Assembly (NCBI GenBank): GCA_017460835.1
Contig: JAFUAD010000028.1
Span: 1 to 42,306 of the forward strand
Length of the DNA stretch: 42,306 bases
Source: Oscillospiraceae bacterium
Lineage (GTDB): Bacteria; Bacillota; Clostridia; Oscillospirales; Ruminococcaceae
Direction of reading: 5' to 3'
Shown: one piece after another, positions 1 through 42,306 of the stretch
Layout: every line of letters starts with the position of its first letter
Numbering within the stretch: position 1 is the stretch's first letter
Made by a program: the position numbers and the translations under genes
The notes under the pieces: model-generated
What the model saw: only the letters and a program-made list of their open reading frames with translations
Databases searched by the model: none
What the model was told of the DNA's origin: nothing

Positions 1-148
1 CTTCGAGGACTGGCTTGGATTCTTCAACCAGTTCAGTTTCCTCGACCGGTTCAGTTTCTTCGACAACCTGCTCGGATCCCTCAATCGGAGCGATATCTTC
101 GAGGACTGGCTTGGATTCTTCAACCAGTTCAGTTTCCTCGACCGGTTC
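1..148 (-). repeat. 96-bp tandem duplication in the acidic tail of the LRR gene
   Basis: Bases 1-52 recur identically at 97-148, so the period is 96 bp (32 codons). In protein terms the block around 'VEETELVEESKPVLE' appears twice. The wider tail (1-425) repeats shorter EEIAPVEE/EETEPV units. The copy number beyond the left edge is unknown. Confidence 0.85.
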
Positions 149-3100
149 TGCTTCTTCAATCGTAGCGTCTTCTTCGACCGGTGCAGTTTCTTCTATTACC
201 GGCTCAGTTTTTTCAATCGGAGCAATTTCTTCGGGAACAGGCTCAGTTTCTTCGATTACCGGAGCGATTTCCTCGGTCAGCGGCTCAGTTTCTTCGATCG
301 TTTCGGCTTCTTCGACCGGAGAGATTTCTTCGACAACCTGCTCAGTTTCCTCAATCGGAGCAGCTTTTTCAACCGGCGCAATATCCTCGACAACCGGCTC
401 GGTTTCCTCAACCGGAACCTCATCCAGCCACTCGATCTTCACCTTCGGGCAGGCGCGCACGATTTCTTCCTCGCGGTCGGCAAAGCGTACCGGCAGCACC
501 AGCTTTTCGAGCGCAGGGCAGTCAATAAACGGGCTGACGCCGAGGAATTCCAGCGTATGCGGCAGAATGACACGCTTCAGAGACGGGCAGCTTGTGATTG
601 CTTCGGGCTCAAGCGCCTTCAGGCCGGGCGCGAACTCCACCTCTTCGAGATTGCGGATATTCGAGATCGCATTGCTGCCGACCAGCTTGACGGAGCCGGG
701 CACCGCGATTCTGCGGAGCTCCTGCCGGCGCATTACGCCGTGATACATATAGGAGCCGATCACAAGATATCCGTCAGGGATCCGGAGCGTGCCGGTCTCC
801 TCGTCGATGCTCAGGTCAGAGGAATTGCCTGCTGAGAGCATCCACGGGCATTCGAGCATAAGCTGGCGGATTCTGACCGAACGGGAATTGCCGAAGCTGA
901 CCAGAATCGACGGCTGATACATGAACAGCACCGCCGCCATATTGCGGTCAAACTCATCCGGAAGGAACACATCGCGCAGCTTCTGGCAATGATAAAATGC
1001 GGCATACTCAAATTCCGTCAGTGCCTTCGGAATAATCAGCGTCATCAGGCGGTTGTTGTCGCCGAATGCATAGCTGCACAGGCGCATCACACCGAGCGGA
1101 ATCTCAAATTTGGTCTGATTCGCCATATCCTCCAGCGCATAGCTGCCGATGATCGGGTGCGAGTGCATGGCCTTCAGGCGCTCAGCGAAATTCTCGCACT
1201 GCGCGCTGATTTCTGCGGTAAAGATTCTCTGCTCCGCGGCAGGCGCAAATTTCGGCGCAATGACCGAAAGAAGCGGATCCGGGGCATTTTCCTCGTATTT
1301 CGAGTCGGTGTCCTCGTTGTAGGTCACATTGATTTTCACCGGCCCGTCGAGAATTGCGGGGAGCTGCTCGGCAAAGCGCTTCGGCACGGTCAGGTTGGTC
1401 AGAGCCGTACAGCCCGACAGCGCCAGATCGCCGATCGTCTCGACAGAATCCGGAATGCGGAGCGTCACGAGCGTATTGCAGTTGCTGAACAGATTTGCCG
1501 GGATTTCCTTCAGCGTATTCGGCAGACGGATCTGCTCATACTGGCACGGTGCAGCAAAGGCGAACGGTCCAAGATAGCTGACCGAATCCGGGAGAACGAG
1601 CCGGTGCGGCCCGAGGCAGCCGGAAAATGCATTCATATCGACAATTTGCAGACCCTCCGGCAGCACGATGTGTACGACCGTTTCGAGGCCGGAGAATGCG
1701 CGCGAGCAGATTCTGCGCAGAGACTGCGGCAGAGAGATCGTTTTCAGCACATGCTCGGGTTCCTCTGTCCGGAGGTTCAGCGCCTGCGCAAAGTACGGCG
1801 CCAGAATGGTATAGCCCTCCGGGACCTCGAGGATATGGTTCTGAACGGTCAGTGCTTTCGCCTTCTGCGCCGTCAGGATTTCATCGTAATTCTCCATGAG
1901 CTCCGCGACCGTCGCAACTCTGGCGCGGGAAAGAATGCTCTTTTTCGGCCAGTGCAGCTTGATTTCGGGGCGGAACAGGAAATATTCGACTGCCTTTCTG
2001 TCCGGGAAGCCCTCGCAGAGATAGACGTCGGTCAGGTGCGAGCAGCCGGAGAATGCGTCGGGCTCGACCTCCTCAAGCGATTTCGGAAGCTCCAGTGCAA
2101 GCAGACGCGGGCAGTCCCAGAACGCCTGCGTTTCAACTCTGCGGATTCCTTCCGGAATCTCAAAGCGCTCGCCGCCCTCTGAGCCGAGGAATGCGCGGGA
2201 AGCGATGACGGTGTATTCCTTGAGCGCGGTGCTGCGCTCGACAGGGCCGGGCATCGGCTTGGAAATTTCATGGGTAAATACCTTGTCATTCTCGCGGTAT
2301 TCGCCGTGACGAACCGGCACAAAGGAGATTGACTGATCGAGCTCGCCGTATTTCTGCGCTTTTTCACTGGATTTCGCAGCATGGGCGTAGGCCTCCTTGA
2401 CCGGGTTGAGCGGTGCCTTTTCCGCATCGGCCGCACTGCTCTGAACGGCACTCTCGACCTGCTCCTGCCGCTCGGAGATCTCGGCTACGGTCTGCTGAAT
2501 CTCCGGAATCACGCTGATTTTCTCCTGAAGCTCGGAGATTGCCTCGACCTTCTCCTGCATCTCCGGAATTGCCTCGATCTTCTCCTGCACATCAGCGATT
2601 GTATCGACCTTTTCCTGAATATCAGAGATCGCATTCGCCATATCCTGAATCGTGCCGATTGTCTCCGCCGTTTCAGAGATCGCACTGACCTTTTCGTGCA
2701 GATCGGACATTTCCTCGACCTTCTGCTGGAGCTCCGGAATGACGCTGATCTTTTCCTCGACATCGGACAGCGCTTCGACCTTATCCTGCACAGAGGACAG
2801 CGCATCGACCTTCTCCTGCATCTTCGAGATTTCATCGACCTTGCTCTGCACATCGGAGAGTGCATCGACCTTTGCCTGCACGGTCTCCTGATTTGCCGCA
2901 AGCTGATCCATGCGCGATTTCACTTCGTCCATTGCCTCGACCTTCTGCCGGATGGACTGCAATTCCGCGGCAGAGGCCTGCACGGACTGCGCCTCAGCAA
3001 GCGATTTCTGCAAGGACGCGATCGCCTCAGCATCGAGCTCAGGCTGCGGTGCAGGAGCGGGGGCAGCAGCCTGCTGCTGCGCGCTCATTTCCGCCATCTG

Positions 3101-4537
3101 CTGCTGCATGGCGCTGATGGTCTGCTCCAGTCTCCGGACGGTCTCGGAATCCACCGGATTCTGCTCCGGCGCGGAGACCGGCTCCGGTTTTGACGCTGCG
3201 GGTGCGGGAGCCGGCACAGGCGCAGGCTGCTCCGGCATCGGTGCAGGCGCCGGAACGACAGGCGTCCGGAATGCTGCCTGAATCGGAACATCCGACGGCA
3301 GAACGGGCTTCTGCGGTACGACCGGAACCTCCGGCACGACGGGAACCGCGATCTGCTCGGTAATATCCGGCAGCAGGTCATCATCGCTCCACACGGGCTT
3401 TGAGGAAATGCCGTCGAGCCATGTTACGGTCGGGTTTGTCACATCGCCGAACACGCGCTTCTTTTCGTTTTCATCATGAATAATGCGCGGCAGATAGAGC
3501 GTCTGGAGCGACGGGCAGTTTGCCAGCGAGGACTGACTGAGCGACTTGCAGCCCTCCGGGATATAGAGCCGCTGCAATGCGGTGCATTCCCAGAATGCAC
3601 TGGTGCCGACCATTTTGACGGAATCCGGCAGCATCAGGCTTTGCAGCGCCGTACAGCCGTTGAATACGCCCGCGCCGACCCGCTCGATCTTATAGCCCAT
3701 GACAATCTTTTTCAGCTTGGTATCACCGCTGAACAAATCGTCGCTCAGCTCGGTGAGATTCTGCGGGAGACGAATGCGCTCCAAGTTCGGCAGATTCATG
3801 AATGCCCCGGCGCCGATCGCCTCGACGGTCTCCGGAATCTGAATCGAGCGCAGGCGCTTGCAGCCGGCAAAAGCGCCGTTATCAATTGCCGTGACGCCGG
3901 TCTCTAGAATCACCTCTTCCAGCGTATCAAGGAAGGAAAATGCATTTGCGGAGATAATCCGCATGCCGGACGGAATCATGATGCGCTTGATTCCCTTGCT
4001 CGCAAGCCCGCGCAGACCGTGCGGCAGAATCGCAATATAGCTGGAGGGAATCTTCAGCGTGCCGTCCTTATCGACGGTCAGCATCGTTCCGGCACCCTGC
4101 GACAGAATACCGGAGGTTTCGTCCATGACCTGCTGAACGGTCTTGGAGCGCGCAGCAAACAGCAGCTTCTTTCCGAAATTCAGCGTGGCGCTCGGGCAGT
4201 GGAAAAAGAGCTCCATTGCCTTTTCCTCCGGGAAATCAGCCGGCAGATTGATCGTTTTCAGCGCATTGCAGTCATAGAAGCACCAGCGGTCAAACTCCTT
4301 CAGCGACGACGGAATCGTCAGCTTTTCAAGAGAACTGGTATTCCGGAAGCTGCGGGTGAAAAATGCATGGGATGCAATTTTCCGGATTCCCTCCGGAATC
4401 GTCAGCTCCTTCATCTGAGAAAAGCCGGCAAGCGCACCGGTCGCGATCCCGGTAAAATCGGACGGCAGCTTGACCTTGTCCGAATTGCTCCGGATCAGGC
4501 TCTTTGCATCCTCACGGGTAAAAATTCGCTCCCCCAT
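1..4537 (-). CDS. Giant BspA-type leucine-rich-repeat protein (partial, C-terminus off the left edge)
   Basis: An uninterrupted minus-strand frame of 1512 codons runs from an ATG at 4537 (AAAGGAGG-like ribosome site just upstream) to the window edge with no stop. Residues about 20-375 and 735-1365 are LRR_5/BspA-like repeats, seen as recurring patterns such as 'IPEGIRKIASHAF', 'LPDSVKMVGTSAF' and 'GCTALQSL'. Between them lie a Pro/Ala/Val-rich stretch (about 385-465), a predicted coiled coil with a regular 10-residue repeat (about 530-700), and a short linker. The visible C-terminus (about 1366 onward) is a Glu/Pro/Val-rich acidic repeat. No signal peptide or lipobox is visible at the N-terminus (MGERIFTREDAK), which is odd because many BspA-like proteins are surface-exposed, so it may be cytoplasmic or exported another way. 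The function is unknown; LRR_5 proteins usually bind proteins. Confidence 0.9.
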   Translation of the reverse strand, partial: MGERIFTREDAKSLIRSNSDKVKLPSDFTGIATGALAGFSQMKELTIPEGIRKIASHAFFTRSFRNTSSLEKLTIPSSLKEFDRWCFYDCNALKTINLPADFPEEKAMELFFHCPSATLNFGKKLLFAARSKTVQQVMDETSGILSQGAGTMLTVDKDGTLKIPSSYIAILPHGLRGLASKGIKRIMIPSGMRIISANAFSFLDTLEEVILETGVTAIDNGAFAGCKRLRSIQIPETVEAIGAGAFMNLPNLERIRLPQNLTELSDDLFSGDTKLKKIVMGYKIERVGAGVFNGCTALQSLMLPDSVKMVGTSAFWECTALQRLYIPEGCKSLSQSSLANCPSLQTLYLPRIIHDENEKKRVFGDVTNPTVTWLDGISSKPVWSDDDLLPDITEQIAVPVVPEVPVVPQKPVLPSDVPIQAAFRTPVVPAPAPMPEQPAPVPAPAPAASKPEPVSAPEQNPVDSETVRRLEQTISAMQQQMAEMSAQQQAAAPAPAPQPELDAEAIASLQKSLAEAQSVQASAAELQSIRQKVEAMDEVKSRMDQLAANQETVQAKVDALSDVQSKVDEISKMQEKVDALSSVQDKVEALSDVEEKISVIPELQQKVEEMSDLHEKVSAISETAETIGTIQDMANAISDIQEKVDTIADVQEKIEAIPEMQEKVEAISELQEKISVIPEIQQTVAEISERQEQVESAVQSSAADAEKAPLNPVKEAYAHAAKSSEKAQKYGELDQSISFVPVRHGEYRENDKVFTHEISKPMPGPVERSTALKEYTVIASRAFLGSEGGERFEIPEGIRRVETQAFWDCPRLLALELPKSLEEVEPDAFSGCSHLTDVYLCEGFPDRKAVEYFLFRPEIKLHWPKKSILSRARVATVAELMENYDEILTAQKAKALTVQNHILEVPEGYTILAPYFAQALNLRTEEPEHVLKTISLPQSLRRICSRAFSGLETVVHIVLPEGLQIVDMNAFSGCLGPHRLVLPDSVSYLGPFAFAAPCQYEQIRLPNTLKEIPANLFSNCNTLVTLRIPDSVETIGDLALSGCTALTNLTVPKRFAEQLPAILDGPVKINVTYNEDTDSKYEENAPDPLLSVIAPKFAPAAEQRIFTAEISAQCENFAERLKAMHSHPIIGSYALEDMANQTKFEIPLGVMRLCSYAFGDNNRLMTLIIPKALTEFEYAAFYHCQKLRDVFLPDEFDRNMAAVLFMYQPSILVSFGNSRSVRIRQLMLECPWMLSAGNSSDLSIDEETGTLRIPDGYLVIGSYMYHGVMRRQELRRIAVPGSVKLVGSNAISNIRNLEEVEFAPGLKALEPEAITSCPSLKRVILPHTLEFLGVSPFIDCPALEKLVLPVRFADREEEIVRACPKVKIEWLDEVPVEETEPVVEDIAPVEKAAPIEETEQVVEEISPVEEAETIEETEPLTEEIAPVIEETEPVPEEIAPIEKTEPVIEETAPVEEDATIEEAEPVEETELVEESKPVLEDIAPIEGSEQVVEETEPVEETELVEESKPVLE
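2440..2947 (-). repeat. Decad (10-residue, 30-bp) repeat array coding a coiled coil
   Basis: About 17 consecutive units of the form V-D-A-L-S-D-V-Q-E-K are encoded, with hydrophobic residues at unit positions 1, 4 and 7 and mostly Lys at 10. Two units are shortened, to 7 and 4 residues. The DNA repeats are diverged (ctcgacctt/ctcctgca variants), so the protein pattern appears to be what is conserved. Confidence 0.8.
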
Positions 4538-4618
4538 TTTTTCCTCCTTTGCAAATCAGTATTGTGATAAAATGATTTCGGTTCGATCGTTGTGCAAATA
4601 AAAACACCAATTAGGGTC

Positions 4619-4647
4619 ATTATACCATTTTTTTGAAATAATTGCAA
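4619..4647 (-). promoter_or_regulatory. Sigma-A promoter of the LRR gene
   Basis: On the minus strand, -35 TTGCAA (4642-4647), a 17-bp spacer and -10 TATAAT (4619-4624), about 80 bp upstream of the start codon. Confidence 0.8.
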
Positions 4648-4701
4648 GGGGTTTTTGTTATTTTCTTATATTCTGCCGAAAAATTTTTTATAAAAAATTG
4701 A

Positions 4702-4722
4702 ACGCCCGGAAAAACCGGGCGT
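4702..4722 (-). terminator. Rho-independent terminator after the dockerin/DUF4353 gene
   Basis: The 8-bp stem ACGCCCGG/CCGGGCGT with an A-rich loop lies directly after the stop at 4728 on the minus strand and is followed by a T-rich stretch. Confidence 0.75.
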
Positions 4723-4727
4723 TTTCA

Positions 4728-6044
4728 TCAGTCAAGACCTGCGAGGAACCGAAGAACCATCGTGAGGTCGGAAAGATTATATTTGCCGTCGCCGTTTACA
4801 TCCGAGCGTTCGAGGATCTCATCGGTGAGCTCCATACTCGTATCCTCGGAGATAATCCGGGCAAGGAGCACCGCATCCCGGACATCCTCAGTACCGTTGC
4901 AGTCCACATCATAGTTGATGACAACTGCGTCGGCCGGGACTGTCACCGGGTCAAGCGCGGTCACGGTTTCGCTTACAGTAAAGACTGCGCACTCCTTTTC
5001 GCCGATCAGCAGCGTGTACTCCGAACCGGTTTTCAGCTCGGGAGAGGAGATCATGACGAAATCGAACTTCTTGTCGGGAACCATCTCAAAGACCGTGTCC
5101 TCGCCGCTTGTCAGTGCAATGATCTGATCCTTCACCTGCTCGGCGGTTGTCTGGAATGTCACAAGATTCTGCGTAGAATCAATGGAAGCGATCTGATTAT
5201 CGGTCGCAGTCGCGAGAATCGTTCCGCCGGTGATCTTCACGACGCCGGCTGCATTGGTCAGGCTGCGGTCGCCGTTCGCCTTCAGGATGCCGCCCTCGAT
5301 CTGGAGGGAGGTCTCGCCCTGAACCGCATCATTGCTTGCCTTGATATCAATTGTGCCGCCGGAGATCAGGACATCGCCCTTTGTGGATTTGATGCCGTCG
5401 CCGCCGGAGTTGATATCAATGACGCCGCCCTTGACCTCAACAGAGGTCTTGCCGCGGATGGCATCGGCAGCTTCCGTCTTGACCTTGATGGTGCCTCCGG
5501 TGATCTTGACGTCATTGTTGCAGTGCAGCCCCTGCTGATAGGTCGCCTCGATCCGGAGCTTTCCCTCGCCCTTGATCGTGATATCATCCTTTGCATAGAC
5601 AACGGCAGTCGTTGCGGAATAGGTCTGCCCGTCATAGAGGTAATTCTCGGTTCCCTCAACCAAATTGATTGAGGTGTTCTCCGCGTTTTCGATCAGGAGC
5701 GCAGCATCTCTGACACCGGTGATGTTCACACCGTTGAAATACAGCTTTACGGTACCCGGGTCGGCAGTCTCGTCCGGAACATTGACGATGATCTGACCGT
5801 CATCGAGTGTGCCGGAGATCTCGTAGTCTCCCGATGCGGAGATCGTGATTTTGTTTCCGTCAACCGTGACATTCTTTCCCTCTGCGGTTGCGGAGGTGCC
5901 GTTGAGCTTCACGACTGCGGTCATCGTGATCTCGTTTCCGCTGCTGTCGGTGACGGCAAAGACGGAGCCTGCCGGCAGTGCAGCGCTCATGAGCAGAATG
6001 CAGCTTCCCGTGATGCAGGAGGCAACTCTCTGATATAGCTTCAT
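4728..6044 (-). CDS. Secreted dockerin protein with DUF4353-type carbohydrate-binding domain
   Basis: The 438-residue protein opens with a signal peptide (MKLYQRVASC..., hydrophobic core, likely cleavage after SVFA). Residues about 35-300 are rungs of 'ISGGTIDIKAS' and 'VEVKGGVIDINS' type, the pattern of the DUF4353 carbohydrate-binding family, which resembles a beta-helix. The C-terminal 64 residues are a type I dockerin with two calcium-binding repeats: DVDCNGTEDVRDAVLLARI and SDVNGDGKYNLSDLTMVL. No catalytic domain is recognisable, so it looks like a non-enzymatic cellulosome component that could bind or organise polysaccharide; that role is inferred. The start is supported by an AAGGGA ribosome site. 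It has its own promoter and terminator and is therefore monocistronic. Confidence 0.85.
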   Translation of the reverse strand: MKLYQRVASCITGSCILLMSAALPAGSVFAVTDSSGNEITMTAVVKLNGTSATAEGKNVTVDGNKITISASGDYEISGTLDDGQIIVNVPDETADPGTVKLYFNGVNITGVRDAALLIENAENTSINLVEGTENYLYDGQTYSATTAVVYAKDDITIKGEGKLRIEATYQQGLHCNNDVKITGGTIKVKTEAADAIRGKTSVEVKGGVIDINSGGDGIKSTKGDVLISGGTIDIKASNDAVQGETSLQIEGGILKANGDRSLTNAAGVVKITGGTILATATDNQIASIDSTQNLVTFQTTAEQVKDQIIALTSGEDTVFEMVPDKKFDFVMISSPELKTGSEYTLLIGEKECAVFTVSETVTALDPVTVPADAVVINYDVDCNGTEDVRDAVLLARIISEDTSMELTDEILERSDVNGDGKYNLSDLTMVLRFLAGLD

Positions 6045-6120
6045 AATGAACCAATCCCTTCTTTTTTCTTATTTCATGTGATACTGCGGATCATACGGCT
6101 CAAATGCCGTTCCTGTTACA

Positions 6121-6149
6121 AGTTTATCATAATTCCGACGGTTTGTCAA
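6121..6149 (-). promoter_or_regulatory. Promoter of the dockerin/DUF4353 gene
   Basis: On the minus strand, -35 TTGACA (6144-6149), a 17-bp spacer and -10 TAAACT (6121-6126), about 77 bp before the start codon. It is divergent from the ABC exporter promoter. Confidence 0.65.
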
Positions 6150-6238
6150 TGCGATAAAATGAAAAATGCGCAGTGAATCTGAAAAAAGCCGCAAAAATTA
6201 AAGGCAGTTTCAGATTTCTGTTTTCTTGTCGGATTCTC

Positions 6239-6267
6239 TTGCAATTTGAACTGGTTTCGTGTATAAT
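6239..6267 (+). promoter_or_regulatory. Promoter of ABC exporter pair 1
   Basis: -35 TTGCAA (6239-6244), 17-bp spacer, -10 TATAAT (6262-6267), about 44 bp before the chosen TTG start at 6311. This placement argues against the upstream in-frame codons from 6173 being translated. Confidence 0.8.
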
Positions 6268-6310
6268 ATTAAGAGATCCTGTACTTTATACAAATGAAAG
6301 GGTGATCCGA

Positions 6311-8056
6311 TTGATTCTGAAGCATCTGAAAAAATACTGGTACTTCGCCGTGCTTGCCTCTGTATTTATGATTCTGGAGGTCTATGTCGATCTGTACCAG
6401 CCGCGGATGATGGCGGAGATTGTCGATAACGGCATTTTGGGCCTCAACAACGGCGGGAAGCCGAATATGGACGTCGTTTCCGGAACCGGCATCCGCATGA
6501 TTCTGATTGTGGTTCTGGGCGGGCTCTGCGGCATCCTGAGCGGCGTCTGCACGAATATTTGCAGCCAGAATTTCGGCAACGATGTGCGCAAATCCGCATT
6601 CCGGAAGATTATGCACTTCTCGTTCTCGCAGACCGACGATTTTTCGGTCGGCTCGCTGATTACCCGCACGACCAACGATGTGTCGCAGGTGCAGAATATG
6701 GTCTCGCAGCTGATCCGCGGCTGTGTGCGCTGCGCGATGTTCTTTGTCGCGGGCAGCATTGCGCTTGTCTCCCTCGCAACGGATTTCGGTCTGGTCATCA
6801 TGATCGCGCTGCCGCTGATTCTGCTGGAGATCGCGTTTGTTCTCTGGAAGACCAATCCCCTCTTCAAGCTGCTGCAAAAGCGCATTGACCGGATGAACAC
6901 CGTCATTCAGGAAAATGTCGCCGGTGCGCGCGTAGTCAAGGCATTTGTGCAGGAGGAGCGGGAAAATACCCGCTTTGCACAATGCAACGATGACCTCGTC
7001 GATACGCAGTTCCGCGTGCTGATTCTGATGTCCTATATGCGGCCGGTCATGAATATCGTGCTGAATCTTGCCACGATTGCAGTCATCTACATCGGCTCGC
7101 TCAGCGTCAAGAGCGGCAGCATCGCTCCCGGCACGGTCATGGCTGCGATCACCTATCTGTCCCAGATTCTCAACGGCATGATGATGCTCGCGATGATCTT
7201 CCAGACCGTCACCAGAGGCATGACCTCCGCGAAGCGCCTCAAGGAGGTGCTCGCTGCCGATTCGGATATCCTCGACGGAACCGGCGCAGGCGGTACGGAT
7301 ACCGGCTCGGTCGTGTTCCGGAATGTCAGCTTTGCCTATCCCGATCAGCCGGTACCGGTGCTGCGGAATATTTCCCTTTCGGTCAAAAAGGGCGAAACGC
7401 TGGCGATTATCGGCGAGACAGGCTCCGGCAAGAGCTCCCTTGTGCATCTGATTCCGCGGTTTTATGATGTGACCGGGGGCAGCGTCGAGGTGGACGGCGT
7501 CAATGTCAAAGACTACACGCTGGAGCAGCTCCGCAGCAGGATTTCAGTCGTGCTGCAAAAGAGCGAGCTGTTCAGCACGACCATCCGCGAAAATATCACG
7601 ATCGGAAAGCCGGATGCGACTGAGGAGGAGATCAAGGCCGCGGCATGCGCGGCACAGGCGGATGACTTTATCATGCAGCAGCCTGAGCAGTACGATACGC
7701 CTGTGGCGGAATCCGGCATGAGCCTTTCCGGCGGTCAGCGCCAGCGCATTGCGATCAGCCGGGGGCTTGTCAAGGATGCGGAGATCCTGATTCTCGACGA
7801 TTCGACCAGCGCACTGGACTTCAAAACCGAAGCTGCGCTGCAAAATGCACTGCGGACACAGTACCCGGATATCACGAAGATCATCATTGCCCAGCGGATT
7901 TCCTCCGTCAAGAATGCAGACCGCATTGCGGTGCTCGATGACGGAACGCTGGCAGACTGCGACACCCACGAAAATCTGCTGAAGCGATGTCCGCTCTATC
8001 AGGACATCTACCGCTCGCAGATCAGAAAGGAGGATGAGCAGCGTGAAGCAAAGTGA
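6311..8056 (+). CDS. ABC exporter, degenerate-site half (TMD-NBD), pair 1
   Basis: About 581 residues: an N-terminal six-helix exporter domain, then a nucleotide-binding domain with Walker A GETGSGKSS (about 367-375), signature LSGGQRQR (about 472) and Walker B ILILDDST (about 493). The catalytic Glu after Walker B is Asp, and the switch-loop His is Gln (IIIAQRISS). These are the marks of the non-catalytic partner in heterodimeric exporters such as TM287/288, BmrCD and LmrCD. It should pair with the next gene, which has canonical residues. The TTG at 6311 is chosen because AAAGGG lies 8 bases upstream and the promoter -10 is at 6262; GTG at 6302 is the alternative. The substrate is unknown and could be a drug, lipid or peptide. 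Confidence 0.9.
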   Translation: MILKHLKKYWYFAVLASVFMILEVYVDLYQPRMMAEIVDNGILGLNNGGKPNMDVVSGTGIRMILIVVLGGLCGILSGVCTNICSQNFGNDVRKSAFRKIMHFSFSQTDDFSVGSLITRTTNDVSQVQNMVSQLIRGCVRCAMFFVAGSIALVSLATDFGLVIMIALPLILLEIAFVLWKTNPLFKLLQKRIDRMNTVIQENVAGARVVKAFVQEERENTRFAQCNDDLVDTQFRVLILMSYMRPVMNIVLNLATIAVIYIGSLSVKSGSIAPGTVMAAITYLSQILNGMMMLAMIFQTVTRGMTSAKRLKEVLAADSDILDGTGAGGTDTGSVVFRNVSFAYPDQPVPVLRNISLSVKKGETLAIIGETGSGKSSLVHLIPRFYDVTGGSVEVDGVNVKDYTLEQLRSRISVVLQKSELFSTTIRENITIGKPDATEEEIKAAACAAQADDFIMQQPEQYDTPVAESGMSLSGGQRQRIAISRGLVKDAEILILDDSTSALDFKTEAALQNALRTQYPDITKIIIAQRISSVKNADRIAVLDDGTLADCDTHENLLKRCPLYQDIYRSQIRKEDEQREAK

Positions 8057-9854
8057 AGTGAACCAGTCACTCCGGCAGGGCTTCGGGCGCGGCCCGGGCA
8101 GGCTCGGCGCGCCGGTCGAAAAGGCTGAGAACAGCGGCAAAACGCTGAAGCGCCTCCTCTCGTATTTCCGTTCGGAGATGTTCTTTGTCATCATCATGTC
8201 GCTGACGGTTCTGATCAGTGTCGTCGCATCGGTTCTGGCGCCGAGCTTTCAGAGTAAATCCATTGACCATATCGTGTATGCCAGATACGGCTCGGTTCCG
8301 CGCGTTCTGGTCATCATGCTGATCCTGTATCTGATTCACGGCATCGCGACGCTGGTGCAGGGCTGGCTCAGTGCCTCGCTCAGCCAGCGGATCGTCAGCC
8401 GCCTGCGGAAGCAGCTCTTTGACAAGATCGTGCATCTGCCGATCTCCTACATAGACTCCCACTCGCACGGCGACCTCATCAGCCGCATGACCAATGATGC
8501 GGAGAACATCTCCAATATCATCTCCTCATCGCTGAGCTCGCTGTTTTCCGGCATATTGACGCTGATCGGCACGCTCATTATGATGATGTATTACAGCGTC
8601 CCGCTGGGGTTCCTCTCCTGCTCGACTGTCATCCTGACCGTATTCTTCACGGGCTTTATGTCCAAGCATATGCGGAAATTCTTTGTCAAGCGGCAGGTTC
8701 TGCTCGGCAAGCTCAACGGAACCGTCGAGGAAATGGTGACGAACTACAAGACGATTTCGGCGTATAATCAGCAGGAGCGCGTCATCGGCGAATTCTCCGA
8801 CACCGCCGACCGCCTGACGAAAACCGGCATCATCGCGGAGATCATCGCAAACTGCATGGGCCCGGTTATGAACATGCTGAGCAATGTTTCCTTTGTGATC
8901 GTCTCAGTCTGCGGCGCTTATTTTGCATGGAAGCACTATATTACCGTCGGTGTCATCTCCGCATTCATCATCTACTCCAAGCAGTTTTCCCGCCCGATCA
9001 ACGAGCTGGCGCAGCTCTACGGCCAGATTCAGACCGCGATCGCCGGCGCCGAGCGGGTATTCTCGGTGCTCGACGAGGAGACAGAGGATTTCGCCGGCGA
9101 GGAGCTCGGCGAGGTCAAGGGTGTCATCGAATTCAAGCATGTCGATTTCTCGTATGTTCCCGGCAAAAAGATCATCTCCGACTTCAATCTCCGGATTGCC
9201 TCCGGAAAGAAGATCGCGCTGGTCGGCTCGACCGGAAGCGGCAAGACCACGATTATCAATCTGCTGATGCGCTTTTATGAGATCGACAGCGGCGAGATCC
9301 GGCTGGACGGCAAAAATATCCGGGAGCTCCGGCTCGATCAGCTCCGCGACAGCATCGGCATCGTCTTGCAGGACACCAAGCTCTTTTCCGATACAATCCG
9401 CGCAAATCTCTCCTATGCGGTTGAAAATCCGACACAGGAGGAGCTGGATCAGGCGGCGAAATTCAGCCATTGCGACAAGCTCATCGCAAAGCTGCCGGAG
9501 CAGTATGACACCATGCTCTCGCAGACAAGCGTCAGTCTCTCGCAGGGCGAGCAGCAGCTCATTGCAATCGGCCGGGCGTTTCTCTCCGCGCCGAATATCC
9601 TGATTCTCGATGAAGCGACCTCCAATGTGGATACCCGAACCGAGCAGAATATTCAGGATGCGATGAATATGCTGATGAAGGACCGCACGAGCCTGATTAT
9701 TGCGCACCGGCTCTCGACCATTCAGGATGCCGATATGATCATTGTCATGGATCAAGGCAGGATCGTCGAAGCCGGAAACCACAGCGATCTGCTGCGGCGC
9801 GGCGGAAAGTATCACGAGCTTTACATGACGCAGTTTGCCGGTCAGGCGACCTGA
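8043..9854 (+). CDS. ABC exporter, catalytic half (TMD-NBD), pair 1
   Basis: About 603 residues with a six-helix membrane domain after a short cytosolic N-terminus. The NBD has Walker A GSTGSGKTT (about 395), signature LSQGEQQL (about 499), Walker B ILILDEAT (about 519) and switch His in IIAHRLS. It carries the intact catalytic Glu and His that its partner lacks, so the pair likely forms a heterodimer with one working ATP site. GTG 8043 is preferred because AAAGGAGG (8026-8033) lies 9 bases upstream; ATG 8034 abuts the ribosome site. It overlaps the partner's end by 14 bases, consistent with translational coupling. No regulator gene sits beside this pair. Confidence 0.9.
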   Translation: MKQSEVNQSLRQGFGRGPGRLGAPVEKAENSGKTLKRLLSYFRSEMFFVIIMSLTVLISVVASVLAPSFQSKSIDHIVYARYGSVPRVLVIMLILYLIHGIATLVQGWLSASLSQRIVSRLRKQLFDKIVHLPISYIDSHSHGDLISRMTNDAENISNIISSSLSSLFSGILTLIGTLIMMMYYSVPLGFLSCSTVILTVFFTGFMSKHMRKFFVKRQVLLGKLNGTVEEMVTNYKTISAYNQQERVIGEFSDTADRLTKTGIIAEIIANCMGPVMNMLSNVSFVIVSVCGAYFAWKHYITVGVISAFIIYSKQFSRPINELAQLYGQIQTAIAGAERVFSVLDEETEDFAGEELGEVKGVIEFKHVDFSYVPGKKIISDFNLRIASGKKIALVGSTGSGKTTIINLLMRFYEIDSGEIRLDGKNIRELRLDQLRDSIGIVLQDTKLFSDTIRANLSYAVENPTQEELDQAAKFSHCDKLIAKLPEQYDTMLSQTSVSLSQGEQQLIAIGRAFLSAPNILILDEATSNVDTRTEQNIQDAMNMLMKDRTSLIIAHRLSTIQDADMIIVMDQGRIVEAGNHSDLLRRGGKYHELYMTQFAGQAT

Positions 9855-9870
9855 ACGGCTCCGTACAGAC

Positions 9871-9902
9871 AAAAATCCCATGCGTGCCTGCATGGGATTT
9901 TT
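9871..9902. terminator. Bidirectional terminator between ABC pair 1 and the HD gene
   Basis: The 13-bp perfect stem AAAAATCCCATGC/GCATGGGATTTTT with a 6-base loop sits between the convergent stops at 9854 and 9904, with T-runs in both directions. Confidence 0.9.
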
Positions 9903-9903
9903 G

Positions 9904-10506
9904 TTATTCGTTCTTCAGAATGCCCTCCTCGGTTGCCCTGCGGATGATCTCATGCGCAAGCTCTCCGAGCTTTTCCGAGCCCTCAGAGATTTTCTGCATC
10001 CTGCCCTCGACCTGCGAGCGCCGTGTGCCGTGCTCCTTCCATGAGAGCCCGTGCTTTGTGTAATTCAGCAAAAGCGGCTGAATGCGGTCAAGCGCTGCGG
10101 CAAACCGCGCTTCGGGCGTGCTGCCCGCTTCAAATTCCTCCCAGAGCCGCCGCAGATAAGGCCCCTGATCGGGCGGCAGCAGGCTGAACAGCCGGTCGGC
10201 GGCACGCTGCTCGCGCTCGGCCTTCGTCGCATTTCCGGCATCGTCATAGGCGTAGGTATCGCCCGCGTCGATCTCCACAACATCGTGAATCAGCACCGTT
10301 GCCAGCACCTTTTGCAGATCAACCGGTTCATTTGCGTATTCGTGCAGCACCAGCGCCAGCATCGCCAGATGCCACGCATGCTCAGCGTCATTTTCCTTGC
10401 GCTCCTCATGCAGCACATAGGTCTGCCGGTAGATATTCTTCATTCTGTCCATTTCCAGCAAAAATGCAAGCTGATCGGAAAAACGCGCATCATCGGGAAT
10501 TATCAT
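9904..10506 (-). CDS. HD-domain phosphohydrolase (YfbR/HDDC2-like)
   Basis: 200 residues with the HD metal-binding pattern: Y31-V-L-H, 'AEHAWHLAML' around residue 42, 'IHDVVEIDAGD' around 73-83, and a later Asp in 'LDRIQPLLLNY' around 140. This arrangement and length match the HDDC2/YfbR group, whose characterised members are 5'-deoxynucleotidases acting on dNMPs. Its ATG overlaps the stop of the upstream reductase as ATGA, so the two are translationally coupled. The substrate is inferred from family only. Confidence 0.85.
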   Translation of the reverse strand: MIIPDDARFSDQLAFLLEMDRMKNIYRQTYVLHEERKENDAEHAWHLAMLALVLHEYANEPVDLQKVLATVLIHDVVEIDAGDTYAYDDAGNATKAEREQRAADRLFSLLPPDQGPYLRRLWEEFEAGSTPEARFAAALDRIQPLLLNYTKHGLSWKEHGTRRSQVEGRMQKISEGSEKLGELAHEIIRRATEEGILKNE

Positions 10507-11216
10507 ATCAAAAAGCCTCCGTTTACCGGGATGATCTGCCCGGTGATGAATTTTGCCTGCTCTGAAGCGAGAAACGCCGCAGTATCTGCAATGTCCTCCG
10601 GCGTCCCGATCGTCCCGATCGGGGTCTGGTCGGCGAGCGACTGCATGGTCTGCGCATCGTGCATGCGGTTCATCTCCGTATCAATCACGCCGGGAGAGAT
10701 GCAGTTCACGCGGATGCCGCTCGGCCCGACCTCCTGCGCCAGTGCCTTCGTAAAGCCAATGACAGCCGCCTTTGCCGCGGAATAATGCACCTCACAGGCA
10801 GCGCCGCACTGCCCCCATACCGACGCAATATTGATGATGCAGCCGCTGTGTTCGCGGATCATGTCGGGAAGCAGCATCTTGGTTGTATGCATGACACCGC
10901 CGACATTGACGAGAAACAGCCGGAGCGCCTGTTCATCCGGGATATCCTGATAGAGCCCGGAAAGCGCCATACCGGCATTGTTGACCAGCAAATCAAGTTT
11001 CCCGTATGTTTCGCGGATTTCGTCAGTCATGCGGTCGATCTGCGCAAAATCGCCCAGATCTGCCTGCATCGGAATTCCGCCGGTCTGCTCTGCGATTTTG
11101 CATGCCGCTTCTGCGGATTTGTTGTAATGCACGATCACGGTATAGCCGTCCGCAGCAAGCCGGGCGGCGATTGCGGCACCGATTCCGCGCGATGCGCCGG
11201 TTACAAGCGCCAGCAT
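10503..11216 (-). CDS. Short-chain dehydrogenase/reductase, FabG-like
   Basis: 237 residues with a Rossmann fold: TGASRGIG nucleotide motif at 6-13, NNAG around 85, catalytic Ser in 'IINIASVWG' and Tyr-Lys in 'YSAAKAA', and a C-terminus ending GGFLI. The length and sequence fit 3-oxoacyl-ACP reductase-like SDRs. The YmfI type, which reduces the 5-aminopentanone group on elongation factor P in Firmicutes, is a possible identity I cannot confirm. The ATG at 11216 follows GGAGGTGATCGG, an excellent ribosome site, so upstream in-frame codons to 11531 are discarded. It overlaps the HD gene by 4 bases. Confidence 0.85.
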   Translation of the reverse strand: MLALVTGASRGIGAAIAARLAADGYTVIVHYNKSAEAACKIAEQTGGIPMQADLGDFAQIDRMTDEIRETYGKLDLLVNNAGMALSGLYQDIPDEQALRLFLVNVGGVMHTTKMLLPDMIREHSGCIINIASVWGQCGAACEVHYSAAKAAVIGFTKALAQEVGPSGIRVNCISPGVIDTEMNRMHDAQTMQSLADQTPIGTIGTPEDIADTAAFLASEQAKFITGQIIPVNGGFLI

Positions 11217-11251
11217 CCGATCACCTCCGAATGAAACTTTGAAAGTGCTTC

Positions 11252-11280
11252 TTGCATATTTCTTCGATCTATGGTATAAT
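11252..11280 (+). promoter_or_regulatory. Promoter of the DUF896 gene
   Basis: -35 TTGCAT (11252-11257), 17-bp spacer, -10 TATAAT (11275-11280), 26 bases before the start. Confidence 0.8.
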
Positions 11281-11306
11281 AGCGAAAAAGGAAAGGATGG
11301 ATTACA

Positions 11307-11528
11307 ATGGAAAAAAAGCTGATCGACCGCATCAATGAGCTCGCGCACAAGGCAAAAACCGTCGGGCTGACGGAGGAGGAGCTTGCCGAGCGCGAGACAC
11401 TGCGGAACGAATACCGTGCGGCATTCCGCCGGAGCCTCGTCGGCACGCTGGAGCATACCGTCATTGTCGATCAGGAGGGCCATGTCATCCGCCGTGTCGC
11501 GGATGCACATAAGGAGACACAGGAATAA
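11307..11528 (+). CDS. DUF896 (UPF0291/YnzC-like) small protein
   Basis: 73 residues, starting MEKKLIDRINELAHKAK, then 'GLTEEELAERETLRNEY' and a charged C-terminus. This is the helix-hairpin pattern of the DUF896/UPF0291 family found across Firmicutes, whose function is poorly defined; B. subtilis YnzC and SOS-linked YneB-operon relatives belong to the group. It has GGAAAGG as ribosome site and its own promoter. It stands alone on the plus strand between minus-strand genes. Confidence 0.85.
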   Translation: MEKKLIDRINELAHKAKTVGLTEEELAERETLRNEYRAAFRRSLVGTLEHTVIVDQEGHVIRRVADAHKETQE

Positions 11529-11559
11529 CAAAAAGCGTTCCGGCAGAATGCCGAAACGC
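11529..11559 (-). terminator. Terminator of tRNA-Leu
   Basis: On the minus strand the stem GCGTT...GGCA/TGCC...AACGC (11535-11559) is followed by TTTTTGTTATT. It sits 26 bases past the tRNA 3' end and just after the DUF896 stop, so it may serve both. Confidence 0.7.
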
Positions 11560-11584
11560 CTGATGCGGGATCATCGCCCCGAAA

Positions 11585-11668
11585 TGCTGCTGACCGGACT
11601 TGAACCGGTACGGTGTATCCACCGAGAGATTTTAAGTCTCTTGCGTCTGCCGATTTCGCCACAGCAGC
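11585..11668 (-). tRNA. tRNA-Leu (anticodon UAA)
   Basis: An 84-nt class II tRNA. Acceptor stem GCTGCTG/CAGCAGC with discriminator A, D-arm GCGAAATCGGCAGACGC, anticodon stem-loop AGAGACTTAAAATCTCT giving UAA, a long variable arm CGGTGGATACACCG, and T-arm CCGGTTCAAGTCCGG. No 3' CCA is encoded; TTT follows the discriminator. Confidence 0.97.
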
Positions 11669-11680
11669 TTCTGCTTCATT

Positions 11681-11709
11681 ATTATAACACAATCCCGCAT
11701 AATTGTCAA
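11681..11709 (-). promoter_or_regulatory. Consensus promoter of tRNA-Leu
   Basis: On the minus strand, TTGACA (11704-11709), 17-bp spacer and TATAAT (11681-11686), a perfect sigma-A consensus, 12 bases upstream of the mature 5' end. Confidence 0.9.
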
Positions 11710-11716
11710 GACTGAA

Positions 11717-11757
11717 CGGGCAGCAGGAACACATCGGTTTCTGCTGCCCGCTTTTTT
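11717..11757 (+). terminator. Strong hairpin terminator downstream of the GtrA stop
   Basis: The 10-bp stem CGGGCAGCAG/CTGCTGCCCG has CTTTTTTG on its plus-strand 3' side. It lies immediately after the minus-strand GtrA stop at 11759. The T-run favours plus-direction termination, but the stem can also end the GtrA operon and insulate the tRNA promoter. Confidence 0.6.
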
Positions 11758-11758
11758 G

Positions 11759-12298
11759 TTATTCTGTTTCCTCTGCTGATTCAGATTGCGCAGTCTCCTT
11801 GTCAGGCTCCTGCTTGCCGCCTTTTTTGCGGAAGACGATCAGCTTGCTGATGATATAATTCAGCGCAAGAATCACAAACTGCGACAGAATCGTCATCAGG
11901 ATATAATTCCAGCCGAAAATCGCCGGGAGCTCCATGATCGCAAGCTCCAGAAAATAGGTCGCGCCGCGCCCGCCGAAGAAGGTCAGCATTTCGCGCAGAA
12001 CTGCCTTTTTCTCGTGCGTTTCGCTGTGAAACACATATTTCTTGTTCACGACAAAGGCAAAAGTCGCACAGATCAGCCATGAAATCGTGGTATTCAGCCC
12101 GTTCGGGATCGCCTGTTTGTCAACGGAATATCCCGCAAGGGCAAAGAGCTCTCTGCCTGCGAGCTTTGTCAGAATCGAAAGCAGCGTCGTCCATGCACCG
12201 TAGTAGCAGTAACGCCAGACATCCTCGTATTTATCCCACAGCCGTTTGATCGGCTTCGGCATCAGCCTGAGCACGAATTGAAGCAGCGCTTCCAGCAT
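11759..12298 (-). CDS. GtrA-family membrane protein
   Basis: 179 residues with four hydrophobic helices (about 28-50, 68-90, 108-125, 130-150) and the GtrA signature 'FVVNKKYVF' between helices 2 and 3. GtrA-like proteins are thought to flip or present polyprenyl-linked sugars for cell-envelope glycosylation. The C-terminus is charged and Gln/Glu-rich. It is the last gene of the MarR-ABC-ABC operon, 24 bases after the exporter stop, so it is probably co-transcribed. Whether it shares a function with the exporter is unclear. Confidence 0.8.
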   Translation of the reverse strand: MLEALLQFVLRLMPKPIKRLWDKYEDVWRYCYYGAWTTLLSILTKLAGRELFALAGYSVDKQAIPNGLNTTISWLICATFAFVVNKKYVFHSETHEKKAVLREMLTFFGGRGATYFLELAIMELPAIFGWNYILMTILSQFVILALNYIISKLIVFRKKGGKQEPDKETAQSESAEETE

Positions 12299-12322
12299 GC
12301 TGTCACACTCCTGTTTCGTTGA

Positions 12323-14242
12323 TTATTCCAGTTCAAATGCACCGGTGTAGAGCTGGTAATAGGTACCCTTCTTCGCAAGCAGCGATTCATGGCTGCCGCG
12401 CTCGATAATTCTGCCGTGATCGAGCACCATGATGACATCGGAATTGCGGACGGTCGAGAGGCGGTGCGCAATCACAAAGACCGTTCTGCCCTTCATCAGC
12501 GCATCCATGCCGCGGGAGACGATCGCCTCGGTTCTGGTGTCGATCGAGGAGGTCGCCTCGTCGAGAATCATGACCGGCGGGTCGGCGACTGCCGCTCTTG
12601 CAATTGCGATGAGCTGCCGCTGTCCCTGCGAGAGGTTCGCGCCGTTTCCGGTCAGCATGGTATCATAGCCCTCGGGCAGTCTCGTGATGAAATCATCGGC
12701 GCCCGCGAGCTTTGCGGCATCGCGGCACTGTTCATCCGTCGCATCCAGTCTGCCGTAGCGGATGTTGTCCATCACCGTTCCGGTAAACAGGTTCGTTTCC
12801 TGCAATACGATTCCGAGCGATCTGCGCAGATCGGACTTCCGGATTTTGTTGATGTTGATGCCGTCGTAGCGGATTTTTCCGTCGGCGATATCATAGAAGC
12901 GGTTGATCAGATTCGTGATCGTGGTCTTGCCGGCACCGGTCGCGCCGACAAACGCAACCTTCTGACCCGGCTTTGCGAACACGGTCACATCATGCAGCAC
13001 GGTTTTGCCCTCCTCATAGGCAAAATCGACCTCATTCATCGTGACCTCGCCCTGAAGCGGTGTATAGGACACCGTTCCGTCGGCGCTGTGCGGGTGCTTC
13101 CATGCCCAGATATGCGTCCGCTCGTCGGTTTCGGTCAGGGTACCGTCCGCATTGTACTTTGCATTGACCATTGTCACATAGCCGTCGTCGGTTTCCGGCT
13201 GTTCATCCATCAGATCGAAGATTCTGTTCGCGCCCGCAACCGCCATGACAATGGCATTGAGCTGCTGTGTGAGCTGGTTCAGGTTGCCGGTGAACTGCTT
13301 GGTCATATTGAGAAACGGTACAAGAATGCTGATGCTGAGCGCCATGCCGGAAACGGAGAGGTTGCGGACATGATAATGCAGCAGCGCGCCGCCGACCGCA
13401 GCAATCAGCACATAGAGGATATTGCCGATATTCAGGATGATCGGCGCCAGCGCATTGGCGTAGGCATTGGCGCGGTAGCTGTCCTGAAAGAGCTGCTCAT
13501 TGACCTCGTCAAATTCCTTCTTGCACTGCTCCTCGCGGCAGAAAACCTGCACGACCTTCTGCCCGTTCATGATCTCCTGCACATAGCCCTCTGCCTGACC
13601 AACCGACCTCTGCTGCCGTACAAAATACTTTGCAGAGCCGCCGCCCAGCTTCTTTGAGACAAAGAGCATCAGCGCCACACCGGCCAGAACGACCAGCGTC
13701 AGCCAGACGCTGTAATAGATCATGATTGCAAAGACAAACAGCACGATCGCGCCCGCCTGAATCATGGTCGGCAGGGACTGCGAAATCAGCTGCCGGAGCG
13801 TGTCGATATCGTTCGTGTAGTAGCTCATGATATCACCGTGCTGGTGTGTATCAAAGAAGCGGATCGGGAAATTCTGCATCTTGTCAAACATCGTGCAGCG
13901 CATCTTGTTCAGAAAGCCCTGCGTCATCACTGCCATGAGCTGCTGGTACAGCGTCATCGCGATAATCGACAGCACATACAGCCCGATCAGCAGCCCGACC
14001 TTCGGCAGGATCGCGTCCTTTGCGGCATTCCAGTCACCGGACTCTGACCATTTTTCGATATCCGCGATGACCTTCTGCACAAAGACCGCCGGAATCGACG
14101 ACACCGCCGCCGAGAACAGGATGCAGAGCATCGTAAGCGGCAGCATCACCGGATAAAACCCGCGCAGCATCTTCAGGACACGGAACAGCGAGCGAAATGC
14201 ATCCCCCTTTGTGGCGGGCGGGCCGTAGTTTTTACGCGGCAT
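12323..14242 (-). CDS. ABC exporter, catalytic half (TMD-NBD), pair 2
   Basis: 639 residues. Membrane helices span about 35-330. An extra loop of about 45 residues ('YVTMVNAKYNADGTLTETDE' and 'IWAWKHPHSADGTV') precedes the NBD and is seen in a subset of clostridial exporters. The NBD has Walker A GATGAGKTT, signature LSQGQRQL, Walker B MILDEAT and switch His in VIAHRLS, so it is the working half. The start ATG at 14242 has GGAGGT 7 bases upstream, inside the end of the preceding gene, with which it overlaps by 11 bases. It should pair with the 14232-15980 product. Confidence 0.9.
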   Translation of the reverse strand: MPRKNYGPPATKGDAFRSLFRVLKMLRGFYPVMLPLTMLCILFSAAVSSIPAVFVQKVIADIEKWSESGDWNAAKDAILPKVGLLIGLYVLSIIAMTLYQQLMAVMTQGFLNKMRCTMFDKMQNFPIRFFDTHQHGDIMSYYTNDIDTLRQLISQSLPTMIQAGAIVLFVFAIMIYYSVWLTLVVLAGVALMLFVSKKLGGGSAKYFVRQQRSVGQAEGYVQEIMNGQKVVQVFCREEQCKKEFDEVNEQLFQDSYRANAYANALAPIILNIGNILYVLIAAVGGALLHYHVRNLSVSGMALSISILVPFLNMTKQFTGNLNQLTQQLNAIVMAVAGANRIFDLMDEQPETDDGYVTMVNAKYNADGTLTETDERTHIWAWKHPHSADGTVSYTPLQGEVTMNEVDFAYEEGKTVLHDVTVFAKPGQKVAFVGATGAGKTTITNLINRFYDIADGKIRYDGININKIRKSDLRRSLGIVLQETNLFTGTVMDNIRYGRLDATDEQCRDAAKLAGADDFITRLPEGYDTMLTGNGANLSQGQRQLIAIARAAVADPPVMILDEATSSIDTRTEAIVSRGMDALMKGRTVFVIAHRLSTVRNSDVIMVLDHGRIIERGSHESLLAKKGTYYQLYTGAFELE

Positions 14243-15980
14243 CGTCATCACCTCCGTGTGTCTGCTGCTCATAGACCTCGCGGTAGATCGCGCTCTTTTC
14301 CATGAGCTCGTCATGCTTGCCGACCATCTCAATTTTGCCGTTGTCCATGACAACGATCATGTCGGCATCCTGCACAGAGGCGATTCTCTGCGCGATGATT
14401 ATTTTAGTTGTCTCCGGAATGAACTTTTTGAATCCGGAGCGGATGTATGCATCGGTTTTCATGTCAACCGCACTGGTGGAATCGTCCAGAATGAGAATCT
14501 TCGGCTTTTTCAGCAGTGCGCGGGCGATGCAGAGCCGCTGTTTCTGTCCGCCGGAGACATTGCTTCCGCCCTGCTCGATCATGGTATCGTAGCCGTCCGG
14601 GAAGGCTGTCACAAAGTCATGCGCCTGAGAGAGCTTACACGCTTCGATCAGCTCCTCATCGGTCGCATTGGGATTGCCCCAGCGCAGATTCTCCTTGATC
14701 GTCCCGGAGAACAGAACATTCTTTTGCAGCACCATTGCGACATTGTCCCGCAGCGTATTGAGATCGTAGCTGCGCACATCGACACCCCCGACCCTGACGC
14801 TGCCCTCGGTCACATCATAGAGCCGCGCGATCAGCTGCACGAGCGAAGATTTCGATGAACCGGTGCCGCCGATGATGCCGACCGTCGCGCCGGACGGGAT
14901 ATGGAGGCTGATATCCGAGAGCGCGTTTTTTTGCGCCTTGCTCGAATATTTGAAGCTGACATCCTCAAAATCAACAGCGCCGTTTTCGACAGTCCGGACA
15001 GCATTTTCGGGATTGTGAATATCCGGCACCTCCGCCAGCACCTCGGAAATCCGCTTGATCGACTCCGCGGACATCGTCAGCATGACATAGATCATCGAAA
15101 GCATCATCAGCTGAATCAGAATCTGGAAGCCGTAGGTCAGCATACCGGAGATCTGTCCGACGTCGATTCCCTTGCCGGTGATAATCAGCCGGGAGCCGAC
15201 GATCAGAATAAATGCCATGTTGAAATACAGGCAAAGCTGCATCAGCGGGCCGTTCAGCGCGACAATGCGTTCGGCGCGCGTGAAATCCTTGCAGATATCC
15301 TCAGATGCCGCATGGAATTTTGTTTTCTCGTATTCCTCACGCGAAAAGCCCTTGACAACGCGCATTCCGCGGACATTTTCCTCGATGGATTCATTCAGCC
15401 GGTCGTATTTCTTGAACACTCTGCGGAAGGCCGGCATCGCCTTTTTGGAAATGACAATCAGGCCAAACAACATCACCGGGATGACAACTACAAAGGTTCC
15501 GGCGAGCATTCCGCCCATGATAAACGCCATCGTAATGCTGAACAGCAGCATCAGCGGGGCGCGGACGGCGATTCGCGTCATCATCATAAACGCCATCTGC
15601 ACATTGGAGATATCGGTCGTCAGTCTCGTCACGAGCGACGAGGTCGAGAACTTGTCGATATTGCTGAACGAAAAGCTCTGTACCTGACCGAAAATATCGT
15701 GGCGCACATTCTTTGCAAATCCGGCAGAGGCTTTCGCGGAGGTCATGCCCGCGCCGCCGCCGCATGCCAGCGAGATCACGGTCAGAATGAGCAGAATCAC
15801 GCCGATTTTATAAATATACGACAGCTCTGCGCCGTTTTTGATGTGATTGACCAGATCGGCGGTCAGATATGGAATAAACGCCTCGATGATGACCTCGCCG
15901 GTGATAAAAATAATCGTGAGGATAGTCGGCAATTTATATTCCCGCAAACATCGGGATATGGTACGAAACATAAACCGCAT
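14232..15980 (-). CDS. ABC exporter, degenerate-site half (TMD-NBD), pair 2
   Basis: 582 residues, with six membrane helices then an NBD. Walker A reads GGTGSSKSS (Ser replaces the usual Gly before Lys), the signature is VSGGQKQR, Walker B is LILDDST with Asp in place of the catalytic Glu, and the switch residue is Gln (IIAQRIAS). This is the non-catalytic subunit of a heterodimeric exporter. It begins 10 bases after the MarR stop, with AAAGGAG just upstream. A second ATG, three codons in, has better spacing. Confidence 0.9.
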   Translation of the reverse strand: MRFMFRTISRCLREYKLPTILTIIFITGEVIIEAFIPYLTADLVNHIKNGAELSYIYKIGVILLILTVISLACGGGAGMTSAKASAGFAKNVRHDIFGQVQSFSFSNIDKFSTSSLVTRLTTDISNVQMAFMMMTRIAVRAPLMLLFSITMAFIMGGMLAGTFVVVIPVMLFGLIVISKKAMPAFRRVFKKYDRLNESIEENVRGMRVVKGFSREEYEKTKFHAASEDICKDFTRAERIVALNGPLMQLCLYFNMAFILIVGSRLIITGKGIDVGQISGMLTYGFQILIQLMMLSMIYVMLTMSAESIKRISEVLAEVPDIHNPENAVRTVENGAVDFEDVSFKYSSKAQKNALSDISLHIPSGATVGIIGGTGSSKSSLVQLIARLYDVTEGSVRVGGVDVRSYDLNTLRDNVAMVLQKNVLFSGTIKENLRWGNPNATDEELIEACKLSQAHDFVTAFPDGYDTMIEQGGSNVSGGQKQRLCIARALLKKPKILILDDSTSAVDMKTDAYIRSGFKKFIPETTKIIIAQRIASVQDADMIVVMDNGKIEMVGKHDELMEKSAIYREVYEQQTHGGDDDAA

Positions 15981-15989
15981 CCGCTCCTT

Positions 15990-16448
15990 TCAGGTTTCGT
16001 TGTTGAGATTTTGCTGCATTCTCCGCAGAAAGCCGTGCAGCACTTGGAGTTCGCTTTCGGAAAAGCCCTGCGTCAGTGCGGCCTCAAGCCGCCCCTGCTC
16101 CGCACGGATCTGCTCGGTCACAGCCCTGCCGCGTTCCGTCAGGACAATTTTTTTGACTCTGTCATCGCAGGCGACCCGCGACCGCTCGATCAGCTGATCC
16201 TTTTCCAGCGACGCAACGAGCTTTGAGATGCCGGAGCGGCAGATATGGATTACTTTTTCCAGATCGCGCTGATAGATGTCCTCACCCTCGTGGTCGGAGA
16301 GATACCCCATGATCCAGCCGTAGGCAGCGCCCTTGCGGTCAAGCTCATGCTGAAACTGCATCCGCTCGACCCTGTGCTTGATCGCACTGTTCAGGCAGTG
16401 CATTGCCAGCAGTGTCCGCTGTTCCAATGGCCTCACCTTTCCTTTCAT
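15990..16448 (-). CDS. MarR-family transcriptional regulator
   Basis: Up to 152 residues with a winged-helix domain: recognition-helix region 'HICRSGISKLVASLEKDQLI' and wing 'RVACDDRVKKIVLTERGR'. It heads the operon with ABC pair 2 and GtrA, as is typical for MarR repressors controlling their own drug exporter. The start is uncertain. ATG 16448 has no ribosome site and lies only about 18 bases from the predicted transcription start, whereas TTG 16427 has AAAGG 8 bases upstream and gives the N-terminus MEQRTLLAMH. The ligand is unknown. Confidence 0.88.
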   Translation of the reverse strand: MKGKVRPLEQRTLLAMHCLNSAIKHRVERMQFQHELDRKGAAYGWIMGYLSDHEGEDIYQRDLEKVIHICRSGISKLVASLEKDQLIERSRVACDDRVKKIVLTERGRAVTEQIRAEQGRLEAALTQGFSESELQVLHGFLRRMQQNLNNET

Positions 16449-16472
16449 GCTTCTGACTGTTCACCAAGAAAC

Positions 16473-16501
16473 ATTATACAGCGAATAGCCCAAAATGTCA
16501 A
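16473..16501 (-). promoter_or_regulatory. Consensus promoter of the MarR-ABC-GtrA operon
   Basis: On the minus strand, TTGACA (16496-16501), 17-bp spacer and TATAAT (16473-16478). No clear palindromic MarR operator could be picked out by eye. Confidence 0.9.
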
Positions 16502-16537
16502 GTGATAATTTGGCGAAAAGCACTATATGCCCGCACG

Positions 16538-16574
16538 AAAAAATGCTTGCTGAAAATCATGTTCTCAGCAAGCA
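16538..16574 (-). terminator. Terminator after dtd
   Basis: On the minus strand the 10-bp stem TGCTTGCTGA/TCAGCAAGCA (16544-16574) is followed by TTTTTT. It ends the met operon. Confidence 0.9.
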
Positions 16575-16587
16575 AATTTTGTATATT

Positions 16588-17052
16588 TCAGTGATTGCGC
16601 GGGCGTTTCAGGTCATCCGTATCCAGCCAGATCGTGAACGGGCCGTCATTGCAAAGCGTCACATCCATGTGCGCGCCGAACACGCCGCTGTCCACATGCG
16701 GGATGACCCTGCGGCACTGCTCCAGAAACAGCTCATAGAGCCTGTTTGCCTCATCGGGCTTTGCCGCATGGGAAAAGCTCGGTCTGGTGCCCTTTCTGCA
16801 ATCGGCACAGAGCGTAAACTGCGAGATAATGAGCAGCGAACCGCCGACATCCTGCAAGCTGCAATTGGTCTTTCCCTCCGCATCCGGAAAAATCCGCAGC
16901 TTCAGGATTTTCTCGGTCAGAGCCGTTACCTCCTGCTCGGTGTCCTCCTCGGTCACGCCAAGCAGAATCAGGTATCCTTTCCCGATCTCGCCGGTTTTTG
17001 TGCCGTCCGCGATCACCGATGCATGCTGTACCCTCTGAATCAACGCGCGCAT
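16588..17052 (-). CDS. dtd: D-aminoacyl-tRNA deacylase
   Basis: 154 residues, full length for the family. It frees D-amino acids from mischarged tRNA in the cytosol. Recognised by the start MRALIQRVQHASV, the active-site strand SQFTL (about 76-80) and the cross-subunit motif, here NDGPFT (usually GPVT) near residue 137. It follows metH by 6 bases and is the last gene of the met operon, with a terminator directly after. Confidence 0.95.
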   Translation of the reverse strand: MRALIQRVQHASVIADGTKTGEIGKGYLILLGVTEEDTEQEVTALTEKILKLRIFPDAEGKTNCSLQDVGGSLLIISQFTLCADCRKGTRPSFSHAAKPDEANRLYELFLEQCRRVIPHVDSGVFGAHMDVTLCNDGPFTIWLDTDDLKRPRNH

Positions 17053-17058
17053 ATTTTG

Positions 17059-19422
17059 TCACTCCCCGTAAATTGTTCTGGCATAGTCAACCGTTGCTTT
17101 CGCGTCCTTTGCATAGCAGTCCGCGCCGATCTGCTCGGCATAATCCGCCGTCAGGACGGCGCCGCCGACGACGGTTTTGCATTCCGGATACTGCGCATGC
17201 AGCAGCTTGATCGTCTCCTCCATTGCGCCGACCGTCGTGGTCATCAGCGCGCTCAGCCCGACGAGCGAGACCCTCTGCGCGATTGCGGTATCGACGATTT
17301 TCTGCGGCGGAACGTCCTTTCCGAGGTCGATTACATCAAAGCCGTAATTCTCCAGCAGCAGCTTCACGATGTTTTTGCCGATATCATGCACATCGCCCTG
17401 AACCGTCGCAATGACGATTTTTCCTTTTCCGCCGGCATTGCCCTGATCGGCCATATGCGCCTTCAGGACGCCGAATGCGCTCTGTGCGGCGGTCGCCGCC
17501 TGAATGAGCTGCGGAAGAAACACCGTCCCCTTTTCATAATCCGCGCCGACGGTGTCGAGCGCCGGAATCAGCAGCTGATTCACAATATCCAGCGGCTCCA
17601 TCGTCTGAAGCGCCTGCTCCGTCAGCTTTGCCGCATCCTGCCGCAGCCCGCGGATGACCGCACCCTCCAGCGTCAGCGAGGATGATGCCTGCTGCACCGG
17701 CGCTGCTGCCTGCGGGTTTTCGGCATTCTGGCACGCCGCGATATAGGCTTCGCAGTTCGGGTCAAATCCCGCCAGCATGCGGAATGCCCGGACGGTATCC
17801 ATCATGCCCTCCGCCATCGGATTCAGGATCGGCAGCGTCAGGCCGTTCTGCATCGCAATGCTCAGGAAGCTGCGGTTGATCAGCGGGCGGTTCGGCAGGC
17901 CGAAGCTGATGTTCGATACACCGAGAACGGTTTGCAGCCCGAGCTCCTCATGCACCATTTTCACGGCACGGAGCGTCTGTACCGGACCGTCTCCGCCGGT
18001 CGATGCCGTCAGTGTCAGGCAGTCGAGGAACAAATCCTCCTTCGGGATGCCGAGTTCAAGGGCGGCATCGAGAATGCGCCTGCCGATCGCAAAGCGCTCC
18101 TCCGCAGAATTTGGAATGCCGTTTTCATCGAGCGTCAGTCCGACGACACAGGCGCCGTAATGCTTCACCAGCGGCAGAATTTCCGCGATCGACGCGGCCT
18201 TGCCGTTGACTGAATTTATAATCGGCTTGCCGGGATAAATCCGCAGAGCAGCCTCCAGCGCCGCCGGATCGGAGGAATCGAGCTGAAGCGGCAGATCGGT
18301 GACCTCCATGATCGCCTGAACGGCCTGCGGCAGAACCGCCGCCTCGTCAATGCCCGGCGTTCCGACATTCACATCGAGGATATCAGCATCCGCGTCCGTC
18401 TGAGAGATCGCTTCGCCGCGCAGATAGTCAAAATCGAGATCGAGAAGCGCCTGCTTCATGCGCTTCTTTCCGGTCGGGTTGATGCGCTCTCCGATGACCC
18501 GCGGCATGTCGAGCATGACCGTCCGGATTCCGGAGCAGACCGCGAGCGGCCTGTGCTGATTCGGTGTTACAGGTTCGCGGCCGCGCAGAACCTCGCGCAT
18601 CGCGGCGATGAAGTCCGGCGTGGTGCCGCAGCAGCCGCCGAAAACCTTGACCCCGGCCTCGGCAAATGCGGGCATGTAGGATGCAAAATCCTCCGGCGTA
18701 ATGGAATATTCGCCGGTGACCGGGTCGGGCAGCCCTGCATTTGCCTTCGCAATCAGCGGGAGCGTTGTCCATTTCGAGAGCGACTGTATCAGCGGCAGAA
18801 TCTCGTTCGGCCCGAGTGAGCAGTTGATGCCGATTGCCGCAGCCCCGAGCGCTTCAAGCGTCACCGCCATCGCAGAAATCGGGCAGCCGGTGAAGGTTCT
18901 GCCGGTTTCGGTAAAGGTCATGGTCACGAGAATCGGCAGATCGGTGTTCTCCTTTGCCGCAAGCAGCGCCGCCTTTGTTTCGAGCAGATCGCTCATGGTT
19001 TCGATCACCACGAGATCGGCGCCCGCAGCCGCGCCCGCAATGCAGACTGTTTTATATGCCTCATAGGCTGCATCAAATGTCAGCGAACCGGCGGGCTGCA
19101 GGAGCTGACCGGTCGGGCCGAGATCGAGCGCAACGGCGACATCTGCCGGAACCGCTGCCTTTGCCAGCCGGACAGCCGCCTGCACGGTTTCCGCCGTATC
19201 GACGCCGGTTCCTTCGAGCTTCAGCGGGTTGGCGCCGAATGTGTTGGCATAGACGACCTGAGAGCCCGCCTCCGCATAGGCGCGGTGTACCGCAGCGACG
19301 CGCTCGGGCTCGGTCAGATTCAGCCGCTCCGGCAGCTCGCCCGGACTGAGATGCAGCATCGTACCCATGCCGCCGTCCAGATATAAAAATGAATTTGATT
19401 TCAGCAATTCACGGAAATTCAC
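17059..19422 (-). CDS. metH: Cobalamin-dependent methionine synthase, lacking the reactivation domain
   Basis: 787 residues. The homocysteine-binding barrel (about 1-290) has its zinc cysteines in 'GINCSLG' and 'FGGCCGT'. The pterin-binding barrel (about 310-560) follows, starting 'VIGERINPTGKK'. The B12 module (about 575-787) has the cobalt-ligand His in 'DVHDIGKN' and the 'VGLSALMTTT' and 'VVGGA' strands. It transfers methyl from 5-methyl-THF to homocysteine. The E. coli-type C-terminal AdoMet reactivation domain (full length about 1200 residues) is missing and is supplied by the separate 19419-20102 gene. The ATG overlaps that gene's stop by 4 bases. Confidence 0.95.
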   Translation of the reverse strand: MNFRELLKSNSFLYLDGGMGTMLHLSPGELPERLNLTEPERVAAVHRAYAEAGSQVVYANTFGANPLKLEGTGVDTAETVQAAVRLAKAAVPADVAVALDLGPTGQLLQPAGSLTFDAAYEAYKTVCIAGAAAGADLVVIETMSDLLETKAALLAAKENTDLPILVTMTFTETGRTFTGCPISAMAVTLEALGAAAIGINCSLGPNEILPLIQSLSKWTTLPLIAKANAGLPDPVTGEYSITPEDFASYMPAFAEAGVKVFGGCCGTTPDFIAAMREVLRGREPVTPNQHRPLAVCSGIRTVMLDMPRVIGERINPTGKKRMKQALLDLDFDYLRGEAISQTDADADILDVNVGTPGIDEAAVLPQAVQAIMEVTDLPLQLDSSDPAALEAALRIYPGKPIINSVNGKAASIAEILPLVKHYGACVVGLTLDENGIPNSAEERFAIGRRILDAALELGIPKEDLFLDCLTLTASTGGDGPVQTLRAVKMVHEELGLQTVLGVSNISFGLPNRPLINRSFLSIAMQNGLTLPILNPMAEGMMDTVRAFRMLAGFDPNCEAYIAACQNAENPQAAAPVQQASSSLTLEGAVIRGLRQDAAKLTEQALQTMEPLDIVNQLLIPALDTVGADYEKGTVFLPQLIQAATAAQSAFGVLKAHMADQGNAGGKGKIVIATVQGDVHDIGKNIVKLLLENYGFDVIDLGKDVPPQKIVDTAIAQRVSLVGLSALMTTTVGAMEETIKLLHAQYPECKTVVGGAVLTADYAEQIGADCYAKDAKATVDYARTIYGE

Positions 19423-20102
19423 TGTGTACTCCCCTTTTCATCCTCCGGGTTCTTCGCATAGACGCAGCCGTCGCGGTTCGGGCATTCTCCGCAGGATTTC
19501 CCGCAGCAATATCTGCGCGCATCCTTGACCGGCTGATCCGACAGCCCGATGATCGCGGTCACGGATTTCATCGGCAGCAGCGTATTGTGCTGCGTGACCG
19601 TCAGCCCGATCTTGCGCGGCGCATCGAGCATCGTAATCAGATCCTTTTGCTGATTCAGCGGGAAATCGCCGTAGCCGGCGCTGAACCGTGCCGTATAATA
19701 CCGGAATCCGAGCGATTCATGCAGCGATTGCTCCAGCTCATCGCAGACTGCCTCGATCGCGGCACCGGCCACCGCATCAAACATCAGTGCCTTCATCATA
19801 TCGGATGCTTCGGCGCGGCGAATCAGCGCATCGACCGGCGCAGAAAGCGTCGCCGCGAGCAGAACCGCCTGCTTGCAGCCGGTCAGGTGCAGCGCAATGT
19901 CCTTTCCGCCGAGCAGCAGCCCGCCGACCCGCACACCCTCATCGCTGTGCCCGACCGGCAGCATCCGCCAGATCGTCCGAGGCTGAACCGCCTTGCAGAG
20001 CTCCTCGGTACATTCGTCCAGCATGGTCTCAAGCTCCGCATCAAGCGCCGGTGTGCGCAGCAGCATCAGAATCTCGTCGCGGTTCAAGTCCGACGGCTTC
20101 AT
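19419..20102 (-). CDS. Methionine synthase reactivation-domain protein (stand-alone)
   Basis: 227 residues. The body resembles the AdoMet-binding activation domain of MetH, with 'YYTARFSAGYGDFPLNQQ' at about 150-168 matching the RxxxGY AdoMet loop, then 'KSVTAIIGLS'. The C-terminus carries a Cys cluster (CCGKSCGECPNRDGC), common in these stand-alone versions. It should reductively remethylate cob(II)alamin on the neighbouring short MetH. It overlaps metF and metH by 4 bases on each side. Confidence 0.88.
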   Translation of the reverse strand: MKPSDLNRDEILMLLRTPALDAELETMLDECTEELCKAVQPRTIWRMLPVGHSDEGVRVGGLLLGGKDIALHLTGCKQAVLLAATLSAPVDALIRRAEASDMMKALMFDAVAGAAIEAVCDELEQSLHESLGFRYYTARFSAGYGDFPLNQQKDLITMLDAPRKIGLTVTQHNTLLPMKSVTAIIGLSDQPVKDARRYCCGKSCGECPNRDGCVYAKNPEDEKGSTQ

Positions 20103-20950
20103 TCTGCAATCGCCTCCGCGATATACCGCGCAACATCCGGATTGTTCATCGTGTAAAGGTGAATCCCGTCTGCGCCGTTTTCGCGGAGATCGAGAATCTG
20201 CTCAATGGCATATTCGAGCCCGGCCGCCTTCAGCGAAGCGGGGTCATCGGCATAGCGCGCCATGAGCTTTGCAAGGCGATTCGGGATGCTCGCGCCGCAG
20301 AGCGAAACCATGCGCTCGATGGACTTTTTTGAGGTGACCGGCATGATGCCCGCCTCAACCGGAACCGAAATTCCCGCTGCTGCGATCTTCTCGCGGAACA
20401 GATAGAAGTCTTTGTTGGAATAGAAAAGCTGCGAGATCAGGTGCGAGGCGCCGGCCTCGGTTTTCTCCTTGAGAAGCCGGATATCAGTTTCCAGATCGGG
20501 CGCCTCCGGGTGTCCCTCGGGATAGCATGCCGCGGCGAGATCGAAATCGCCGTTCTCCTGAATAAACCGGATCAGGTCGCTCGCATAGTGAAAATCATCC
20601 TTCGGCAGAACGGCCGGGTTCCGGTCGCCGCGCAGTGCAAGGATATTTTCAATGCCCTTTTCCTGAAAAACATGCAGCTTTTCGAGCACGCTTTCCTTTG
20701 TCTCATTGATGCAGGGCAGATGCGCGATCGAGAGAATCTGCAATTTGTCCTGAATATATGCACAGATTTCAGCAGTCGATGCGCCGGGCACGGAGCCGCC
20801 CGCGCCGTAGGTCACGCTGATGAAATCCGGATTCAGATTTTTCAGTGCATCCAGCGTCTGGTAAATCCGGTCGATCGGCACATCCGGCTTCGGCGGAAAA
20901 ACCTCGAATGACAATAGCTGCTTCTTTTTGAACAGTGTTACGGCTTTCAT
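20099..20950 (-). CDS. metF: 5,10-methylenetetrahydrofolate reductase
   Basis: 283 residues forming the FAD-dependent TIM barrel. Motifs include 'SFEVFPPK' with the catalytic Glu near residue 15, 'ISVTYGAGGS', 'ALRGDRNP' and 'GASHLISQLFY'. It makes 5-methyl-THF, the methyl donor for the adjacent MetH. ATG 20950 (MKAVTLFKKK) is preferred over TTG 20962 because the family N-terminus starts there. First gene of the metF-activator-metH-dtd operon. Confidence 0.95.
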   Translation of the reverse strand: MKAVTLFKKKQLLSFEVFPPKPDVPIDRIYQTLDALKNLNPDFISVTYGAGGSVPGASTAEICAYIQDKLQILSIAHLPCINETKESVLEKLHVFQEKGIENILALRGDRNPAVLPKDDFHYASDLIRFIQENGDFDLAAACYPEGHPEAPDLETDIRLLKEKTEAGASHLISQLFYSNKDFYLFREKIAAAGISVPVEAGIMPVTSKKSIERMVSLCGASIPNRLAKLMARYADDPASLKAAGLEYAIEQILDLRENGADGIHLYTMNNPDVARYIAEAIAE

Positions 20951-20999
20951 ATGGCACCTCAATTATCATAATAACATATCGGAAAAGTATGTATATAGT

Positions 21000-21028
21000 A
21001 TTATACCCGAAAAATATGATTTTGTCAA
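21000..21028 (-). promoter_or_regulatory. Consensus promoter of the metF operon
   Basis: On the minus strand, TTGACA (21023-21028), 17-bp spacer and TATAAT (21000-21005), about 50 bases before metF. The leader is too short for an SAM or B12 riboswitch. Confidence 0.9.
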
Positions 21029-21042
21029 GACGGGAGGTCGGA

Positions 21043-21714
21043 TCAAAGCTGCCAGTCAATCGGCTGCATGCCGTTTTCTTCTAAAAATGCGTTGGTTTTC
21101 GAGAAATGCCGGCAGCCGAAGAATCCGTGATAAGCAGAGAGCGGGCTCGGATGCGGACACTGTAAAATCAGATGCCGCCGGTTCGTGATAAGTCCCGCCT
21201 TTGCGCGCGCATTACTGCCCCAGAGCAGGAAAACCATCGGCTGCTCCCGGTCATTGAGATGCCGGATGATCGCGTCGGTGAGCTGTTCCCAGCCCATGCC
21301 GTGGTGACTGTTCGCCTGTCCCGCCCGGACGGTCAGTGCCGCATTCAGCAGCAGAACGCCCTGCTTTGCCCATGCGGTCAGATCGCCGCTGCCGGACTGC
21401 GTATTATCGACGCCGAGATCGTCCTTCAGCTCCTTGAAGATATTGATAAGCGACGGCGGCGGCTGGATTCCCTGCCGGACAGAAAAGCTCAGTCCGTGCG
21501 CCTGCCCCTCGCCGTGGTAGGGGTCCTGCCCGAGAATCACGCATTTTACCCCGTGATACGGCGTGTATTTCAGTGCATTGAAAATATCGTACATATCCGG
21601 ATAAATCCGCTTTGTCCGGTACTCCTGAATCAGAAACTGCCGGAGCTTCTGATAGGATTCGCTCGCAAAATCGTCCTGCAAAATGCTGTCCCAGTCGTTT
21701 CCGATATGAACCAT
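21043..21714 (-). CDS. ung: Uracil-DNA glycosylase, family 1
   Basis: 223 residues, normal size. The water-activating motif GQDPYHG (about 62-68), 'PPPSLINIFKEL', 'LLLNAALTVRAG' and the DNA-intercalating loop HPSPLSA (about 186-192) are all intact. It removes uracil from DNA. It starts 6 bases after the alr stop, so the two are co-transcribed. The metF promoter follows directly. Confidence 0.97.
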   Translation of the reverse strand: MVHIGNDWDSILQDDFASESYQKLRQFLIQEYRTKRIYPDMYDIFNALKYTPYHGVKCVILGQDPYHGEGQAHGLSFSVRQGIQPPPSLINIFKELKDDLGVDNTQSGSGDLTAWAKQGVLLLNAALTVRAGQANSHHGMGWEQLTDAIIRHLNDREQPMVFLLWGSNARAKAGLITNRRHLILQCPHPSPLSAYHGFFGCRHFSKTNAFLEENGMQPIDWQL

Positions 21715-21720
21715 ATTTCC

Positions 21721-22920
21721 TCACCTTTTCCAGATATTGTCCGAAACATCAACCGGCAGGCCGTCCTTGAGGAAAAAGCGCGGGACGCGCTCCCCTACTG
21801 CACAGACGACCTCATAATTGATCGTTCCGGTATTTGCGGCGATCTGATCTGCGGAGCAGAGCCCTGCCTCGTCGCCGAACACGGTCACGATATCGCCGGT
21901 GCTCAGTCCCTTTGCATCCGTGATATCAAGCATGAGCTGATCCATGCATACCCTTCCGACCAGCGGGCAGAGCTGATCGCGCACGAGCATTTTGCAGTTT
22001 CCGTTAGAATTCAGCCGCCAGAAGCCGTCCGCATAGCCGATCGGCACGGTTGCGATGACACGCGGCGAATCTGCGGTAAAGGTTCTGCCGTAGCTGACCG
22101 TATCGCCCGTCTGAATTGTTTTGATGTGGGAGATCACGCTTTTCAGCGCCATGACCGGCTTCAATTCGGGCAGATTCCGTGTCTGCTCCGAGGGCTTCAG
22201 GCCATAGAGCACAACCCCTGCGCGCACCATATCCAAATGCACATCCGGGAGCCCCGGAATTTCCGGCTTATCGAAGATCGCCGCGCTGTTTGCGCAGTGG
22301 CGCAGCGCAAAGTGAATGCCGCTGCTTTCGAGATGCTCGATCGCGTCAATGAAATTGCGGTACTGCTCTGCGGTAAAGGCTTCGCCTGCTTCCCCGTCAT
22401 CCGCGACGGCAAAATGCGTAAAGATGCCCTCTGCCTTCAGGCAGGGCAGCTTGCAGACTGCAAGCGCATCGGTCAGCTCGGAGTGTCCTCCGCGGTGCTG
22501 AAAGCCGATTCTGCCCATTCCGCTGTCTATTTTAATGTGCATTTTCACGCGCACGCCGTCCGACATTGCGGCCTGCGAGAGTGCCTCGCCGTAGCTGCGG
22601 GAATACACGCACTGAGAAATATTCTGCTTTGCGAGCACGGCGGCACACTCAGGCGGTGTGTAGCCGAGAATCAGAATCGGCAGCGTGATCTGATTCTGCC
22701 GAAGCTGCAATGCCTCCTCCAGATTGGAGACGGCGAGAAAATCTGCGCCGAGCGTCTCATAAAGCGCAGCAAGACGCACTGCATTGTGCCCGTACCCGTT
22801 CGCCTTGATGACACAGCAGACCTTTGCATCCGGCCGGACTGCCTTCCGGATCTGTGTATAATTCCATGCGGCATGGTCCAGATTGATCTCTGCCCATGTC
22901 CGCTTCCGGATTCCCTGCAT
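21721..22920 (-). CDS. alr: Alanine racemase
   Basis: 399 residues. The PLP lysine lies in 'CVIKANGYGH' (about residue 39), and the second catalytic base Tyr lies in 'DTVSYGRTF' in the C-terminal beta domain (about 270). 'CMDQLMLDIT' is the carbamylated-Lys/active-site region equivalent. It supplies D-alanine for peptidoglycan. The ATG at 22920 follows AAAGGAG, and it is the first gene of alr-ung. Confidence 0.96.
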   Translation of the reverse strand: MQGIRKRTWAEINLDHAAWNYTQIRKAVRPDAKVCCVIKANGYGHNAVRLAALYETLGADFLAVSNLEEALQLRQNQITLPILILGYTPPECAAVLAKQNISQCVYSRSYGEALSQAAMSDGVRVKMHIKIDSGMGRIGFQHRGGHSELTDALAVCKLPCLKAEGIFTHFAVADDGEAGEAFTAEQYRNFIDAIEHLESSGIHFALRHCANSAAIFDKPEIPGLPDVHLDMVRAGVVLYGLKPSEQTRNLPELKPVMALKSVISHIKTIQTGDTVSYGRTFTADSPRVIATVPIGYADGFWRLNSNGNCKMLVRDQLCPLVGRVCMDQLMLDITDAKGLSTGDIVTVFGDEAGLCSADQIAANTGTINYEVVCAVGERVPRFFLKDGLPVDVSDNIWKR

Positions 22921-22956
22921 GTAGTATTCTTCTCCTTTCAGAACTCAATCACATCT

Positions 22957-22985
22957 ATTATAGCACAAACGGAATAAAATGTAAA
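22957..22985 (-). promoter_or_regulatory. Promoter of alr-ung
   Basis: On the minus strand, TTTACA (22980-22985), 17-bp spacer and TATAAT (22957-22962). Confidence 0.85.
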
Positions 22986-23009
22986 GCAAAACCCGCAATC
23001 TGCCGGAAA

Positions 23010-23055
23010 ACAAAACGCCGCAGCATCTCTGTTGATCCTTACAGAGATGCTGCGG
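23010..23055 (-). terminator. Terminator of the YbjN-to-GH lipoprotein operon
   Basis: On the minus strand the 13-bp stem CCGCAGCATCTCT/AGAGATGCTGCGG (23018-23055) is followed by GCGTTTTGTTTT. Confidence 0.92.
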
Positions 23056-23064
23056 TTTGCGGAA

Positions 23065-24249
23065 TCAGGAGTCCTTCCCGAACGGGAAGATCAGATCGGC
23101 GATCTGTGCCTCCATATGGCGGGAATATGCCGTGACCTCCTCGAAGCCGCCGTTGGAATCGGTTCCGGTCGAGGTCCACGGGAACACGCCGTCCCAGCCG
23201 TTGTCATAGAGCATCTGCCCCGCCTGCACGAGGTCGATGCCGTCCTGCTCGGAGCCCTTTGCCGAGCATTCGCCCAGCACATTCGGCTTTGAGGTCAGCA
23301 GGCCGTAATCGGCAGGTGACATGGTAAACGGGTTTTTGTGCCACTGAATCATCCAGTCATAGAAATGCACCGAATAGAAATCCATATAGGAATCGTCGCC
23401 GGCATAGTATTTCAGCAGATCGTCGCTGATAACATTCGTGCCGCGCGTATCGGAATTATTCGGGATATAGGCGATACCGGTCGTCACGAGGATGTCGCTG
23501 TGCTGATGGATTCCCTGCGCGCATTTGCCGAAGAATGTAACCAGCGGCTTCCAGTCGATTTTGCCGCATTCCTCGTTTTCATGAATCCAGTCCGGCTCAT
23601 TGCACAGATCAATGCTGAACAGGTAATCGTTGCTGTCATAGCGCTCCGCAAAGGGAATGATATAGTTGTCCACATAGCTCTGCGCCAGCTCCGTATCCTG
23701 AATCATCGCGCGGAATTTCTTGTGATTGCGGTTTCCGGTCTTGCAGCAGTCAAAGGACATCATCGTTGCCATGATGTAGATTTTATGCTCGGCGGCAACC
23801 TCCATCAGCCGGTCAACATCATTCCAGAACTGCTCCGTCATGCCCGTGACCATGCCGTTTTCATCGAACTGAATGCCGTAGTCGCCGCTGCACAGAATCC
23901 AGACGCGGGAAGAATTGATGCCGGCATCGTGCAGCGCGGCAAAGTGGCTGTCCCAGAAATCGTAATCAAAATCGTGGCCAAAGTCGTTCCAGTTGTCCCA
24001 CGGCGTATTGGTGCCGCAGAGCCAGAGCCGTTTGCCGCCGACCTGAAAATGCGCATCCTCGATCGTCACCCTCGCGCTGCCGTCGGACTGCACAAGGTCA
24101 ACCGGTACGATCCCGCCGGCGGAATCAGATTCGGCGGATGCTTCGGAGGAATCGGGCTTGCTCTGATTGCCGCAGCCGCAAAGCGCTGTCATCATCGTAA
24201 CGGCGCTCAGCAGAACAGCAGACAGCTTTTTGAATCGAAAAACATGCAT
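23065..24249 (-). CDS. Lipoprotein glycoside hydrolase, GH5-like (clan GH-A)
   Basis: 394 residues. A lipoprotein signal with lipobox LCGC (Cys about 26) is followed by a Ser/Glu linker and a TIM-barrel domain. The probable acid/base Glu is in 'SIDLCNEPDW' and the nucleophile Glu in 'NVLGECSAKG', with 'SVHFYDWMIQ' between them, the usual order for GH5-type beta-glycanases. 'FQVGGKRLWLCGTN' at the N-terminus is typical of endo-mannanase-like members, so beta-mannan is a plausible substrate. It has no dockerin, so it appears anchored to the cell membrane rather than the cellulosome. Last gene of a five-gene operon. Confidence 0.75.
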   Translation of the reverse strand: MHVFRFKKLSAVLLSAVTMMTALCGCGNQSKPDSSEASAESDSAGGIVPVDLVQSDGSARVTIEDAHFQVGGKRLWLCGTNTPWDNWNDFGHDFDYDFWDSHFAALHDAGINSSRVWILCSGDYGIQFDENGMVTGMTEQFWNDVDRLMEVAAEHKIYIMATMMSFDCCKTGNRNHKKFRAMIQDTELAQSYVDNYIIPFAERYDSNDYLFSIDLCNEPDWIHENEECGKIDWKPLVTFFGKCAQGIHQHSDILVTTGIAYIPNNSDTRGTNVISDDLLKYYAGDDSYMDFYSVHFYDWMIQWHKNPFTMSPADYGLLTSKPNVLGECSAKGSEQDGIDLVQAGQMLYDNGWDGVFPWTSTGTDSNGGFEEVTAYSRHMEAQIADLIFPFGKDS

Positions 24250-24278
24250 TGGGTACCTCTCACCTCAGTTTTTTCTGT

Positions 24279-24884
24279 TCAGGAATCGTATTTCCGCACC
24301 CGCAGCGGAATTTGCAGGCTGTCGGCAAGCGCCTGTGCCGCAGCGATCTCCTCAGCGGAGATCACATCGACAACCGTGAACATCACATGCGGGACATACT
24401 GCTTACAGTCTGCTGCAAATTGCTGCATCGCCTCAAATGCATTCTCCCATTTCGGGCGGGTCACGGCAAGGTACGCCTCGCGCGTGCCGGCATTCAGACT
24501 GATGGAAACCGTGTCAATCAGGCCGGAGAGGAACTGTGCGGTCGGGACGCCGTGAATCAGATCGGAGAGCCCGTTGGTATTCAGGCGGATCGGCGGACAT
24601 CCCGGAAGCGTTTTCGCATAGCGTGCTGCTTCACAGAGCAGCAGCAGTGCCTCGGTCGGTTCGCCGTAGCCGCAGAAAACCAGCTCGGTAAAATCTGCAA
24701 GCTGCCATTTTGCAAATGCCGCTTTGACCTCGTCAAGATTCGGGTCATGCTCCAGCCACAGGCTGTCAGAGCCGTAGGCGCCGTCGCCGTTCTGCCGGAT
24801 GCAGAAGGTGCAGGCACAGGGGCAGCGGTTCGTCAGATTCACATAGAGATGCTCCCCGACCGGATACAGAATTGTCATTGCCAT
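24279..24884 (-). CDS. Radical SAM protein of the TatD-linked type
   Basis: 201 residues. The [4Fe-4S]-SAM motif CPCACTFC (CX3CX2C) lies at about 21-28 in the context 'VNLTNRCPCAC', followed by 'ELVFCGYGEPTE' (the glycine-rich SAM strand) and 'RLNTNGLSD'. This matches the short radical SAM family usually found next to TatD nucleases. No tatD is adjacent here. It sits 29 bases before the GH lipoprotein in the same operon. Its substrate is unknown. Confidence 0.8.
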   Translation of the reverse strand: MAMTILYPVGEHLYVNLTNRCPCACTFCIRQNGDGAYGSDSLWLEHDPNLDEVKAAFAKWQLADFTELVFCGYGEPTEALLLLCEAARYAKTLPGCPPIRLNTNGLSDLIHGVPTAQFLSGLIDTVSISLNAGTREAYLAVTRPKWENAFEAMQQFAADCKQYVPHVMFTVVDVISAEEIAAAQALADSLQIPLRVRKYDS

Positions 24885-24916
24885 TTCAGGATCAGATTCC
24901 TTTCTGCTGCAAAAAT

Positions 24917-25288
24917 TTATGCAAAAAATGTGTCGCCGTTGGAACGGTCAACCTCATAGGATGCCAGCACACGGATTCCGCCGATCAGATGCTGATTGAG
25001 GATATCAATTTCATCTGCCGGAATCCAGAGTGCGCGGCGCTCCCTGTCCTCATTGTGCTGAATCGGGAACTGCCGGATATAGGCATCATCGACCAGAAAG
25101 CTCACGACATACACAGTCGGCTCGGTCTGCTTTGCGATGCGCATATGACGGGCGATCTGCGAGGCGCCCTCCTGCGAGAGCAGCGCGGTAAACAGCGGCT
25201 GATCGTCAGTCCGCGGCGGAAAGCCCTGAAAGCTGCGCGATTCCACCGCATGATATTCTTCTGCACATAACGGGCGATAAAGTTCCAT
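24917..25288 (-). CDS. Uncharacterised small protein (LYRP...FPPR type)
   Basis: 123 residues, no signal peptide or membrane segment. It begins MELYRPLCAEEYHAVE, then 'SFQGFPPRTDDQPLF', 'VYVVSFLVDD' and 'RALWIPADEIDILNQHLIGG'. This resembles small bacterial proteins sometimes labelled ADP-ribosylation/crystallin J1-like, but I cannot assign an activity. GAGAGGA precedes the ATG. It lies mid-operon, 22 bases after the two-helix membrane protein. Confidence 0.75.
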   Translation of the reverse strand: MELYRPLCAEEYHAVESRSFQGFPPRTDDQPLFTALLSQEGASQIARHMRIAKQTEPTVYVVSFLVDDAYIRQFPIQHNEDRERRALWIPADEIDILNQHLIGGIRVLASYEVDRSNGDTFFA

Positions 25289-25310
25289 TGAAGTCCTCTC
25301 TTTCTTTCTG

Positions 25311-25667
25311 TCAATGCCGGCGCTTCTGATTTATACGGGCATTGATTTCATCGTGAAGAAAATACATCTTCTGTACGGAATTTTCCAAGAAATAATAATG
25401 CGAAATATACGGGATCAGCAGGGCAAGAATCAGCAAAAGAAGCAGAGAAAGCGCGATAATATTCGTCACAAGGAAGATGCCGAGCGCAATAAAGAAGCAC
25501 ACCGCAAACAGCATTGTAACAAGGAAATGCACCAGACGCTCATGCTGCATGAACTGGATCATACTGAGATGCGAACGAAGCAGCGATTCGTAATCAAAAT
25601 CATCTCCGTGCTCCTGAGCAAGCAGCGCTTCGAGCTCCTTCAGATATTTTGTCAGATATTTCCGCAT
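25311..25667 (-). CDS. Small two-helix membrane protein
   Basis: 118 residues. A charged N-terminal helix (1-45) is followed by two adjacent hydrophobic segments (about 46-68 and 70-90) and a charged C-terminal tail ending INQKRRH. GGAGG precedes the ATG, which lies 14 bases after the YbjN-like stop. I do not recognise the family. The context suggests co-expression with the YbjN-like and radical SAM genes. Confidence 0.75.
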   Translation of the reverse strand: MRKYLTKYLKELEALLAQEHGDDFDYESLLRSHLSMIQFMQHERLVHFLVTMLFAVCFFIALGIFLVTNIIALSLLLLLILALLIPYISHYYFLENSVQKMYFLHDEINARINQKRRH

Positions 25668-25681
25668 CCTGCGCCTCCGTA

Positions 25682-26194
25682 TCAGCTCCGCCCCTCATCC
25701 GCTGAGTCTGCATTCAGAAAATCGGTAAGGGTCATGCTGCCTTCATTCAATGCCTGAAAGCGGTCGTTGTACCGGTCAACGGTCTCCGCGGAGACATACA
25801 TCAGATAGGAGTACAGCGCTTCGCTGAGCAGCGCACCCTTATAGCAGCTCGTCAGGCGGAAGCGGATTTCTCCGGTTTCCGGGTTCAGGTCAAAGGAGCC
25901 GTCGATCAGGCCGTAATTCGCAGCAGCAACTGCGATAGCAGCATCCTGAATCCTGTCGGCCGACATGCGGAACGGCATGACGGAAAACACGGTCGCGATC
26001 TGTTTATCTGCGCGGAGAATGATATGCAGCGTCATCGGCAGATCCTCGCCGGAAAAATGCATCCGGATATGAGTTCGGCCGGGTGTTTGCTCCTCAATTT
26101 TATATTTCAGCTTTTTGTGCTCCAGCATGGCAATCAGGACAGCGGCATTCTGCTCGGTCGCATCAATCCGCTCCTGCGTCAGTGCAGATTCCAT
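25682..26194 (-). CDS. YbjN-like domain protein
   Basis: 170 residues from ATG 26194, which has AGGAGG 8 bases upstream; the longer frame to 26257 would run through the promoter. The fold pattern (alternating strands 'THIRMHFSGEDLP', 'LHIILRADKQIATVFS', then 'VAAANYGLIDGSFDLNPETG' and 'RFRLTSC') fits the YbjN / type III chaperone-like superfamily, which has no enzymatic activity and is thought to bind proteins. First gene of the operon reaching the GH lipoprotein. Confidence 0.75.
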   Translation of the reverse strand: MESALTQERIDATEQNAAVLIAMLEHKKLKYKIEEQTPGRTHIRMHFSGEDLPMTLHIILRADKQIATVFSVMPFRMSADRIQDAAIAVAAANYGLIDGSFDLNPETGEIRFRLTSCYKGALLSEALYSYLMYVSAETVDRYNDRFQALNEGSMTLTDFLNADSADEGRS

Positions 26195-26228
26195 CGGGAA
26201 TCCCTCCTTTGCTCTCATATTTAGGAAT

Positions 26229-26257
26229 ATTATACCATATCTTTTCTGATTTGTCAA
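26229..26257 (-). promoter_or_regulatory. Consensus promoter of the YbjN-like operon
   Basis: On the minus strand, TTGACA (26252-26257), 17-bp spacer and TATAAT (26229-26234). It lies 28 bases after the fumarase stop, so nothing else can follow in the fumarase transcript. Confidence 0.9.
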
Positions 26258-26284
26258 GTTTTCATGAAAATTATCACAAATTCT

Positions 26285-27127
26285 TCACAACACCATGCTG
26301 GCATGCCGTGTCACATGGCAGCCGACATTTACCGCAACGGGCAGTCCGGCGATGTGCGTTGCGCCCTGCTCGATATTGACTGCGAGTGCGGTGACGGTTC
26401 CGCCGAAGCCCTGCGGTCCGATGCCGAGGCGGTTGACTGCATCCAGCATCTTCTGCTCCAGCTCCGCATAAAGCGGCTTCGGATTGCGCACGGCAACATC
26501 GCGGCAGAGCGCCTTTTTCGCAAGCAGCGCACACTGCTCAAAGTCTCCGCCGATGCCGACGCCGACGACGATCGGCGGGCAGGGATTGCTGCCGGCCTTT
26601 GCGATCGTATCAACGACAAATCCGACGATATCCTCTGCGGAGGCTGCCGGCGTGAACATCCGGACCGCGCTCATGTTCTCGCTGCCGAAGCCCTTTGGAC
26701 AAACATCAATCCGGATTTGCTCGCCCGGCACCAGATCGAGATGCAGAACCGCCGGAGTATTGTTGCCGGTATTCACGCGCTCCAGCGGGTCGCTGACGAC
26801 CGAGCACCGGAGATAGCCCTCCAGATATCCCGCCGCAACGCCCTGATTGACCGCCTCGTGCAGGTCGCCGCCGGTGATGTGAACATCCTGTCCGATCTGC
26901 ATGAAGATGACCGCCATGCCGGTATCCTGACAGATCGGCAGACCGGTTTCACGCGCAGCATCCAGATTGGCGCAAAGATCCTGAAACACGCTTTTTCCCG
27001 CCTCGGAATGCTCCTGCTGCTCCCCTGCCCGGATGCAGTGCTCCAGCGATTCCGGCAGAACCGTATTGGCCTTGATGCACAGATCCCGCACCGCCTGCCG
27101 GATCTGATCTGCGTGGATTTCTCTCAT
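26285..27127 (-). CDS. Class I fumarate hydratase, alpha subunit (TtdA/FumA N-terminal type)
   Basis: 280 residues. 'LPICQDTGMAVIF' (about 64-76) carries one of the iron-sulfur cysteines, with 'CPKGFGSEN' and 'GSNPCPPIVVGVGIGG' further on, as in the alpha subunit of two-subunit, oxygen-sensitive fumarase or L-tartrate dehydratase. It hydrates fumarate to malate together with a beta subunit. No beta-subunit gene follows; the next promoter begins 28 bases after the stop. The start follows AAAGGAG. L-tartrate dehydratase alpha is the alternative. Confidence 0.9.
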   Translation of the reverse strand: MREIHADQIRQAVRDLCIKANTVLPESLEHCIRAGEQQEHSEAGKSVFQDLCANLDAARETGLPICQDTGMAVIFMQIGQDVHITGGDLHEAVNQGVAAGYLEGYLRCSVVSDPLERVNTGNNTPAVLHLDLVPGEQIRIDVCPKGFGSENMSAVRMFTPAASAEDIVGFVVDTIAKAGSNPCPPIVVGVGIGGDFEQCALLAKKALCRDVAVRNPKPLYAELEQKMLDAVNRLGIGPQGFGGTVTALAVNIEQGATHIAGLPVAVNVGCHVTRHASMVL

Positions 27128-27142
27128 TTTCTGCTCCTTTTT

Positions 27143-27151
27143 ATTATATCA
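27143..27151 (-). promoter_or_regulatory. Extended -10 promoter of the fumarase gene
   Basis: TGATATAAT on the minus strand (TATAAT 27143-27148 with upstream TG) just before AAAAAGGAGC. No good -35 is visible, which suits an extended -10 site. The leader would be very short. Confidence 0.5.
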
Positions 27152-27194
27152 TATTTTTCCGCTTCCGGAAACAGACAATTCAGACTGAATGTAT

Positions 27195-27229
27195 AAAAAA
27201 CGGACGTCTTTTTCTGAAAAGACGCCCGC
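27195..27229 (-). terminator. Terminator after the DUF6465 gene
   Basis: On the minus strand the stem CGGGCGTCTTTT/AAAAGACGTCCG (27201-27229) is followed by TTTTTTATAC, 15 bases after the stop. Confidence 0.88.
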
Positions 27230-27243
27230 TTTTTGAAACCAGA

Positions 27244-27495
27244 TTACAGATCAACCTTAAAGCTGTCATCACCTTCACCGTTCACGGTGTAATATGCAGC
27301 GTTCTCTTCCGGTTTTACATAAACAACAAACTCGTTTACGACTTTTCTCTTGTGCACAGACTTGTAGGTCTTGAGTGCATCCGCAGCAATCGTGCTGACA
27401 TCAATATCCTTTCCGTCAAACTGCAGAATCGTCTTGATTGTCGGCTCTGCCTTTTTTGCTGCCGGTTTTGCCTTAGCGGCGGCTTTTTCTGCCAT
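27244..27495 (-). CDS. DUF6465-family small protein
   Basis: 83 residues. A Lys/Ala-rich tail (MAEKAAAKAKPAAKKAE) leads into a small domain with 'ILQFDGKDIDVSTIAADAL', 'FVVYVKPEENAAYYTVNG' and acidic end 'DDSFKVDL'. The pattern fits DUF6465, a Firmicute family of unknown function, often highly expressed. It is monocistronic with a perfect promoter and a strong terminator. The basic tail could contact nucleic acid, but that is only a guess. Confidence 0.75.
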   Translation of the reverse strand: MAEKAAAKAKPAAKKAEPTIKTILQFDGKDIDVSTIAADALKTYKSVHKRKVVNEFVVYVKPEENAAYYTVNGEGDDSFKVDL

Positions 27496-27544
27496 CGGAA
27501 CAACATCCTTTCTAAATTATTTGCGGAATTTTTCCGCTAAACAG

Positions 27545-27573
27545 ATTATAGCACAACTTTCCCGGAATGTCAA
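27545..27573 (-). promoter_or_regulatory. Consensus promoter of the DUF6465 gene
   Basis: On the minus strand, TTGACA (27568-27573), 17-bp spacer and TATAAT (27545-27550). Confidence 0.9.
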
Positions 27574-27590
27574 GCAATATTTTATATTTT

Positions 27591-27657
27591 CCGGTTACAT
27601 TTTGATCAAATCGGGTTTCATTTTTGTGATTTCCCGTTTCATTTTGATGATCCCCGG
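27591..27657. repeat. Three 21-bp direct repeats upstream of the DUF6465 promoter
   Basis: The core SSSGTTWCATTTT starts at 27591 (ccggttacatttt), 27612 (cgggtttcatttt) and 27633 (cccgtttcatttt), an exact 21-bp period. A CCGG in phase at 27654 may be a decayed fourth unit. The array lies 18 bp upstream of the -35 and 50 bp past the acyl-CoA synthetase stop. Confidence 0.8.
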
Positions 27658-27707
27658 AAAATTACATCACATTGCATTGTCAGAAAAATGTTTTTCCGAT
27701 GCTGCGA

Positions 27708-30044
27708 TTACTGCTTATATTTTTCCATATCCTGTGCGCGGATCTCCGAACGGCGGATCTTTCCGCTGCCGACGGTTTTCGGCAGGCTCTCGCGGAATTC
27801 CACGACACGCGGATATTTATACGGCGCAGTTGCCTTCTTCACATATTCCTGGATTTCCTTCACAAGATCATCGGAAGGAACGGTGCCCTGTGTCAGAACG
27901 ATCGTCGCCTTGACAAGCTGTCCGCGTACCTCATCCGGCACACCGGTGACGGCGCATTCCATGATATAGGGCAGCTCCATCAGCACGCTCTCGATCTCAA
28001 ACGGTCCGATGCGGTAGCCGGAGGATTTGATGACATCATCGACTCTGCCGACATACCAGAAATATCCGTCTTCATCCATCCAGGCGGTATCGCCGGTGTG
28101 ATAATAGCCGTCGCACCATGTTGCCTTTGTGGTTGCCTCATCGCGGAAATAGCAGAGCGCAAGGCCGGGATTGCTGCCCTCCTTGATGCGGACGCAGATT
28201 TCGCCGGTTTCGCCGACGCCCGCGGGCTTGCCGTCCGGGAGCAGAATCTGCACCTCATACTGCGGATTCACCCTGCCCATGCTGCCGGGCTTGGGCTCCA
28301 TGCCGACAAAGTTGCCGATTGTCAGCGTGGTTTCGGTCTGTCCGAAGCCTTCCATCAGCTTGATTCCGGTTGCACGGTAGAACTGATAGAAGACCTCCGG
28401 ATTCAGCGCCTCGCCTGCGATACATGCATGCTTCAGCGAGGACAGATCGTAATCCGCAAGATTCTGCTTGATGAAGAAGCGGTACATGGTAGGCGGCGCG
28501 CAGAAGGTCGTGATGTGATACTGCTTGAACATCGGCAGGATATCGTCTGCATGGAAGCGGTCGAAGTCATAGACAAATACGGCTGCTTCGCACATCCACT
28601 GTCCGTACAGCTTGCCCCAGAGCGCCTTGCCCCAGCCGGTATCGGAGATCGTGAAGTGCAGGCCGTTCGGGTCGGCATTCTGCCAGTAGCGCGCCGTTAC
28701 ATAATGCCCCAGCGGGTACTGATAGCTGTGCAGCACCATTTTCGGGTTGCCGGTCGTGCCGGAGCTGAAGAAGATCAGCATCGGGTCGGTGCCGCAGGGG
28801 GTCTCATCGGTGCGCTCGAAATGCGTGCTGTATGCCGGCAGGTCTGCATTGAAATCGTGCCAGCCCTCGCGCTTGCCGTTGACCAGAACCTTTGTCTTCA
28901 GTGACGGGGAATTCTCGCAGGCGAGATCGACCTGATTTGCCACATCGCCGTCAGCCGTTGCGATGATCGCGGAGATTTCGGCAGACCGGAACCGGTATTC
29001 AAAATCATGCTTCATCAGCATATTCGATGCCGGGATGACCAGTGCGCCGATTCTGTGCAGCGCAAGGATCGAGAACCAGAACTGATAATGCCGCTTCAGC
29101 ACGAGCATCACGCGGTCGCCCTTTTTGATGCCGAGCGAGCGGAAGTAGTTTGCGGTCTGACAGGAATAGCGTTTGATATCGCGGAATGTAAATCTCTTTT
29201 CGTTATGCTCGCGGTCAACATAGATCATCGCGGTCTTATCCGGCGATTTCTTCGCGAGCTCATCGACACAGTCAAATACGAAGTTGAAGCGATCCTCGTT
29301 GTGGAAATTCACGCCGCTGAGGACGCCCTCCTCGTTCGTTTCGCAGGTGACGAATTTCTCCATGACCGGATGCACCAGACCGGCTTTGTCCACGTTGGTG
29401 GAGTGATGCTCGGCAACATGCTCGCGGTATTCCGTCATGCCGGTCGAGCCGTGCGGCGCCATGACAAACGCATAGATTTCGCAGTCCTCACCGCCGAGCG
29501 CGATTTCATCATGCGGCAGAGAGCTGTCATAGTAGATGCAGTCGCCCTCGTGCAGAATCTCGGAATGCGACCCGATGATCATGCGCACAGAGCCCTTGAG
29601 GACGATATCCATTTCCTGTCCCGCGTGGCTTCCGAGATGCAGCGGCTTGGAGAGCGCCTCCTCGGAATACGGGATGACCACATGGAACGGCTCAACGGTC
29701 TTGTTCTTGAATTTGGAAGCGAGGCGGTTATAAACAAAGCCCTCGCGCCGGACAATCGGCACGCCCTCGCCCTTCCGCGTGACGGTATAGCTGCTGAGCT
29801 CCGGGCTGCTGCCCTCCATCAGATCCGCGATCTCGACATGAAATGCATTCGCGCATTTATAAATAAAGGTGAAGCTGAAATCCTTTTCACCGGATTCATA
29901 CTGCTGATATTCCTCAACGGAATAATCCGTGATCTCAGCCATCTGTTCCACGGTAAGTCCCAGATCCTCACGAAGACGGGCAATTCGCTCCGCGACCTCC
30001 TTGATTCTGGCTTCTGCATTCTGCAAATTCATTTGCTCGCTCAT
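27708..30044 (-). CDS. XRE-cupin-acyl-CoA synthetase fusion protein
   Basis: 778 residues in three parts. Residues about 11-78 are an XRE/Cro-type helix-turn-helix ('LTVEQMAEITDYSVEEYQQY'). Residues about 118-205 are a cupin ('PLHLGSHAGQEMDIVLKG' and 'DCIYYDSSLPHDEIAL'). Residues about 250-775 are an adenylating acyl-CoA synthetase of the medium-chain type, with SSGTTGNPK (about 421), 'MEGFGQTETT' (about 563), 'YHTGDTAW' (about 648) and the C-terminal Lys in 'VGSGKIRR' (about 758). It activates a carboxylic acid to its CoA thioester. XRE-cupin pairs normally form stand-alone regulators, so here the enzyme may sense a ligand or regulate itself. A T-box leader precedes it. The start has AAAAGGAGAG upstream. 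Confidence 0.92.
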   Translation of the reverse strand: MSEQMNLQNAEARIKEVAERIARLREDLGLTVEQMAEITDYSVEEYQQYESGEKDFSFTFIYKCANAFHVEIADLMEGSSPELSSYTVTRKGEGVPIVRREGFVYNRLASKFKNKTVEPFHVVIPYSEEALSKPLHLGSHAGQEMDIVLKGSVRMIIGSHSEILHEGDCIYYDSSLPHDEIALGGEDCEIYAFVMAPHGSTGMTEYREHVAEHHSTNVDKAGLVHPVMEKFVTCETNEEGVLSGVNFHNEDRFNFVFDCVDELAKKSPDKTAMIYVDREHNEKRFTFRDIKRYSCQTANYFRSLGIKKGDRVMLVLKRHYQFWFSILALHRIGALVIPASNMLMKHDFEYRFRSAEISAIIATADGDVANQVDLACENSPSLKTKVLVNGKREGWHDFNADLPAYSTHFERTDETPCGTDPMLIFFSSGTTGNPKMVLHSYQYPLGHYVTARYWQNADPNGLHFTISDTGWGKALWGKLYGQWMCEAAVFVYDFDRFHADDILPMFKQYHITTFCAPPTMYRFFIKQNLADYDLSSLKHACIAGEALNPEVFYQFYRATGIKLMEGFGQTETTLTIGNFVGMEPKPGSMGRVNPQYEVQILLPDGKPAGVGETGEICVRIKEGSNPGLALCYFRDEATTKATWCDGYYHTGDTAWMDEDGYFWYVGRVDDVIKSSGYRIGPFEIESVLMELPYIMECAVTGVPDEVRGQLVKATIVLTQGTVPSDDLVKEIQEYVKKATAPYKYPRVVEFRESLPKTVGSGKIRRSEIRAQDMEKYKQ

Positions 30045-30065
30045 GATAATCTCTCCTTTTTTGAT

Positions 30066-30109
30066 AAAAATAAAAAGCTCGCCTCAAAGATCAGTTCTTT
30101 GAGACGAGC
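30066..30109 (-). terminator. T-box intrinsic terminator
   Basis: On the minus strand the stem GCTCGTCTCAAAG/CTTTGAGGCGAGC (30077-30109, one mismatch) is followed by TTTTTATTTTT, just upstream of the acyl-CoA synthetase ribosome site. Confidence 0.92.
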
Positions 30110-30347
30110 ATCATTCCTGATTACCCGCGGTACCACTCAAATTGTGCCGCTATTGCGTTACACCACTCATCGAGCTCCAGCAAGCCCTTTACCTTTACGC
30201 AGCATCACGGGAATTCCTACTCAAAATACCATTTTTCGGAACTCCGGCTCAGAAGGGATGCACAAATCTGCATATGACTGACTTTCACCGACCGTCAGCT
30301 CTCTGAACACATTGGCAAACCTGTGTGTGTCTTCATCATTGCCTATG
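30070..30347 (-). promoter_or_regulatory. T-box riboswitch leader (best specifier AUC, Ile)
   Basis: On the minus strand, stem I has the kink-turn flank AATGATGAAG..., an 11-bp helix (30315-30325 with 30261-30271), AGAGAGC, and a distal loop CTGAC-GGTCGGTGAAA-GTCAG. The specifier loop (30256-30260) is closed below by GAAG/CTTC (30331-30334 with 30252-30255) and reads CAUCC, so AUC is at 30259-30257. The T-box core GAGTGGTACCGCG (30126-30138) matches the AGGGTGGNACCGCG consensus, with UGGU set to pair with an NCCA end whose discriminator is A. Cys, Ser and His readings of nearby triplets would need other discriminators. The base after AUC is C, not the usual purine, so the amino-acid call is less sure than the T-box call. 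Confidence 0.9.
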
Positions 30348-30353
30348 TGCAAG

Positions 30354-30382
30354 ATTATAGCACAGAAAAACTGATTTGTCAA
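30354..30382 (-). promoter_or_regulatory. Consensus promoter of the T-box transcript
   Basis: On the minus strand, TTGACA (30377-30382), 17-bp spacer and TATAAT (30354-30359). The -35 overlaps the nth stop codon at 30379. Confidence 0.9.
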
Positions 30383-31041
30383 CCCCTTTTCAAAATTTTT
30401 TTTTCGATTTTTGTAAAGCCCGGGTCAACGCAGTATTCCTTAAGCGGGCATTCTGTGCATTTGGGGTTCCTTGCGGTGCAGGTATCGCGCCCGAACAGCA
30501 CGATCTGATGGCAGAAGCGCGAGGAGCGCGCCGGGGGCAGAATTTTTCGGAGATCCTCCTCGACCTGCTCCGGCGCATGACGCTTTGTCAGCCCCAGTCT
30601 GCCGGAGATCCGGATGCAGTGCGTGTCGGTCACGACCGCCGTCTGCCCGTAAACATCCCCGAGCAGCAGATTTGCTGTTTTTCTGCCGATGCCGGAAAGC
30701 GTCAGCAGATCGTCCATATTATCCGGCACGACCCCGCCGTATACATCCCGCACGCGGATGCACATTTCCTTGATGCTCTTTGCCTTTGCGCGGTAAAAGC
30801 CGCAGGGCTTCACCGCCTCCTCCAGCTCCGTGAGATCGGCGTCCGCAAAGGAATCGAGCGTCGGGAACTGCCGGAACAAATCCTTCGTGACAATGTTCAC
30901 GCGGGCATCGGTACACTGCGCCGAGAGCCGCGTCGCGATCATGAGCTGATACGGCTCCTCATATTGCAGCGAGCAGACCGCATCCGGGTAAATTTCATCC
31001 AGCGCATCGCAGATTTTCACTGCCTTTTCTTTCAGCTTCAT
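30379..31041 (-). CDS. nth: Endonuclease III
   Basis: 220 residues. 'RLSAQCTDARVN', helix-hairpin-helix 'LSGIGRKTANLLL' with the catalytic Lys, catalytic Asp in 'VVTDTHCIRISGRLGL', and the C-terminal iron-sulfur loop CX6CX2CX5C (CTARNPKCTECPLKEYC) are all present. It excises oxidised pyrimidines and nicks abasic sites. ATG 31041 (MKLKEKAVK) has GGGAG 7 bases upstream; earlier in-frame codons to 31107 lie inside the DUF4177 gene and are discarded. It follows DUF4177 by 4 bases. Confidence 0.95.
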   Translation of the reverse strand: MKLKEKAVKICDALDEIYPDAVCSLQYEEPYQLMIATRLSAQCTDARVNIVTKDLFRQFPTLDSFADADLTELEEAVKPCGFYRAKAKSIKEMCIRVRDVYGGVVPDNMDDLLTLSGIGRKTANLLLGDVYGQTAVVTDTHCIRISGRLGLTKRHAPEQVEEDLRKILPPARSSRFCHQIVLFGRDTCTARNPKCTECPLKEYCVDPGFTKIEKKILKRG

Positions 31042-31045
31042 CCTG

Positions 31046-31225
31046 TTACTCCCTCTCGCGCCGGAATGTGATGACCATATTGCCGCGCATATCCTTTGCC
31101 GTGTCAAATGCCACGCAGACGACCTGCCAGCCGGCCTGTTCCTCCTGATTCATCGCAGCCTCCGCGAATGCGTAATCCTCTTTGATATATTTGCGCTCGA
31201 TCTCAACGATTTTATATTCACTCAT
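31046..31225 (-). CDS. DUF4177-type small protein
   Basis: 59 residues from ATG 31225 (MSEYKIVEIERKYIK), with AAGGACGGGG as ribosome site. 'MNQEEQAGWQVVCVAFD' and 'MVITFRRE' fit the small alpha/beta DUF4177 fold (unknown function). Probably co-transcribed with nth. It is divergent from DUF4416, with the two upstream regions overlapping; no clear minus-strand promoter was found. Confidence 0.75.
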   Translation of the reverse strand: MSEYKIVEIERKYIKEDYAFAEAAMNQEEQAGWQVVCVAFDTAKDMRGNMVITFRRERE

Positions 31226-31248
31226 AAGAACCCCGTCCTTTGTATGAC

Positions 31249-31277
31249 TTGACATTTTCGATATTCCGTGCTATGAT
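31249..31277 (+). promoter_or_regulatory. Promoter of the DUF4416 gene
   Basis: -35 TTGACA (31249-31254), 17-bp spacer, -10 TATGAT (31272-31277). Confidence 0.85.
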
Positions 31278-31308
31278 GAGCATAAAACAAATGAAAGGGT
31301 GACACGGA

Positions 31309-31851
31309 ATGGGCAGTGCAGCAAAATTTGAACCGGAAAAGCTGGTCTGTGCGGTTTTATTCACCGAACAGGCTCAGGCAGATGACGCAGTTTCCCTGCT
31401 GAAAGCGAAATTCGGTGAGATTGATCTGGAATCAGAAACCTATTGCTTTTCGGAGTTTTCGCCGTATTATGACACGGAGATGGGCGGCAGAGTTTACCGG
31501 AAAATCGTTTCCTTTGCAGATTGCCGCGACCCTTCAGAGCTAAGCATAATCAAGACCGAGACAAACGCGATTGAGCAGCAAAGCGCCCGCAGCGGCAGCC
31601 GTTCCGTCAATCTTGACCCCGGATTTATCAGCCCCGGCCGGCTCTCCCTCGCGACGACCAAGAACGCCGGGCACCGTATCCCGCTCTCTGACGGCATTTA
31701 TGCCGAGCTGACGCTGTTCTATGCGCGCGGGGCATGGAATCCGTTTCCGTGGACCTATATGGATTTCAAGTCCCCTGCGGTTCATGCATTTCTCACGCAG
31801 GTGCGCAGAATTTATATGCAGCAGCGAAAGCTCTGGCTTTGCAGCGACTGA
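31309..31851 (+). CDS. DUF4416 family protein
   Basis: 180 residues. 'LVCAVLFTEQAQADDAVSLL', 'SEFSPYYDTEMGGRVYRKIV', 'SVNLDPGFISPGRLSLATTK', 'DGIYAELTLFY' and 'FPWTYMDFKSP' are the conserved blocks of DUF4416, a family of unknown function. AAAGGGTG precedes the ATG, and it has its own promoter. Its last 40 bases overlap the 3' end of the convergent asparaginase gene. Confidence 0.88.
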   Translation: MGSAAKFEPEKLVCAVLFTEQAQADDAVSLLKAKFGEIDLESETYCFSEFSPYYDTEMGGRVYRKIVSFADCRDPSELSIIKTETNAIEQQSARSGSRSVNLDPGFISPGRLSLATTKNAGHRIPLSDGIYAELTLFYARGAWNPFPWTYMDFKSPAVHAFLTQVRRIYMQQRKLWLCSD

Positions 31852-32840
31852 TACATCTGCCGCACGCGCACCGTGATATCATCGCCGGTACAGCCATACA
31901 GACACGCAGCCCAGATCAGCCCGTATGCGGTATGAAGCGGCATTCCCTCCAGCGGAATCGCCCCCGCCTGCACCAGATCGTATGCCGAGCCGTAGGTCTG
32001 CCCGGACATGCGACACGGCGCGAGATAGCAGGGAATCTTCGCCTCGCGGCACTCAGAAAGCAGCGCATGCATCCCGTAGGGCGAATACAGCGAGGAATTT
32101 GCGGTCTCGGAGTGATACGTCCCGTGTACGACCGCAGACAGGCCGGAAAGCGAGATACGGTCATAGCGCAGACCGGTATACGACTCCAGCCGCAGTACCT
32201 CCGGCGCCTTTTCAATATGCGACAGGACAGCCCGCAGATCAATGCGGGCTTCTTTTTTCAGTATACGCTCTGCCGTTTGCCCGACTGCGGACACAGGCTG
32301 CATGCCGCTGCTGAAAAAATCAAGGCTGTCATGGCGGCAGGCTTCCAGTTCAAAGCCGCGGTGCAGAAGCATATCCCCGCCGCTGTTCTCATAGACCGCC
32401 CAGACGCCCGGCTCCAGATGCTTGCAGATCAGCCGGACGGCAGCGGAAAAATTGGCGTGACCGTTTGTCTGCGGGTCATCGAGCGGCGCAATGGCTGAGA
32501 CCAGAATCACCGGAACCGGGAGCCCGAACAGCGCAGCAGACAGCATCGCTGCCGTCTGCTCAAGTGTATCTGTTCCGTGTGCGATGATGATGCCGTCGGG
32601 CAGATCATCCTGTATCTTCGCGATGCTTTGCAGCAGCAGAAGCCAGTCCTCCGGGGTCAGATCCTCGCTGAGCTTATCCAGCGGCTTCATTACGGTGAAT
32701 GTCACGGAGGAATATGGATTCTGCCTTCTGTAATGCTCCTCCAGCGCCGTGACCGCAGTACCGGCATCGCTTCGCCGGGCGCCGTCGGAGCCCGCTCTGC
32801 TGCAAATAGTTCCGCCGGTCAGGATCAACGCAATGCGCAA
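31812..32840 (-). CDS. Asparaginase family protein
   Basis: About 342 residues. 'ALILTGGTICSRAG' holds the first catalytic Thr, and 'IIAHGTDTLEQTA' holds the second Thr-Asp pair, with 'LYSPYGMHALLSECR' and the C-terminal 'YGLIWAACLYG'. It hydrolyses L-asparagine, possibly glutamine, to aspartate and ammonia; no signal peptide, so cytosolic type. TTG 32840 is chosen because AAGGGGG lies 8 bases upstream and the family N-terminus begins there; no ATG is near. Its 5' end lies 26 bases after the phosphoesterase stop at 32867, in one operon. The divergence of the C-terminal half is notable. Confidence 0.82.
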   Translation of the reverse strand: MRIALILTGGTICSRAGSDGARRSDAGTAVTALEEHYRRQNPYSSVTFTVMKPLDKLSEDLTPEDWLLLLQSIAKIQDDLPDGIIIAHGTDTLEQTAAMLSAALFGLPVPVILVSAIAPLDDPQTNGHANFSAAVRLICKHLEPGVWAVYENSGGDMLLHRGFELEACRHDSLDFFSSGMQPVSAVGQTAERILKKEARIDLRAVLSHIEKAPEVLRLESYTGLRYDRISLSGLSAVVHGTYHSETANSSLYSPYGMHALLSECREAKIPCYLAPCRMSGQTYGSAYDLVQAGAIPLEGMPLHTAYGLIWAACLYGCTGDDITVRVRQMYQSLQSQSFRCCI

Positions 32841-32866
32841 CGAATCCGCCCCCTTCCGTTCTGTTC

Positions 32867-33748
32867 TTAGCTGCTGACGCGCAGTGTCACGCAAATGATC
32901 TCAGGATGATTGGCAAGGCGCAGCGGAAAGCTGCTGTTGCCGAGGCCGCGGCTGATATACATGGTCGTATCGCCGGATTTCGCTTCGACGCAGCCCTCTG
33001 TCAGCTCCGGCAGAAAGCCCTGATCCGGCGCCCAGATTCCCTGATGCGTAAACGGAATCCGGAACTGTCCGCCGTGTGCATGGCCGCTGAACACGAGATC
33101 AACGCCGGCCTTCGCATAATATTCCTCCAGATACTGCGGCTCATGCGCCAGCAGGATGCAGAAATCGTCCGGCGCTTCCTCAGCGAGCGTCTGAAGCAGA
33201 TTTGCCTGAAGCGAGTTGTCGTCCATGCCGATCAGCGAGATCGTCTGGCCGGTTTTTGATGGAATCTGCACGCGCTCATTTTCCAGCAGCACAATGCCGT
33301 ATTCCCGGATTTTTTCCTCAAATGCAGTGAGATCAGCCTTATCGAGCAGATTCTCGTGATTGCCGAGCACATAGTACACCGGCGCAATCTCCGAGACCTG
33401 CTGCATAAACAGCTCTGCCGCCGGGATATCCGTATGGTTGCTCGCGTCGATCATATCGCCGGTCAGCACGATGATATCCGGCTGCATCCCCCGGATCTCC
33501 TGCATCACGGCAGCATTGTCCTGCGCAAAAACCTTGTTGTGGAGATCGGAGATATGAACGATCCGGAATCCGTCGAAGGAATAGGACAGCTCGTCAGAGG
33601 CATAGGTGTATTCCGAAATATCGAGCTTGTTGTTCGCGCCGTAAGCCGCTGCAAGAAACAGCAGCAGCACAAAGCACCAGAGTCCGATCCGCCGGATGAC
33701 AAATTGCAGTCTGCCCCGTGATTCCGGGCGGTTTGCGGATTTACTCAT
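32867..33748 (-). CDS. Membrane-anchored metallophosphoesterase (YkuE/YaeI-like)
   Basis: 293 residues. One N-terminal membrane anchor (about 20-40) is followed by a calcineurin-like domain with the full metal set: HISDLHN, VLTGDMID, LGNHENL, LLAHEP and GHAHGGQFR. Relatives act on lipid A-like or UDP-sugar pyrophosphates and lipids; the substrate here is unknown. The ATG overlaps the upstream lipoprotein stop by 8 bases (ATGAGTAA). Confidence 0.9.
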   Translation of the reverse strand: MSKSANRPESRGRLQFVIRRIGLWCFVLLLFLAAAYGANNKLDISEYTYASDELSYSFDGFRIVHISDLHNKVFAQDNAAVMQEIRGMQPDIIVLTGDMIDASNHTDIPAAELFMQQVSEIAPVYYVLGNHENLLDKADLTAFEEKIREYGIVLLENERVQIPSKTGQTISLIGMDDNSLQANLLQTLAEEAPDDFCILLAHEPQYLEEYYAKAGVDLVFSGHAHGGQFRIPFTHQGIWAPDQGFLPELTEGCVEAKSGDTTMYISRGLGNSSFPLRLANHPEIICVTLRVSS

Positions 33749-34634
33749 TGAGGCCTGCGTCCTCCATCAGCTGTCCGATCGCAGCGAACATGCTGGTTAC
33801 GAGATTGGTGGCCAGATCCTCCTCGGAAACCTCCGTGTAGCCGGCGGGAACCGCGAAAACGCTCATATCAGCAGTATCGGTAAAGGTAATGGTGTAGTCA
33901 AAGAACACCTCTTCGCCGAGGGAATCCGTGACCTTGCAGCCGATCAGATTGCCGGCATCGTCGTAGTAGAATTTGACATTCTCGTCCTCGCCCTCATCAT
34001 CCTGCATCTGGAATTCCTCATAGAGCGTCTGGACGCCGTTGAGGTCCTCTCTGCCCTTGCCGACATATCCTGTTGCATCCACTTCATCCAGTGCATTGTC
34101 GGCGGCCATGTCGCTTTCTTCCATCTCATCGGTCTGCTTCTTGCAGTAGGTCTTGGTCGCCTCGTCGAGCTGATAGGTATAGGAGCCGTCGAAGATCGTT
34201 TTCATCTCGAAGCCAAACATATTCATATAGAGATAGCTGTTTTTCTGATAGGTGTAGATATCCATATCAATAAAGCTGTCGAGATTCATATCCTCGCCGG
34301 TATCCACCTGTTCGCAGTGAATCCGCATGCGGACGCAGCCGTTGCTCCATTCCTCGATCTGCTTTTGCAGCCCGAGGGTCAGGCTCTCGTCCGTATCGGA
34401 GGTCACAGGCGCACCGGCATCTGCGGTGGTCTCGGTCGTGAGCTCCGTCGTATCGGCAAACGTGGTCGTCTCAGTCAGTGTCGTGGCCTCGGTTGTGGTC
34501 TCGATCTCACTGACCTCACCGGTAACCTCCTCGATCGCCGGCGTCTCCCCGGGCGTGTTCGATTTCTCCCCGCATCCGCTGAGTGCAGCGAGCGAGCATG
34601 CAGAAAGCACACAAATCATTTTTTTCAGTTCCAT
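33741..34634 (-). CDS. Lipoprotein of unknown function with Thr/Glu-rich linker
   Basis: 297 residues. The lipobox LSGC (Cys about 21) is followed by a Thr/Glu-rich linker (about 35-85) and a soluble domain of about 200 residues. Strands such as 'DMDIYTYQKNSYLYMNMFGFEM', 'IFDGSYTYQLDEATKTYCKK' and 'NVKFYYDDAGNLIGCKVTDS' suggest a LolA/RseB-like or DUF6612-like beta half-barrel, but I do not recognise the family. First gene of the lipoprotein-phosphoesterase-asparaginase operon. Ribosome site AAAGGAG. Confidence 0.75.
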   Translation of the reverse strand: MELKKMICVLSACSLAALSGCGEKSNTPGETPAIEEVTGEVSEIETTTEATTLTETTTFADTTELTTETTADAGAPVTSDTDESLTLGLQKQIEEWSNGCVRMRIHCEQVDTGEDMNLDSFIDMDIYTYQKNSYLYMNMFGFEMKTIFDGSYTYQLDEATKTYCKKQTDEMEESDMAADNALDEVDATGYVGKGREDLNGVQTLYEEFQMQDDEGEDENVKFYYDDAGNLIGCKVTDSLGEEVFFDYTITFTDTADMSVFAVPAGYTEVSEEDLATNLVTSMFAAIGQLMEDAGLNE

Positions 34635-34653
34635 TATGTTCTCCTTTCAGATG

Positions 34654-34694
34654 AAAAAGGAACCGCGTACAACACAAAATGCTGTACGCGGTTC
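34654..34694 (-). terminator. Terminator after GH9 cellulase 2
   Basis: On the minus strand the 11-bp stem GAACCGCGTAC/GTACGCGGTTC (34660-34694) is followed by CTTTTTC, just before the ribosome site of the lipoprotein gene. Confidence 0.9.
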
Positions 34695-34730
34695 TGTGTT
34701 ACAGGTTGTTACAGCGTACTGCCGGAATTG

Positions 34731-36572
34731 TCAGACATTTGCCAGAGCTTTGAGAAGCAGTGTCAGATCATTCGCCGCCACATTGCCGCTCTGATCCATA
34801 TCGGCATTGAGCTTGCCCTGTTCCGTCACGCCTGTATTGGTATCCTCGGAAGTAATTCGTGCGAGCATGACCGCATCCAGAACATTGATCTCATTGTTGC
34901 AGTCCACGTCGCCGAGCAGCAGATCGCCGAAATGCGGGAATGTTGTATCGGTCGTGGTCGTGGTTGTGGTAGTTGTGGTAGTCGTTGTGGTTGTAGTTGT
35001 GGTCGTTGTGGTGACATCCGGCTGATCGCCGCCGAAATCGAAGGATTCATTGATCTCGGAAGCACTCTGGATGATCGCCTTTGCAGAATTCGCATTTCCG
35101 CCGTATTTGCTGACGAGCGGTGCAAGCGCGAGGATATAGCAGCCGTTGTAGTCCAGTGCGGGCTCCGTGCCGGTATATTCATTCTGAACATCGTTGTAAT
35201 TGCCGCTGGAATCCGGGCCGCCGAGCATTGCGCCGTAGCAAATATACTTTGCAGCGGTGTTATCCGCAGGATTGCCCGTACCGGGGTTGGCGGCGCGGTG
35301 ATGCGGATGCGTCGGGTAGTTCGAGCCGTAGCCGATCACATAGCTGCCGAATGCGGAATTCGACTGAAGGATGCAGTCCATCTGATACTTTGCCGCAGCC
35401 TCAAGCGTGCTGTCGCCGGTTCTCCATGCGCAGCCCTGAAGTGCGCAGTTGTAACGCGCAGAGCCCCAGCCCCAGTTGACGAGATATTTGCTCGTATTGA
35501 AGCCATAGTTGGAAGTACCGTTGATCTCCAGTTTGACCTCGTTTGTATAGCGGGTGCCGTCATAGCCAAGCTCGCTGAGCAATGCAGCATAGCCGCTGTA
35601 AACCTTGCCCCAGCAGTAGAGCCAGCCGTCATAATCGCCGTTGCTGTAAGCCTTGTCACCGGTCAGCGTGATCGGAGGCGTATAGCCGGAGGGCAGCTTG
35701 CCCTTGTTATCAGCAAGATCAATCCACAGCTTGCCCCATGCGTAATCGTCCTTGATGGACTCGCCGCCGTTATACATGGTGCCTCTGCCGGTTGCGCGGT
35801 AGGACAAATTCTGGCCGTTAAATGCACTCAGCGCCTTTGCATAGCGCAGGCACTCCGCAGCATATTCGGGGTCATCCTTCTGGAATGCCAGAGATGCGGA
35901 AGCAAGACCCGCAGACATTTCGCCGGCGGAATCCGCGATCGGCGTGGACGGGCTTGCGAAATAGACCGTGCGCTTCATGGTCTGAACCTCAGGTGCGCTC
36001 CAGACGGAGTGATCCTCGCCCTCTCCCGCGACCTGATCGACATACGCGACGACATTGCCGCTGGAATCAAGGAATGTGACCTTCATGAAATAATCGCACA
36101 TATTGCGCAGGATGTACTTCAGATGTGCCGTTGCCTCCGCTTTTTCAAAGGCATCCGGATAGCTGAAATACGACCATGCGAGCGAGGTACAGGCAAAGCC
36201 CATCGTCATCGAAAACTTGATGTGGTCACCGGCATCGTGGTACCCGCCGGAGGCATCAATGATATTCGAGCCGTTGTTCGCCGCCTTGACCGCCTCCTTT
36301 TCACTGCTCGACAGTCCGGATACATCGTCAAGGCTGACCTGCCCGTCATAGGTGTGGCAGTCGCCGCGCCATGTCAGCGGACCGCCTGTGATCCCGGTGC
36401 CGCATGCATTCGCGTCAAAAAAGTACAGTGACATGGCAAGCGCCTGCGTGTAGTCCGGGTCAGCAGCCGACACCGTCAGCGGTGCTGCGCCGTATGCCTG
36501 CGTCGCGGTCGTCATGACAACAGCGCTCAGCATACCGGCTAGGGTTCGTTTGAGTTTTCCCGATTGATACAT
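34731..36572 (-). CDS. GH9 cellulase with type I dockerin
   Basis: 613 residues. Signal peptide (1-37, cleavage near TVSA), GH9 domain (about 38-510), Thr linker of 21 consecutive Thr (521-541) and dockerin (about 551-613). The catalytic Asp pair is in 'GGYHDAGDHIKF' (113-116), the substrate His-Arg is at 424-426 in 'HPHHRAANP', and the acid Glu is near 470 in 'TEPALDYN'. It is an endo- or processive beta-1,4-glucanase, secreted and docked to a scaffoldin by the repeats DVDCNNEINVLDAVMLARI and NADMDQSGNVAANDLTLL. No carbohydrate-binding module is present. ATG 36572 has GGAGGAGG upstream. It follows a second GH9 gene on the same strand. Confidence 0.93.
   Translation of the reverse strand: MYQSGKLKRTLAGMLSAVVMTTATQAYGAAPLTVSAADPDYTQALAMSLYFFDANACGTGITGGPLTWRGDCHTYDGQVSLDDVSGLSSSEKEAVKAANNGSNIIDASGGYHDAGDHIKFSMTMGFACTSLAWSYFSYPDAFEKAEATAHLKYILRNMCDYFMKVTFLDSSGNVVAYVDQVAGEGEDHSVWSAPEVQTMKRTVYFASPSTPIADSAGEMSAGLASASLAFQKDDPEYAAECLRYAKALSAFNGQNLSYRATGRGTMYNGGESIKDDYAWGKLWIDLADNKGKLPSGYTPPITLTGDKAYSNGDYDGWLYCWGKVYSGYAALLSELGYDGTRYTNEVKLEINGTSNYGFNTSKYLVNWGWGSARYNCALQGCAWRTGDSTLEAAAKYQMDCILQSNSAFGSYVIGYGSNYPTHPHHRAANPGTGNPADNTAAKYICYGAMLGGPDSSGNYNDVQNEYTGTEPALDYNGCYILALAPLVSKYGGNANSAKAIIQSASEINESFDFGGDQPDVTTTTTTTTTTTTTTTTTTTTTDTTFPHFGDLLLGDVDCNNEINVLDAVMLARITSEDTNTGVTEQGKLNADMDQSGNVAANDLTLLLKALANV
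34950..35012 (-). repeat. ACN trinucleotide tract coding a 21-Thr linker
   Basis: Twenty-one successive Thr codons, a mix of ACC, ACA and ACT, make a quasi-microsatellite that could change length by slippage. Confidence 0.85.
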
Positions 36573-36655
36573 AAAATCCTCCTCCTTATCCCGTAAAAGG
36601 GAATTTCTCGGCCATTTTTTATTAAAAAATGCACCTATATTTGTATATGCGAACG

Positions 36656-36684
36656 CGGATACAGCCAAAATACGGCTGTATCCG
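36656..36684. other. Intergenic perfect hairpin before GH9 cellulase 2
   Basis: The 10-bp perfect stem GGATACAGCC/GGCTGTATCC with a 7-base loop, with no T-run on the minus side. It may be an mRNA processing or stability element between the two cellulase genes. Confidence 0.6.
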
Positions 36685-36706
36685 TGTCACAAACAAAAAT
36701 TGTATC

Positions 36707-36752
36707 ACCCGTCAAGCGGGTATCCGGAGCAATTCCCGTATCATCCGGGAAT
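36707..36752 (-). terminator. Tandem hairpins after GH9 cellulase 1
   Basis: Two stems on the minus strand after the stop at 36760: ATTCCCG/CGGGAAT (36732-36752), then ACCCG/CGGGT (36707-36721), the second followed by GATACAATTTTTG. Probably a weak or leaky terminator. Confidence 0.55.
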
Positions 36753-36759
36753 ATCCGAA

Positions 36760-38874
36760 TTATTTGTTGAACTGATCCAGAGTAATGGAGTTCGACAGAT
36801 ATTTCAGCAGCTTGGTGAGGTCGTCATTTCTGACAAATCCGTCACCGTTCGTATCTGCATTGCGCTTGCCCTGTTCGGTCACGCCGGTGCCGGTATTCTC
36901 TGCTGCAATCTTCGCGAGCATAACTGCATCCAGAACATCAACAGTACCGTTGCAGTCCACATCGCCGCGGAGGCCGTTGTCAGTCTGCGGAATCTGAGTG
37001 GACGGCGTGGTGGAGGTCGTTGTGGTGGTAGTGGTAGTGGTAGTCGAGGTAGTTGTCGTCGTGGAGGTGGAGGTCGTGCTGCCCGAAGATGCAGCCATCG
37101 TCAGAACTGCGCTTTCGATCGTCGCAGTATTTGGCCACCAGATCTGGAACTGCACGCTGGAAACGCCGGACGGAACCTCGAACTCGATCGTTGCGGTGCC
37201 GCTCGCGGAATTCTCAGACCACTTGACCTCATTCCACTCGCTGGTCTGATAGCCGAAGCAGCCGTTGGATTCCCAGTCATTGGAGTTGGTCTTGATGGTG
37301 ATGGTCAGCTTCTCTGCGCCTGCGACATTGATATCGTACTTGTTGTCGGAACCGGAGACCTCAGCGATCTTGGTGCCGCCCTGGTTGACCGGCGTAGAGC
37401 TGGTGCTGGTTGTGGTAGAGGTGCTGCCGCTGTCAGAGCTGCCCGGTGTCACGCTGCCGGAGTAGATCTTGGTCACGCCGTTGATCGTGCTGTCTGTGCT
37501 GCCGCTCTTGGTGAAGTAATAGAGGCCTGCTGCTGCGCCGACAAGACCTGCATTGTAGTCGATCGCAACCTCGTTGCAGACATAGTCAGCCATGTTGTCA
37601 TGATAATCGCCGTTTGCATTGCACGGGCCGCCGACGAGTGCGCCGATGAGCGGCTTCGCATTGGAGCCGTACTGGACGAACGGAGTCATATGATTTCCTT
37701 CCGCATCCCAGCCGTTCATATCAAACTGCGAATAGCTGGTATAGCCGGAAGCGCCTCTGTGGTGCGCATTCTTCGCGCTGTTGCTTGCAAATCCTGTCAC
37801 ATAGCAGGTGTTTGCGGGGTTCGAGCCGAGGATGTAATCCATCTGACCCTTTGCCCAGTCGGTATAGTTTCCGTTGCCCTCTTTGGTCGCGACAAGCGCC
37901 ATAAACTGCATAGAGCAATTGAGTCTTGCGCTGCCCCACTTATCCATAAAGAGGTAGCCGCTGCCGTTGCATTTGCCGCTGAGATACTTGGTTGCCTGGC
38001 TCCAGTCCTTATTGACGATACCGTTCATGACAGCAGCGCCGAGGTTTGCGTCATTCCAGCCGTATGCCCAGCCCACGCCGAGGCTGTTGATGTTCTTCAC
38101 AGCTTCCTTGTATGTGGAATCGCCGGTCGCAAGTGCGAGGCAGCCAGCTGCCATAGCCTGCTCGTCAGCGCACTTCGAGGAGCTGTAGAAGCCGTTGGGG
38201 CCGTCCGTTGCGCACTGGTTGTACTGCTTGGAGAAATTGTACAGTGCCTTTGCATACTTGAGATCCTCGGCATTTCCGAAGTTCTTGTAGTTCAGTGCCA
38301 GCGCTGCGGCATAGTTTGCAGCGATATCGCTCGCACCGCTGCTGGTCCAGAACATCTTACGCCCGGAGCCCTGATCCTCAGGCGGGCCCCAATAGCTGTG
38401 ATCCACGGTTCCGTCGCCTTTCTGATACAGGAAGTTCGTGACCGTGTCGCCGCTGAGCGTAGTGGAATTGCGGAAGAAGGAGCAGAAGTGGTCGAGAATC
38501 ATTTTGATATGATCGCTCTGACCGGTTGCATCGTAGGCATCCTTGAACTCATAGTAGCTCAGACCCAGAGCCGCAGCGGTATAGCCCTGCGGAAGGCCGA
38601 ACATTGCGTGGTCGCCTGCATCGTGGAATCCGCCCGGAACCGCATCGTCGGTGTGGCAGTTGCCGCGCCACTGCATACCGGTCTTGGAGGCCACGTCCTT
38701 GCCGCACATATTGGCGTCATAGAAGTACAGGCTGTACTGAAGGAGCCGTGCATAGTTTGCATCGGCTGCGCTTGCAGTGATGGGTGCTGAGCTGAACTGC
38801 ATGCAGAGCGAGCCCATGGACAGAACGGCGCTGGTACATACTGCGCCGATCCGCTTCACAAATGTGTGTTTCAT
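36760..38874 (-). CDS. GH9 cellulase with CBM-like domain and type I dockerin
   Basis: 704 residues in the order signal peptide (1-36), GH9 (about 38-455), Ser/Thr linker, CBM-like beta-sandwich (about 498-595), Thr linker (596-628), dockerin (634-696). The catalytic Asp pair is at 85-88 in 'GGFHDAGDHAMF', His371-His372 in 'NAHHRGASG', and the acid Glu at 435 in 'NEVAIDYNAG'. Cys residues around the GH9 domain could form disulfides. The 95-residue module carries aromatic patches (YQTSEWNEVKW, FQIWWPN) and resembles ruminococcal cellulose-binding modules, but I cannot name its CBM family. The dockerin is close to that of the next gene ('TGTGVTEQGKRNAD' versus 'TNTGVTEQGKLNAD'). Ribosome site AGAGGGGA. 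Confidence 0.93.
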   Translation of the reverse strand: MKHTFVKRIGAVCTSAVLSMGSLCMQFSSAPITASAADANYARLLQYSLYFYDANMCGKDVASKTGMQWRGNCHTDDAVPGGFHDAGDHAMFGLPQGYTAAALGLSYYEFKDAYDATGQSDHIKMILDHFCSFFRNSTTLSGDTVTNFLYQKGDGTVDHSYWGPPEDQGSGRKMFWTSSGASDIAANYAAALALNYKNFGNAEDLKYAKALYNFSKQYNQCATDGPNGFYSSSKCADEQAMAAGCLALATGDSTYKEAVKNINSLGVGWAYGWNDANLGAAVMNGIVNKDWSQATKYLSGKCNGSGYLFMDKWGSARLNCSMQFMALVATKEGNGNYTDWAKGQMDYILGSNPANTCYVTGFASNSAKNAHHRGASGYTSYSQFDMNGWDAEGNHMTPFVQYGSNAKPLIGALVGGPCNANGDYHDNMADYVCNEVAIDYNAGLVGAAAGLYYFTKSGSTDSTINGVTKIYSGSVTPGSSDSGSTSTTTSTSSTPVNQGGTKIAEVSGSDNKYDINVAGAEKLTITIKTNSNDWESNGCFGYQTSEWNEVKWSENSASGTATIEFEVPSGVSSVQFQIWWPNTATIESAVLTMAASSGSTTSTSTTTTTSTTTTTTTTTTSTTPSTQIPQTDNGLRGDVDCNGTVDVLDAVMLAKIAAENTGTGVTEQGKRNADTNGDGFVRNDDLTKLLKYLSNSITLDQFNK

Positions 38875-38955
38875 GTGATGAATCCCCTCTCAAAATAATA
38901 ATAAAATTTCCAAAAATCCCTCTCATTTTTGGGTCAGGAAAATCCCGACATTTTT

Positions 38956-38983
38956 ATTATACATGAAAACGCTCTGTATTATA
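38956..38983 (-). promoter_or_regulatory. Candidate -10 boxes of GH9 cellulase 1
   Basis: Two TATAAT boxes on the minus strand (38956-38961 and 38978-38983). Neither has a recognisable TTGACA 17 bp upstream, unlike almost every other promoter in the window, which suggests activator dependence. Confidence 0.55.
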
Positions 38984-38994
38984 TGGATATTCTA

Positions 38995-39022
38995 TGAACA
39001 TATCATGAACAATTATTGAACA
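38995..39022. promoter_or_regulatory. Three TGAACA direct repeats, 11-bp period
   Basis: TGAACA at 38995, 39006 and 39017, exactly 11 bp apart and so on one face of the helix, at about -46 to -73 relative to the start implied by the 38956 box. Likely an activator-binding array. Confidence 0.65.
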
Positions 39023-39204
39023 TTTCAGAAAAAACCGCGTTTTTCATCATCAGGATGCATAAATCAAACTATCGTGATTGTTGCAAAAGTCACAAAATTT
39101 CTAAAACGCAATATAATTTCAATTGCCCCATATCCTGTTAGATTTGTATTAGAAATCGCGAATTCTACAATAAGTAATCATTTCAGCGAAGCGGTGCCGG
39201 AAAG

Positions 39205-39233
39205 TTGACATTTCGCCTGATTCGTGCTATACT
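39205..39233 (+). promoter_or_regulatory. Promoter of the moxR-DUF58-cohesin operon
   Basis: -35 TTGACA (39205-39210), 17-bp spacer, -10 TATACT (39228-39233), 36 bases before the start. Confidence 0.88.
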
Positions 39234-39268
39234 GGTATCGGATGATTATGCTTTGAAAGGGGGATACT

Positions 39269-40225
39269 ATGAACCGCGATCTATCAGCCGCTGCGCTCTG
39301 CTCCGATCTGCTCGATTCCGTGCATACCGTCATTCAGGGTGCCGATGCCGCTCTGCGGCTCATTGTCACGGCGCTGTTCTGCGGCGGGCATGTTCTGCTG
39401 GAGGATCTCCCCGGTACCGGAAAGACAACGCTCGCAAAGTCGCTGGCGGTTGTCACCGGCTTTTTCTTCAGCCGGATTCAGTGTACGCCCGATCTGATGC
39501 CCGCCGATCTCACCGGCTTTGAAACGCTCGTCACCGGCGAAACGGGAACGTATCAGACCGTTTTCCGCAAGGGGCCGGTCTTTACCAATCTGCTGCTGGC
39601 CGATGAGATCAACCGCATGGCGCCGCGCACGCAGTCCGGCCTGCTGGAATGCATGGCTGAGCAGCAGGTCACCTATAACGGGAATCGCTATGCCCTGCCC
39701 GATCCCTTTTTCGTCATTGCCACACAGAACCCGATCGAATTGCAGGGAACCTTCCCGCTGCCCGAGGCGCAGCTTGACCGCTTTTTCATGCGCATCCGGA
39801 TGGGACATCCCTCCAGAGCGGCTGAGACCGAGATCCTCCGCAGCAGAAGAACAGCGGATCCGATTGATTCGCTCCGACAGATCACTTCGCCAAAGCAGAT
39901 TTTGCAGATCAGGGCAGCCGTCCGCAGGGTGAAGGTTTCCGATTCGGTTTTGTCGTATCTGCTGGATTTATCCGATGCAACGCGCAGCCATCCGCAGGTG
40001 CGGTACGGGCTCAGCACCCGTGCGGCTCTCGCCCTGCAAAGCGCCGCGCAGTGCTATGCCGCAATCAGCGGGCGGGATTATGTCACGCCGGATGATGTGA
40101 AGGCGGTATTCCCGGCGGTCTGTGCGCACCGCATCCGGCTTTCCGGCTCGATGCTCGGCGACAGCATCGCCGCAGACCGGTTTGCTGCCGATCTGCTCAG
40201 CAGCGTAGAGGTTCCGAAGTCATGA
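39269..40225 (+). CDS. MoxR-family AAA+ ATPase
   Basis: 318 residues. Walker A GLPGTGKT-type 'EDLPGTGKTTLAKSLA' (about 45-60), Walker B 'LLADEINR' (about 109-116), sensor 1 'VIATQNPIE' (about 148-156) and 'PLPEAQLDRFFMRIRMG' are intact. MoxR ATPases act as chaperones that mature partner proteins, often DUF58/VWA proteins of the cell envelope. It overlaps the DUF58 gene by 4 bases. AAAGGGGG precedes the ATG. Confidence 0.95.
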   Translation: MNRDLSAAALCSDLLDSVHTVIQGADAALRLIVTALFCGGHVLLEDLPGTGKTTLAKSLAVVTGFFFSRIQCTPDLMPADLTGFETLVTGETGTYQTVFRKGPVFTNLLLADEINRMAPRTQSGLLECMAEQQVTYNGNRYALPDPFFVIATQNPIELQGTFPLPEAQLDRFFMRIRMGHPSRAAETEILRSRRTADPIDSLRQITSPKQILQIRAAVRRVKVSDSVLSYLLDLSDATRSHPQVRYGLSTRAALALQSAAQCYAAISGRDYVTPDDVKAVFPAVCAHRIRLSGSMLGDSIAADRFAADLLSSVEVPKS

Positions 40226-41343
40226 TTCTGTTGCTGGCGCTGCTGATTTTCGGCGCGGTGTTTGTTCTGCATTATTTGACAATGCGGCGCGGCTTCCGGA
40301 ATGTCTCCTACTCTCTGCGGTTCTCGCAGGACGAGGCGACGGAGGGTGACACGGTCATCCTGACGGAAACGCTGTGCAGCAGAAAGCTGCTGCCGCTTCC
40401 GTGGGTCAAGGTCGAGCTGACGACGGATTCTGCACTGGAATTTGCATCGGAGCAGTCGGCCGTTTCGGAGGATACGCGCTTTATCTCAAGCTATTTCTGC
40501 CTGCTCCCTTACCGTCAGATTGAACGGAGCTGGCGCGTGAAATGCACAAGGCGCGGCATTTTTACCGTTTCGCATGCAGTCATTGTCATCAGCGACCTGT
40601 TCTCGATCTCAGAGCTTTCCAGAGCATTTCCGGATGCCTCTGCTCAAATGACGGTTCTGCCTGCTGCCCGTGATTCCGGCGGGCTCTCCGATAAAATGCA
40701 GCAGATCACCGGCGATCTGATCCGGCAGCGCGCGCTGATTCCGGATCGCTTTGCAGTATGCGGCATCCGGGAGTATGCCGAGGGCGATCTGTTCCGCGAT
40801 CTGTGCTTAAGCGCGACGGTGCGCTTCGGCACGCCGATGGTCTGGCAATACCGCGAGACTGCCTCACAGTGCTCCGCGATTCTGCTCAATATGGAAACGC
40901 GCGAAACCGACCGCGATGCCGTTTCGGACAAGCCGCTTCTCGAAAACAGTATCCGGCTCTGCGCAGCACTGTTCCGTGCCGCCGCTGAGAAGGGGCTGCC
41001 GCTGCGTTTCTGTGCAAATGCTGAGATCAGCGGCCAGCCGGTCGATACCGGCCTGCAAAATACCGCAGGCTCGCTGCATGCGCTGCTGCATATTCTCGCA
41101 GCACTCCCCTATCAGGTCTCCGGCAGGTTTTCGGTTCTGCTGCATCAGATTGCGCAGGATCAGCCCGTTATGATCGTAACGCCGGTGCTGACTGAGGCGA
41201 TCGTGCAGTATGCCGCTGCAAATCCGCTTGCGGTTGTCTATACGCTGAAGATGCCGCGCGAGAGAGAAATGCTCGAAAATATCACCTATGTTTCGCCTGA
41301 TTTTTTCACACGAAAGGAGTCATCATATGAAAAAGAACAGTAA
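40222..41343 (+). CDS. DUF58-domain membrane protein
   Basis: 373 residues. One N-terminal membrane helix (1-18), then a beta-rich region and the DUF58 core 'GIREYAEGDLFRDLCLSATVRFGTP' at about 180-205 (the family motif is 'R.Y..GD..R.I.W..SAR'). These pair with MoxR in envelope-related operons, usually with a transglutaminase-like third gene. Here the third gene encodes a cohesin-like lipoprotein instead. Translation is coupled to moxR by an ATGA overlap. Confidence 0.9.
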   Translation: MILLLALLIFGAVFVLHYLTMRRGFRNVSYSLRFSQDEATEGDTVILTETLCSRKLLPLPWVKVELTTDSALEFASEQSAVSEDTRFISSYFCLLPYRQIERSWRVKCTRRGIFTVSHAVIVISDLFSISELSRAFPDASAQMTVLPAARDSGGLSDKMQQITGDLIRQRALIPDRFAVCGIREYAEGDLFRDLCLSATVRFGTPMVWQYRETASQCSAILLNMETRETDRDAVSDKPLLENSIRLCAALFRAAAEKGLPLRFCANAEISGQPVDTGLQNTAGSLHALLHILAALPYQVSGRFSVLLHQIAQDQPVMIVTPVLTEAIVQYAAANPLAVVYTLKMPREREMLENITYVSPDFFTRKESSYEKEQ

Positions 41344-42145
41344 AATTGTGCTGCTTCTGATTGCCGCAGTGACTGCGCTCAGCCCGGTACAGGGCTGCGG
41401 AAGCAAGAGCAGCAGCGTTTCCGAAGGCTCGGCCGAGGGCAGCTCCGCGGTCTCCGGGGAGAGCACAGAGAGCGGCGACAACACTGCCGCCGATTCTTCG
41501 CAGGATTCGCAGGAGAATACCGGACAGCTTCCTGGCGATACGGATTCTTCCGCTTCCGGCGGCGAAAGTCAGACCGAGCCCGCTCAGACCTCCGTGGTCG
41601 TCGATGATAACGGCAGCACACGCATTGTTACGGTCACCTCTGCGCAGCCTCAGCAGGAGCCGCAGAATCCCGGCAGCTCTGCCTCTGAACAGCAGAACCA
41701 GAATCAGCACTATGATATTACGGTGGCGGTCGATCAGGTCAAGGCAAAGGCTGGGCAGGAGCGCGTTCCGGTGTCTGTCCGCATCACGAACAACAGCGGC
41801 TTTGCGACCGGCGGCCTGACGATCCACCACGACCCCGCACTTGTTCCGGTTACGACCGATGCCGCCGGCACGATCGAATACAAGCTCGGCTCTGAAATGG
41901 ACGGCATGATGACCTACGGCACCTCAAACGAGGAGAACGGTTACCATCTTGTTGCATTTGCATTTTTCAGCCAGACTGAGGATATCACCGCGAATGATAT
42001 CCTGATGACATTCTATATGAATGTTCCGGAAAATGCGGCATCCGGTTCTGTTTATCAGATGCGGCTCGATGTGGATGATATCAAGAATATCGGGAAAAAG
42101 AGCCTGAATATTCAGTCCATTGACGGCAGCATTACAATTGAATAA
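41327..42145 (+). CDS. Lipoprotein with a single cohesin-like domain
   Basis: 272 residues. Lipobox VQGC (Cys about 24) is followed by a long Ser/Glu/Gln linker (25 to about 125) and a domain of about 145 residues. Features of that domain: 'DITVAVDQVKAKAGQERVPV', 'VRITNNSGFATGGLTIHHDP', 'YHLVAFAFFSQTEDITANDI' and 'MTFYMNVPENAASGSVYQM', the strand order of cohesins (dockerin-binding modules). That would give a membrane-anchored receptor for dockerin proteins such as the three in this window. ATG 41327 has GAAAGGAG upstream; it overlaps the DUF58 end by 17 bases. A more general carbohydrate-binding or FN3-like fold is the alternative. Confidence 0.72.
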   Translation: MKKNSKIVLLLIAAVTALSPVQGCGSKSSSVSEGSAEGSSAVSGESTESGDNTAADSSQDSQENTGQLPGDTDSSASGGESQTEPAQTSVVVDDNGSTRIVTVTSAQPQQEPQNPGSSASEQQNQNQHYDITVAVDQVKAKAGQERVPVSVRITNNSGFATGGLTIHHDPALVPVTTDAAGTIEYKLGSEMDGMMTYGTSNEENGYHLVAFAFFSQTEDITANDILMTFYMNVPENAASGSVYQMRLDVDDIKNIGKKSLNIQSIDGSITIE

Positions 42146-42194
42146 ACGAAAAGCGGGCGCCTGATATGAAATGCTCCCCTTTTGTTAGACAATG

Positions 42195-42203
42195 TGGTAT
42201 AAT
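42195..42203 (+). promoter_or_regulatory. Extended -10 promoter of the IS transposase
   Basis: TGGTATAAT (TATAAT at 42198-42203), between the two arms of an inverted repeat. Confidence 0.6.
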
Positions 42204-42246
42204 AGGAATATACCAATTTTTAAATCTAACGAAAGGGGGCATTTTT

Positions 42247-42306
42247 ATGCCTAAAGGAAAGCCGAACAAGAGATACACACCAGAATTCAAGATTATGGTA
42301 GTGGAA
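42247..42306 (+). CDS. Transposase OrfA N-terminus (IS3-like, partial)
   Basis: The 20 visible residues start MPKGKPNKRYTPEFK, the basic start and 'YTPEFK' helix typical of IS3-type OrfA helix-turn-helix proteins. GAAAGGGGG precedes the ATG. The gene runs off the right edge. Confidence 0.75.
   Translation, partial: MPKGKPNKRYTPEFKIMVVE

Follow-up and report, generated by a model that had tools for sequence, protein, structure and literature searches.

Rumen bacteria reportedly make branched-chain amino acids out of branched volatile acids, a physiology said to go back to Robinson and Allison in 1969 and Allison and Peel in 1971. In these bacteria, 2-methylbutyrate is described as a precursor of isoleucine and isobutyrate as a precursor of valine (via PMC7356843), and the open-access literature searched yielded no paper that names the enzymes or genes activating these acids, or that describes how they are controlled. 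Among acyl-CoA synthetases, MacsMa of Methanosarcina acetivorans is reported to prefer 2-methylbutyrate and to require Trp259 (PMC10455477), and MbcS of Staphylococcus aureus is reported to use 2-methylbutyrate and isobutyrate, and isovalerate poorly (PMC10026030). T-box riboswitches of Rfam family RF00230 are leaders of amino-acid and aminoacyl-tRNA synthetase genes, built of a stem I, a specifier bulge, a UGGN bulge, and an antiterminator/terminator. Their usual specifiers include AUC for Ile, CUC for Leu, and UUC for Phe, and TBDB gives priority to the frame formed by nucleotides 2-4 from the 3′ end of the bulge (PMC7778990).

The leader described here has all of these elements and differs in controlling an acyl-CoA synthetase (ACS). 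It lies in a window of 42,306 nucleotides, the whole stretch of Oscillospiraceae DNA that was analyzed; the source genome is a relative of rumen Ruminococcus. All features given below are on the minus strand. A covariance-model search matched RF00230 over its full length at 30348..30097 (99.7 bits; gathering score, 93), covering stem I to the antiterminator. A promoter-like pair read by eye (30354..30382) consists of a -35 box, TTGACA (30382-30377), a 17-nt spacer, and a -10 box, TATAAT (30359-30354); the interval given in the sequence-only reading, 27708..30382, runs from this -35 box to the stop codon. In the Rfam alignment, the UGGU of the T-box bulge occupies 30132..30135 and would pair with a tRNA end having discriminator A73. 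An intrinsic terminator with a 14-bp hairpin (-23 kcal/mol, z -5.9) and a U-run occupies 30066..30109. Across 16 aligned leaders, 32 of 59 consensus pairs still pair through two-sided, compensatory changes, which counts against a chance fold. The complete T-box proposed earlier for this position, with stem I, UGGU, and terminator, is confirmed as genuine, and its specifier is of the Ile type.

The consensus fold of the 16 leaders leaves the specifier bulge unpaired. In the window, this 5-nt bulge reads CAUCC next to a lower stem GAAG:CUUC; counted from the 3′ end, its nucleotides 2-4 form AUC (30257..30259), a codon that is constant across all 16 leaders while the flanking base on either side varies. 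The same bulge and codon had been named in the sequence-only reading, and the covariance model did not place the specifier elsewhere. Shifting the frame by -1 gives CAU or UAU (His or Tyr), differing among orthologues, and shifting it by +1 gives UCC or UCA (Ser); both frames were rejected, as only AUC is constant. A Ser T-box would be expected to carry UGGC. Within the same genome, the preferred frame yields UGG in the leaders of trpE and a TrpB-like gene and GUC in that of valS (by eye), with all three gene identities above NCBIfam cut-offs; the automatic specifier caller misread or missed these leaders, the partial aspS leader, and others. UGGC is found in the trpE, TrpB-like, and partial aspS leaders, and UGGU in the valS, ilvA, and window leaders; discriminator G73 fits the former and A73 the latter. 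A pattern search of the incomplete assembly turned up one tRNA with anticodon CAU (anticodon read by eye) but did not find tRNA-Ile(GAU).

The controlled gene (27708..30044) encodes a 778-aa fusion that is a predicted 2-methylbutyryl-CoA synthetase, judging from Pfam, NCBIfam, and comparison with PDB structure 3ETC. The earlier assignment as an acyl-CoA synthetase was right for the AMP-binding (residues 262-619) and AMP-binding_C (683-757) domains, both above Pfam cut-offs, but missed the N-terminal ∼215 residues, occupied by an XRE helix-turn-helix (residues 17-78; HTH_3, 37.3 bits, cut-off 23) and a cupin (134-192; Cupin_2, 35.7 bits, cut-off 27.2). The best NCBIfam model is MbcS (NF047394), whose 525 positions span the synthetase part only, and because its 449.5 bits fall below the cut-off of 850 the protein is MbcS-like and was not filed as MbcS. 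The closest structure, 3ETC, is that of MacsMa, with 659 bits over residues 209-773 and a lead of nearly 300 bits. A synthetase preferring 2-methylbutyrate, which the sequence-only reading had mentioned, is thus the nearest solved relative, and its pocket tryptophan is kept: Trp476 (codon 28617..28619) aligns with Trp259 of the MacsMa acyl pocket (numbering offset counted by hand). Gly568 sits at the place of Acs Trp416 (equivalence by eye), the roles of both positions being as described in PMC10455477, and Trp476 and Gly568 are kept in 189 of 189 tabulated sequences.

As anticipated, the same leader precedes homologous genes. A T-box was found in 28 of the first 29 orthologue loci (23 over the Rfam cut-off, 5 by motif), and the remaining locus, L028, begins inside the gene. 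Sampling was then defined as a first set of 98 loci and 103 rows, without truncated loci L028, L030, and L031 and paralogue or edge loci L042, L046, L051, L056, L057, and L124, and a second set keeping 87 of 94 rows, with two L160 pieces below 480 residues and 7 exact duplicates removed. Among the 190 sampled rows, 114 had an AUC T-box, 33 a GUA T-box, one a cut T-box (L169), 39 none, and three no room for one; no other codon was called before this family, and TGGT was present in all 148 T-boxes counted (78 + 70). Rows with no T-box comprised 25 in the first set, mostly unfused relatives and a paralogue group, and 14 in the second, mostly Ruminococcus-titled loci. A later sample, which kept 35 of 39 rows after removal of 4 duplicates, had 23 readable T-boxes (22 AUC and one GUC), 11 rows with none, and one with no room. 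Absence was checked with Rfam at L158, L171, L173, L181, L182, L239, L241, L242, L249, L251, L253, and 17 further loci, and by motif elsewhere; of 588 relatives, the named-genome scan covered the best 80, its pattern results being those among the matches listed. Several groups keep the ACS protein with no T-box. On a tree made by a quick method and with long branches, T-box labels cluster, with 3 label changes for Val (shuffled mean 17.6) and 9 for Ile (shuffled mean 33.5).

Switch type is matched by a single residue of the enzyme. Residue 472 (codon 28629..28631 in the window) is Gly in 114 of 114 Ile-type and Ala in 33 of 33 Val-type enzymes, and it was as expected in 23 of 23 enzymes of the later sample (22 Gly and, in the single Val case, Ala); 3ETC also has Gly at the equivalent position. 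Some T-box labels were set by eye before this comparison, in the first set for L036, L086, L090, and L096 and in the second for L148, L208, L214, L165, L184, L219, L201, L190, and L218, and for L237 and L254 the by-eye reading of the T-box came after residue 472 was already known. From its position four residues before the Trp259 equivalent, residue 472 probably lies on the pocket side, suggesting a possible one-residue rule for the choice between 2-methylbutyrate and isobutyrate.

Kinship with MbcS invites another explanation, in which the ACS supplies primers for branched-chain fatty acids, the role of MbcS in S. aureus, and the Ile T-box merely reports a shortage of branched precursors. MbcS is the best NCBIfam model of the window enzyme, and the role described for it is to feed FabH, with anteiso fatty acids arising from 2-methylbutyryl-CoA (PMC10026030). 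This explanation is improbable, as about half of the Val-type sisters head operons with a 2-ketoisovalerate-type ferredoxin oxidoreductase (VOR) and mostly a branched-chain aminotransferase (BCAT), which serve amino acids and not FabH. Among 31 Val-type loci with enough sequence, VorB and VorA lie within 6 kb downstream in 15, with BCAT in 12 of these, and 16 lack the pair in that span. Ile-type loci with enough sequence mostly lack it too (55 of 70); in 14 of the 15 that have it, a second ACS lies between (broken in L138), and in G050 genes for an ATPase-like protein, VorB, VorA, and BCAT come after the Ile-type ACS itself. In the window, an endonuclease III gene adjoins the ACS gene, and VOR and BCAT do not. 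Separate Ile, Val, and Leu switches, moreover, match amino-acid demand: 11 T-boxes before LeuA-like genes all read CUC (two by eye), with a TIM-barrel/acyl-CoA ligase after the LeuA-like gene in 8 and the other 3 loci ending there (Phe and Leu leaders of L099, L167, and L194 were set by eye). The substrate range of MbcS is consistent with use of this ACS family for Ile and Val but not for Leu. These relatives support a wider, sequence-based interpretation in which a regulon would use branched volatile acids to make branched-chain amino acids.

The distribution of IlvC also argues against a fatty-acid role. IlvC (threshold E <= 1e-40) is absent in 44 of 54 genomes with a T-box-led fused ACS versus 125 of 339 others, counts that ignore relatedness and group two genomes that have an unfused T-box-led pair, G296 and G372, with the others. 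IlvC is wholly missing from 15 of the 20 families that have a T-box-led fused ACS. All 30 genomes of the genus have KARI_N matches above the Pfam cut-off of 20.6 bits, but only the 8 above 240 bits count as having IlvC; matches in the remaining genomes are short (20-34 bits). The Oscillospiraceae genome itself has IlvC, plus IlvA under its own T-box, so the branched-acid route would be a supplement there.

A known alternative route to isoleucine starts from propionate and passes through 2-oxobutyrate. It is very improbable that the ACS activates propionate for carboxylation of propionyl-CoA to 2-oxobutyrate and the ordinary ilv route, even though that route, the IlvC of this genome, and the propionate adenylate formed by MacsMa (PMC10455477) count in its favor. 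It leaves the Val-type sisters, the VOR/BCAT operons, and the many carriers lacking IlvC unexplained, and with many substrates that are not 2-methylbutyrate, the less favorable propionate included, MacsMa reportedly stops at the adenylate and does not reach the CoA ester (PMC10455477). A catabolic or detoxifying product disposing of branched acids, with the T-box as a relic, fits the groups without a T-box, which may control the gene in another way, but is hardly credible given that switching on at low charged tRNA-Ile is opposite to what catabolism would require and that codon, UGGU, and structure are conserved across many genomes.

We therefore prefer, with a rough probability of 0.86, the reading that the ACS under the Ile T-box activates 2-methylbutyrate, from which isoleucine is then rebuilt. 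The sequence-only reading had already proposed this role, and it is supported at the level of sequence by the Ile T-box, the Val sister operons with VOR, the Leu T-boxes, residue 472, and the frequent absence of IlvC. When charged tRNA-Ile is short, uncharged tRNA-Ile would pair with the leader at AUC and UGGU, allowing the antiterminator to form and the XRE-cupin-ACS gene to be transcribed. The synthetase half would then convert environmental 2-methylbutyrate to 2-methylbutyryl-CoA, VorBAC, encoded elsewhere in the genome, would carboxylate this reductively to 3-methyl-2-oxopentanoate, and BCAT would yield isoleucine. Synthetase, oxidoreductase, and aminotransferase genes are all present in this genome, not clustered: VorB is at C70 (547 bits, over the cut-off) with VorA and VorC, and BCAT is at C41.

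A broader proposal, tentative and on balance doubtful, is that many anaerobic Clostridia replaced or backed up the ilv route by such a T-box regulon. Separate Ile, Val, and Leu switches, with a Phe switch for a phenylacetate-CoA-ligase-like gene, would each call their own acid-CoA ligase, and the Ile and Val ligases, differing by Gly/Ala472, would act as trigger enzymes: XRE-cupin fusions that bind DNA and, much as BirA does, also respond to the acyl-adenylate or acyl-CoA formed by their own ligase part. Each T-box specifier would point to the substrate expected for its synthetase, which would allow genes to be paired by sequence with their acids and amino acids. That rumen bacteria obtain Ile, Val, and Leu in this way from branched volatile acids has long been known, and the switches described here bear on rumen fiber digestion (isoacid feeding) and on gut cross-feeding.

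No description of this synthetase with a T-box was found in the open-access literature, where other T-box surveys did not come up, and the main text of the Wels 2008 survey (PMC2494555) does not mention 'coa', 'acyl', or 'ferredoxin'. The rumen branched-acid route has the same Ile and Val precursors as proposed here. The window ACS shares with MacsMa the pocket tryptophan (Trp259), the glycine that replaces Trp416 of Acs, and the glycine at position 472; MacsMa differs in being archaeal and in matching from the synthetase part onward, without the XRE-cupin part, and MbcS, the best-scoring family, differs in feeding fatty-acid synthesis. The genes of Geobacter iorAB-paaK, which we take to be a ligase and a ferredoxin oxidoreductase for arylacetic acid, likewise tie a ligase and an oxidoreductase to an amino acid. 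Their conserved upstream sequence is assigned to tryptophan, and they differ in being aromatic and in a table that marks leuA alone as a T-box (PMC2700814). The N-terminal half calls for a separate comparison, with the bifunctional ligase/repressors of the BirA type. Those proteins fuse a DNA-binding helix-turn-helix to an adenylate-forming ligase, and the window fusion has the same arrangement but differs in its XRE-type helix-turn-helix, which is predicted to bind DNA, and in its cupin.

The T-box and acyl-CoA synthetase (ACS) of the window are one arm of a wider regulon, which extends beyond the single switch claimed in the sequence-only reading. The 778-codon XRE-cupin-ACS gene (30044..27708, minus strand) follows a complete T-box leader (30348..30097, minus strand) that scores 99.7 bits against RF00230, over the gathering score of 93, and a promoter-like pair and a terminator accompany the two. 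That reading had recognized both the T-box and the synthetase, yet it missed the helix-turn-helix and cupin parts of the same chain, which holds HTH_3, Cupin_2, AMP-binding, and AMP-binding_C domains (Pfam). Its choice of AUC within the specifier bulge CAUCC has held, with AUC constant in 16 aligned leaders while the preceding base is C or U and the following base C or A. In the consensus fold of these leaders, backed by two-sided changes at 32 of 59 pairs, the bulge is unpaired above a constant GAAG:CUUC stem. Within the window's own genome, the same frame of codon, one base, and stem gives, by eye, UGG in the trpE and TrpB-like leaders and GUC in the valS leader; trpE, TrpB-like, valS, ilvA, and aspS all exceed NCBIfam cut-offs. 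UGGC is expected with discriminator G73 and UGGU with A73; trpE, TrpB-like, and aspS (partial) leaders carry UGGC, and those of valS, ilvA, and the window gene carry UGGU.

The top NCBIfam model for the window protein is MbcS, with a score under its cut-off, and among solved structures 3ETC comes nearest (659 bits vs 364 for the runner-up). The available part of PMC10455477 identifies 3ETC as MacsMa, the 2-methylbutyryl-CoA synthetase of Methanosarcina acetivorans, with 2-methylbutyrate as preferred acid and Trp259 as a critical residue. By alignment, with the offset counted by hand, Trp259 corresponds to Trp476 of the window enzyme. Both Trp476 and Gly568 are constant in 189/189 tabulated sequences, and Acs has Trp at the place of Gly568.

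In a first search 47 of 61 genomes gave a match (E ≤ 1e-60), and among 29 orthologue loci a T-box exceeded the Rfam cut-off in 23 and was recognized by motif in five more. One genome (G058) has two fusion genes, one AUC-led and the other GUA-led. A class sample of 393 genomes yielded fused proteins ∼60% and ∼56% identical to the window protein, the latter mostly with the expected valine codon, with AUC instead at L093 and L094. Across 103 ACS rows from 98 chosen loci, 59 had AUC, 19 GUA, and 25 no T-box. A named-genome scan, from which the best 80 of 588 relatives were taken as loci (titles including Ruminococcus flavefaciens, Neglectibacter timonensis, and numerous assemblies from rumen or gut metagenomes), gave 87 non-identical ACS: 55 with AUC, 14 with GUA, one with a cut T-box, 14 with none, and three with no room. 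Counting against the reading, the fusion lacks a T-box in a group of mostly Ruminococcus-titled loci (e.g., L151 and L171), in all three genomes fetched from f38, and in 3/4 from f70. Three such loci (L149, L151, and L171) have a short leader whose GUAAGC-like stretch, close to where transcription likely begins, could base-pair with GCUUGC immediately 5′ of the start codon (GTAAGC/GCTTAC in L149, by eye). The window's genome also encodes an unfused XRE-cupin gene with a 50% identical ACS paralogue carrying Ala472, without a T-box (G000:C85:434-2671, L136).

When the ACS parts were compared, residue 472 was Gly in 114/114 enzymes behind AUC T-boxes (Ile-type) and Ala in 33/33 behind valine-codon T-boxes (Val-type), with no overlap; 475, 574, and 575 were the next-best separating positions, and all four are near two known acyl-pocket determinants in sequence. 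Ala472 would narrow the acyl pocket to suit a smaller acid. The split is not one clade difference, because the Val label requires three changes on the tree, two of them forced by well-supported branches. Forty further loci gave 35 non-duplicate ACS, 23 with a readable T-box: 22 paired AUC with Gly472 and one, the single Val case, paired GUC, another valine codon, with Ala472, and none disagreed.

Three loci (L096, L191, and L195) share one gene order: Ile T-box and ACS, Val T-box and ACS, an ATPase-like gene, VorB, VorA, VorC (2-ketoisovalerate:ferredoxin oxidoreductase), branched-chain aminotransferase (BCAT), and lastly a Leu T-box with a LeuA-like gene. VorB and BCAT exceed NCBIfam cut-offs at L058 and L065, the LeuA-like gene tested is over the Pfam cut-off and under that of NCBIfam, and none of the ATPase-like genes tested reaches any cut-off. 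Among 31 Val-type ACS with enough sequence, VorB and VorA lie within 6 kb in 15 (BCAT too in 12 of these) and the pair is absent from that distance in 16. The pair is within 6 kb of 15/70 Ile-type ACS with enough sequence, a second ACS intervening in 14 of the 15; in G050 the Ile-type ACS itself heads the ATPase-like/Vor/BCAT operon. CUC is the specifier, in two cases by eye, of each of the 11 T-boxes detected upstream of LeuA-like genes, and a TIM-barrel/acyl-CoA ligase follows eight of these genes, the locus ending there in the other three. A separate leucine ligase fits the poor use of isovalerate by MbcS described in the accessible text of PMC10026030. This ligase, a xylose-isomerase-like TIM barrel fused to an acyl-CoA ligase (L058:5891-8356 and relatives; G000:C39:342-2471), sits behind LeuA-like genes under Leu T-boxes, is matched in 25/30 genus genomes, and adjoins an unfused ACS paralogue in at least five. 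On one contig (L138 and L175), a fragmented Val-type ACS lies between a XRE-cupin part and an ATPase-VorBAC operon.

Strong matches to IlvC of the ordinary route (over 240 bits) occur in 8/30 genomes of the genus, including the window's, and the other 22 show short 20-34-bit matches alone. Every one of the 11 genus genomes that are at least 90% complete and without a strong IlvC match has an Ile-type ACS. In the class sample, IlvC is absent from 44/54 genomes with a T-box-led fused ACS vs 125/339 others (Fisher p 7e-10, uncorrected for relatedness), and it is present in 9/10 f38 carriers. Since IlvC is so often absent, the branched-acid route may be the main one for many carriers; in the window's genome it would be a supplement, because IlvC is present and ilvA has its own T-box leader. 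That leader comprises two tandem aptamers (G000:C96:12385-12819; L005 and L006), the first with a Leu specifier (CUC) and the second with an Ile specifier (AUC), both read by eye, which seemingly use one common antiterminator/terminator.

Taken from sequence, the T-box, the kinship with MacsMa, the sister Val and Leu switches, and the absence of IlvC argue well for the earlier proposal that tRNA-Ile would switch on 2-methylbutyrate activation for isoleucine. The T-box and the chemistry are already known in kind; the open-access literature searched, available in part, held no description of a T-box joined to branched-acid activation, of the regulator-synthetase fusion, or of the Gly/Ala rule. 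The window enzyme and MacsMa are alike in the Trp476/Trp259 match and in Gly at the residue 472 position. An aromatic parallel comes from PaaK-like ligases (532 bits on the PaaK model for the one tested, cut-off 646), before which all five T-boxes found read UUC (L062, L099, L102, L162, and L186; one by eye), which suggests conversion of phenylacetate to phenylalanine under the same T-box logic. Geobacter iorAB-paaK, listed with a conserved upstream sequence in the available part of PMC2700814, is an aromatic cousin.
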